From assembly GCA_019614645.1 (NCBI GenBank), contig JABWDB010000003.1, positions 19,615,001 to 19,679,000 of the forward strand: a DNA stretch of 64,000 nucleotides. Direction: 5' to 3'. A model generated the notes under the pieces. The model made no database searches. It saw nothing but the letters and a program-made list of their open reading frames with translations, and was not told where the DNA came from. The DNA comes from Stratiolaelaps scimitus. Taxonomy: Eukaryota; Arthropoda; Arachnida; Mesostigmata; Laelapidae. A program made the position numbers and the translations under genes. This document shows positions 1 through 64,000 of this stretch, in pieces (within the stretch, counting starts at the first letter, position 1; the number at the start of each line of letters is the position of its first letter).

Positions 1-1461
1 CAACTGTTGAATACGATAGGAAATCCCAATGATCTGATGGACGGACTATTCACTTAATAATTTTTTTTTAGCGTACTCAACGGCTTTTACTTTAGTTCTT
101 ACAGATACTACCCCTCTGTATCGATCCACGTTGCTGATAGCTGCCCGCAGTTAGAATGTACATACATGGTACATCACTTAACTTAAATACTGGATAAACA
201 TGTCAAGCATTACAATGTTCACACAACGATAATCTCAAATCGACGAACACCGCTGCTCTTCACTAATAAGAACAGTTGTCTTGGTCGAGCAACCCACCTT
301 ACTTTGTATCGAATCTGATTAGTGGTAAAGTGCCACCTCCGAGAATAGACGATGATGGCTGCCGTTAAATTTGTGGACGCTGCTAACGCTGCGGGAAGTG
401 ATTTCTTGTATTTTCCAGGGTTTTTTTCAAAGAGCTGCAACGAGCCGAAGCACAACGACACCTATCTTAGTTCCAATTCAGTCTTTCATTGTTCAGTCAC
501 TCATGTTGTGTCGAGGCCAATTACCCGTAATAAGACTTCCATATACTGTTATCATAGTCGTTACAGGCATACATAGTGCATGCAAATGCATCACTATTTT
601 TTCTAACGTAATCCTGATGAAGCTATTAAATTTCCACTACGGTTTCGACTTTTTGAACCACTAACAGCAACAGCAGCAGCAGCGGCACAAAACAGTCTAT
701 ATAACAAGTAAAATACAATGGAGATAGGTAGTTAGACGGTTGTATTTTCCGACTGATTTGAGCCTAATTGGTCAGAACGGTAGACCGCGAAATCACCTGT
801 GCCTCAACAGCTATGAGTCGTCATATTCGGCAAAACTTTTACACACGAATTTTTCGTTCCACAAGAGCGGCGTTGTTAGCTTCCGCCCGGTGTCCTGCTC
901 GACGGCATCGTCATGGATTCGACGACTCATTGCCACAACATAGCGAACACCTTCGCGCTTCAGACACGCTGACGAATTGGAAGTGGCCAGTGAATTTTAC
1001 TGCGAAAAATTTCAACGTCGTAAAATCATGACCGCTTTCTACTTCTCCGCTTCGAGCAGCACTTGCGATTGCTGTCTCCGCCACCGCCACCGGCGCTGCC
1101 TCTGCTGCTAATGGCAGACCACTTGCTCGGCCGGGGGCAGAAAATATCGAGAAGAGAACTCTCTTTGATCAGCAGTAATTCCCCCTACGAATCTATCAAA
1201 AGTAACTGCTGAGGACCGCCATCCAAATCCGTTCCATCCTAACACATCCACCTAGGCAGATCGATAGACATACCGGCTGGGAAACAAAGAACGGACGAAA
1301 CTGACTCGTTCGTCGAGTTGTCGTCATCACAAAACGATTACCACAATTGCGACTAACGTATAGCGGCAACGGCAGATAAGTATGACACCGTCGGAGCAAC
1401 CACGTACGTGCCAACGCCTTGTGTAATATTTATTTCGAATATCAGCAAGATACCTCTGCGC
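1..1461. other. Non-coding interval, nothing supported
   Basis: Mixed-composition sequence with a short CAG run near 666-682 and an octamer at 580-587. Open frames are under 100 codons, overlap one another and match nothing recognisable. Confidence 0.6.
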
Positions 1462-1524
1462 AGCACACACACACACACTCACATATATATATATATATAT
1501 ATAGATATGGAGAGAGAGAGAGAT
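1462..1524. repeat. Compound (CA)n-(TA)n-(GA)n microsatellite
   Basis: CA, TA and GA dinucleotide runs follow one another without unique sequence between them. Open frames on the minus strand here (YIYIYI) are translations of the repeat. Confidence 0.9.
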
Positions 1525-4110
1525 GGCCAGATTTAGCAATGTCTTGTAACAGTCTTTCATAGAGATAAACAGCGGAATGGAAGTGAGTGAACGCATGCAG
1601 CCGATGTGTGTTCGCGGGATGTGTTGTTCTTCTTCTTTTAGTAGACATTTGCGACCCTGAATTGCTTCGTTTGGCTGCTTCCTTCGTGGTGTCTAGACAC
1701 CAACACAGCTGAGTGTTATCAGGGTATATATATTAGTTCTCGTTGTCGATCCGTGGCTGGTCCACATAGCCGTCAGCAGGGGGGACCTGGGGTCGTCTGC
1801 GTTGTAGTTTCTGTTGTAGTTTTGTTCAGAGCTGCTGCTGCTGCTGCGGCTGGCGCTGCCACAGCAGCATCTGCAATCGTTCACCGCCCCGACGTCACCT
1901 CGGCCTTGGTCGTGGGTCTTGTTGATGGGTCATAGATGGGTCCGCTAGCGTTGCCTTCGCCGTCTCCGTATACAGCGTCGTGCTATTCACCCATTATTCA
2001 TTAGAGTGAATACACGAAATCAGTACAGGTTTCAATCAGTAATGAGGTAGCTACAATGTTTGCCTGACGCCTACCTGTGACACGAGCACTACCGAAGACT
2101 TGCTCTCAAATACACGGAGACAGGTTAGCGTGTTTCGTTGTGTTGCTTCTGGTTGAACCAGATCGAGATCATTAACAAACAACAACACATTAATGAAGAA
2201 TACGTTAGAAATGGCCATCTCTACTTCGATTGAACAATTGAACAGGAAGCACGTGTTCGACTGGTGACTGCCTCTTTCGAGTGGCAAGCTAACTGCAAGC
2301 TGTAACGAATCAAGCATCAATCGATGAACTATACGAGTATATAGGGCATCTTCTACACGAATTCGTCGAAGTTGTTAGCGCTGAAATGTATTGTAATGAA
2401 ATCGAACTAGCTGTAATGGTTATAACCGCCGGACGCATGCGTACCCACATATCGTCCACTGCCTGCAAACGCCTCTCCGCTCCCATCTCGAGTTGTTGAG
2501 CGAGTTGTACAACGGCCACCTTCGAATGGAACCGCAGCCGATCATCGGCCGCCAGCCACGAACAATCAGCCGCAGGCAAGCGGTGCTGTAACGCGGTAAT
2601 GTTAGTACGCCGCCGCGGCCGGGGCCGCCGCCGACGCCGCAGCCGCTAGACGACGCACGTGACACGCTCGTCGTACAGTCGCCTGCAGCGAAAGACACCA
2701 ACGTAGTGATGTCGACGCGTACAACGAAGCGATCTCGCTACTGCAGCCAGAGAATGATGATCATGAGGACGCTCTTCCAGCGGGAGTAACACTACCACCA
2801 CTACTACTTCTATGCGAAAGCCCAAAATCAAGAACGAGTCACTGTATCCAGGCTTGTTCGTAAATACCGGTGTGGCGCCGCAGCGGTCGATGCGGCAGCC
2901 AAAACGATACTCTCCTCGTCCGTAGCACAACAACAACAACAGCAGCAACTATTATTGTTGTTATCACTTGTAATACAACAGTGGACCATCACCACTCCCA
3001 GATAGTCTATTTCTCTCTTGTCTCTCTTCTTCTCCCATTGGAATTACGGTTCGCAAGCAGAGCAGAGTGGCCCTGCTGCCGTAGCGCGCTGCCGTGCCGT
3101 CGCTGTTGTCATCGTCGTTGTTGTTGTTAGTGCTGCTGCTGCTGCTGCTGAAGACAACGTCGCACTAGTGGTGCCCGTTGTGGCCGCAGCCGTCGCCCCA
3201 CGGCCGGACGACCGGTGGCGGTGGTGGCAGAGACTGCAGCGCCGGCGGACTTTTAACGATCGAAGGGACGTTCGCCCGCTGCTGTCGCGCATCCCTTGGC
3301 ACGGACGAACCGACGAGACGGGACGAGACATCACTAACGGCAACAGCAGCAGCAGAAGCAGCAGAAGAAGTAGCAACAATTGCAGCAGCGACAGAAGTCG
3401 AAGACTTACGCTGAAGCGTGCACGTACACACGTTCCCTATACTGCGCTACTACTCTGGAAGAAATAGAAATAGCCGGCAGCGCTGGTAGCGGCGGCGGTG
3501 GTGGTGGTCATACAACCACCACCACCATCACCATCACCAGCAGCAAACGACGAAACAACCGATGATGATGATGATGATGATGGTGATGCCGATGATGATC
3601 TTGGTGATGATCGTGATGCTACTACTACTACTGCTGTTACTGCTGATGCTGATGGCAAAGACGACGACAACGACTCAGAAGGGTGCTGCTGGCGGAGGCG
3701 GTGTGGGCAGTACACTTCGATACACACCGACACCGCCACCGCCACCCGCTGCTAGAAGAAGCACCAGCAGCAGCAACAACAACAACAACGCTCGCGATAA
3801 CATCAGCAGAGACAATTGCAACCGCCAGGACCATGCGAGAACATATACAACAGCAATGTTTTGCCGCTTCTGCTGCTGCTGCTGCTACTACTATTACTCC
3901 TTCTATCGAAATCCATACTGTTTGTTATTGTTGTTGTTGTTGCTGTTGTTGTCGTTGCTGCTGCCGCTGCCGGCGTTGTGGTGGATGCTGCTATTACGGC
4001 CGGCAACAACGAACACCGACACAGCGCCAGCCAATGCGGCCATTGCGACCACGGGAGCAATGGATGAACAATCGAAGGACTTCCGAGAGAGAGAGAGAGA
4101 AGAGATGGGG
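1525..4110. other. Trinucleotide-repeat and CpG-rich non-coding block
   Basis: CpG-rich DNA (about 2.6-3.4 kb) carries CAG, CAA, GAT and CTG tracts (3340-3400, 3560-3600, 3864-3960) and ends in a GA run (4085-4101). Open frames on both strands are homopolymeric translations (poly-Leu, poly-Ser, poly-Asp, Met runs), so I call no gene. Confidence 0.6.
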
Positions 4111-5781
4111 GTGTCGTGGCTGAAACTGAGGCAGGGCGTCTGCGAGCACTGGGCGCCCGCCGAGTGACGTACAACGACATGCACGCTATTTATTGTACCA
4201 TCGTGGAACGTATGCGCCTGCGTGAGTACGACAATTGTGGCGGTAGTCCAATTGTTGTTATTGTGTTTTGGGCCGCACGCAGTGGACTACACGAGCTAGC
4301 GAGCCAGAGTGTACATGTATGGATTTACATGTGTATGTAGACGATAAAGGCGGCCGGGGCCGGTGGCGGTTGCGGAGTACGGCAAGATACCATCCAGCTT
4401 TGGGACGGCGAAGGGCCCAGGCAGCCAATGAAAAAATTACAGTGGAGAGGCCTGGCGATTATATTTAGGTTTTTTTTTTTCGATGACCGCAGACATAGTT
4501 GATAGTCACTTGGTTAAACAGAAACACAACTATAGTAAGTATTGATGGTGTTGTTGTGTTAACGTACCCTGTAACAAGGTGGCGTGGTAGCCGCTGGCCA
4601 ATCGTGACCACGGTGTCGACGATCGTTATACGATGATTCCGTTGACGATTAACTAATTAATTAATTTGCAGACGTCATCGCCGTCGCGGAGACTACATTT
4701 GATGAACACATACGCTCGCCTGAGGATAGTGATTGTTGCTCAACTCTCAATGGCAGAAACAAAAATACGTTCGGAGGCTTGAAGACAGAATATCGGTAGA
4801 TCGGAAAATCGTGCGGCACAAGACGAGGCCTACGAAAGCGGCGAGGTAAAAGTATGCGCGCAGCCAACTCCATTCGACGTTGGTAACTGAGGAGAAACAC
4901 AAATGAACACTACGGGTCGTCGGAATCTGTCAACTTCGACAGATGTCGAAGATCAGGATAGGACCACCACGGAGGGATCAGGTCGACAGCGCGGCAATAC
5001 AGAACAATCTAAGATTCCGTCTCGAAAAGTTTGATTACGACAAATGACAAGACTCAAATGCTTTGCAGGACACAATTCAGTTGTATGCACCAGGTGAACA
5101 CGTATTTTGTGAAGTTGAAATCGCTTCTTTCCAAACACTAATTAAAAAAAAAAATTCATTTACCAGATGAGCTACAAGAATCAAAGCGACAGATAACAGT
5201 GCTAGCGAGATGCTAACACTGGTGCACGGTATGAGGTTTCTGCAAAGATGATATTGTAGACAGTAGAACATCGCAGATTCTTAATGAATTTGTAAACTCG
5301 TATGATGACTTGATCTCTGTATATATTAAGTTTCAAGTTTCGTACACCCAAATCGAATACTGTTATTCTGCTTTCATTGGCAAAACACGATCAACGTTAT
5401 ATTGCCCAGGGAAATACAATAGTACTGGAGCTCTAAGTGGGTCTAACAGGGTCAAACGAACTGGGTCATCGTCATCATCATCATCTGTATCTTGTACTGT
5501 AATTCCGCATGGTTAAACTCGTTGGAAGAGCAAAGGAAGGCTGTGCGAACTTGAATCTACCACTAAAGTCTTACAGACGGAAATGCTCGAGAACTCAAAC
5601 GGCCACAATGGCTGAGGCTGATGGGAAGTCGAAGTCCATCGTAAACATTCTTCTTCCTAACTCTCCCACGTACAGGACCAACAACAACAACAACATCAGC
5701 ATCATCAAGCAGCACTGTCAACACACAAAACACTATTTGCCAGCTATATGCTGTGATTGTGCCCGGGCCGCTAGCCAGCAC
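4111..5781. other. Non-coding interval, nothing supported
   Basis: Ordinary-complexity sequence with a T run near 4469-4480 and a short ATC repeat near 5467. No conserved protein, RNA gene or repeat family is recognised. Confidence 0.55.
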
Positions 5782-5835
5782 ACACACACAAGTATATATA
5801 TTATATATCATATATATACATATATATATATATAG
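5782..5835. repeat. (CA)n-(TA)n microsatellite
   Basis: A CA run is followed by interrupted TA repeats. An AT-rich stretch and a G-rich run (near 5888-5910) lie just to the right. Confidence 0.9.
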
Positions 5836-7920
5836 ACTACCATTTATATTATAAATAAAAAATCGATTGTGTGCTGCTGGGACAGGGAGGAGGGGGGTGG
5901 GGGTGGGGGAGATGGTATCCCGTCCACCTGTTCACTGAGTAGACGCCTTTGCACTGCTTTTCTACGGTGATACTTGAGTTTTCTGCTGTTCGGTGCTTGC
6001 TACTGGTGGCCGGTTGTTGCCGTCAGAGTCGTCGCTTGGTTCGTTGCATCATAATGCGGCCTCCGCACGCCTTTGTGGTAGTTGCAGCGGCACCAGCAGC
6101 AGCAGCAGCACCTCCGGCAGCATCAATCGCAGCAGTAGCAGCAGCCGTAGCAGCAGCAAGCAAGTCAGGGGACGTCCATCGGCCCGCTTGCCGTTTGCTA
6201 TTGGCAGAGTATAATGGAAGATGAACATGAAGAGGAGGATGTGTGATTCCCTTTGTGTTTACCTGTCTGTCCGTCGGTTGGTCGTTGCTCGCTGTCAGTC
6301 GACCGCTCTCTGCCCCTTGTCATCATCGTGATGATGTGACTCTGCGTGCGTCAAGTGTGTGTCTCTGTCTGTGTGTTACTGTCTCTTTTCACACTTCATA
6401 CTGGCAGCAGTAGCAACAGTAGCAGCCGTAGCAGCCGTAGCAGGCGAGCAAGTGATGCGAGCACGACGAGACGCCACGAACAGTAGCCCCAACTCCGACA
6501 AGCAACGTCGCACGGCGGCAGCATCAGCAACAGCAGGCTGTGGTAGCAGGAAGAACATCAAGAACAACAACAGCAGCAGCAGCCGGTGATGGTGGTGGTG
6601 GAAAAGCAAGCGATGAAACGCGGCGCCGTTGACATCGACGTCTGCTGCCTTTTGAGTGGCAGCTCAGATCAGCCCAACCCAAGCCAGCCCAGCCCAGCAG
6701 CAGCAGCAGCAGCAGATCGGCCCCCAAGCAGCAGCAGCAGCTCAGCTAGCGTTGTCTTGACGTTCTGTCTTCGGTTCAGTCAGTCTTTACAGTCAGTCGT
6801 TGCGGTTTCTTGAACCCCTTCGCCTTCACCGTCTCCAGTGTGCAGTCGTTCGTATGCGGACCTTTCATACGACCTCCCCCATTCCTTTTGGCTTCATCTC
6901 CCACCCCTCGCTGGTGGCTGGATGGCATCTTTTTCTCGTAGCGGCAACGGCACTCTTCGCTCTTCAGCTGACGCGACAGCAGCAGCAGCAGCAGTAACCC
7001 GAGAAGTGCAAGAAGCAATGGTGTCTGTGGTGACGGCGCCGGCGTCAACTTCTGCAGCGCTGCTGCTGTCGCTACCGTTGCTGGTTGCCGCCAATACACT
7101 TGACTTGATTTCGGCTTGAGTCATCTGCCGCCACCGACGCCGTTCACGTTCTATTCGATCAACTGTTTTCATGGCTCTTGTTCGACGCCTCTCCCCTATC
7201 TGCCTTGTCTGAGGGCCACTGCGTGTGCGGTTGGTCACCGCCGTCCAGAAGCTACGGAAAAAACGTGGATCGACTGTTATACCGCTGTGGCATTAGTGGA
7301 AATTCTGCTGCTGCTGCTGCTGGTAGCACTGGTATAATACCCACATGACTCTCGTGGCCTTAGCAGGCGGCTACGACCGCGGCGGTGGTGGCGGCGGCGG
7401 CGGCGATTGTTCTGTGGTCCATCTGTCGAAAACAAATTTCGAGGATGAAGCACGTAACTGTCGACAGAAGAAGTGGCCCTCTGCCAGCCCTCAGTCGGTC
7501 CGCCCTCATCCCACCGTCGAGTTGGAAGTGAGGCTTAGAGTTGCTGCCGTGACTTCTGTATCTTCATCTTTCAGTTGCGTCCTGCATCTCTCGTTTGTTC
7601 ACATCCCCTCTCCCGTTGGAACTTCTTCATTCTATATCGGACACCACCGGATAAAGATGACAACGACAACGACACGTTCTACTTGAAGTCTTCAACAACG
7701 CCATAGAGAGAATCCTGTCGCATCGGTCGGGACCGCAACAGCGACACAGGCAACAACAAGTACGGCCTGGGCGAAACGGTCCGGATTGGCCTTCCTGCCC
7801 TGGCCACACGACGAAAAGGCCGAACGCAACGACAGAAGATTGTAGCAGGGCAGCGTTAAGAACGACGATAACCTGCATCAATAATAGCAACAACAACAAC
7901 ATCAATAATAATAACAACAA
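5836..7920. other. CAG/GCA-repeat-rich non-coding block
   Basis: GCA/CAG tracts occur at about 6088-6160, 6400-6445, 6570-6583, 6694-6713 and 6976-6996, with CTG at 7305-7325. Frames here give poly-Ala, poly-Ser or poly-Gln depending on phase, and none has a conserved domain. Transcribed exons cannot be excluded. Confidence 0.5.
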
Positions 7921-8049
7921 CAGCAACCACATCAATAATAACACCAACTGTATCAACAAACAACAGCAACCACATCAATAATAACACCAACTGTATCAAC
8001 AAACAACAGCAACCACATCAATAATAACACCAACTGTATCAACAAACAA
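7921..8049. repeat. 43-bp minisatellite, three units
   Basis: Three near-identical head-to-tail units start at 7921, 7964 and 8007. Each begins CAGCAACCACATC and ends ATCAACAAACAA. The array sits within a longer CAA/AAT-rich tract (about 7870-8075). The period is not a multiple of three, which argues against a protein repeat. Confidence 0.92.
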
Positions 8050-10380
8050 CAAACAACAACAACAAAAGTAAAAACTATAGCATCAATACTAGCAGAACAG
8101 CAGCAGCAGCAGCAGCAAAATTCGAGCGAAATCAGCGACGCCGCAGTGAAACTTGTCCTCAAGTGGTCCGTCGATGTCCGATGTTGTTGTCTCATTGGTT
8201 GGAGTCCTACATAGAACAGCTAATACGCACTGGCAACCATCCCCGTTATCGGCGGTTGATGCTGTGGCTAAGAACGTCGCCGCAGCGGGATGATCTCAGC
8301 CCATTGTTGTCGGGTGGTGCCGATCATGTCGCTGGTGCTAGTGATCATTTTGGCCAGGAATTGTGACAGGACAACCAACGATGACGTCCCGATAGTTAGC
8401 AGACGGACGCTGAAGTGCCGCAGAGCGAGCAGCCTCGAGCGATCACCGTCCGCAATCTGATCAATGGTGACGGGTGCTATCGCCAGCTAAATATTGAAGG
8501 GCACGCCAGCGACACCTGTTCAGGTCCATTAAAACACGCAAACATTTAAATACAAAACACGCACTGTGGACTCACTATATGGATTCGTCGCGTGCGTTGA
8601 AAACACCCCATAGATTGCTATGAAATTACACTCTAAGGAAACCAAGCCAGTAGGTATAGATATAGCATACATCAGAAAATACGTCCGATTCGCTCCACAC
8701 GAAATGCAGTAATAGGCGACACCCAGATGCTCACAATAATAGGACGAAAATCAATTGTTAACCGCAAATGTTATGTTATAAATATATATATAATATCTGA
8801 TGAACATGCTGCTAGACAACAGTTAGCCTACGCCTTGATCAGAACCTAAATGCCGTAATTCAATCAACGTCAACGTGCCTAACTACGAATCGATACTGTG
8901 AAACAAACGTTACAGCATCAGTGACCCGGCTATTACCAAAAGGGACTGCCTTTCTTCTTGTTCTTCCTTGTTATTCATACCTATGTGCTTGAACTTCACA
9001 AGCACAAATCGTTAATGTCTACCATTCGATGTTGATGTCAATCTCTGATCCAGCGGCATCAAAACATGTCTCAATCCTCTGTGATTGCTGTGCGTGTTTC
9101 GAGCCGCAATCTCATCGCAAATTCAAAATGGCGCCTGTCGCGTGCCTCACCCGCTCCGTGCCGTCGGATAAGCCCTGATACTCGCGCGATAAAACGCCGT
9201 AGTTGTCGCCATAGTGAACGGCATGCGCCACCTAGCCGACGATTCGACCATTGCTCCCTATACAAGTAGCTAGAGTATAATACATATGCTGATGATTGCG
9301 TTGGCTGCCGACGCTGCCGTCAACACTCGAGTCCAGCAAGCATGAAGGGTACCAGCGAACAACCTGTGGGCGGCGCCATTTGAAGGTGTCTCGTTTTGTT
9401 CGCATGTACATTCATTCGTTCGTTCATTGAGTGTGTGTGTGTGTGTGTATCTGTGTGTGGGGTTGCCTGCCGATATCTGTCAGTCAGTCAGTCAATCAAT
9501 CGATCTATCAAACTATCCATTTATCTGTGGCTCCGTCCATCCGTTAGCTCAGCGTTCCTTTCGTCTTATTGAAAGCGACGGCTTTCCGGTGATGGCCATT
9601 GGCCAGCCTACTTGATAGCCGCCAAGCATCTCTGCTATGGAGGTGGCGCCAATATCGAGCCATTGACTGACTCGATGTGCGTGCGTCCGCGCGTATGTCC
9701 ACGGGAGGAAGACCAGTAGCTACTGCAGCCGTGGTATTAGCGTTGCCGCTGCTGCTGCTGCTGCTGCTGACCGAGGCGTGATGATCATCCTCGCCAAATG
9801 ACGATCATACAACAACAACAACAACGACGACGGCGGCGGCGGCAGGAGCAGCAGCAGCATATCAACGCGTGGAGGGACGTCAGCGTTCGCGGACCCCGGC
9901 GACAACAATAGAATGGCGGGGGTGGGGGCAACGCGCGCGAGATGCTGCTAGCAAGTGCTGTGCAATAATCGTGACAGTAATAGTGGTCGTAGTAGTAGTA
10001 GTCTGAAGTGTCTGGTGTTGTTCTGATGCTGCCGACGCTGCTGCTGCTGCTGAGGATGATGGCCATGGTCGCTGCTCACCACGTGTATCATCATCAGCAT
10101 CATCATCTATCGCCACCGTTTGGTCGTGATAAGCGAATCTCCAATCAGTGTCAGCCATCGACAAAAGTCTATCCGCCCCCAAAATGGGGTATCCGACGAT
10201 TCCACCATTCGATGGCGACGGTGATGATAGATAGGGATCTATTTATTGCTCGATGGCTGGCTGGCTGGCTGGCGGGCGGGCGGGCAAGCAAGCGAACGGA
10301 CGAACGCGTAAAATAAGCACGTCAACACGCCCGGTGATCTGCTGCTGCCGCCGCCGCCGCCGCCGCCGCTGATGCTGACT
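8050..10380. other. Non-coding block with CAG, CTG and GCC tracts
   Basis: The left part is a CAG run (8098-8118) followed by ordinary sequence. 9.0-10.4 kb is CpG-rich with a GT run (9429-9448), CTG (9747-9770), GGC and GCC runs (10345-10371) and three GGCGCC cores with A-rich flanks. No gene is recognised. Confidence 0.5.
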
Positions 10381-13300
10381 GTCTAGAGCCTAGAAAAAGA
10401 TGACACTAATATGAGAATATGTGAGAATAGTAAGTCCACTTTTTAGCCAGATAAAGGGAAATAGAGAGAGAGAGAAAGGCCATATAGCATAAACACAATA
10501 GCCCAAACCGCTACATGTACTGTGCCGAGTGCCAGTAAATGTTGCAACGGCAATAAGACGCCGTGCGGAAGGACTGTCCGTTTCGAGATATCATCTCTCG
10601 ACAGTACAGCAGGCGACGCTTGTTTAGCTAATTGAGTCGTTTAGTGGTTTTGGCAGTCGCACACTAGCGCTCGTTTATCGCTCGTTCAGGCTTATAGCGA
10701 ATATTTCCCATCACAATAATATGCAGCTGTGGATGGAAGGCACTTTCGAGTTGAAAAAGGCCACAACGACAGTCAGCGGTTAGGTAAAATAAGGCACTAG
10801 TTAGCACTAAACTTGCCGACACTTCCCGCATGAAATGGCCGATCAAGAACCGGCACAATGGTAAAGTGACCGGTCCTTGTTGTTGTTCTTATAGTGAAAC
10901 ATATGTGAAATTTGGCAATTCGTTGTTAAATTAATTATTAACTGAACAACTGACGATGTGCCAATGTTTTAAATATGTGAAAGTTGTACAGAAGCTTCAA
11001 AAAAGGTCAAATTTACCCGGCACGGAGCGGTTTCGTGTTAAAGTCACAGTAGATTTCCACATGTCTAGATAATATGTATAATGTCAGATTCGCTCCTTGC
11101 GGATAATGGGCACCGGAAACAAGTATTCAATAATAACGCGGTGAATGTACGCGTTTTAAGTCAATCTTCTGTTAGCAAGGCTTTTGCGTCCGTCCTCATA
11201 TATATATATATATAGTAACGGGATGAAACTAACACTTCTGTCTGAAGTGAACATCGATTTACTGTGATTTCTACTAGTTCTGAATTCCCATAGCGCTGAC
11301 AACTTCGTGTGGCGATTGATATTGCATTTATGTGACACCGAAAATTAGCTCCAAAGCTGTATGTTGATATGTATATATATAGTATTTAGCCATTAATTAA
11401 TAGCAACTGTTCCGCCAGCTGATATAGTTGCTATCAATTATCTGTGTCTGCTTGCACTGACACTTCATAGGCAGCCGTCTGAATGGAAACGCGCTCAGTT
11501 GATCGACGCTCGCCCTTTCATAGTCGACTTCTCCCTGCGAGTGTCCCTCACACAAGACACCTCTCTCCTTGCTGTCATTAATCGAACACATATACACTAT
11601 TATATAATTATTGCTCCCATCAACATCACCACCATCATGAAGTAAGTGAATTATAAATATAGATAGATAAAGATAAATATATAGTGACACGAACAAACGG
11701 ATCGATTGAGCGCTAATTGAGCGGGGATTTGTCGAAGCGAGGAGGAGGCGCCGCCGCCAAAGCAGAGCTATGACTGACTGACTCAATTAATGACTCTCTC
11801 TCTCTCTCCCTCTCTCTCTTTCTCATCAACGAATTATTATCCTGCAATTATGCATATTATTATTTTTAATAATAATCATGATTACCAGAGAATTCGCACG
11901 TTATGTTGACGTTGAGAGCTCATGCTGCTATTGCAAGTTGGACACCGAATATGATAACATTGGTGTGCAGTGTTTATTGCATGTTTGTACTTTGGAAATT
12001 TGACGCTGAAAACGACGAGCTATTTTGTTGACATGGCAGTCATAAGAGGTGGTTAGGAAATTATGGGGGGGGGCGGCGGTAATTACACCGCTGTGTTCAT
12101 TGATACGTGTCACTTTGTCTAGATGGGATTGCAGGAGAAATCCAGTCGAACAATATTGTACCCTGTAAATTGGACGCTCCCGATCCCGATTATCTATTTG
12201 TATATGTATACAATAAACACTAACAGCTACAGTAGCACCAATCATCATGATTTGTTCGATAAACAGTAATAATAATATATATATATATATATATATAAAT
12301 ATATATCATGGGAACATCTCAAAGTTCAATGAGACGTTCTCGTATTGCAGCGCACTCCTTCATCTACATTGATTCAATACTATCTGCTCTGTGTGTGGCT
12401 GTGGCTGTGTGTGATTGTCTCTGTGCAGGTCAGTCTACTCTACCCAACGGGCTTTAACAGGCTCATTGATGCTGATACTCTGGTTTTCCTCCATTAGCTT
12501 AGTTTTGTCCTGGCTTTCATGCGCACCCTACATTAACGTGTAGTCGTCTCGTTGGCAGGTTACACACACATAGCTACAATAATAACAGCAACGGCCACAG
12601 GCGTGCCGTAGTAACTAAGTCGAAATAAGTTGGCCGTCGGATACAGATGGATGGATGAGCAATTGTAGTTGTGCTGATGAGTGACCGAACGACTGACGGA
12701 GTCAATGAGTCCTGCGGCTGCTGCTGGTGTTGCCGCTATTGTTGCTGCTGCTGCTGCTGCAATAACTCCCGCTTGGTTGCCCTGTTTCAACAGTGGCTGC
12801 GGCGGCGCTCGGTCCACAGCCCGTAGCCAGGTTGTCAGTCCTGCCCGATGATGCTGTCCGAGTGTTTTCCGCAGCTCCATAGAGCCACGACGTCAACAAC
12901 AACAACAGCAGCATCGCCAGTAGGATGGCGGGTGACGAGGCGGCCGGCTGCGGAGACCAATTTCCCCGTTTCAGTCAGCGTTTCAGAGATCTGCTGTAGC
13001 TGATTTGAGCCAGTGGAGTCCGACCGGCCGAGAGTCGAAATGGAAGTCGGCATGCGAGATCCTATCGGAGCGATAACGCGCGCTCATCTAGTGAATCCAG
13101 CTAGAACCCCAACTTGGCGGCATACTCGCTCAGTCATCTACGTAGTTATTATTGTAGCCTTTGTGCCCGCTATAGCGTTGCTGTTTCATCGTTTTCGTCT
13201 TGTTCATCTAACTCCCGTTTCTCCTACTGCTGTTGCTGCTGCTGTTGCTTCGCTGGCTGCGTCTTCGCGTCTGAGACCCTGAGGTAGTTCGTATATCTGC

Positions 13301-13551
13301 TGCGGGAGCAGTGTCAGCGATAGGCAGGGCGAACGTAGAAATGGGTGAGACAACAGCGGCAGCAGCAGCAGCAGTAACAGCAGCAGTAACGTTTGAGGTG
13401 ATGACTTCCCAACTGTTTAACTCGTTCAGTTATACTAATAACTAACACGCGCAGCTGACGTTCGTTTGTTGACTGTGACGATCGTTCACGTTGGACAATG
13501 CTGCGGAACAAGGACTATCTGAAAATCGTCGGGAATTTGTGCAAAGCACGA
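10381..13551. other. Mostly AT-rich non-coding interval
   Basis: Short GA (10462-10477), TA (about 11200-11215, 12277-12306) and CT (about 11794-11822) tracts, an AT-rich POU/homeodomain-like patch (11845-11880), and CTG/CAG tracts near 12715-12770 and 13350-13390. Nothing coding is recognised. Confidence 0.55.
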
Positions 13552-13552
13552 A

Positions 13553-13587
<35 letters not shown>

Positions 13588-13598
13588 ATATATATATA

Positions 13599-13665
<67 letters not shown>

Positions 13666-13671
13666 ATATAA
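13552..13671. repeat. Long interrupted (TA)n microsatellite, 120 bp
   Basis: This is an almost pure AT dinucleotide tract with a few phase shifts (ATAATA, TTATAT). It is the longest TA tract in the window and can fold back on itself. Apparent proteins on both strands are only Tyr/Ile repeats. Confidence 0.95.
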
Positions 13672-16113
13672 GATAACAATGCGAATGATCGTCTCTCGTT
13701 TCCACAATAGACATGACCAAGTATGACACACAATGATTAGCCGCTGCCATCTTTCAGTCCGCAAAAATATCATTTTCGTTTGGAAAACGCAGAGCTGATC
13801 TACCCTAGCTTGTACATTCCCATAGAAAGCGAACCTCTCTCACCTTAGAATAGATTTGGGTCCGATGAGTTTCGCGTATGCTATTATAATTAGGTGACCA
13901 ATCGACTACCATTATTATTATAAGAGTGCAACTATTATTTATACAGCCAACTAGCCAATAGCCTTAATGTTATATATATATATATCTCATCTTATCAATG
14001 TTTCTTTATCTGAGGACTTGAGCATTCTGAAAACGGCAATATAAACGAATCTGAATGATCAAATAAACAATCTTCATTTTATTGCCAATCCCATAATAAA
14101 CCTCAATTTGAATAAATGAATGAAGATACATATACATATATATATATATATATATTCATTCACTAAAGGAAAAGTACCAAACGTCCATATCTCTAAAAGC
14201 TGTAGACGATTAAATGTCAGCCGGTTGGTTGCATATCGTACAAAGACTGAGGTGCAAGTTGTCCAAAAAGCAGCAACGCGCCCACAGAGATCAACGATAT
14301 CGTACTGTCATACGCAGACATGATGCCGCAATAACATTCACAAGAGGTCTCCTACTTCTACTACTACAACAGTAACAGCAACAACAACAGCACGCGATAA
14401 TACAACAGTCCAATCCCGAGTCTAACAACATCCCTTTTTTTTCTAGCCGATACCCCTCTTGACACGACCCCCTAAAGAAAAACAAAATCGTGAATCGGTT
14501 GTACACGCACAGATTTCGTTCAGTTCGTCCACTGATCGTATCTCGCATGACATCTGTTGCATCTGCATCTACGGACGCTGCTGCCGTGGCTAGCCATGGA
14601 CTGAAGCCAACAACAGAGCTGATATCACAATTGGCCGTCCGCCGTATACACAGTCGGACAGCCTTATATATATATACATATAGCAATGTGTTACTATATG
14701 ACTGTCTGTTGTCGTGGTAGTGTATTTCAATTAATGTGTGAGGCAGGAGGATTTCTGTAGCCGGCCGGGCTAAGCTGGCACAGTAAATCGAGTCTGTGCG
14801 GTACCTTTGCGGTGTTCGTTTCGTTTCCAGAGTCAGTCGGGGTTGACTGGTCACCTTGTTGTTACGGCGCAGAGAGAGAGAGAGACAGAGAGAGAATAAC
14901 CGAGCAAGATGCGAAATATATCGACTATGTAGGTATATTAAATAGAAATTGCCTTCCATTCGGCTACGCATGTGCGTCTGTCTGTGCTCGACTGTGATGC
15001 GATGCACGGCGGCCACTTGATATTATCTTCTTCATGATATCTGCTGTTATCGCTGACGAACATCTTCACGCATCTCCAGATCTTCCCGTCACCGCCGCCG
15101 CCGCCGCCGCCGTCGTCTCCATCCTCTTGATTCTCTCCCGGTTCTTCACTCGTCTCCTGACTTTGCGTAGGTTTCTTTATCTGTCTCTTGTTTATAGGAT
15201 ATTTCCTCCGCTTGCTATTCTCGCTTTTCCTCACTCTTTTTATTGCGTTGTATCATCATGTCCACGATTATCTACACACACAGACACGACACACACTCGC
15301 ACTCACATTGGTACTCGTGAAGACACACAGATAGACACACAGATGCTACATATTTGCATTCAGGAGAATTCAAAGTATTCAAAGATGGCTGGTGTACGAG
15401 GTCCGGTGAGGTGGGGGACTTATATCGGTTATGTGTGTCAGGGTGTTGTCGTCGGACCTCACGTTACGCGTATATCTATCGCGCAGAGATGGTCATATAT
15501 ATATATATATAATAGCCCGTTCAAGCAAAGGTTGGGACCCCGGCTGGGGGCGGAGGGCGATTAGGTGCGTGTGCGTCGGATTTTGCTTCTACAAGGCAAA
15601 AAATCACCCCAACTACGATCGGTGGTGCATGCCACAGCAAACTCTGATTTTGGGGACATACCCCATAGCGATAGCTGGCCACCTGATATATTGTAGGAGC
15701 CGCGACCGGACCAATGCCTGATGTCTCGTGGTGACTGCTTAGCATTGAAAGCTATAATTTTAGGTCTCGTTGAGGGGACAACAGCAGATATCTGCTAGAT
15801 ACTACCCGTGTAGGGTCTATTTGTTCGTAGGCGATCGCGCCGAAGATGAGTGCAACCAGCACCGGGTTTGGCCTGGTCCGCTACCTGGCGCGCTCGCGAG
15901 GTTAGAATGTCACCGTTACGGGGAATTTGCATGATGCCCTCTTAGGCTCGATCAAGGCAACTGAGCAAGCGGCGAACAGTGGTCACTTCGACCCACCCTT
16001 TCCGTGAGAGCTGTCTGGCTCACGTAATCATGTCTACCGCGGCCATCACAACAGGTCCTCTCGGTGACGAATGACTTTCTCGTCAATTTCGATATTCGGG
16101 GGTAGAAGAGGGG
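13672..16113. other. Non-coding interval with a long but low-complexity open frame
   Basis: Short TA runs occur at about 13970, 14137 and 15496, with a GA run near 14873. A 242-codon open frame on the minus strand (14291-15016) begins with GTG rather than ATG, runs through GA/CT and TA microsatellites and a Cys run from CAA repeats, and resembles no family. I treat it as chance. Confidence 0.5.
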
Positions 16114-16141
16114 TATATATATATATATGTATACATCTCTT

Positions 16142-16185
<44 letters not shown>
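16114..16185. repeat. (TA)n-(CT)n-(TA)n compound microsatellite
   Basis: Two TA runs flank a CT run of about 22 bp. Confidence 0.9.
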
Positions 16186-17298
16186 ACCTGAACCCTCTTC
16201 TAGGTCACCCTCTCTTGACGGTACACGAGTCATCCAGCGAAACGCCAGCGAGAGAGAGAAAGAGAGAGCTATTTGTGCTACAGCTACGAGATTCCCTCAT
16301 CAAGAGCCACAACCTGTAGATACGATCCGTTCGACCCGAAAGTCGCCGACCTTCAGGATCGTCTCCGACTTCTGACGACGAAGTCTAGTGTCGTCCGGTG
16401 CGTGCGTGTCTGATCATCTGTATCATAAGGTGTCTGCACGGTATGTGTATTGTGACTATGAACATAATATAGGAAGGTGGAGGAACCTCTCAAACAGCGA
16501 TTACTTTTTCGTCGGCGCCTCGATGTAACCGGCACAATTCAGTCAGCAACCTGCAGAAGAGCTCTGCGCGTCGTCGACGTAATCACCCAAGCGACGACGA
16601 CGACGGCGGCGGCCGCGGCGGCAGGTTGCGGGCCTGTCCTCTCCTGAGTCGGCAGTGGTGAAACCATCGGGAGTTAGCAGTCGGCAATCGGTCGATACGA
16701 TTGTCGAATTACGTAGAATCATACCGGCCCACTTTAATCGTGAGATGTGATGCTCACTCGGTGCTAGATGACGCACACCGTTTGACTGGCTTGCCGGTAC
16801 CGGGCCGCCGGCGTGCGGAGTCGACTGTTCGTCTGATGATGTGTGGCGTCATTCATTGGGCTGTACTGTCTCTCTCTCTCTCTGTTCTGATCAGGAGAAA
16901 GCTTATGGGGTCTCCGATCTGCTTGTTATGTGCTGTACAAACGTGACTCTGGAAATTGACGTTGAACCAAACGGAGAGGAATATCGAGGCAAGGGAAGAT
17001 CGTTCAATTATATAATGAAACTGTTTAGAATATGACATTGCTCATGGGGTATTAACCGTGACATTGGTGGTGCTTAAGAGAATCATCACGGGTTAGAATA
17101 ATATATGTATAGCTAGATGCATAGAAATTGCGCGATGCTCGATCATAAATCCGTCTCACACCTGGCCGCGGACATATCACTCATGTGATATATCAGCCAC
17201 TGCTATGCCGAGCAGGGCATAACTCCTGAATGAAATCTGCCAGATTCACCAGATAATCTACCGGATTTATCCATCCACCAGATACCCGATATCTACTA
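16186..17298. other. Non-coding interval, nothing supported
   Basis: Ordinary sequence with a CGA/CGG-rich patch near 16590-16625, a CT run near 16868, and a small perfect ATATCAC/GTGATAT inverted repeat near 17175-17192. Confidence 0.55.
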
Positions 17299-17517
17299 GA
17301 TTAGCAAACTACGGAGTGACTGAGAGTAAGATAGAGATAGAGAGATAGAGGAGGCGAGACAGATGCATAAGCTACGATGCTCAGGATCCCGACAACGTCA
17401 TGCGAGGAGGGCGACGATTTTGATGACGTTGATGACGATGATGGTGGTGGCGGCGGCGGCGGCAATGATGATGCTACCGCTGGCGTAGCTGATGACGGTG
17501 ATGAGAACGCCAATTAA
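17299..17517. repeat. Duplicated segment, copy 1
   Basis: This segment recurs in direct orientation at 19557-19797. Shared sequence runs from GATTAGCAAACTACGGAGTG through a GATAGA tract, CAGGATCCCGACAACGTCAT, a (GATGAT)/(GGC)n tract and GCCAATTAA. Identity over the unique part is above 90 percent. Copy 1 has a shorter GA-rich tract. Both copies keep an open minus-strand frame, but of nine codon differences I compared only three are synonymous, so the frame is not under coding constraint. Confidence 0.85.
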
Positions 17518-19556
17518 TAATTCTACGGCGTATTTAGTTGATCAAGCTATGTTTCGCGCGTGAGATACAGCGCTCGGCACTTTTCAAATATTTGTCATCA
17601 CAAAACCCTTATTGTTGTGGCAGACGCCAGACTGGCCGACTGGCCGAACCTCGAAGGTCACCCTGAGCACGTGTCTAATGGTGAGCCAGTTCTGGCCAGC
17701 AGCTGTCGCTATCCGTACGGAATTCTAGAAATCAGCAACGTTCTGTACATTATCAGTGCCCAGTGCTCTCTCTCTCTCTCTGTGTGTCTGTGTGCTATAT
17801 CCGAGTTTCTCTCTCGTTCTCTGCGCGATGAACTTAAACGCAATTTCGAGAGCTTGTCTGAGTCCGACCGTCAGACGCTTGTACATGACTCCGGGGATCA
17901 CCCGCGTACTGCGGTGTGATCGCTACATGCTAGTGGCTGTAGTCCTTAAGGTGAATGCTGAAATGTGACCTTTGTGTGCCAACCTGTAGCCAACCATTGC
18001 TCGAACAGGTGTTAAAGTAGGTGGTACACATCTTGTATGTCCTCGGAAAGTTCTCCCGCGGCGACGTAAATGGCGACACGTGCACTCTTAACGCGAGTAG
18101 TACGCTTTAAAAATCTACATGAACTCGGTGGCATGGTTGAATGGTCAATAAATTGCAATAAATATCGCCCTATAAAACTGTATGATTATGTCATAATAGA
18201 TGGTCTAGATATTTGATTAAATTTGATGGACACGCACACATGTCGGTCTGCTCGTGCAACTGGCCGAAATGTTCACTTTCTGTTTTCATAGCTCCATCCA
18301 GTAGGAGCAATGTGTTGTTACACATGAACAGTAAGTTAGCCGTGCAACTTAGCGCCACCCTAAGTGCCAACTTCAATTTTCCCTAAAACGAAAGGTTGAG
18401 CTGCCATTACCGACCAAAAACTGCTGCTGCTGTTGCTGGTGCTCTTCTATTATTAGTGAGCATTTGGAGATTCACTCAGTGCAAAGAACCTCTAGCTACA
18501 CTGATACAGTCTGTACCGCTTTCTCCGTTCGAATCATTATTATTATTTTCGAATCATCATCATCATTATGCTTGTGTACGACACTTTGTCCGCTTGTCAG
18601 AGTACGTCAGAATGATTTATTCGATAAAATATGATCTGGGGTTAACTATTCAACGGTCAACAATGCGATCGACCAGATCCGCCCTCTTGGCATTCACTTC
18701 GATCCGGCACGCTCGTTACAACGAAATGTAGTCGTCACAGAGAATTTTAGGTTCGATTTGCGACCACCTATTGCATTTTAACGACACGAAAGAGTATTTC
18801 TGAGCTTTGACCGCCTGTTAGCGATTGTATTCTACATTTCCTTTCCATTGACCTTGATTATTATATGTACGAAGGTGGGAGCTCTATCTGAAGGCGTGGA
18901 TTCGAATTCAACACTCATGAGAAATTATACTTTGCTTTACCTACGAAACAAGCATTACCTACGAAACATAATTATGATTCTTCCAGTCCATTTTACACAT
19001 TAATAAGGAGGAAATATGCTATACATCTCAGTGCAGGGCAACTCGTTTTGATCTGTACGCGCCGCGGCAGTAGCAGCAGCAGCAATTGCCTGTGAACTCC
19101 ACATCTAACAGAATCAATTATTTCTCTGTTTTTTTTGATCGCACGGTGTCAACCTCTACAGTTGTCATCGTCGACTCATCCTCGTTCGGCTCAATTTGGA
19201 CAATCCCGCTGGCTCAGTATCGGTGAAATAAATTATATGAAGTATAATAAACTAATGGACAAATATAATAAACAAAATAAGTACTTCCGAACGAGGAGAG
19301 AACTCACGGCCGGACTAATCCGTGATGCCTCTATCAGCTATTGCTGCTCGACGACTCCTGCTGCTGCTGCTGATACTGATGCCGACGCTGTTGTGACGTA
19401 ACAACGCGCAGCGGCCTGCAGAAATAGCTGCTCACTACATATCAGTCCGTAGTCGTAATGCAAGCGTAACAGCAGCAGCAGCAGTGGCGTTGCTAGTATC
19501 TCGATTCTATATGATAGCTTTGCGGTTGTACTATTGTATGAGCCCCGGCAGTGGCA
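17518..19556. other. Non-coding interval between the two duplicated segments
   Basis: CT run near 17765-17782, ATT/ATC repeats near 18535-18570 and CAG runs near 19070 and 19470. No gene is recognised. Confidence 0.55.
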
Positions 19557-19797
19557 GATTAGCAAACTACGGAGTGACTGAGGCACAAAGAGACAGAAAG
19601 AGAGAGTCAGATAGATATAGAGAGATAGAGGAGGCGAGACAGATGCACAAGCTGCGATGCTCAGGATCCCGACAACGTCATGCGAGGAGGGCGCCGATTT
19701 TGATGACGTTGATGATGATGATGGAGGTGGCGGCGGCGGCAGCAATGATGATCCTACCGCTGGCGTAGCTGATGACGATGATGAGAATGCCAATTAA
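19557..19797. repeat. Duplicated segment, copy 2
   Basis: This is the direct repeat of 17299-17517, about 2.25 kb away, with an extra 20-odd bp in the GA/CA-rich tract after GTGACTGAG. The flanks outside the shared block are unrelated, so this is a local segmental duplication or a short non-autonomous element. I see no terminal inverted repeats or clear target-site duplications. Confidence 0.85.
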
Positions 19798-20131
19798 AAG
19801 AACCAATCTACCGCGCTCTGCGCCATCGCTTCATCGCCTGAGGGACGCAATGCGAGCAGCGAGCGTGTGCAGCAGTCTCGCTCTGCGCTTTCTGCCGCTC
19901 TGAATCTGCTGGACCTCACTGTTCGTTTTCGTTGTTGGCTTCGTTCGGTTGCCAGCAGAGTCAGTAGTAATATAATAGTATTAGTAGAGTAGTGACGACG
20001 GCGGTGATAAACACCGCCCGTCAGTCAGACAAACGTGTAACTTCACCATCAGTTGGCGTTGGTCGGTCGGTCGCTTGTTGAGGTGACACTGCGACACTTC
20101 ATTCGGACAATATGGAACAATGGAGCAGCAA

Positions 20132-20132
20132 C

Positions 20133-20166
<34 letters not shown>

Positions 20167-20168
20167 GA
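20132..20168. repeat. (GA)n microsatellite
   Basis: GA repeats with one GGGA interruption. GAGAG is also the core of GAGA-factor sites, but length alone explains the match. Confidence 0.9.
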
Positions 20169-20464
20169 ATACTGACGTGAAAGGCATCAGCAGCACTCTA
20201 CATGACAGGCCACATAGATAGATACGTGCACACAGAGACATATCCATCCAACTACATTGGGTATCAACGTCATTACGTGACGGAAACATCAACATTCGAA
20301 AAATGAGAATCTCTCAATCACCGCCAGAGGGAAGAAACGACGAAATATGATCCATTCCCTACATTATGAAGTTGTATGATATGATCAATCTACATATAAC
20401 TGAGCGTATTGTGCTTTATTTGTCGTGTGTGCAGTGTGGTAGAGGCGAATCTCAGATGTGTGCG

Positions 20465-20466
<2 letters not shown>

Positions 20467-20498
<32 letters not shown>

Positions 20499-20520
20499 AT
20501 ATATATATATATATATATAT
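20467..20520. repeat. (TCTA)n-(TA)n compound microsatellite
   Basis: Tetranucleotide TCTA units grade into a TA run. Confidence 0.9.
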
Positions 20521-22393
20521 GATTTTCATATGAAGACTTCTATTGTTGTTTGATTTGATAGATAGTTGGTTATAGTTTCGATTGATATGAATTATTAGGG
20601 AAACTCAAAATAAGAGTGCGAAAGATACTATGTAATGTTCTTCTTTGTTCTATCATTCATTGTTGGAGGATACTTACCCTTCACTTTTTCCCAAGTTTTC
20701 ACGTGTTGCTATTATGTATTATATATATATATATGTTCTTTGCATATATATAGATAATCTAGCCACATAACAGTACTATCCACAATTCATCACGATTTGT
20801 CGTTCGCTGGCGTTGATTAAACAAGAAAACATGATATGTTTAACGCAGGTGGCAAACATGCGCGCCAACGTCAACCATCAACACCGGCACAATAACAACA
20901 AAGCGAGCACCACAAGCTGGCCGCCAGATCGGTTGGCTAACTTTATTAATAGATATCTCGCCACCAGCCATCCCGTGTCGTTAGCTGCTGCCGCCGCCAC
21001 CGTAGTAATACTATCTAGCTGGTAGTTCACTTCTGCTGACGGCAATGATAGGTCCGGTCGGATTCTGTGGGTGACAAATCCAAGTGTAATCAAATATAGC
21101 CACCATAGCACACAGCCCACTGCCGGGCCAAGCAACCGATCGCTGATCCGTCCGACTCTGTATATGTCTGTCTAACTGACTGAGTAAATGACCGGGGACG
21201 TCTGCCTATCCCTGACATTATTATTACAATGTTATAGAACCTCTAACGAAAGAGAAGTCAGTTCAACAGTGTTCAGATAGATCCCTAAAGCACACAGATA
21301 AACGGTTATAGTGGCAGGCAGTCCGGTGCACGGCTCGCACCACAGTGCCGCCATCCAGAGATAATAGAATGACCCCAACCAGCAGCGTCAACAGCAGCAG
21401 CAGAACACGTACGAGCAAATGAACAAACCAATGGGACGTCTACCGGCTGATAGCAGCGGAAGCTATCAACCGCGCAGGCAATGACAACAATAACAAGAAG
21501 GACTGCAACAACGTCGGCAGTAAGGGCGAACAACGACAACAACGACTACAACAACAACAACAACAATATATTGTACATCTCTGCTGTTGGTTGGTGTCAG
21601 TTGAACGAGGAAGATACCGAGTGGTAGTCCGGAAACTTGCTGGTGCTGGATTGCCAGTGTGAAGAGTGCAGAGCGCTTCGTAGGGATACGTAATCTAATA
21701 GTTGTTGTGTCTATTAGACTAGTTTGTATGTCTGTATGCATATCGGTTTGATGAAGCCGGTCGCCCGATCGTAACGGGTTGTACACTTTGTATTTGAACG
21801 TGGTGTCATAATTTTTCACTCAAGGTCGAATCTACAGGCTTTCATCATAAGCTTCTTATGCTAACGCATAAAGCCACGACAAATCTGTGTGTGTTTCCAT
21901 TCGAGCATCATTTTGCCTTTATTGTTTATGCTTGTTGGTACACATTGGTTGTTGAAAGGATATTGAAAGAATGAATCGTCGATCGTCTCGGGGTACCTGT
22001 TTGCTTACAAGTGACAAACCCCATCCACATGTCCATAGGTCTTTGATAGAGGATCTCGTCAACGTAAGCGTGTGGCTGTAATCGAGGTGGCTAATTAGTC
22101 ATATGTATATATACATATGATTGCAGGGAGAATGAAGACAGTCCACGGAGTCCCCCTCATCTTACCAAATATCCACAGGCCAAGAGTGAATCTTGTGGAT
22201 AACCATCAAGTAACGTTGAGAGCTTAGAGCGCATTGAACTCGATGAGGCTCGCTACAAAAAATGCAATCAAGACGATTTTGACCTTAGCTTTAATTCGTA
22301 CATCAATAGTGACGGGTTTCACCGACCAATGGACGTTTATTTTGGTAAGAGAAAGGTGCTGCACCTCAAAGGCCGGTTGCCCCCTATTGAGAC

Positions 22394-22397
<4 letters not shown>

Positions 22398-22436
<39 letters not shown>
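22398..22436. repeat. (TA)n microsatellite
   Basis: An uninterrupted TA run of about 38 bp ending in ACGCG. Confidence 0.9.
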
Positions 22437-22437
<1 letters not shown>

Positions 22438-25400
22438 GCGTGAGCGTAACCGATTATGAATCATACAATACCACATTCAGCATCTGGCTCGGGCATGTTG
22501 ACCGAATGGCTTGCCTGTATGTTTCTCACCTTGTTTTGTGCCAAGTATTGTTCTGTGCTTATCTCTGGGTGTCAGTTTCGGTCCAGATAACCGGCAGTGA
22601 CGTGCGGCACGCAACAGCCGATGCGGCGTCATCGACGTCGGCGTCCATGTAGCCGCCATGTCTGCCAGGACAGAGTAACTGACGATCACGACTGCAAAGC
22701 GATACTATGCTTCGTCGGCTTTTGCTGCTGCTCTATCAGCAATAGATGTATCAGCGGTAGGAGATAGGCCTAATAGGCCCGCCCTGTTAGGGCGCCTACC
22801 TATCTAGCTAGGGTGACCAGAACCTTGCAGAAGAGGGCCTTGTCCGACGCCGGGAACAAGGGCAAGCTGGAGTCACAAGCCCTTCTGGTCCTGATATGCA
22901 CTAACTTGTCTGACTGTTTGTCTGACACAGCGTAGGGACAGCGCAACAACCTTCGCCGTGCCACCGAGAGCTTCACCGGCTCCATTCACTGGTTACACAG
23001 CCAGCTAGTCGAGCTAGCGCGATCATGCCTGATGCTGACGCTAGGTCCACTCTTGTCCGACAGCGTCCATGGGAACAGGGCAGAGAAACTGGAAGGAGCA
23101 ATATATGCGACACATGTTAGCAGCAAAAAACGCTCCCGCAGTGACGAACTGTCCCAGCGTCGACATCCCGGCGGCAGCCTCGTCAGTTCGCTCACGATTG
23201 CGAGGGAACGTCCGAGTAGGCTACTTTCTCAGCGGCATTAGGCTATCATCATTCTGCCAGCACTTCACGTCCTGCCAATATCTTCTGTTACCTCTCTCTC
23301 TCTCTCTCTCGCTCACTTACTCACTCATGTTTTCCGTGTTTGGACAGGTCGCTCGATACAGCAGCAGCGGCGGCGGCTGCGATCGCTGCTGTTGCCAGAG
23401 CAGCCTAGCTGCTTGTACATATTAGCAGGCCGACTAGCATAGTTGTCTTTCGGCGGTAGCTGTTGCTGCTAAACGATTGTTGGCGGCCGCAGCGAGCGGC
23501 AACCAACTGACTAGGCCTGTACCTATAAGGTGGGATAGGCCTGAATAGCGATAGTTAGATCGAGCGCGCCGGCAACAAACACTCGTTGTCAGTGTCGCAT
23601 TTATCTGCGGGGCGGCGGCGGCGGTGGCAACAACAGAGGCAGCAGCAGCAGTTGACGATTCCCGCACAATGAAGGTGACCCCTTGGTCACACGTCATCCA
23701 AGGTCGTAGCAACCTACAACACACCCGCATTGTGTGCTGCGGCAGAAACAACAACAACAACAACAACTACTACAATATTCGGCGGTGACAGCAAATTTTG
23801 GTACTGTGCCGGTCTGAGCTGTGGCTTCTGCTGCTGCTGCTGCGACGGTGGCCGTTGTTGTGCTCTCTTTTTGTAATTACGAAATCGATAGATGGACAAG
23901 TAGGTGTCGATAATTTCTGCCTGCGTTACCTGTCACTGTTGTGGTGGCGTGCAATGCTGAAGTGATACAATTGTACAACGGAGGGGTATTGCTTGCATGC
24001 GTTGCAACTATTAGAGTAATAAATAGATAACGCAGTTTTTTCTCTAAGTTTATGATCGGAAAATGGTACATCATAAGATAAATTAGCCGTTTAGAACTCG
24101 ACTTGCGCTGGCGCAGAGCAGCGTGAACGAATGCATGAGGGATGAGGTAGCATTTAATGGGGAATGGCCAACACGGAGAGCGACTTAGGTTTCATTGGGT
24201 AACTCGTACCCGTATCTCTATAGATCTTCTCGATCTATCAACTTCGGCAATGATCGCCTTTCTCCGATGCAATATGCGCAATGTGAGGTATCACATCTAG
24301 CATTTGCCAATTGAATTCCATACTCATATGGAATACGCGGTACACAACTTCGTCCGAGACTTCGTCGCAATGAAGAGCCGCAGACAGCTTCGGCTGCTTC
24401 AAATCATCGCTGCCCGATTGCTGCTGGCAGTTGCTGCTGCAGGTTGTACGCGCGTATCAACCTGCTGCCGGTGTCGTGTTGAAAAATTGCCACCAACCCG
24501 AGCGTCCATCGTAGAGCTACAGTCGAAGTCCCGCACGCACTCCGAGGCACCTGTCTCAGCGACGTCGAGTCGTCGTGTCTCTCTCTCTATCTCTCTTCTC
24601 GCTTACTTACTAGCCCTGCCTGCAGGCTAATATCGGTCGTTCCTCGAAGTACAGCGGTCGCCGGGGTAATCGGCCCGAATGGGTTAAAGAAGCAACAAGC
24701 GGTGCCGCCCCCTGAAACTACCGAAAGGCTCCGAACGAACAACCGGGGGAGGCTACATTTCATGACATTAGGTTTTGTGACCCGCCGGCGCAACTTGTGA
24801 GCAGGGCCTAATAATCAGCGGTTTGGTTGAAGACACGTAACATCATGAATGTTGGACACGATAGAGTTAAGTGGGAGAGTTATGGCTGGGACGGGAGACG
24901 TATGGAGCGCTATGGTGAGGTCGATCTGATCTCGAGCAGGTCTGAGCGAAGCCGCGACGATCGTCGCCGTTCCTGCCGTAGCTGTTTCTACGCGTATCAG
25001 CATCGTCGTCGTCTGTTTGAAGCTCCGCAGATAGCGGACTGTCTTGATCGGCGCATTGGTGGTCGCCGAGAGTTTTGGCGACTCGAGATTATGTGGTCAC
25101 GGAAATACTTCGTGGAAGGTCGTAGTCACCAACGCAATGTGCCCTCAAGTCACTCACTGATACCCGACGAAGTCGCATGCGAAACAAATGATGCTCCGGT
25201 GTCGTTAGCTAGCCCCAACGTTGGCTGATGCTGTTCCCACTGATGTCGGGACGAATATAGGTATGGCCACGCATGGCACACGATACAACAAGAAAAATGT
25301 ATATATATATATATAGCGTGTAAGACAACTCAAGCGTTGTCAAAACTGCCCTTCCGCTAGTTAATAGATGATGTTTGTACTTTATTGTACATTCTAACCT

Positions 25401-26650
25401 GGATATGATTTTTTAATGAACGATAATTACTCTTGCTTCTATTAGGCCAACCTTGGCGTTTGCATAATAACAGAAATGCACATAATTGGCTTCACATAAA
25501 GAATTGTGAATCGACGCACATAAAGAATTGGGTGTCTGTTGCAGGCCTTCCTTTGATACCAGAAGTGTCGTACAAATCACGTACAAATTGTTGATTGTCC
25601 AAAACAAAAAAACATCATAGTCGTCTATATTAGCTAGGTGCAAAACGTGTCGATGCTAATTTGATCGAAACCCGATAGCTTGTGAACCGCAGATATCTCT
25701 ACCAGTTTCAATATCTATATTCGATATTACGTTCTCCTTTTACAAGTGTGTATATTCACATGCGAGAGGCCAATTACAGACGAATCAGACTCTCATCTCG
25801 ATCAGCCGCAAACAGGCACTACGATATTCTTCTAAAAGCGAATGGCTAGTTAAGTTAACGTATACAGAACGATACAGACGTCATATTTTCGGACCGTACA
25901 CATCCACTTATTCATCCAACGCTGTGTGTTACATGACACAGGGCATGGTACACAATACACATAACGGCACTATCAACCATCCGCGGACCCTCCATACTAC
26001 CATGGTTTATGATACTATTATATAATAGCAAGCGGCGAACAGCCGCTTGTTGCCACCTGTATCCAGCGAGCAGCCTAGCTAACTTCCTTGCTATATTTGC
26101 GTTGACTCTGGTGTAAGCATTTGTCCGTCTACATCTCGTGCTCATTGGTTTACACCGATTGTTTATTTTCCTCGTTGTTTATTTTTGCTTCTGGTAACGG
26201 TTTTCACTACGATGACGTTGAAAGCTTCATTGTCGACATGATATAGCAGTTTAGCTTCATCCATCAGCACATTTTTCCGCAACCTGCGGTGAGTTTCACC
26301 GCAGCGTTGGAGCGCATGTTGACGTTAGGGCGTATGTCGGCGTATGTGTGTGTGTGTATACTGTAGAGTGCTGTGAACGTGGAGGTAAAAGGTGAATCAA
26401 ACAGCTGAAAAGCCAATGTAGTGGGAAATATCACTGTTCATGAGAAGTGCCCCCATTACTGTTGCAGCACCACCAACGACATCATGATGCTCAGGGCTCC
26501 ACGTCCAGGGCCACGTCTACGTCTACAGCCGCCCCCGCTTGGAGAATGCCCTATAGTTGGAGGTTGTTGTGGTGACCGTCATCAGAAACGAACAATGCAC
26601 TCGCTTTTGTCCTTCGGTGTCAAATGTGTCCCAACTACCTCTTCTAAGCT

Positions 26651-26653
<3 letters not shown>
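22437..26653. other. Non-coding interval with one unrecognised 127-codon frame
   Basis: A CT run (about 23292-23311), GGC and CAG tracts near 23605-23650, and a perfect 9-bp hairpin at 26284-26304 are visible. The plus-strand frame 24845-25228 starts with ATG and is Arg-rich without repeats, but matches no family I know. Length alone does not make it a gene. Confidence 0.5.
22763..22804. repeat. Hairpin-forming inverted repeat
   Basis: GATAGG, TAGG and CGCCCT on the left pair with AGGGCG, CCTA and CCTATC on the right, around a GTT loop. This gives 16 paired bases with bulges only on the left arm. No gene is next to it; its function is unknown. Confidence 0.6.
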
Positions 26654-26681
<28 letters not shown>

Positions 26682-26686
26682 ATACA

Positions 26687-26722
<36 letters not shown>
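26654..26722. repeat. (TA)n/(GT)n microsatellite
   Basis: Three TA runs are separated by GTATA and GTGTGTA interruptions. Confidence 0.9.
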
Positions 26723-26727
<5 letters not shown>

Positions 26728-29699
26728 GCTTTGTGTATGTGTGCTTGGTGTCGTACGATGTCGTTGCCGGTGCTGGAAGCGGTGCAGCTCAGCCGGAGAC
26801 ATTTTCATGCGGCCATTTCGGTACAGACGTTTCGATCGATCGATGGATCGACCTTGAGGCGGGCATAAAAATAAGAGGAAAAAAAAGCAAGCGAAGACGA
26901 AAACGAAGCATCTTCGTCGATATTTCGTTGCTGGAACTCGCGGAGAATGACGGAGAAGAGATAACAGCAGCATCAGCAGCAAGCGGCCACCGATTCAACG
27001 GCAAAGCACCATCACCACCACCATCCACAATCCAACAGTGGCTGCTGCGTTTCGGTATCTATCTTTGTGGGTCCGTGCGTGTATGTGTGCATTTGCCTCA
27101 CTCTGTTGGCTCTGACGCCGTCTTACCGTCATATCACCGCCAGGAACTATATATATATATAGATATATATATCGATGGACAAGACCACTGGATGATACAT
27201 CGTCGACGTATGGCTGTTACCGAATCTCACAGTGAGTGCTGTTGTCAGTGCGCTGCATTCGCACTTGTAGTATTTCTAATGCTAACACTTGCTTGTAACA
27301 GTGATAATACTAATTGCGATAATGGCGGTGCAACTGCTGTACACAAATATTGTATATTGTAGCGGTGAACGCAGTAAGAGCTGCAGTGGCAATTGAGGGA
27401 AGCTATTGAAAAGTAGAAGCGAGAAAGTAGCCTTAGAATGTTCGTTATATCAGGTACCACCGGGACATCCATGACATTTTCTCAATGGAAATGTGAACTT
27501 CATTTTAGGATCGATGAATAACTGCATCAAACCATCCTTCGCTTGGGTATGCGCCCATGATAATGGGCGTTGAGCAATCTTCTGTATTGGACTCGAACGT
27601 TATAAACAAAAAAACACACACACACACACAAAATGAGCCGGCTGGATACACAGTAAAGTGACGTCGCAGCAACGAAAAATGAATCACCTGCAACATCAAG
27701 GGTTATACATAGAAGAATTACGGCATTATATATATATATATATATATTCGCTCCCCGTATGAATGAGTGCTTACGTGTGTAGAATATGTGTAGACGACAT
27801 CATATGTAAAGGCGCACTTGACATCGTATGAGATCCTCTGTACACCTGTAAAGTGAAAGAGCCATGTGATCTGTGTAGGGGTGGGGAGGAAGCAGGGGAC
27901 TCGATGGGACAGTGCTACACATCTATGGATACTCACATATAGACCATGCGTGCTGGCGGACCCGGACTCACATCAGCTTATTTGAAGGCCATGAAGCACA
28001 TGAAGACCGGGTAATTAAGCCAGCAAACGAGCCGTACACTAAAAGCAGCAGCAGCAACAACAGCTGAAATCCAGGCGGGTGATAGGGTCGCTCCAGGTTG
28101 ATTTGTCACCACGAATGTCCACCACCGAGATGTCGTCGTCGTCGTCCTTCACGCTCGACACCTTGCGTGAGACAAACTGTGCATTCTCCAAATATCACCC
28201 ACACGCACACGGAACACACACGGAACGGATGCACTCAGCACGGAGGGCCAGATATGATAACCGCTCGACTGGCTTTCATACGCCAGCCAGGCAGAGTGAC
28301 ACATATCAGGGAGTAACATAGCCTGTCAGTGAAAGCTCACTCGCTCTTGAACCCGCCGAAGCGACACCTCGACCGCCAACGTGAGCGATACCCGGTAGAA
28401 TTAGCCACGTCAGCAGACAGCCAATGCACGCACACGTCGAACAAGGTAGAGGGACAGAGAGAGAGAGATATTAAAGGGTCTTTTCGGGACGGGCCTTCCC
28501 AATGATGATTCAGGCATTCGTTCACTGAATGAGCTTTATTTTGCAGAGAAAATCGTGCGGCGTCTACGAGCGATATACAAAACGACGAACGAACGTGTCA
28601 TACCTGTACACATGCAGGTATCACGAAGACTGAAGTATCTGCATTGAGAGCCAGCCAGATACTGAGGTGGACGCCCGGTGTCACCCACATGCGAATGGTT
28701 GTCAGATATCTAATGCGTCCGCCTTAAGCTTACCGTAACGTATGTGCTGTAGACACCTAACCTACTACCTCTAAATGATGAGGTTAGTGAAACAAATCTG
28801 TTTTGTCTATCAATTGTCTCTTTTAATATCATGATGAGTGAATACTAATAACAATAATAATATCAGCATCGTGTGCTGCTGTAGTATGCAACGTCTCCTG
28901 AGGAGTGCGACTGAGTAGATCATTAGTATTCTACATAAGTAAAAAATAACGTAGATCTGTTCCGATCTAATTATTTGATAAGATGATTAGGCTAACCATG
29001 TATATTTACTCACGAGGGGCGATCGAATTCTTCCAAGAGTAGCATAACTAAGACAGGGTGATTGACACGCGTAAAAATTCACACCTTCATACGTTGTGGA
29101 TTGATTGTTGGACGCCTTCATGACTCGGCTAAGGAGATTCCCTAAGATCAAAGCTAAATAGAATAAGACAGTCTTTGCGTTAAGGGTGGCCATGAAATCG
29201 AGTAATAGTTTCTCTATGCTAAACTGTAATTGTCAATTTGTCTGTGCATCGGATCGATCAATCCACTCAGGGAGAGATTACGACGACAGCTGGCCCACTG
29301 TAGCAGCGGCCAGAGCTAATACGGTCTCTTTGTTTAAAAGTATAATAATAATGGTCAGGTAAACTGGCTAAGCACCTCATTGCCGCATCAAACGTGGCCG
29401 GGGGGTCAGCACCCATTGAGTCTCGCTGCCACTGCCCTTCTACTACATACTGGTTTGCTAGCGTTTGACGTTTACTCGGACTCTCTGTGGTTTTCCCGCA
29501 GCTGAGTTTACTTTCCAATTCGTATAGATCTCCTCGCAGTGGTGTTATACTCTCGACGCCGAAGCTGTATTCGCACGGGATAAGGCACCCAGCCATGTCC
29601 CGAGAAGGACGCTGGCCGAGTCCATTCGACTGCCGGTTAACAGGCCCGTTATCACAGCTGTTAGGTTTTGAAAGAAAAACGTGCCGTGACTGGTAGGAA
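26723..29699. other. Non-coding interval, nothing supported
   Basis: Short TA runs near 27148-27172 and 27725-27747, a CA run near 27615, a GA run near 28457-28470 and CAG runs near 26968. Open frames run through these repeats. Confidence 0.55.
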
Positions 29700-29848
29700 G
29701 CGGTGGTGCTTTTGCATTGCCTCGTAAGACGGACCCCTGAACACCAATGTGTAACAGTGGCAATCGAGCCCGTGCAGCTGCATTCGTCTCACTTCGTTTG
29801 CAAGTCAGGCGCACACGAATGTACTACCAGGTCATCCCGCGTCCCGGG
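29700..29848 (-). mobile_element. Diverged second copy of the same tRNA-derived SINE
   Basis: The segment aligns end to end with the copy near 57.8 kb. Shared landmarks include TCGTAAGAC, a degenerate box B (GGCTCGATTGC on the minus strand), GTGCGCCT and the box A-like GGTAGTACAT. It is clearly older, with many substitutions, and I see no A tail or target-site duplication. Two copies in 64 kb indicate a dispersed family. Confidence 0.65.
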
Positions 29849-32800
29849 GCCTCGACTGTGTTTCTATTGTTGCCCAGTCAGTCAAATGAACAGAATGCTA
29901 CCGAATGATGAGAATCGCTGGTTAGGTGTCGACTCGATGCTGTACAATGGACAGCTCATACGAGTTCCTCGACGGATCAGCAAACAATTATGGATTAATT
30001 TTTTTTTTTGATATGTACATACAGTTATGTGTGTATTGTTGTCATCGTATCAACAGATTAGCTAACAGTACGGCCCACATAGGGTACGCAAGCAAGAAGA
30101 AAAACATATAACATTGTGTGCGAGTCTTGCGCGCATTGCTCCTCACAGGAAATGACATGACCCAGTTTCGAATTCTGAAAGATATGCCATTAAACATCGA
30201 CGCTGATTGAGTTGAAAAGATGGCTACATTGTACACAGACAACAAATGATGCAATAAGTACATCGTTCACATCGATTCCGGAATGAAATGAGGCGAATGT
30301 ATTTGTCTGGAACCGCACCCCGTCATCGTTCTCAGGCGCCGCCACGAACTCTCGAAGAGTAGCGTTCACTTGCCGTAAAAAATCAGTCACCTACTCTCCC
30401 TCGCGATAGCCTTGACCTGATGATGACGGTACAGGTGAAGGACCAATTACCACTCTACTGATTGGCCTGTGACGTCAATTGGATATCGCATATTCGATTG
30501 ACTTGAGACAGCGATCGCCGCTCTGTCTAGTCTTATCTGATCTGCTCTGTTTGTCTGCTGTATTTTCATTGTTGTCGCTGATGTCTAGTTATGATGAGAT
30601 TATATATTATATATATATATATATATAAGAGAGAGAAAGCCGAAAATGCGGCATGACCAGCGAAATCGATGAACGAGAGTTGAACGGCGTTGTTCGTTCG
30701 TTATTCGCCGTTCCTTCGATAGACTCAGCCAAATAAACGTACAAAGAGTAATAGTGCTACTAGTAGTAGTAGTAGTAGTAGTAGCAGTAGAAGCAATATG
30801 CAGTTAACGCAACAAACGTTAGCACCGCCGGTGCACATTTGGGCTAACAAACAAACCACCACGACATCCATCATCCCAACCGCATCTGTTCGTACCAGAT
30901 CGCCAACGAGCCGAACTTCAATTTCCACTTCCAATTCGACATCCGTTCAACTCTCGTCCCTCGAGCCTATATCCCATCGTCTATTGCGTACGCACTGTAT
31001 TTATGGTGCCTTTGAACAGAACCCTCTGAAGTTGGTAGATAGATAGATAGAGAGAGAGAGCCAACGATACTGCCGAATCGAACGTGACTACCGGTCGGGA
31101 CTGTGCCATCCGTTGTGGCTCCGACGAAGGCAGGTCCAGGGCTCTCAATATTCGATAGCAAGCGTGAGGTGGTACACCTCAGTTCGCTGTGAAATGCGCC
31201 AGTTTTGCCCACCCCATAGTTATGTTCGGCCATATTTGGCCGTAGCCTCACAGAGAGATAAGGATTGACTGACCTCAGCCTACTGAGTTAATTAATTGTA
31301 CTTTGTGAATTATGATACTATACTAGATTGCGAACTCCATCGCTCTTTTTTATTGTTACTTCTATGAAAAGTGGCCACACACGAGTAGGCCAGGTTATCG
31401 ACATCGTCTACACCATCCATGCTCACATGTGGCCGGATCCGTGTGCTCGAATGACAATTCGTATATAAGCGGCATTCCGCTATGTCAATAGTTGGATCGA
31501 TACTAGAGGGCAAGTTGACGGGGACAACCAACAAGCGTTTTTCGATCCCTCGACCCCCCCATCTGCTGCCCAGCCTAACCTAACCTACTGGAACATGTAG
31601 CCAAAGATATCGACGATGTCTATCTGCTGTTGTTTCGGCAGTAACAGCCGTTCCCGCAGCGGCTGCAGCCGTTGTTGCCCTAAACACGGTGTCGTCATAG
31701 GCAGGCGTAACTATTTGTTAACGCTGCTTGCGTGGACGGCGGCGGCGGCGGCGTCGGTTATGGACCGACCAGTGTTCGCTGTCAAGACGGCGGAAGCGGC
31801 AATCGTCTCCTCATAGCACGGTAAGTCGCCCTAGCGGGTGAGGTATCCACCCATCGACTAGTCATTCACTCACTCAGTGAATCAGTAACCAAGCGACTAT
31901 TCTAACCTAACTCACTTTTTCGTTGAGTTTGGTTCGTTCCGTTGCCTTTGACGTTGTGGGGGCAGTAAGCTGCTGCTCTCTTGGCGATACGACAAATGTA
32001 TGCCCAGTCACGGAGCACGGATCGGGCGTTCAGTCGTCTATCGCTACCCTAGCCGCGCACCTATCTCCTTGCCTATCGGACTGCCTGACTGCCACGTATT
32101 TAGGACCGCGAGCGAGTCTTAACACGAGGCTGTGCTGTTGCCGACAACAGCTTTAGTACGATATCGCCGTTCGGCTGATGTCGTGGTGACTGTGGACCCC
32201 GGACGGCCTCGTGTTGTCCAAACGACGCTCGCCGGCACAATGCGACACAGGTTGCAACAATCGTTTCTACCAAACCTTCTTGGGCCTTCTGCCTAGCCTA
32301 GACAGGCTGTAGGTCTACTTCGATGTGCTCTGGTGTTTCTGCTCCGGTGCAACATCCTCGGCAGCAGTGGCAGCAGCAATGCGAACATGAGACGTGGCGA
32401 TCGGACAGCAACTGCCAACAATGGTGACGGTGCTGCTGGTGTGGTTGGTCACATTGATTGAACACAGCAGCAGCAATATGTCAAGACCTGTAGGACGCAT
32501 GCGGGCAACGAGGAAGCAGACACCGCCTAGCTGGTGGTTGGACAGCCACGACAGAAACTAACGAAAGCTAGAGGATCGTGGTATACCACAAGGGCCTTAC
32601 TCTGACCGCGCTCACTTGCCCTGTATGGAACATACGAGAATTTCGACTAGGACTGGGTGACTTTTCTTGCTAGACTGTCCCACTTTTGTTTTCGATTTGT
32701 GAAAGTGTGTGCGCTATATATCGCCTTCAATGAATATAGTGCAACGCTTTTAGGCGGATGGTCCCGTAAATATTCTGTGTATGCTACCGCTTGCTATCGA

Positions 32801-33613
32801 TATATCGGAATGCTTAAGCACGTTCGTTGATATCTATGGGCAAAGATAGAGAAATTACAGACAAAGTTGTTGTGTCTACAATAACTATCTGACGAACAAT
32901 TCCCGTTAAATACAGTGTCGTTTCGTAGTACACTTACCTAAGTAAATTATCCGGGCGGACTCTCAGTCAACATTTTTTCGTCCACGGACCTGCTTAACCT
33001 ATCGCAGCACATCATCAGGTTGTATTGGATTGGCGTCTCTTATTATTTCGTCCGCCATTCGCTCTTTGAACAGTTAGTGGGATTCAAAGGTGCAGCTGTG
33101 CTACTGAAATGGATGGGAGCACGTACCGCAATCAGACCGAATTGACCTTCAATGCCACCTCTACTGCCTTTGTTGTACCATAGGCGGCCTTTAGAGATAT
33201 GCTTCTATTTCAATGTCTGGACCTTTCCACCGGGTGAAACCGAGACTAACTTAAGCTCGAAGAGAAAAAAAACGAACGAAAAAACTGAAGGTTTATTTCC
33301 GCAAAGTGACTGGGAGCGCTTATTTTCATATTACATCGGACACAAGGAGTCAATGACAGGCTTCACATGCACATGATCATGCGAGGTGCACGCAGACTTT
33401 GCGGGCTGTATCTAATCTAGCTCCAGCAAGCTATGCAATAGTACGATAGACAGGCAACTGGTGCAGTCGTTTTTCAAAAAAAAAACTGATGCGGATAAAC
33501 CAATGGTCAAGTGCAAGCCACGTTGTGTTGGGCAGCTGTGCATGAACTTCTTAGACCTCGCCCCCACAGAGATACAGACCATGACTGTATGAACAGAACA
33601 CGACCTTGTTCGT
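29849..33613. other. Non-coding interval, nothing coding supported
   Basis: T run at 30000-30009, TA (30601-30627), AGT (30753-30785), GATA/GA (31038-31058) and a GGC patch near 31740. No gene is recognised. Confidence 0.55.
30753..30785. repeat. (AGT)n trinucleotide repeat
   Basis: About ten AGT units with one AGC variant. A (TA)n run lies nearby at 30601-30627. Confidence 0.88.
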
Positions 33614-33614
33614 A

Positions 33615-33650
<36 letters not shown>
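33614..33650. repeat. (TA)n microsatellite
   Basis: A TA run with one GTA interruption near its left end. Confidence 0.9.
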
Positions 33651-33652
<2 letters not shown>

Positions 33653-34699
33653 TACAGGACATCATCACACTTGACAAATTTTAGAGTATTCACTTTCCTT
33701 AAAAGTTGAGTTTCCCGTGAATAAGCTGGAGATGTGCGAACCTTCATTGACTTAAAACCTAAATAATATTAATTCTAGACTAACGTTATACTGTAAATAA
33801 AAAATAAAAATGACTAAATCCTAACCAAATAAAGACTCCATAAATAACTCATGATCCTGAAAGGATAATCTTGCTGCTTCTTGTCATATGACCTAGAGCT
33901 ATATCCTATAATACGTTTGAGTTAACATATATAATAATAATAATAATAAACGATGACAATAAATGCCAACGCTCAGTTGGTCAGCCCGGTACACGGTCAG
34001 ACGGATGCTGATTGCGTTTTCCGTTGCTGTCTTTACGGGACAAATCACTGCCGCAAACCGCCCGCGCGGGCGCAGCCTTCTATTCACATCACTACTGGGA
34101 TTCTACCAACAGAAGACAAAGAGCGAGGACGATCGACCCCACTGAAAGAAGGATCATCCAGAGCCCAAGCGACAGGAACAGCCGCTAGATGTACATCGCG
34201 TTAGTGTTCATGATGATGATGGTGATGATGTTGCTGTTGTTGTTGCTGTTGTTGTCGTCGTTAACTCAAGGCAACGACAAACGCCATCAACGAAGAAGAC
34301 GCCACCGCCGCAACAACAACAACCCGCAAACAGCGAATCACCACCACGAGCACTACCGCGACGCCTCGGCGAGTTACGGTATTGCAGCGGTGTGGTGGCG
34401 GTGGCGGCAGCAGCAACAGCTGCTGCTGCCTCGGCGGCAGGGGTGTCGCACCAACGTGAAACTGACATAGCAGCGGTAGCCGTAGTAGAAGTTGTTCTTG
34501 TTGTAGCCGTTGTAGAGGGACGTTGAAGCTGGTGGTTGCTGCGCTGAAGAAGATAGCACCATCGTCAGCATTAGCCGCAGCAGCAGCAGCAGCCGACGGC
34601 TAAAATCGAAGCAGTGGTTGCGAAGCCACCCAAACCCCGTCAGGGCCTGCCAATCCCGGACCGCGCACGCACAATCAAATACCGCACGGATATATAGAT

Positions 34700-34735
34700 A
34701 GAGAGAGGGAGGGAGGGAGGGAGAGAGAGAGAGAC
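34700..34735. repeat. (GA)n/(GGGA)n purine tract
   Basis: GATAGA, GGGA and GA units form a pure purine tract on the plus strand, flanked by a short CACA run. Confidence 0.88.
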
Positions 34736-34860
34736 ACACAAACAGCATCAGCGAATAGACAGATGGATAGGCTGGCAGACAGATACATCTAATACTAACG
34801 AAAGTAGCACTGCAGACGTTGGCCTCCTCTACGCTTCTGCAACGGGACGGGGCACACCAT

Positions 34861-34889
34861 GGTGCGGCACGGTGCGGCACGGTGCGGCA
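34861..34889. repeat. 10-bp tandem repeat, three units, followed by an A run
   Basis: GGTGCGGCAC is repeated almost three times and runs into a stretch of ten A bases. Confidence 0.9.
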
Positions 34890-35244
34890 AAAAAAAAAGG
34901 ACGCACGCAAACACCGGTAGAAGAAACGTTGTCGTCGTCGTCGTCGTTCGACGTCCACGTCCACGTCGAAATCGAACCACCTCACCACGGAGGGCCTTCA
35001 GTCGTTCAGCCATTGGATTCAGCAATCCGTCGCATGTGAGACGATGATGATGGTGACGGCGACGACGATTGCTAAGAACAAGAGCCGATCATAGCTCATC
35101 TAACAACTGCGGTAACGCAGTTAATAATACAGCTTTCATTTGATAGCATGCGCAAGTTTGACACCCGCCTGTGTCGATCCGACTTTGGTAGAACATACGC
35201 CGTACTTACACACTGTCGTGCGGACGAATTATTGTTATGCCGCA

Positions 35245-35276
<32 letters not shown>

Positions 35277-37605
35277 CTCGAGTGATCCGAAGTCGTAATT
35301 CGCTTCTTACCCAGTGGTGGCGGTATCGGCGGCAGCGTACCATGGATAACCGTATCATTCCATGTTGCGTTTTCGCTGAAATATAAACCTGCCTACAGCT
35401 AGCTTCACTTTGAGATTAGAAGGATAATTCGAACAGTACGAGGGGAAGTCACCTGTTCACCTATTATATAATAATATAACAAGCTAGTTTAATCGACAAC
35501 GCCGCAGCCATTCGCCATAGAATTTACTGCTTAATACTGCCCTACACCGTCAGGAGAGAACGACACTGATCGTGAACAAGCAAGAAATAAACTGCAAAAC
35601 GTTATTTCTTCAACTCTTCTAACCATTATACGTATTAGCTCATAATGATCCCTGATGTATACGCGCATGCAAGCTACTAAACTAGAAAAGGAAGACCACG
35701 TGAATATACATGGGGCCCACACGGACCAGAAGTTTATTTGGTTTTTGAATCATTTTGCACCTGAACGAACGTTGTTGTTCTTACTGTCACCGTTCTTCTT
35801 CGTCTTCATTTTTCTTCATCTTCCTCTTCAGTGTGTCTCCATCTTCAATATCCTTCATTATTCTCATCGTCATATTTATCATCTCAGAATCATCCTCAAC
35901 TTTCGCCTCTTCTAATCTGGCATATCTCAAGCTCATTTCATCACCTCCCATCTAGTGTCTTCATAATCGTCATCAGCATCATCATAATATAATTATAATA
36001 ATTAATAGTATTATCATCAGCATCAATTCGGCTTCCACATCATCATTAGCTCATTGTTGTTGTTGTTGACATTTCTTCGCTCTCATCATCATCATCAGTT
36101 TTTGTGTTCTGCTATGCCTTCTGCTCAATCTCTCGTTCATCGTCTGCTATTTACATCGGTTTTATCGCTGTACCTACACAAGCGGGTCTGCTTCATCGTT
36201 TCCCCCAAGTCTATCCATCCATCCATATACACACCTTGGTGGTGGTGTGTTCCTAACCTCGAGCCCGTCTTAACCAACCCCTCCCCACCATGTCATTTGT
36301 CCCCCATTGGTTTTCATTCGGTTTGTGGTTTTTTTTGTGTCCGACTCCCTCGTTGATGTCACCGACTCCGCCAGCATTTATGTCCATCCATCCACTTCAC
36401 CGCCCATCTTAGAGCCTCTCTCTAGCGTCTACCCAATATCCACCTAACCTTTCGTGTCGTCACACACAATTATTTAATAACGGCCTATAGTATCATCGTA
36501 ATTAGCATCATCATCGTCGTCATCATCATTGTAATTATCATTACCATCAAGTTCTATCGTCATAGCGTGACAGGAGCACGCCACTGTACGCCACTGCTGA
36601 CGGCGCACCTGTAATCAACACTACAACGATCACCACGACCATCTCACAGACTACCTCCATCGTATCTGTTCGTATTTTAAAAAACAGCGATGCGCAAGGT
36701 TTCACCGACGGCCGACGATGGAAACCTCACCTTCCTTGACATCAATAGTTGTCGACCAGACTCCGCTCTGCACCACGTACCCCCATTGCCCATGGAGATG
36801 GGCAACCGTTCAACCGTTTTGGCTGGATGATGCGGCAAATGGCCTAAAGGTATCATATCAAGACCAGCTAAGCACCAAGCGCTAGAGCTAGAGAAAGCCA
36901 ACCAAGCCGAATGGAGTCTGCACTCGCTGGAATATCGGTATGAATACAGGGTGAGTCATTTATGAATGCGTGATGGTGAATAGCTTTGATTCATAACTGG
37001 ACAGTCGCTTGTGGAAGTGTTCTACAATTTCGAAATTGAAATTTTGCTCAGGCTTGCCAGATTGTCTATGACGGCAAACATGACGGGAACGGTCTGTACA
37101 ATCACAAAGAATTACAGTGGTAGCAGTAGAAGCAGTTGTAGTACACGGCGGTGAGCTGGGATGCCCGAAGACAGAGAGCTCTAGCCGCCGGTTGTAGCGT
37201 AGCACAATTTGGGACATACGTCGCCGCTGTGGTCAATGCCTCGGTAGTCGGTGACACGCTTGCGAATTACAATAACTAATAAATTAATTAACACAATCCA
37301 TACTGCTCTTCCTCTCTCTCTCTCTCTCTCTCTTTCTCTCACACTTCATTCTTCAATTGCTCCTTGTGTATCAACACATGATCCATTTTATTGTCGTGGG
37401 ATCGGTTGCTGTTGTTGTTGTTGTCGCTATTTTGTATATTATAATGAAATCAACTCGATGAAGCAGGCACCCCTTCCATAAGAGGTATCATGCTCCGGAA
37501 TGTGTTGTATGGGCGAGAATTCTGTCGAGTTTATATTTTCGTCTAGCTATACTGCTTTTATTCATCGACATTACAATAAAGGACAGATCATATTTACAAT
37601 GTATT

Positions 37606-37674
37606 TATATTTATATATATATATTCATATATATATATTTATATATATATATATACTTATATGTATATATATAT
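37606..37674. repeat. Interrupted (TA)n microsatellite
   Basis: Several short TA runs with ATTTATAT interruptions. A CT-TA-GT compound tract follows at about 37759-37812. Confidence 0.9.
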
Positions 37675-38689
37675 AGCCGTTATCATTTCAGTCATTCCTT
37701 TCTTTCATAGTCATCATCATCATCGTCTTACTTTCTCCGTAGTATGCGTCCCTTGTTTTTCTCTCTTTCTCTCTCTGTCTCTCTCTCTGTATATATATAT
37801 ATGTGTGTGTGTGACGGGATTTGTCTGTTTTCTATGTTTGTGTCTGCGGACTCTGCGTGTCTGACGTGATGTCTGATGTGGTTTGTCCGTGTATGTGTAT
37901 GTCAAGAATACGTTTGCTTTAATGTTTTTGTAGTATCTGTTGCCGTTGCTCTGTTCTGTATAATTGTGTACGATACAATGTTATTATTATTATTATCAAT
38001 ATTGTTATTATTATTATTATTATTAGGTATTTATGTTACAAGCACCCAGACTGAGTACCGTCAAGGCGCGTCGTTCAACTCCAAAAAAAGGGGTAAAAAT
38101 ACAATAATAATTATATTCGTAATAATAATCATAATAATAATAATAATAACGAGAGCAACCCCTACACCCCATATTCGAATGTGGAAAACACCAAGCAAGA
38201 TAGGAGTAGAGTAGACACCGTCACAGCATCAGCAGCAGCAGCGTCATGCCACGACAACGACCGGGACGATACCCCGAACGGTCATCACTGGGTTGCCTTC
38301 GCAGGTTTGGCCGCTGCGAGAAAGACGAAGCCAATCCGTTTTGTTGTTGGTGCTGGCCAAACTGGCAGTCCCCGTACTACGGAACGTTGTTGTTTCGTTG
38401 CTTGCTTGCTCGGTCTGTCTATCTGTCTGCCTCAATCGTCCATCTGACTCTGCTTGTGCCGGGGCTGTCTATGACGGGTGGATACCTACCGACAGCGACT
38501 CTGCCGGCAACGGCTAGCACCACCGCCAGCCGCCTGCTGTTGTTGCTCTTGGCTTTGTCCCTTGGATCGGCTTGGTTGGCTTGACTACTCTGGTCTCTGG
38601 TCCATCGGCGGGGCTGTGCGATCCATCGAATCAACAACAACGATGCTCGATGCTTCAGATGGTACTGCGTGCCGCCTCTGCTGCTGCTG

Positions 38690-38760
38690 TTGCTGATGAA
38701 GCGCTGATGTTGCTGCTGCTGCTGCTGCTGCTTCTGCTGCTTCTGTTGCTGCCGACGTCG
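38690..38760. repeat. (CTG)n trinucleotide tract
   Basis: About twenty CTG/TTC-type units, part of a larger CAG/CTG-rich block (38.2-39.8 kb) in which the repeat orientation flips from CTG to CAG near 38.9 kb. No conserved protein is encoded in any frame. Confidence 0.85.
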
Positions 38761-39363
38761 TCGTCATCCTAAGGACGAAAACGAAGAAGGCGCTGCACAT
38801 TTTCCCTCTACTTCACCAAATCCACAGCCAGCATCAGCACCACCACCACCACCGCCGCCGCAGTCACCGACTTCGTTTTCGTCGGACGGCGCGGTTCGTC
38901 GCTGCAGCGCACCAGCAGCAGCAGCAGCAGCAGCAACATCAACACAAACAGCTCCTCGCCGTGGCCGTCGTCATCATCATCATCCGAGTGGTGGCGCCAA
39001 TACGACCACCACAGCCACTTTGGAACCTTCGGTAGATCACGTACTGTTTTGGCCACGTTCGACTGGTATCGCCATCGGCGCCATCGCCGCTGTCGCTGGC
39101 CGCCAGCGCCACCAACGCCACCAGTAACGCGCGCGTCGTTCCAGCGATGAACCAACCGCCAACACTAACAGCAACGCAGCAGCAGCAGCAGCAGGACTGC
39201 CACCACCACGACGACTAGGCCAGTTCTGCCAGCATCGACGGCAGCCGCTGCCGCCGCCGCATCTAAAGAGAAGCACAAGAATCGAAGGACCACGAACGAA
39301 GGTACGCAAGCGTCGATACAGGCCAGAAGAAGTCAAGCAGGCGCTCCTCGTCGCGCTCGATCG

Positions 39364-39405
39364 TCCGTCTGTCCGTTCATCCGTACGGACGCACGGACGG
39401 ACGGA
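39364..39405. repeat. 42-bp imperfect palindrome of CCGT/ACGG units
   Basis: Two 21-bp arms without a spacer, centred on CCGTACGG, match at 18 of 21 positions. The right arm continues into pure (GGAC)n units. It is a tetranucleotide repeat that reverses direction at its centre. Confidence 0.8.
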
Positions 39406-39960
39406 CGGACGGCCAGACCGACAGACATACAGGCGTTTGGCAACCACTACCAGCAGCAGCAGCAGCAAAAACGATCGATCGGTCGCCTGGTGGCAAACGC
39501 TGCGACGATCCACGTACGTCGCCATGAGAATGAGAAGAAAGCTCGAGATGCCGCTGCTCTGCAAGAGCAGCAGCAGCAACAACAACAACGGCTCATGCTG
39601 TGTCGTTGTTGTTGTTGCTGTTGTGGTTGTTGCTGCTGCTGCTGCGATTTCACTGTTGCGTTTGCCGATGGTGATGTTGCTGTTATTGGTCTCTTATCAT
39701 TGTTGTTAAAAAGCAACAGCAGCAGCAGCAGCAAGTCACTTGGCGTCCATTGCGATGGTCCCACATTAACCAATTCATATTACTATTATCTTTGCCTATC
39801 GCAAGGGCAGCGTTGGAGGTCGATGGAACGCCCAGCGCCTTTGATCGTTCTAGAACGCCTTAGGAAAATGCTAGGATTGGGCGCATCGTATCAGCCACAG
39901 TTGCGGTTATCGTCTGGTGTTTTTTTCTCTTCCCGACGTGGACTGATCTGCTGATAGATG

Positions 39961-42900
39961 ATTAGATAGAGATGGATCGATTTGCTGTTTTACTTCAGAC
40001 TGCTCGCGCATATCGCACGTTGAACAAAAACCTATCTTATTTGTTCACACCTTCTTTATTCCTTCTTTATTGGCTACGTTACAGATAACGCGAGAATCAT
40101 GACGCCCAAACGGATATAGCCATGCTCAAGCTATTTATGGCTGCCACCCGCCTCCCTTCTTCAACGGTAGCAACAACGGGAACTTCATGGCTGTGCAGAT
40201 CAACTAATAACCGCTAATCGACGTCGCAGACGTGACATTCACAAATGAGCGGACTTTTCTTAGCGATTTCGAAGTGAACGAATTTTACTCGCCACAATTC
40301 GATAAGTCGTTTCCGTCGAATTCGGACCAATCGCATCGCATGCTGTCGTTATGAGAAGTAAACACAAAAAAAAATCGACAATCAAATTGAGAGCTCGTCC
40401 AAAATGATTGCGTCTGTCGGTTGCAATGTACGAGCGTCCATCCATCAGGGGACAAAGTAGGCATTGTGACACAGATTCAAGTTTCAGCCTCGAATAATGA
40501 CAGAGAGCTGTGTTATTGGCAATTTTGTTTATTTCTATATAATAATAATAAAAATAATAATAATTGTTGAGTTGAACAACACGCCCTAAGATCACAAAGA
40601 TGAACGCCCCCTGAACACTGGGAGCGGAGGAACCTGGCCAAGCATTACGCGGTCGAGTAGAGTATTACTCAATATCTAGGCTCCTGAGCCGCCCGATAAT
40701 TTTACGTCTAGCTTGTTTTTTTTTTGTTAGGTTTACAGTTAATCGTTTACCGTTCACGATAAAGAAAACCTTCTCTTCCGTTTGATCTCCGCCCCCACAA
40801 CAGTGCTGTATCGTAAGTACAACTCTTGTCGGGCGTTGGTGATGAGTTACAGTGTTATTATTATTATCACACTAAGGCTATTCTTAATCAGTTGTATTTC
40901 TATGCTTTGTTTTTGCTTTCATTACTGCCTGTCCAGGCTGAGATCTAGATCTGGGCGGCACAGGTGTGCCATGTCTCGACGGCCGCTGCAAAAAGTTAAC
41001 TCCGTCAAACTTCATCCTCATCATGTTCAAACATACACACATGTTTATGCGTTTACAGTGAAACTTTTCGTCTGTGAGCAGACGTATGTGTACATATGTG
41101 AGCGTCTCTATGTGTGTGCGTGTGTGTGTGTTGTGTTGGTATCTTACTTTGTACACTAGAAATTTGTCGGTATCCTCGTATATGACTGTGAACGTGGCCA
41201 CAGGTGAAGGTAAGCCCTCGCTTCTTGGTTTCGAAGTCGTTTAGACTTCACTGTTATTATTTTGTATTTTCTGCTGTTGTTTTTTCTGGCTGTATTCGAT
41301 GTGTCTTGTGTTATTGTTGTTGTTTTTTTTGTTTGGTTCAATTTGATTCTGTTGCCGCCGAACGAGAACAGCGCCACGCTGGTAGTCTCGTCGTCACATT
41401 TGACGTATAATCATAATTATAATTATTATTAAATTAATCTTCTCATAAGCAGTATTATCATCATTAGTGTTCAATTATTGACCTTCTCCGAAGTTGAGGG
41501 CGACACGTTTGACGTCCGGCGACCACATTGAATTTCTACGTTCGTTTGTCGTTCACCACCATCGTGAATCACTACCATCTCTCGTTATCGGCGCCAGTAC
41601 TATTATTATTATTATTGTTATTACTGTTATCAATATTTTTATCATCCATCACACCGCCATGATGATCGCACCCATCGTCAATATCGGTCTCTATTTCGTA
41701 TCTATTTTTCTCAACCCCCCCCCAATTATCAATTGATTTCCTATTATATACGCGTCGCCCTTCCCATTCACTGGTAGAATTACCACCCACCCGCCCGCCC
41801 CCGGGTCAATGTGTAATGCGCATTGTGTTTGCGTTTGGTGTCTACGTCTGTTGTATGTAAACACCAGAAATGTCTGTGTTCAATCTCCCATTCTGCTAAC
41901 GCTGTGGGTCCCTTTTCTCGAAGCGGCACCCAGTCACAAGCGTCACTTCAAACGTAGAAGATAATTATCATCATCATCATCATCATCCATTATCCTTAGG
42001 ACACCGACCTGTATTGCACTCACATTATTCATAATGGGAAAATAATGACGATAATAATAATAATAGTAATATTAATCGTAATAGCGGAAATCATGTTGAT
42101 TTTTAAATTTTCCCCAGCGGTACGTATGTACCAATCGGAGCAGGCTGACATCGTATTCGCTGTTCAGCAGTGTGCCGTCGTCAGTCGACGCACTATCTAA
42201 GAACAACGAGAGAGTGTCAATGCATAATAAATAGCTAAAACTCTATCATAGAGAGCATTTGACCTCGATAAACGCCTCAGCGCCTCCCCTGCCCGTTGCG
42301 TTGTGCCGTGTCGTTTATGTATAATACACAAGACCAGATGTATAGTATAGCAGGATTGTGATCATGGCCGCAATGACACACTGAATTTCAGGCGCTCTCC
42401 GTGTGGCGAACGGTGGCTAAAACATGTTTTGTGGTCTGATTTCTTCACTGGAGGTGTGTTACGGAGGAGGGGGCGTTCCCCGCGAATCTTCAAACTTTTC
42501 GGGCCACCCTAAAGAGAATATGAGAGCTGCTGCCACTGCTGTGTCTCCGTTCGAGAGGAGGGAGATTGAGAGAGAGAGAGAGAGAGAGATGCAATATTCC
42601 ATTATACAAAAGTGGTCATCGCTATTATGCCGATTGGATAAAGGCTAGGTCCGCCCTGGCGGGCGTTCCGCCGTTGGCAGCCACCATCCCACCGTCGAGA
42701 AGAACGTATCCTTATAGCAAGAACACTGGGGAGTAGCTTATCCAATGCCATAGGCTAGGTTGTAGTGGAAGTGGTAATACTCGAGCAAAAGTTTGCTCGA
42801 TAATTATTCTTTATTATTATTATTATTTATCATTTTAATTTTTGTTATTACCGTCATTCAATGTATGTCCTATATTCGTATTATGATCGCGTGTGCGTGT

Positions 42901-45524
42901 GTGACTGTGCGAATCTATGTATGTCAGTGGTTCGCTCTGTGAATTATTGGCAGGAATCAACTTGAGGTTGTTGGTGACCGCCTGTTGGCTGTTATCACTG
43001 TAAGTTTACTTGTGTCTGTGTCGTTGATCGGGCAGAATGGCAAAAGGTAGGATATATCAGTGAAATTTATCTTTTTATCTATTCATAGTACACTATCATT
43101 ATGGTCATTGTGATGAAGCTCTTCGTTTCTCAGAACCTGACGATCAACCGTTGCTATTATTATTATTTATGATAATAATAATTATCATTGTGGTTATTGT
43201 TTTTGTCAGTTAGATAGTTGGACTAGTCGTATCTCGAGGATGCTCGTTAACACGTACGGAGAGCACAGTGGTGGAGCCCATACACTCTCACACTCTCTTT
43301 CATATGTCGACGCGTGTGTGTTTGTGTTTTAATAAGAGATAATGTTTACAATACAGATTGTATTTCCTCTCGTAGGACTGTTTGAAATACAAGTATGTCT
43401 TCTCGCCTTGTCTTTGTTATGAATCAGTCGATTTGTATGTGGACTTGCTCATGATGAAACGTCTCTGTAAACGTCTATATCTCTATAAATAGTTCCGCTT
43501 CAATTAAGATTCTCTTGTTCGCTCTCTCTCCCTCTCTCTCCCTATCCATATATATATATATATATGTCTTATTATACAATTCCCGTATTTTACCTTATTG
43601 ACAGCGCCAGTTTCGTACATGCCGTGGAAGATTTACAGAGGTTGGAACCTTTTTCAATCTTAATATAATAATTATAATCATCATAGCAAACAGCGTTGGG
43701 GAAAGGGGATCATAACATAAACCATGTCCAATGAAACCATGGCATCACGTATCGATGCTCAGAATTCAGGACTATTACGACCTTCAAAGCCTGACGAAGG
43801 ACACGAAGGTCCTTACTCCGCCGCGTTGAGTTCTTTTCTATCTCTGTTTTCTCCCTCCCTCAGATATTTTCAATGTGTCGCTTCGTGTATGTCATTATTA
43901 TTATTACTTCCTCGCCCTTATTTTCTCTTTACTACAATTGAGGCTTGCGCTTATAATAGCTTACGTTTGACATTATAATTATTATTATCATTATCGTATC
44001 TGTATGTATCATCATCTTTATACACAATAGTCTCTGTACAGAACGTGCTGTTATTGAGTGTCTGTAGCACTTAGCAGTTAGCAATAAAAATAATAATAAT
44101 AATTATTATTATTATTAGCATCATACTAATAATAATTATAATAAGAATAGTATGCACGTTATAATTATCATCACCGTCCACGTTTTTTGTTGCCCTGCAT
44201 CACGTTACCATGATACGGGCCACAGTTCTCTCTATGTCTAATAGTTGACGCAGAGTATGTGTTGTTGTTGTTGTTGTTGCTGTTTCTGCTGTTGTTGTTG
44301 TTATTATTATTGTTGTTATTGTTGTTCGCGCTAGCGGGCTCCTCTCTGAGTTTGCTCCCTTGGCTCGCTCGAGACATTTTTCTACACATTTTTGAATCAT
44401 CGTCATTTTGTGTCGAATTGTCGACCATAATTGTCACAATTGATCGATTCGCCGGTCGTTAGGTAAAACACGACCGAGGATTGTGTTGTGCAGATTGGGT
44501 CTTTCATTTCGGGTCATCGTCTTATATCTTACGCCACCTTATCTCTCGATGTTGCTGTCGTTACAAATTTGGTGGTGGAGTAGCCAACGTCGATTCCGAG
44601 GACGCACCAAAGACGATTTCTCATGCAATGTATGTTCGTATGCATTTTTTTGTGTTACGTGACATAGCTATCTACCGGTGGCAACGCGGTGATGACAATT
44701 TGTTGCCCTAAAAAGTAACAAGAATTAGTGGAGGAATGACTGGAAAACGGGGTTCGCTTTCAGCAGAGGAAGGCGGTCGTCGCTTCATTGTTCCTTCGGC
44801 AGCTGCTGCTGCTGCTGTTGTTGCTGCTGTTTAGTGGTAGTTGTAGTTGCGGTGTTTTCCCTATCGGCTACCCCGATAGTGTGATTCATACCGTCATCAG
44901 TGAGAGTAGTCGTAATTGTTGTTGTTGTTGTTGTTGTTCTTGTCCTTGTTGTGTTCTTGTTGTCCTTGGAGCGATGTTCTTAGTAATTGCAGCATCATGA
45001 AGTTGTTGTTGTTGTTGTTGTTGCTGCGGCTGCTGCTCTGTTGATGAGATTAGTTGTTGCTGTTGTTCGGGCAATCGTGTCACTTGATGTCAGACAGATG
45101 TAACAGGGTCTAACTATATGAACGCGTACCATAGATGTATATATATATGTATATATATATATAGTTAGGTAGATCCGTGTGTCCGGCCGTGGCTTGGCTC
45201 GGCGGGTCAGAGGCGGACGGCACTTGGGTATTGTTTTAGAAGAAGAGAAGAGATGTTCCCCCCCAGATCTCGTAGTAAGATCGTCGCAGTCTGCTGTGAG
45301 TCATGTCGAGTCTGGCCAATCGTACGATCATGTATCGTAGTAAGGCGGTCTGGGTGCGGTGGCCTGCATCCCGTACACAATAAGAGCACTCTCTATTTTG
45401 CGGCTGGCTGTTCATCTGCAGATTCGTCATTTGCTCTCGTTATGTGAACTAGCTTTACGATTTCGCTGAGTTCTGTCTTCGTTTCCTTTCTTAGCTGTTT
45501 GTTTCCGTAATTGTTTTTTTTTTG
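39961..45524. other. AT-rich non-coding interval downstream of the POU gene
   Basis: Many short ATT/ATA/ATC repeats (40540-40563, 41600-41625, 41965-41988, 42049-42065, 43155-43190, 44085-44150), a GA run at 42567-42589 and TA runs at 43548-43564 and 45137-45163. No coding sequence is recognised. It may be regulatory sequence downstream of the POU gene, but nothing here proves it. Confidence 0.5.
44255..44330. repeat. (GTT)n/(ATT)n trinucleotide tract
   Basis: GTT units with CTG and ATT variants. Related GTT tracts occur at about 44916-44940, 45003-45025 and 45895-45935. Confidence 0.85.
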
Positions 45525-45530
45525 TTTATT
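45525..45530 (-). terminator. Candidate polyadenylation signal AATAAA
   Basis: This is the first AATAAA on the minus strand downstream of the extended POU reading frame. There is no transcript evidence and no clear GU-rich downstream element, so other signals further left remain possible. Confidence 0.25.
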
Positions 45531-46247
45531 GTCATCTGCTTTGTTCTTCTTTAGCTCCGCCTGTTCTCTCTTGTTGTGCTCTCTGCACGATGGCGTCGTA
45601 CGCGAGCTGACGGGTCGCCGATTTTGTCGAAAGGCTGTCGATGCGGCGGCCCCGCCGGCTTCGCGGACTCTCAGGGTTCGTATGAGTCGAAAAAGCGACA
45701 AACCACGTTGGTTCAACGTTGAGCAAAACGTTGCTGGCCAACGTCGTTGGCTGACGTAACGTAACTGATCGTTCACTGTTGGCGTTTCCAATCCCGAGGT
45801 CTCGGTCTGCCAGGAGGGTTGAGAGGGCTCGCTCCCCGGCGGCTGCACTGGCCACCCACGCACCATCACATGCCTCAGCATACATCCACCAGCAGGTTGT
45901 TGTTGTTGTTGTTGTTCTTGTTGTTGTTTTTCGCTGACTTTTTCGCTGCTTTTGTTGTTATGGTTGTTGTTGTTGTTATTGTTGTTGTTTGGTTGCTACT
46001 ATTGTTGTTTTTGTGGCAACTTTTCTCTTTTTTTTTTGTTGTTGCTTGGTCGCTATTGCAATGCACAATCATCAGATCGTCGGCTCTCCACCACAGCAGC
46101 AGCAGCATCTCTGCTGCTACTCCGACACCTCCGTCGTCGCTGTGCCGACACCGAAATTCGATGGCGCTATCTCTCACATCGCTATCGTCGTCTCCGACGA
46201 TAACGTTCACGTCAGCCGTCACCAATACCAACACGCCAGATCAGGCC
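45525..46247 (-). other. Probable 3' UTR of the POU gene
   Basis: After the second stop the minus strand shows (CAA)n/(AAC)n tracts (about 45897-46080), a long A run near 46030 and no recognisable coding sequence. The first canonical AATAAA after the stop lies at 45530-45525, about 720 nt downstream, and is followed by an A-rich stretch rather than a clear GU-rich element. The true 3' end may be further on. Two overlapping minus-strand open frames of 117 and 162 codons between 45393 and 45885 match nothing I recognise. Confidence 0.4.
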
Positions 46248-46583
46248 CTAGCATCGGGGCTGGCTGTCGGGATTTAGTGGGCTGCCGTTCTGCGAGGACT
46301 GCGCCGAGTTCGGGGGCTGTGACTGTGGAGTCTGAGGATTGCACGACGTCAACGATGGCAAAGCCACCTGCTGCGACTGTTGCTGCCCCGTTTGGGTGTT
46401 CTGGTTGTTCTGAGCTTGTTGTTGCTGAGCCTGCTGCTGCTGCTGTTGTTGCTGCTGCTGCTGTAGGCTCTGCTGGTGGGTCTGTTGCTGTTGTTGTTGT
46501 TGTTGTTGCTGCTGTTGTTGTGTCTGGTGGGCGAGTGTATCGTGGGGGCCAAAAAACGGCGGCCCGCCGGGGTAGAGCGGAGG
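46248..46583 (-). CDS. In-frame C-terminal extension after the POU stop codon (candidate UGA readthrough)
   Basis: Directly after the UGA of the POU gene the same frame stays open for 111 codons and closes at TAG (46250-46248). The predicted peptide starts PPLYPGGPPFFGPHDTLAHQ. It then has 13 glutamines, THQQSL, 11 glutamines, AQQQQAQNNQNTQTG, and a Pro/Ser/Gln/Asn-rich tail ending SQPRC. The first 21 codons mostly end in G or C (16 of 21), like the gene itself. The unique parts read as ordinary transactivation-type sequence, with no hydrophobic or cysteine-rich nonsense. The stop is CAC-TGA-CCT; UGA followed by C is the leakiest class. I found no GT donor just before the stop that would make splicing a simpler explanation. 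The CAG/CAA runs keep this frame open by themselves, so the weight rests on the roughly 75 non-repeat codons. A selenocysteine reading is unlikely and not supported. Confidence 0.6.
   Translation of the reverse strand, partial: PPLYPGGPPFFGPHDTLAHQTQQQQQQQQQQQQQTHQQSLQQQQQQQQQQQAQQQQAQNNQNTQTGQQQSQQVALPSLTSCNPQTPQSQPPNSAQSSQNGSPLNPDSQPRC
46557..46569 (-). promoter_or_regulatory. GC-rich RNA hairpin just downstream of the POU stop codon
   Basis: On the transcript, CGGCG and CGCCG pair around a 3-nt loop, starting 14 nt after the UGA. An alternative 5-bp stem, GGGCC with GGCCC, spans the following U run. Stable structures shortly after a leaky stop are known to promote readthrough in some metazoan mRNAs; the role here is inferred. 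It could also be a by-product of Pro/Gly codons. Confidence 0.35.
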
Positions 46584-48017
46584 TCAGTGGGCAGCTAGTG
46601 ATTGGTGCGGGCCCCCTAGCGAGTGCAGATGGCTCTGGTGATGGGCCATCGCCATAGCTGCGTGTGCCGCGGCCGCGCTATGAGCGCTGTGCGCTGGCAG
46701 GCCCCCGGCGAGGCTACTCGATAGGCTATGGGGCCCTCCGTGATGGGGACTATGGTGTGGGGGATGCCCATGTGGGCTGTGACTGTGATGATGGTGAGGT
46801 GGGGGCGAGGGGTGGTTGAGATGGTGGTGCTGCATCGGCAGGTGGTGGTCGGAGCTGGCCGGCGAGCAGGGGGAAGTTGACATAAGCAAATGGTCAGGAG
46901 TACCCGTAGAACCGGGACCACCGTTAATAGGAGGCGTCATACGCTTCTCCTTTTGACGACGATTGCAGAACCACACTCTAACCACCTCCTTCTCCAACTG
47001 CAGGCTGTCGGCCAGACTCGCAATCTCCTGGGCAGACGGCTTGGGCTGCTTGTGGAAATGCGACTCGAGGGCGCCCTTCACCGAGACCTCGATGCTTGTC
47101 CTTTTCTTCCGCTTGCGACCCTGCGCGGCGATCTTGTCGATGTTGGTAGGGGATCCCGATGTGCTGTCCGCCTCCTCGAGCCACTTGGCCAGCAGAGGTT
47201 TAAGCTTGCACATGTTCTTGAAGCTCAACTGCAGCGCCTCGAAGCGGCATATCGTTGTCTGACTAAACACGTTCCCGTACAGCGTTCCGAGAGCTAGGCC
47301 GACGTCGGCTTGCGTGAAGCCTAGCTTGATTCGGCGCTGTTTGAATTGCTTCGCAAACTGTTCCAGGTCGTCCGAACTAGGAGCTTCTTCTTCGCCGCTC
47401 TCAGGACCTCGGGGGTCTCCCAGAAGTCTTGAATGGAGCGGAGATAGCTCGTTGTGAATACTCGTCGGTGTCGGCGAGGACAACGAGCCTCCGCTCAGCT
47501 GTGAAGTCACCTGGTCGGAATGAGAAGGGACGGATTCGCGACCGCTCATGTGGCCACTCATATGGCCGAGCATGCCGTATACGCCGCCCATAGTGCCAAC
47601 GCCCATGCCACCGACGCCCATACCGCCGACGCCAACACCGACGCCGACGGCCTGCTGATGCTGCTGGTGAAATGTCGGCGGGGGCGAATGGCCTGCGGCG
47701 GCGGCGGCGGCCATGTGCCAGCCAGCCATCGCCTGCGCCTGGGCTTGCGCCTGCACCTGCTGGCGTTGGTGAGCGCTGAGCGCGCCCGGCATGTCCATCG
47801 ACGGCTGGCCGCTGGCGGCAGTGGGCGGCTTGATGTCCTGAATAGCCGGCGCCCACATCGATTCGACGGCCCACTGGTGGTGCTGTTGGGCTGCCGGCAT
47901 ATACTTCATTTCGGGCGGCTCGCGTCCATAGCCGGCAGGCGCTTGCGTCATGCTGCTGAAGTGCGACAGGCTAGACACGGCGCTGGTGGCCAGATAGGGG
48001 TTCGAGCCCGCGGCCAT
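46584..48017 (-). CDS. vvl: POU class III transcription factor (Vvl/Drifter, POU3F-like), single exon
   Basis: This encodes a 477-residue nuclear DNA-binding protein that binds octamer-type sites. Family members control neural, tracheal and appendage development in arthropods. Residues about 209-285 form the POU-specific domain ([20 protein letters not shown] through [13 protein letters not shown]). A short linker with a basic run (GRKRKKR) leads into the POU homeodomain at about 301-359, whose recognition helix is [10 protein letters not shown] with the POU-type Cys50 and Asn51. The N-terminal half is low complexity: a QAQAQA run, Ala6, [11 protein letters not shown] repeats and GHMSGHMSG. 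The C-terminus is His/Pro/Ser-rich and ends in LAAH, like fly Vvl. The start chosen is the ATG at 48017-48015: it gives MAAGSNPYL, close to MATAASNPYL of vertebrate POU3F, has G at -3 and +4, and is the first ATG after an in-frame TAA at 48134-48132. EMKYM near residue 37 is shared with fly Vvl. The frame is open further upstream but lacks an ATG. I see no intron, as in POU3F and fly vvl. Family assignment is firm; orthology to vvl is very likely. Confidence 0.96.
46941..47117 (-). other. POU homeodomain coding segment
   Basis: This segment encodes 59 residues, from [20 protein letters not shown] to [10 protein letters not shown]. Val47, Cys50 and Asn51 of the recognition helix are intact. 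FHKQPKPS in the middle is the form I recall from fly Vvl, where vertebrate POU3F proteins have FLKCPKPS, and this favours an arthropod host. MTPP follows directly, as in other class III POU factors. Confidence 0.95.
47163..47393 (-). other. POU-specific domain coding segment
   Basis: This segment encodes about 77 residues, starting at the acidic EEEAPSSDD lead-in and ending in [19 protein letters not shown] and [16 protein letters not shown] are the helix-turn-helix elements that contact the ATGC half of the octamer. The segment is uninterrupted, with no frameshift, and its residues agree with class III POU proteins over nearly its whole length. Confidence 0.95.
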
Positions 48018-48426
48018 CTCGCCACCGCCCGCCAGTTCACCGGCGGGTCCGTCGGCGTCGCGCTCCGTCTTCACTTCGACGCCGCTGCTCTTCCACCACT
48101 CCAACTCCAACGTGGCGCCGAATCGTGGGGCTTAGTCCGCGAGGCACCTTGCTTACACCAACACCAACCAACACACACACACACACAAACACCAACACAC
48201 ACACACACACACGCCCACTACTACCAATAACACCACGTCAGGGTTGGACCTCCGACGTCTGCACCGTGTCCGTGGGCACTCGGCGGACGCTTGCCAGTGG
48301 CCTTTTTACGTGCGCAAGGCGCCCCGCAACTGCTGATGGACGCTTGTGGCCTTTGTACCCGGGGCACACTATGTGTATGTCCGTACGTCAGAACTCTGCG
48401 CACTCTGTTTCACCTTGTACTAGTTT
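48018..48426 (-). promoter_or_regulatory. 5' leader of the POU gene, free of ATG
   Basis: Reading the minus strand upstream of the start codon, no ATG in any frame occurs for 409 nt; the first is at 48429-48427. An in-frame TAA at 48134-48132 closes the coding frame. A (GT)n tract (48170-48213, CA on the plus strand) lies 150-200 nt before the start. This is consistent with a leader depleted of upstream starts. Splicing inside it cannot be excluded. Confidence 0.5.
48170..48213. repeat. (CA)n microsatellite in the POU leader
   Basis: Two blocks of CA dinucleotides are separated by a short AAACACCA interruption. They lie in the probable 5' leader of the POU gene, where they would be GU repeats in the RNA. 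Confidence 0.9.
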
Positions 48427-48429
48427 CAT

Positions 48430-49679
48430 TCACCTGGTGGTTAAGAGATGTTGTCGTTGCTGCTGTTGCTGTTGTTGTCGTCGTCGTCGTCGTCGTCCTC
48501 GTCTCTATGATCAGAGCTGCACCGATGATACGCACGCACACATACGCACAATATTTATGTAAATTATTATTATTATTATTACGCTTATTATTATGATTAT
48601 TATTATGATGATTAATTATTAGGTTGATTATTTTCTCACCAGCACACACTTTCGTCGTTTGACGAACGCGATGAATAGGATATGTCACACACTCCGTACG
48701 CTGGCCGTACACTGGCTCGTCGGGTTGTCCGCCTTGACGTACATCAACACCAACGCGATACGTCGATGGTGACCGAATAAGTGGTGGTCAAGTATTACAG
48801 TAGTCATCACAGCAAAGTACGTTGCGAAGCATTTGCAGAGAAATCGAGCATAAAGAATCAAGCCAGACGAACGACGGCGTCGTTGAATGCGCACAATTTT
48901 GTATTTATCTCTTTCTGGCCGCTCTCGGCTATTCTCTATCACACTTCAATTACATATCACGCACATACTACGTATTCACTCGTATTTTCTCCTGCTGCTG
49001 CTCCTCCTGATCTCTCTCTCTCTCTCCCGAGATCTTCTTTCCTGGCGACAACGACGACGCGAACGAATTAATTCACAATCAGGTCGAGTATCCGGCCGGC
49101 TGACTGAAACAGTTCAGAAGTGGGGTGTGCCGTAATGGCTGTCTGTTACTGAGCTCGACCGGGCTCGTCGGTAGCGATCTGCTCACCCGCCGCACTCTGA
49201 TATCGTCGCTGCGGCACTTGCAATCGCTGTGTTTGCCCGAGCCTGGTCATCACACACGAACACGTATCAGATATGGATATGCCAGCCGGACAGGTCACTC
49301 ACTTGCTGTGATTGCACTGCTACCTTTCGGTTTAGCGTTTCCTCTTTGCATTGCCGACATTGACTTGGTGTTGGCGGGCACTTTTCATTGATTCCCGATG
49401 GTTTTGCTTTCGCGAAATCGCCTTTTTGTTTTTTTGTTAATTTCCTCGACGCGCCCACCTTGTCCTAATCTTGCCGTTGTCCGACAACAGTCTGTCTGTT
49501 GCTGCTGTCGCCTGACGAACAAGGCTTTGTTGGCTGTTTTCGGGGTGAGCGACTCGATTGGTAGAAAACGTGAGTCCACCGCACGACAGACACGACTATC
49601 ACCATCGGCGCCCAGACATCACTATCTTCCGCGAGCACCTTCCCTGCAAGTCGTCGGTCGAGCGCCGCCAGACGGCGCT
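48430..49679. other. Upstream flank of the POU gene, nothing coding supported
   Basis: CTG/CGT run (48450-48502), ATT repeats (48563-48620) and a CT run (about 49012-49027). It may include 5' exons or introns of the POU transcript, which would need RNA data. Confidence 0.45.
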
Positions 49680-50010
49680 ATCTGCGCCCGTGCGGCGATT
49701 GGCGCTCCGACGCGTGACGTCAGCGGTGGGGCGGGCTGTCAGGCGGAGCCTGGGAGAGCGAGCTGCTGTCCGGCCGCTCACCCGGAGCAACGGAGGAACT
49801 CGCTTCGTCGCTCCTCGAGCAACGAAGCTATGGCGAGAGCGTTGCTTCGTTCGTTGGCGGGTGGCAGGCTCAGTGAGTGAAGGGCAGAAGCGTAGGACCT
49901 GGAGCGGCGGACTCGAAGGAGCCGCCTGTCCGACCCTACGCAGCCAGACAGACAGACAGCTAGGCTGCGAGCGAGCGAGCGAGCGAGCGAGCGAGCGAGC
50001 GGCGAGCTAG
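49680..50010 (-). promoter_or_regulatory. CpG-rich, promoter-like stretch upstream of the POU gene
   Basis: This segment is rich in CpG. Within 40 bp it carries an ATTGG (inverted CCAAT, 49699-49703), a perfect palindromic CRE TGACGTCA (49715-49722) and a GC box GGGGCGGG (49728-49735). It lies 1.7 kb upstream of the POU start codon. No TATA box is obvious. Each match alone is weak; their clustering in the most CpG-dense part of the gene's 5' flank makes it the best promoter candidate. The direction is inferred from the gene. The long plus-strand frame across it is probably not coding. Confidence 0.35.
49967..50000. repeat. (GCGA)n tetranucleotide repeat
   Basis: About 8.5 uninterrupted GCGA units lie beside a short CAGA repeat (about 49943-49958), at the distal edge of the CpG-rich stretch upstream of the POU gene. 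Confidence 0.9.
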
Positions 50011-52640
50011 TCAAACCTCACTCGCTCACTCGGCTAGCCCTACTCTTCCTAGCTATGTATACCCTACTGGGCGCCCGGCCTGAGTGCCTGCCTGCCGGCC
50101 TGCCGCCGGCCCGGTGCTCCTTTGCTCCCTCGGTAGGCCGCCGTCGCCATCGCCGGCTGCTGCTGCTGCTGCCGCCTATATGTGGATGGTCCTGGTGGTG
50201 GTGGTGTTGGTGGTGGTAGGCCGAGAGAGAGAGAGAGCCTGATGAAGTCTGGTGCTGCAAGAACAGCGGCAGGACCGAGAGCAGGCAGCGAGCACCCCAT
50301 GGACGCGACAAACAGGAGGTAGCACAGCTACCAGCAGCAGCATCAGTAGCACCACCACCACCACTACAAGTACTATTACTACTATAAAAAGCATTAGTGA
50401 TGATGATAGTCATAGCAGTTGACAGTCACGGGCCTTAGGGCCAGTCGTCCAGCCGCAGCAGCAGCAGCCGACACTACACACACTTTTTTCCTTAGCGGCG
50501 CGGCCTCCAGCCCGTCTCCCAGCAGACACTTCTCGGCACTTATCCGTAGTATGGTAGAATAGCTGCGAGACTACATACACAAGCCACCTCATCCAGGCAC
50601 GCATGCAGGCGGCGTAGAGTACCGCGGCTGGGAGCAGCATGAGCGTGTAGACTCACTCCTCAGAGCAGAAGGGTGCGGCGCCGTAGAGATGGCCAACCGG
50701 ATAGCAGCAGCAGCAGAAGAAGCAGCAGCGATAGAACTCTCTCCGTGCCTCAGTGGCATGGAGTCCCAGCGCAATACCGGGCGAAGCGGTACCATCACCT
50801 GGTAGTGGAGCAGATTTTGGATTCCGGGTGCGGCAGCAGCAGCAGCAGAAGTATAGGTACGCTCTGCTCTGGTGGATATACCAGAACTAGAGAAGGTTGG
50901 CCTCGGACTGGGACTCCCTTCGCTCACCGACAATGAGTCGAGTTCGACAGCGCGAGGGAGAATTTAGACCCCAGATTATGAACCCTCTACTTAGCTACGG
51001 TGGAGAACGAGGCGAAGGCCCCTCCAGGATCCAGGACAAGCTGCTGCTGCTGCTGCTGCCACCTTTAGCACTAGTTATACATATATTCAAAGGTACTGAT
51101 GCTGGGGTCGCGGTCATGACAGGGCTTCAAGGAATGAAATACTCAGTTAACGTAATAAATAAAACAATAAGATAAGATCGTATGTATCAGATCTACGCTC
51201 TACGAAGCATATCCTACGGTTAGTGTACCAGTCATAAGATGTCATAAAGACTATGTCAGCTCAGTTCATTCTCAAGTTCCTACAACAATTCCCATCGAAC
51301 AAAGAGCAAGCAGAAAAGGCATTCAGAAAGAATATGTCAGTTCATCTTGGTTTCATAGGCACAATCGTAAACTGAGTGCAAGACAAAACTCACTTCGTAG
51401 GGGAATTGTCAACTGACAAATTTAAAAGCTAATCAATCCAGCTTTTGCCTTATTCGTCTCTCGTGTACAATTATCTGTTCTGCAATTTTCTTCAGACAGT
51501 TCGAGGCTCGAAATTATCATCATCATCATCACCATCTTATACATATATCAATATAAATTGAAGTAAAAGTTTCCGAGCTCAATTTTACATGTGGAACAAG
51601 AGCGTTGTCGTGTCGTTAGTTACCAAATAAGTACTTTGGAATGGTAGCTGTAATCGGGTTTGTCTCTTCATCTAACTTACAAGTTACCGTGCTGAGGCAC
51701 AGGCCCGTTATTTCGTGTTGCTTTAACCTAAGACCTTTAAAGACTCACGAGCATGATCAGGAATGTACCTAAAATGATTTTATCTCGGATTTATCGTATG
51801 GAATAATGACTTCTGGCATATCTACCCTGAAGTGACAATGGATAACCTTGCGTTTTTACTAGACAGATGCCAAGTGAAGTGTACCCTTTGTCAAACAACA
51901 CTATAAACAAAATCATATTTAATCATTTCGATTCTTATGATCAATATTATTGACCGCATTACAATAACGAAGCGTAAACTAGCAGTTCGCCTCAATCTGC
52001 CGAACATTCAACTTGTTGTAATAAATACTATAGAAATAATTCATATAGGCAGCCAGAGGTTTGTTCTGTAAACGCCGATTTGACAACACCGAAACAAGTC
52101 CAATGCGTTTTGCGTTTGCTCAACACGAAAGCGTTTATTTCTCAATTGCTCGGCTCAGTAGCAATCGAAGTTGTTGTCAGTGCCTCCTGCAGGTGGTTAG
52201 CTGGGCAGGGCTAAAGACAAGCAATATTGAAGATACAGTGTTGTTCATAGGGTTCGCATAGGACAACAACTTTGATGGCTATTGACAAACTTCTGGCCTA
52301 ACGATTGACCACCGTGGTCAGCCAGATGATGGCACGGTGGAGGTGGATTAGGGGGCGCACAATTTAAGGAACAATTGAAGCCCCCCCCCCTGTGACACCC
52401 AACAAACCAACGAGCCAACGGAGCAGCCGGCCATAGACCCAAACCCAGTGCACGTCTGGGGTTGTCCAACGATGCCGGCGACGGTTCAGCTCGACAGTAC
52501 CAACAGCAGCAGCAGCAGCAGAAGCAATAACAACAACAGTGGTCTCAATGAGGGACAAACATATCGACTTCAGTGTCAGTATGTCTCCTGCTGCTTGCTT
52601 CCACTGTTGTTGCTATTACTGCTTGTGCCACCCTTATGCG
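50011..52640. other. Non-coding interval upstream of the POU gene
   Basis: 50.0-51.1 kb is GC-rich with CTG/CAG runs (near 50160, 50707, 50838, 51040) and a GA run (50223-50237). 51.1-52.3 kb is repeat-poor AT-rich sequence. CAG runs and a C run lie near 52382-52391 and 52505-52525. Nothing coding is recognised. Confidence 0.5.
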
Positions 52641-52684
<44 letters not shown>

Positions 52685-52686
52685 CG
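52641..52686. repeat. (TA)n-(TG)n microsatellite
   Basis: A TA run of about 24 bp passes directly into a TG run of about 20 bp. Confidence 0.92.
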
Positions 52687-55600
52687 TAGTGAGTGTCTGC
52701 ATGTAGGTCTGTATGTGCTAGCCGACGACTACCGCCACGATAACGACAATGAGACCGTCCGTCCGAACGGGCACCGCCGTAACGATGAGGATCGTCCCCG
52801 GCGGCTTTCGTCCGTTCATCTCCGTGGTCGCCCAACTCATGGATGATACCCCGCCGTGTGCTGCTGCTGCTGCTGTAGCAGCAGCAGCAGCAATAGCAGG
52901 CCGCTTGCCCGCCCGGACGAACTGTTGCCCTTATCGTGGCTTTGATATGCAAATGCCGCTCTATGGACTTGCGAGGCATGGCGGCCGACTGACTGACCGG
53001 CCTGTATGAGTCGGTTGGGCGCTACCAACTCATCGCAGTGCGGCCATAGCAGCAGCAGCAGCAGCGGTAGCGGCACATCGCTTGCTCTGGGTTGGGCTGG
53101 GTCGGGCCGGGCCAACATAGGCTAGCAATGACCGTTGCAGTTAAGCTACTGGCCTGGTTTGAAGCAATAGTAATTCATCCCCAAAGCATGCTCGAGTCCT
53201 TAAGAGGTCCAAGCCTCTTCGCGAGTAGAAGTCAACTCGCACCACTGCGGCGAAACTCCGTACGCAGTGTTTGTACATGAAACATCCCTGCGTTCAACAC
53301 TCGAACTAAAACATAAATAAATAAATTAAAGAAAGTTGAACTACTGCCTGCCGCGGCTGGTGCTAGGCTGAAGCCTAACAACTGCCAACAGCAGGAGCAG
53401 GCAGCAGCAGCACCCAACGTCGAACGGTTCTGCCGCTTTCAATGGTCTGTCACTTCTCCAGCTGCTGCTGCTCCTTCTGATACGGACGCTGTCGGATGTG
53501 GGAGTTGCCTGCGCGACTGCAACTCCGCGATGATTTGGGGGTCTCTTCGCATGGGAGAGACCACACCTGGAGAAAGTTAGTGCCCGAAAGTCTCATAGCA
53601 ATGTTCGCCTGTGAGGTGCAATGGACACTTCGGCGGAATGAACACCGGCTGTTCTGTTTGTCTCGCCTTGCCCTACAGGCGCTCAACACTAGAATGTAGT
53701 GGGCAGAACAAAGGTGCGAACCCGATGAGAAAAGCTAATAACTGCTGAATGATTGCTCCGCTGTGTGTCTGGCTGGATGGGTGGTCCCCATAACTGACTC
53801 CACTAATGGGAAGGCAAACATAGCAAAAAGGGATTCATTGACAGATAGATGGATGGATTGATAGACACATGTCCATCAATCAAGCCAATTACGAATTGGC
53901 TGTGACTCGAAGCGGAACCCGGTGAAGTCACAGCGCTGGATGGAAGACCAGACAGCGTGTAGTGTACATTGTAAGAATATATGTACAACTAAACGTAATG
54001 ATTTGACAAATATATATATTCAAATTCTTCTTCAAACAACCGCGTAGCTACTACGGCCGCAGGTTCGGGTCCCGCTGCGTGGTGACGGATAAAAGAGCGT
54101 TCGTTTATTTAATAAACCAGCAAAGATTTACCTTTAACTGTGACTGACATTGGGTCGTACACATTTCTACGATTTGAGGAACAAAGAATGTACCCAAATG
54201 GCTTAACTGTACCCTTGTGACTCATATAGAAATTGTCTGTCGAATATTTTGTTCGGGTCAGACGACAGAACCCGCTCTCTAAACTTTATCGTAACTGCTC
54301 TACCAGTTTAGACGATCTTTGCTATATGGAGATGGTGTGTAAAATAGCTCCCAAGTTGCAAAACGCTGTCGGATAACTTCAAATAACTTAATATTGTTCG
54401 AATTTTGGTTTCGTAACGGCTCAGTTGCCATTGACAATTCGAGCATCCACAAAGTTAACGTATTAATTTTCAAGGACGTCGTAACAATCTAAAAGATATC
54501 TATGAAGTTAAATTTCTAGAAATATTATACATGTATGTATATACATAAATATGACCATATGTAATTATTCCGTCGAGACATGTTGCTGTACAAACCGCAA
54601 ACGGTCATCCACATGAACGAATGGCAGAAATCCATTGTGATTTGCCGTGATGACAGCATCGCATACTGCGTCAAGTAATCTCGACGTTTTCCACCTGCTC
54701 TCCAAAATCAGGGATCTGTCCTAAAGCCGAGCTTAATATCCAACAATGCCAATCATACATTTATAGATTCCTTTGTTTAGATGTATGTTCATATGTCGAT
54801 CGTGCCAATTTGATCGCCCAATCGAGTAAGGGCGGTTCGACCCCTCGCTCGTACCATATCGCCGTGTCTTGCATTTTGCCAATTGGCCTGTGAGCTTGCA
54901 GTTGAGTCAGAGAGGTGCATTTCGAGTCGAGAAGCTGCAGTACTAGGTAAGTAAAGAGCAGTGGGTCAATCACAATGAATCTGTGTGAACTGCTGCCTGC
55001 AGATCGGTACCCAACGATGAATTGGGAGAGAAAGAACGAGAGAGAGAGAGTGAGGCGTAGCTGATATCTTTGACGAAACATTTGCAATCGAAATCGCAGC
55101 GAGGCATTAAACAAGATAGCTAAATAATGACACTCTGTTTGCCAAGTGCTACCCACATATCTGGAGTGACCCCCACAGCTTCAGCACCTGACATTTCGGC
55201 GGCCAGCAACAGCGGAAAAAACGAACTCGACTTAAGCGAACTGATAAATACGACGAATCGTAGGCCTTAACGTGTATTGTAGGCCAGCCACAACAATAAC
55301 CAGGGACTAACCGAATGAATGAATTTTGTGCACAAGTAACAAAGCCGCATAAGCAATGTCGTACACTTAAGCAGACGCATCTTCCTCTCCCTCTCGTATT
55401 TAGATATCGGCAATTCGCACCTGGTGGCGCAGAAAATGCACTTGATCGACGCGAAGCAATTTGAATAAGATAGCGAATAAAAGAATTCAGTGCTAAGCGC
55501 TACTGCATTGGGGTGGTTATATTATGGCCTGTGTTTGCCGCAGAGAAGGCATTCACTTGACATCATACTGTCCACACCCGTTCGTAGGGTCCGTCTGCCG

Positions 55601-57728
55601 AAGTGCTTATTATATCTATGCGCATTTATATGTGAACTTTGAATTCACTGATCGACGAATGTCCCCACCCATATTCGTTATTATTTGTCCGATCGCACCC
55701 CCTATGTTCTTCTCAGCTACTTTGAGTTCAGCATTTCCGCTATCCAGCCCTGCTAACTCCGCTACTGCTGCCGCCGCTAACGCTTAACTAACGAATAGAC
55801 GCGTCCATAATCCCAATCACCACCGCCGCCGCGGCCGCCGGCACGGGCCCTACCATCACCACGAGGAGTATATACATTATGTATTATAGTACTTGACTTG
55901 AAACGCCCTCATGATGAGCGTCTGACGTCGCCCAGCAAAGTGTACGGTAGCAGGCCTCCGGCAGGCACCTTACTCAACTAAGAAATCACTCAGTAGTTGG
56001 CATCGGTCGCTCGAAACGCCGAACACTATGGCCAGGTCCCAGCAGCAGCAGCAAAAAATCTCTGGAAAAGTCACAGCTTGCCTCCGCTCACTGTATCACC
56101 ACGTTCACTAACTGCTGCTGTCGCCGCCGCCGCCGCCAACGCCACCAACGCGTCAACGGCTCAACACGACTACAGACGCGACAAGAGGCGCCCTTGACGG
56201 ATGTTCCCATAGCTGGAACCTTTCAGCAAACATCTGCAAGCGACCACCGCGACGGCCGACATCTTCTACCTCTGCTGCGAGTAAGAAAAATCACCCCCAT
56301 TACCATTGAAATATATTCGGCGTGTTTCGCAACGACAACAGCAGCCGCGGCAGCAGCAGCAGCGGAGCTGGTGGCGGCGGCGGCGGTGCCGCTGCGCGTT
56401 GTGATTCGGCCGTTGCTAGAACACCTCTATGTGTCTGTGCTGTAGTCGATCGGTCTGAGCTGCGGGTGAGTATATTTCTTGTTGGCGCTGTTTGAATAAC
56501 ATTTCGACGACGAAGTCGCGATGAAGGTGGTTGACGCACTCTCGTCATGAGACAGCAGAAGCAGCAGCAGCGACGTCGGCGGCGATGGCGACAACGCCAA
56601 ATTTATATTCGTCACACAGGACAAGGGAAAATCCACATGGCTGTCCAATCGTCTCCGGGAGAAACAATAAGAGATGACTTACCCCCACCAAAAGACTTCG
56701 ATAATGTTGTTTAATTCTCAATGTTCATCCCCATTGGGTCAATGATACAATGTATTACAATACGCAGGAGTATCACGATCCGGCTGGCGATCTTGCAGTG
56801 TCCCCGGGGTAGTGTTGTCGGCCAAATGTTCATTAGACAAGATAGGCAAGCGTTGGTTGGACTCGAGAGCTGCAGTCACACGGTGAGCAAGTGCACCAAT
56901 GAGATTATTATTACGCTACATAGGGATTAACACTGCAAACAACGAGAAATTTGTATATCGTCTATTTTTTCTTCTTTTTTTTTTTGAGATGACCCTCAGC
57001 TCCTCCTCAGTGTGACCGTCCTCAGCACCCAATCCGGTCTATATAAAGACGATTCTATTCTCTCGAATGAGGAATTGCTCCCGATGCGGTCAATGCCCTC
57101 GTCCACTCGACGAAACGGGCTCGTTCATAGACCCGTTCACCAGACACAGGCAAGGTGCGGCTGGAATATTGCTCTGAATGATGCAGTAATACATGGTATG
57201 GTTATGGTGTTCTGCCGTACAATTGATTCATCGCCAAGCTCGTGAAGGATTCGGGTGCTCTAGCGAACACCATCAATGACGATACATCAAGGCAACCTCA
57301 ACGCTGTGATGGGCTTCGTTTTCTCGTCAAACCTCACGAGGGGAAACTTCAACGTTAAACTTTGCAGGACGTCAATTGACTCAACTTGAAACAGCGGTCG
57401 AACGAGGTGCTTGCTCATCCGCCTGCGCTCAGCAGGTGCTCACGAGCAGACCAGTCAGTGCTGCCCTCTGTGGTGGGTCTGCAAAGCTTTTAGGCTTCGG
57501 ATGGAGTGAATCAAACAACTTGCCATATATAGATAGATAGGGTTTTTTGTTTTTTTGTTACCGCATCCGTCTCCTTAAAAGTTCTGTCATTTTCAAAACC
57601 TTAGCCTTTATCTCAGGCCAATCGAAAGGCAGACACGTATGCTGCTGATATTCTGTGTGACCGTCAGCAAACCGTGGCCTGTGTAAGTGTATGTGTTTGT
57701 GTGTTTAATGACGATAAACCTCAATGAT
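52687..57728. other. Non-coding interval, nothing coding supported
   Basis: CTG and CAG runs at 52859-52892 form a small inverted pair. A box B-like GGTTCGGGTCC lies near 54061, a GA run at 55038-55050, CAG/GCC tracts at 56040-56055 and 56340-56390, and T-rich runs near 56968-56985 and 57541-57560. 53.7-55.4 kb is of ordinary complexity. Confidence 0.5.
52947..52954 (+). promoter_or_regulatory. Perfect POU octamer ATGCAAAT, 4.9 kb upstream of the POU gene
   Basis: This is an exact octamer, the site bound by class III POU factors, in the 5' flank of the POU gene, and could serve autoregulation. Exact octamers also occur at 580-587, 15352-15359 and 15925-15932. About two are expected by chance in 64 kb on both strands, so the sequence alone gives weak support. 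Confidence 0.2.
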
Positions 57729-57931
57729 TTTTTTTGTTGTTTTTTTTCGGGTTGACACTCAGCCAACATTTAACGTGCACGGTACTGCTTTTAGCGTTGC
57801 TTCGTAAGACCGATCCCTTCAAGTGCAAATGTGGGCAACGGTGAGAATCGAACCCGTGCGCCTACGTCCCTTGCCTCCGATTACAAGGCGCACACGTATG
57901 CACCACCACGCCAACGGTCTCGACCAAAAAA
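57729..57931 (-). mobile_element. tRNA-derived SINE, better preserved copy
   Basis: Read on the minus strand, the element begins with a tRNA-like head. It has a box A-like TGGCGTGGTGG and, about 55 nt on, a box B GGTTCGATTCT. A unique body follows, and an A-rich tail (AAAAAAAACAACAAAAAAAA) lies at 57729-57748. The flanks CTCAATGAT (57720-57728) and CTCAGTGAT (57932-57940) agree at 8 of 9 positions and look like an aged target-site duplication. This is the structure of a Pol III SINE mobilised by LINE machinery. It is not a functional tRNA: there is no proper cloverleaf or anticodon arm. Confidence 0.75.
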
Positions 57932-58512
57932 CTCAGTGATAGTAAAGCCCCATGATTGACCGCTGTTGTTAAACTTCGAATTTCTAGAAATTAGATACAC
58001 TAACGAATTACTTCGATGTGGATTATACTAATTGGCACCTATCGTCTGGTTAATTATTTTTATAAATAATACGTATGCGATATGATTTAGTGCCGAGAAT
58101 TGCCAGCAAGGTGAACTAAAAAAAAACTTTTTAGATATGTGACCCCTAGTTGTCTTCCCCTTATGGGAGAAATGTCTCGGTGCGGCTTTGTCTGTAGCAG
58201 TATTGCTTGAAGGACCTGTCTAGCAGGAAAGAGGACTGATTCGATAGCAACGGCAGTGTTGGCCAGGCATATGTGCGATATTATTCATCGGCTGTTTCCC
58301 ATTCGAGGGCCATCCGGAGGTCGGTTACACTGGACTTATTTTGGCTTTCTCCAGCAGACAGATGGTTCCCTGGTGACCGAACCTCCTTGATTAACTAATG
58401 CGGGTTAGCTGCAAACTATAACCAGTTGGTAATGTTTACGATGCATGTTCGACACATTCTGTCTGAGTGGATTGCCGCATAAGCCGCCATGTGTGTTGTC
58501 CGCATGGTACTG

Positions 58513-58522
58513 TATCTATCTA

Positions 58523-58580
<58 letters not shown>
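58513..58580. repeat. (TATC)n-(TA)n microsatellite
   Basis: A few TATC units are followed by a TA run of more than 50 bp, the second longest TA tract here. Confidence 0.92.
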
Positions 58581-58581
<1 letters not shown>

Positions 58582-59818
58582 CGGTAGTTGTTGGTAGATG
58601 ATGAAGTGCAATAATCAGTAACTCTGATATCATCTTCTAGGATTGGCAACTTTCTATGCCGCACGGAAAAACCAAAAGTCTAACATACATACACAGACAG
58701 TATGGGGGATGTTGCAAATGCCCGCAAGGTGAAGCCCGTTTGCGTGAGGCGTTGTTTTTGTTCACCAGACCCCTATAAAAATAGGCGGTGTTTCGGTTGC
58801 CCGTGGCCGTAAAAACGTAATTTCTATGATCCCGCCCTTGGAAAGCGGAACTTCGTCCACGGTAATAGCTACGCTACAAACACAGTACCTCTTCTATACG
58901 TAACCGTTGAGTATCCCTTACTTGAAAGGTTATCAACGTGATGGAACTCAACAGGGAGCGAAACGGATCAAAAGCAGCAGGTTGACTTGCTGAGCTAAAC
59001 ATTGTGATGTTGCCAGGTCAACCGTATGCCTCGGAGATCGGCTGGCACCGAGCCGATCGCATGATGCGCTCTATCTATTATATCCACGTGAAATTTCTAT
59101 TTATGTTGTGATATGCGTGTGCTCAAAACCATCAGGCATGAATCGAACGAATGTATCACAGGATATAATGGGCAGACACTTGAACAAACAAACGCAAAAC
59201 TAATCGTTTCGATGATCGACTTCGCCGCGGAATCAGTGGCGAATTTCCGGTCATACCTTGTCATTTGTTGACCATGGTATCAACTGCGGCGCTACTCACC
59301 AACGCCAGTATTTACGCAGGAAAAGTGACCTGCTCACATTAATCGATCGAGATGTGAGCCTATTGTATGAGCCTAGACAACAGCGTTGGGCATACCATCG
59401 CGATCACGTTATCAATTGATTTTGGCTGGGATATGCAAGTGTTTTGTTTCGAGTATACATCTATGCCGGAATCCGTTTTCGATTTCATGTGCTCCTGTGC
59501 CAGAGGATCCAAATCAGGCCTCAAAAATAAAAGCGAATTCTGCTCGCTCTGATCTAATCACTAGGCGCTTGTTACGCGGGGAGATATATTCATAACATGG
59601 CTGGTTGATTTTTAATAAGAAATTCAATGACATAGTCACCATCAAAATCACCCGAACACTGGAGGTACTCGTTCAAACTCAGAAACAATTTTTGTGATGC
59701 AATGCTTTTTTTTTCATTTAAAAATAATATATTTGCAAAAATATATATTGGCTATTACTTTCCCGTTAACAATGTCCGTAGTCTAACATTCATATTACGC
59801 GTCAATATGTACACAGAC

Positions 59819-59866
59819 ACATATATATATATATAGATATATATATATTTATATATATATTATACA
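59819..59866. repeat. Interrupted (TA)n microsatellite
   Basis: TA runs with GATA and TTTA interruptions. Confidence 0.88.
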
Positions 59867-61051
59867 TGAGGACAAGAAGTGGTCCCCACTTGGTGAGTCC
59901 CTGCATGCGGCGCAGGTCCTTCTCCTCGTGGTGCGCCTGGCGCGATCTGGTGGTAAAGTTCAGTAAGAGAAGGTTTTTTCAAAACGAGATCGGTGACACG
60001 CCGACGCATCGTATTCACGAAAGAAAATACATGTCTCTACTCATAGAGACAACTGCTTCGATGCGGATTCCGTCTAAATATCAAATACTAATCTCTAATT
60101 CGATGACCAAAATGGATAGCATTGGCCAAAGGTCAAATATGAACTGAATCAAATAGCTACGATTCATCATATAATTTACTTGTTGTACAATTTTATATAG
60201 ACAATAACTGGCACTAAATTGTTAATTTATCTTTTAGTTTTAGTTATTAAGTTCGATTACAAATGAAATTACCTCAAATATTGCCAGGTGTGACTGGAGA
60301 CACATTTAGGTCCCACCGAAACGCGACTGCCGCCGGGGTGAAATATGACAACAGAGCAGCTTCACCTGCAAGATATTTTTGCTGACGTTGTTGAAACACT
60401 GTTTGTTGCCTCTCAAGACGATTGGGTATATTGAATCTAGAATTGTAGACGTTGATAATTCTGTGCTTAGCTGCAGGTTGAAGTTATCTGGCGGGCGACA
60501 CGGCGACCGTTAACGACTATGCGGTGGTGGACTAGTTCGACAATTCGACTGAAGAGCAGTCACCCATCGAGAAGGACACTTGGATGGCTTTCCATATTCG
60601 ATGGTTAGCACAGAGTCACGCATTGGTTTAATTAATGGGCTGGCTTATGGCTTTTTCTTGGAGAAAATGTCGGCGTTCAGCTGTACAACGATGTCTCGGA
60701 GCCCCGTGGCGCCTTATATTGGAACGAAATGCATTTCTGAAATCTCTATTACGCCGTAGTGTTCTGAGATAAATTAAAAGGTGGACTGCGGATGGCTCGA
60801 TTGGATGGAATATCAACCAAAATTTCACGCTTTCTAATGTAACCTTCTATGAGTTATTTCTCCCCTCTTTCATGCTGATGCATATTTATATAGTACCGTA
60901 TATGGTAAAAGGAACGACGGAAATGAATTATCCATGAAAAGTTACCCTCGAGTGGGGAGGGACCGAACTTCGCTGTAAACCTTGAAGCGTTTGTGGGATT
61001 TTCAGCGAAGCTTGTAGTCCACAAAGATAATTTCGAACTACACGGTGCTAT

Positions 61052-61052
<1 letters not shown>

Positions 61053-61091
<39 letters not shown>
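61053..61091. repeat. (TA)n microsatellite
   Basis: An uninterrupted TA run of about 38 bp. Confidence 0.9.
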
Positions 61092-61093
<2 letters not shown>

Positions 61094-64000
61094 GATAGAA
61101 CAAGTCTCCAGGGAAGCTTACTTTTGAGTTCTGCCAAAGTTTATGAATGATTTACTTTGTACTGTTTTATTTGTTTTTTTGATATGCTGAACATTACAAG
61201 CAATAAAATAAAATAATTTATTCACTTGCCCTCGCTCTTTAACGAGTATCGTCTCTCTTCATGTTCATCGATTTCAGTTTGTGATCGGTTACGATGTGGG
61301 TTAGTTCTCCACAACCTTCTAGAATTGGCTCTGAAACTTTGAAGTAATTTGCAAGGGCAGCTGTTGGAGAAGTCTCCTGTCCAGCATTCCCATACCCAAC
61401 GCTTGGATCTCATCATCCAGTGAGGACTTACAAGCGCAATTATGTAGATTTGGAGATCATTTCGATCTCACCTTGATCTAAGCTGCTCCCTGGCTCGTCT
61501 CACGCATTAACCTGACGCTGACAATTGGCTAGATTTGTTGTGTCGCTTACCGAAATACATTCACGCTATTGTACCACTCTGGTCGTGATTTGTAAACGGA
61601 ATGACTCAGAAGTGCTAAGCTCAATTTATACTTAAAAATACTAAACCTAAGCTTGACTTCAACCAAAGTTAACTTATTGCTGTACCTACGGCCAAAATAG
61701 GCATCGGTAATCTTATTGGAAATTGCGAGTTTTATTTGAGGACAAGGACCCTACTAACTCACCGCATTTATGAAATACATAGACCAAACACTCGAGAGAG
61801 AGAGAGAGATACCAGGTGTTGATTCAGCTAAGCTCCGTCTCAAATATACACATAGGCACTATGACAATATATAACTTGAAGGAGCTTTGCAGTTGAAATT
61901 GACCTACAGCTCACTAGTTGAAACCACATGTTAGGTAACCTCTAACTGCCGAGATGACTCTTGGAAAGTACGAGCTCACTTCATTTAGACATCGGTACAT
62001 TCAGTTGGCTGAACCAACCGAATCGGTGTCCCTCTCCATCTAGCTTGTTTATATTACGTAATTTATATATGATTCTTATACAACGCTCTGCAATACAATG
62101 TAAATAGAAGAACGAAGAGACCAAATCTGTTGTGTGCAAATCTCCCATACACACACATATATGTATCTATCTATTCTTTACCGCCCTTCAAGGGAAGCCA
62201 GCCGCCGACCGTGCGTCACCAAGGGTGAGCACCAGGAGCGATGCTTGTCGACGCGGTTGCTCTGCTGCAGGTGACACGCATGCTGCCCTTTGGACCTATC
62301 TCTCATTGAAGGAACATTTGAGGGTTTCTCCTCTGAACCCGTGTGCACACACACACACACACGGGTCTGCAATATATTTTTTGCGCGTGGGAGATTGAAG
62401 GGAAAAATCCATCATGGGCAAACGTCGGGCTTCACACTGTTTCACCGGTATTCGCAATGCGGTTGTGTGAGACTCCCCTCTTAGGACCTCCTAGGGACGG
62501 GGGGGGGGGAAGAGGTTCGGGACTAAATTACCATTACTTCAGACATTACTATAACTTCTAACGGGTCTTCAATATATGCCACCACTTCGTCGCTGTGCCC
62601 ATCTGTCTTCCATTCGCTCCAGTAGCCCGTAATATAAAAATTTCTCGTTATCCCATTATTAATTCGATCCGGAAGAGGACAAAAGATCGGCCTAGCTTTT
62701 CTCTGCACAGGGCAAGAACGTCATATCCAGTGATACAAATGCCTAAAAACGGGCTATTGTGTCCGTGGACTAAGTGAGAATGCATTTAAAATGGCTCACC
62801 TTAGCGTCGTAGCACAGGTTGAATTGTTCTGGCCGACAATTTGATAAAGTTGGCTTACATTGACACTCAATAGTGAGACTCAAGGGTTGGTGGTCGGCAG
62901 CTTCCTTAGCACCATGCTATTGCTCGTAATCTGCTTCAGATGTATCATATGTTGTTGCTGATGATGATGATAACAATAATACTATAATATATTTCGTTAT
63001 TAACTGCAGCGTATGCGTCGTTAACAGCACTCTCATATCATCATCGTCATATTTTTTCTTTGCATCGGAGATGACTACCTCTCCTTTTACGAACCTAAAG
63101 TATTGTATTATCGAGCGCCTTCGCCAGCCTCCATCTGGCATCAGCTCTCGAATGAGCTTTTACACTTCGATCAAACAGATAACATTCAGCCGCCATCGAA
63201 ATGGAGCCATTGGCCCTATAAAAATGTCCTGACCATCATCAGGACGGAGGATATTTTGGCGGCGGCAGCAGCAGCAGCAGCGGTAGCGGTCGGGACGTCG
63301 GAGGATGGCCACCGCTTAGGGCCATCCCCCTCCTCGACTCGCCGCGTATGATCGAGGACAAGGGGACGTCTGGGTGGAACATCACGGCAGAGGGACCCGG
63401 CCCAGGAGTGAGACTGGGAGAGAAGAAAAAAGAGAGAGAGAGAACGAACGAAGGAGAAACGGAACGAATGTGCTGCGAATGGGGCTAAAATTAGGAGTTT
63501 AGAGGTCTCTTCTTTTAGGGGGCGGGTAGCGGTGCAGAGGCTGTGTGCAGCAGGCGCTTGGCAACCGTGCGCGGACGAGTCAAAGGGGGCGGATTCGGAA
63601 GCGCGCGCGTTTGCTTCGGTTCGACGGTTGTCGTTCGTTGGTGTTGAGCTTAACGTTGGGTGGGCTGTGGGCTGCGGAAGTCTCCGTTTCGCCATCCGAC
63701 CGACCTCTATCGCTGCCGTCTCGCGCCGATCGGCAGTGGAAGATACTCGTTGAGAGTCTCTCCTTATTTCTCTCGCTCTGCCGCCGTACTAACGCCTTCT
63801 CGTGCGCGAACCCATGGGCAAACGCTGCTGCTGCTGCGATGGTGGGCGGGAGCTGCACTTCGCTACAGACATCTTCGCCTCTCTCGTTCGCGTTTTCTCA
63901 AGCTCTATCTCCTCTATGGTGGTGCTACTGATGATGCCCAAGATGCTCCTGCTGATGCTGTTGATGATCGAAGATTTAGAGGCAAACTTTATGCCGAAAA
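61092..64000. other. Non-coding interval, CpG-rich towards the right edge
   Basis: 61.1-63.2 kb holds short GA (61795-61809) and CA (62346-62363) runs and a G run near 62500. 63.24-63.93 kb is CpG-rich with CAG/CTG runs, a GA run near 63430-63443 and overlapping open frames. It could be the 5' end of a gene beyond the window, but no exon is recognisable. Confidence 0.45.
63217..63224 (+). promoter_or_regulatory. Isolated TATA-box-like TATAAAAA before a CpG-rich stretch
   Basis: TATAAAAA is followed by GC-rich sequence with a (CAG)n run and CpG-rich DNA to 63.9 kb. It could mark the promoter of a gene beyond the right edge, but no exon is visible and such matches are frequent by chance. Confidence 0.15.

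Follow-up and report, generated by a model that had tools for sequence, protein, structure and literature searches.

The 64,000-nt stretch of the Stratiolaelaps scimitus genome analyzed here (hereinafter the window) contains, in one uninterrupted reading frame, ORF1, which, judging from its domains and closest relatives, is a class III POU gene of the vvl/drifter type. The same frame continues beyond its stop codon. The features considered below, all on the minus strand, are:

46584..48017, minus strand: ORF1, class III POU gene (vvl/drifter, POU3F type), a single uninterrupted frame of 477 aa plus UGA
47166..47375, minus strand: POU-specific domain, residues 215-284 (Pfam PF00157, E 2.3e-38, over the cut-off)
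46941..47111, minus strand: homeodomain, residues 303-359 (Pfam PF00046, E 7.5e-20, over the cut-off)
46584..46586, minus strand: UGA stop in the context CAC-UGA-CCUCCG, after QSLAAH; the ancestral stop position by alignment with relatives
46251..46583, minus strand: in-frame extension of 111 codons, with a Pro/Gly head (codons 1-21), a Gln tract (22-61) and a Q/P/S/N tail (62-111)
46544..46568, minus strand: predicted 25-nt hairpin, +19 to +43 (U of UGA being +1), not more stable than in shuffled sequences
46248..46250, minus strand: UAG closing the extension, read from the sequence
45731..46063, minus strand: second CAA-rich tract, 3' of the UAG, its phase broken (19/41 in the commonest frame), which serves as a nearby control
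45525..45530, minus strand: AATAAA, a possible poly(A) signal, the sole AATAAA/ATTAAA on this strand between 44000 and 46700

The POU gene and the frame beyond its stop codon

The assignment of the gene to POU/Vvl, made earlier in a sequence-only reading of this DNA, agrees with the two Pfam domains and with the class III POU proteins that are its closest relatives. A search of a database of 5.8 billion proteins identified as the closest one the POU3F4-like protein of the mesostigmatid mite Varroa jacobsoni (1011 bits, 96% identity over ORF1, with 3-4% of the aligned positions different). On this match, an insect or hymenopteran origin of the window was rejected in favor of a Varroa-like mesostigmatid mite, and readings of the window that presuppose an insect need revision. 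The relatives compared here are the best 120 of the 5770 proteins that passed this search; after Varroa, they score at most 383 bits and include fish, spider and tick proteins, and the nearest of them carry class III names and have the MKYM and C-terminal (A)AH motifs in common. Five POU matches were detected in the whole genome (426.4 Mb, 145 contigs), the ORF1 locus scoring highest. Two of the remaining four loci overlap, and all four appear to belong to other POU classes because they are only 36-70% identical to ORF1 over the longer matched stretches (one 19-residue piece among them is 84% identical); at one of these, L045, the match covers positions 2-72 at 98.7 bits, with 38-43% identity to ORF1 in two matched stretches. 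No other gene was recognized in the window: the window has 29 further ORFs of 120 aa or longer, none of the 10 that were compared with Pfam reached a cut-off, and an Rfam search at the gathering score and a tRNA scan of the window were both empty. The POU gene may lie in a gene-poor, microsatellite-rich stretch.

The QSLAAH end of ORF1 is shared with the Varroa jacobsoni protein in an alignment of 12 sequences. The end of the homeodomain is present in 118 of the 120 listed relatives (P0003 and P0111 lack it), and 93 of these 118, Varroa included, terminate in [LM][ATSV]A*H; the other 25 have a different C-terminal end, and they include proteins of deuterostomes or spiralians as well as atypical gene models. 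By this comparison, the UGA occupies the ancestral POU3 stop position, and because so many relatives have this position in common, it results neither from a sequencing error nor from a recent truncation. In two Glossina gene models (P0050 and P0061), long Asn/Gln/His-rich tails replace the usual POU3 end; we read these as models that skip or splice past the drifter stop, and they indicate that such long tails can appear.

The UGA lies at 46586-46584 and is followed by C, and the frame stays open for 111 codons up to the UAG at 46250-46248, with longest Gln runs of 13 and 11, all as the sequence-only reading had it; that reading counted about 75 non-repeat codons, and the extension consists of 45 Gln and 66 non-Gln codons. 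Beside Gln, the encoded peptide contains Pro (14 residues), Ser (10), Thr (7) and Asn (7); Lys, Glu, Ile, Trp and Met are absent from it. To the 3' side of the UAG, stops appear in every frame and the CAA/CAG phase is lost; the second CAA-rich tract includes a tandem array at 45896-46014. If the AATAAA is a poly(A) signal, the extension would stay in the transcript.

When compared with Pfam alone, the extension gave a single match, below its cut-off. None of the 251 candidates from a protein database search matched the extension peptide, and a search with the sequence spanning the junction retained a single protein out of 62 candidates, that of Varroa, whose sequence terminates at the stop; neither search gave a relative of the extension, and IMG/VR and GTDB contigs likewise yielded no relatives. 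This lack of peptide relatives carries little weight, given that protein annotations as a rule terminate at the stop codon. The head contains GPHDTLAH, which resembles the GPHQSLAAH end; a duplication, considered post hoc, was rejected, such similarity being attained in 62/5000 shuffles at the protein level and in 471/2000 at the DNA level.

Coding-like signals in the extension

The openness of the frame is weak evidence because, over the region of the extension, one more sense frame and an antisense frame also lack stops for 110 codons and because frame 0 stays open in 572 of 2000 dinucleotide shuffles; length and openness were therefore discarded as evidence for coding. In the window outside the gene, a given frame is free of stops in 86 of 1326 GC-matched segments of 333 nt, and 70 of 5412 intervals between stops are at least 111 codons long (531/4335 segments and 240/19,087 intervals with coding DNA included). 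An in-frame second ORF of more than 55 codons follows none of 28 kinase ORF ends in the same genome, some of which may be splice sites. What appears to go beyond that which chance would readily give is the ordering of the frame, namely its triplet phase and the synonymous type of its variation.

As many as 45 of the 49 CAA/CAG triplets of the extension (92%) are in frame 0, whereas the dominant frame of the other 23 CAA/CAG tracts in the window accounts for 39-68%, and the extension, which was picked for its Q runs, is the most phased of 36 tracts in 219.7 kb of genomic DNA (control DNA with some overlapping loci and some coding DNA, from which the POU gene itself, locus L044, was excluded). 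The second most phased tract belongs to a kinase gene, L054, with 35 of 45 triplets in frame and Q14-L-Q12 in the reading frame, which indicates that a real coding tract can behave like the extension. This tract (L054:1258-1605) is located directly before the kinase domain and provides a positive control for coding Gln repeats. A CAR-rich tract within ORF1 itself has only 17 of 25 triplets (68%) in phase, so that a coding tract need not keep its phase; conversely, a triplet repeat that had expanded recently would be in phase without selection. With the two long runs set aside, the CAR clusters of the tail (codons 62-111) are distributed 9/0/3 by frame, and equally one-sided clusters, in any frame, are found in 4 of 212 mutually overlapping control stretches with at least 10 clusters each; in an earlier count, in which the best stretches were picked, one overlapping the tail ranked second of 183.

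Codon usage was assessed with a model whose training set comprised 28 kinase exons and 7216 codons (L063 and L078, of 30 loci, were excluded given the stops inside the match). Under this model, the non-Gln codons of the extension (66 in number) receive 0.070 nats per codon, which falls within the range of four segments of ORF1 (0.19, 0.039, 0.179 and 0.036); among 2245 open frames, mutually overlapping and taken from the window outside the gene, 4.9% attain this value. Within the Gln repeat, there are 10 synonymous A/G third-base switches and no changes from CAR to TAR or CGR, whereas control tracts contain 111 A/G switches and 63 TAR/CGR steps (p = 0.013, steps within one tract not being independent; L054 was removed from the controls and, shown apart, has 9 switches and 1 TAR). 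A model trained on ORF1 gave a weak result: compared with their own shuffles, neither the head (45/1000 and 173/1000 by two scores) nor the tail (141/1000 and 40/1000) appears clearly better than chance, and the superiority of the whole extension over 1000 of 1000 shuffles is confounded because the Gln codons are left out of frame 0. Taken together, the four signals (phase, tail, codon usage and synonymous switches) modestly favor translation of the extension frame, with p-values that are optimistic because the tests overlap and are partly related.

The kinase loci call for a separate remark. On contig C4 of the mite genome (G000), at about 21.9-22.65 Mb, 13 protein-kinase matches are clustered, most of them covering nearly the full domain in one frame, which may reflect a local expansion of kinases in the mite.

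Decoding of the UGA and the alternatives

On the reading that we tentatively prefer, although we give it somewhat less than an even chance, the extension is translated by stop-codon readthrough. Most ribosomes would terminate at the ancestral UGA after QSLAAH; in a minority, a near-cognate tRNA would probably be accepted at UGA-C, and translation would proceed for 111 codons to the UAG. The resulting long isoform would carry a Gln/Pro/Ser/Asn-rich tail that, given its composition, is probably disordered and might serve as an extra activation region in transcription.

The immediate context of the stop is compatible with this scenario in that the leaky tetranucleotide UGA-C is present, TGAC being found at one of the 28 kinase ORF ends. 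Extended leaky motifs of the CARYYA type are known, and neither these nor UGA-CUAG occur at the mite stop, where positions +4 to +9 read CCUCCG. UGA-CUAG is named as a leaky motif in PMC5100048, and readthrough genes are described as favoring UGA with a following C (PMC5100048, PMC7826183). The predicted structure downstream of the UGA is ordinary: its fold differs little from those of shuffled sequences (z of -0.09 and -0.35), its minimum free energy ranks 158 of 334 in the neighborhood, which is average stability, and a stem-loop like that of the fly (+9 to +59, at least 35 nt) is missing, the best fold here being the 25-nt hairpin. The earlier description of the stop as leaky accordingly stands for the UGA-C class, whereas leakiness beyond UGA-C finds no counterpart in a known leaky hexamer or in the structure. 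Readthrough survives as a candidate, favored by four modest signals from a single genome; against it stand the ordinary structure, a hexamer that is not among the known leaky ones, and the outcome of the protein searches, in which no relative of the peptide was found.

Close behind readthrough, and likewise short of even, ranks an ordinary 3' UTR, in which translation stops at the UGA and the open frame is GC-rich sequence plus a fairly young CAG/CAA microsatellite that is in phase by chance. This explanation accommodates the two additional open frames, the proportions of shuffles and of GC-matched non-gene segments that remain open, the abundance of CAA/CAG arrays in the window, the failure to find peptide relatives in the protein database, and the lack of a special structure or hexamer after the UGA. 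It is less easily reconciled with the phase, tail, codon and synonymous-switch results, or with the kinase ORF ends, among which, some possibly being splice sites, none shows a comparable second ORF. Should an ancestor within the mite lineage have lost the stop and encoded a longer protein, the UGA having been regained later, the extension would be a decaying remnant, and coding-like signals without a leaky hexamer or structure would be explained; because the stop position is common to 93 of 118 relatives, Varroa jacobsoni among them, such a history requires loss and exact regain of the stop, and we consider it highly improbable.

Two further possibilities involve a different fate of the UGA itself. 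The extension might be translated after RNA processing, either by splicing out of the UGA or by A-to-I editing of UGA to UGG. Such editing is possible in principle, and the Glossina models P0050 and P0061, if read as splicing past the stop, provide a precedent for the splicing variant. The candidate donors are poor, the best in the 450 bases before the stop matching 6 of 9 positions and lying inside the homeodomain, and no acceptor stands out within the extension; in the fly, mRNA that was reverse-transcribed and sequenced near the stop revealed no splicing or editing (PMC8417969). We regard processing as unlikely, if slightly less so than the remnant. The least probable route is insertion of selenocysteine, for which UGA is the right codon: no SECIS element was detected in the window at the gathering score or in 43500-46700 at E values up to 5, and POU factors are not known to be selenoproteins.

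Relation to drifter and to other readthrough systems

The demonstration of readthrough in Drosophila drifter/vvl, which the sequence-only reading had mentioned, is indeed in print: the UAG is decoded as Gln, giving a 286-residue tail (PMC8417969). As described there, readthrough reaches up to 50%, in the prothoracic gland (PMC8417969), and a second report assigns importance to positions +4 to +9 and a promoting role to a stem-loop at +9 to +59, with 35 nt applied as the minimum length of a stem-loop (PMC13170385). For Anopheles, the account in PMC8417969 gives low identity of the tail and proposes readthrough, and for Tribolium, Rhodnius and Heliconius, it gives a short second ORF only and no predicted readthrough. 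Translation of the primers printed in PMC8417969 yields the fly junction HQLAAH-UAG-QSEIQE, in which QSEIQE has nothing in common with the mite PPLYPGG. Nor could the mite tail be aligned with Glossina model P0061, which carries a long tail (best score 13.1 bits, E 5.9). The suggestion that readthrough of this gene is ancient is not supported, given the three non-fly insects without a long tail and a fly-type tail that does not align with that of the mite. Unbroken inheritance is disfavored because it needs losses in several orders together with lost sequence likeness, and an independent origin is the more likely one if the mite case is real; the mite extension probably arose apart from that of the fly. 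The arthropod lineages of mites and flies have been separated for more than 500 million years.

We therefore regard the mite POU3 gene as a true, if unproven, candidate for readthrough in a chelicerate. The full proposal, that is, programmed UGA readthrough of the mite class III POU gene, independent of flies and resulting in a convergent optional Gln-rich activation tail, is more speculative than readthrough as such, and we put it at rather more against than for. If true, the chelicerate case would suggest that the class III POU gene is prone to gaining optional tails, and it would offer a second system in which to study how a POU factor is affected by a Gln-rich extension. The fly orthologue uses readthrough to time the synthesis of the molting hormone, and the mite case concerns the same gene.

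Readthrough has been held to be abundant only in insects and crustaceans, and the mite case would lie outside this range, in a chelicerate, which counts against readthrough here. In the analysis cited from PMC5100048, abundant readthrough was found only in Pancrustacea, with considerably fewer cases in the one arachnid tested and no excess in a centipede; Tribolium and Apis showed no abundant readthrough by the same measure, possibly due to incomplete annotation (PMC5100048). Among the literature matches listed, as represented by titles and abstract openings, no paper was on the point of readthrough in mites, Varroa or Ixodes.

Like the insect and crustacean cases of Jungreis et al., the mite gene combines an in-frame second ORF, here with modest coding-like signals, with UGA-C and with a signal that ends at the second stop; those cases come from many-genome PhyloCSF or from a genome-wide frame excess, as opposed to one gene of one chelicerate, a group in which little readthrough is reported (PMC5100048). 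The glass PC isoform of higher flies is similarly derived from a transcription factor and has a repeat-rich extension after the stop, with a His repeat of variable length; unlike the mite extension, it is conserved at both ends within higher Diptera and, by the cited account, is dispensable in photoreceptors (PMC6655844). The closest parallel by gene is drifter, with its isoforms Dfr-S and Dfr-L. The two differ in the stop and its context (UAG with CAAUCA in the fly, UGA with CCUCCG in the mite), in tail length (286 and 111 aa, not alignable) and in the conserved +9 to +59 stem-loop of the fly, the mite structure being not unusual; the fly extension is documented by peptides, an antibody and mutants, and that of the mite is known from sequence alone (PMC8417969, PMC13170385). 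In both, an orthologous class III POU gene without introns has its stop at the homologous place (after HQLAAH in the fly and HQSLAAH in the mite), with a C directly following and a long tail rich in Gln, Pro, Ser and Asn beyond it.
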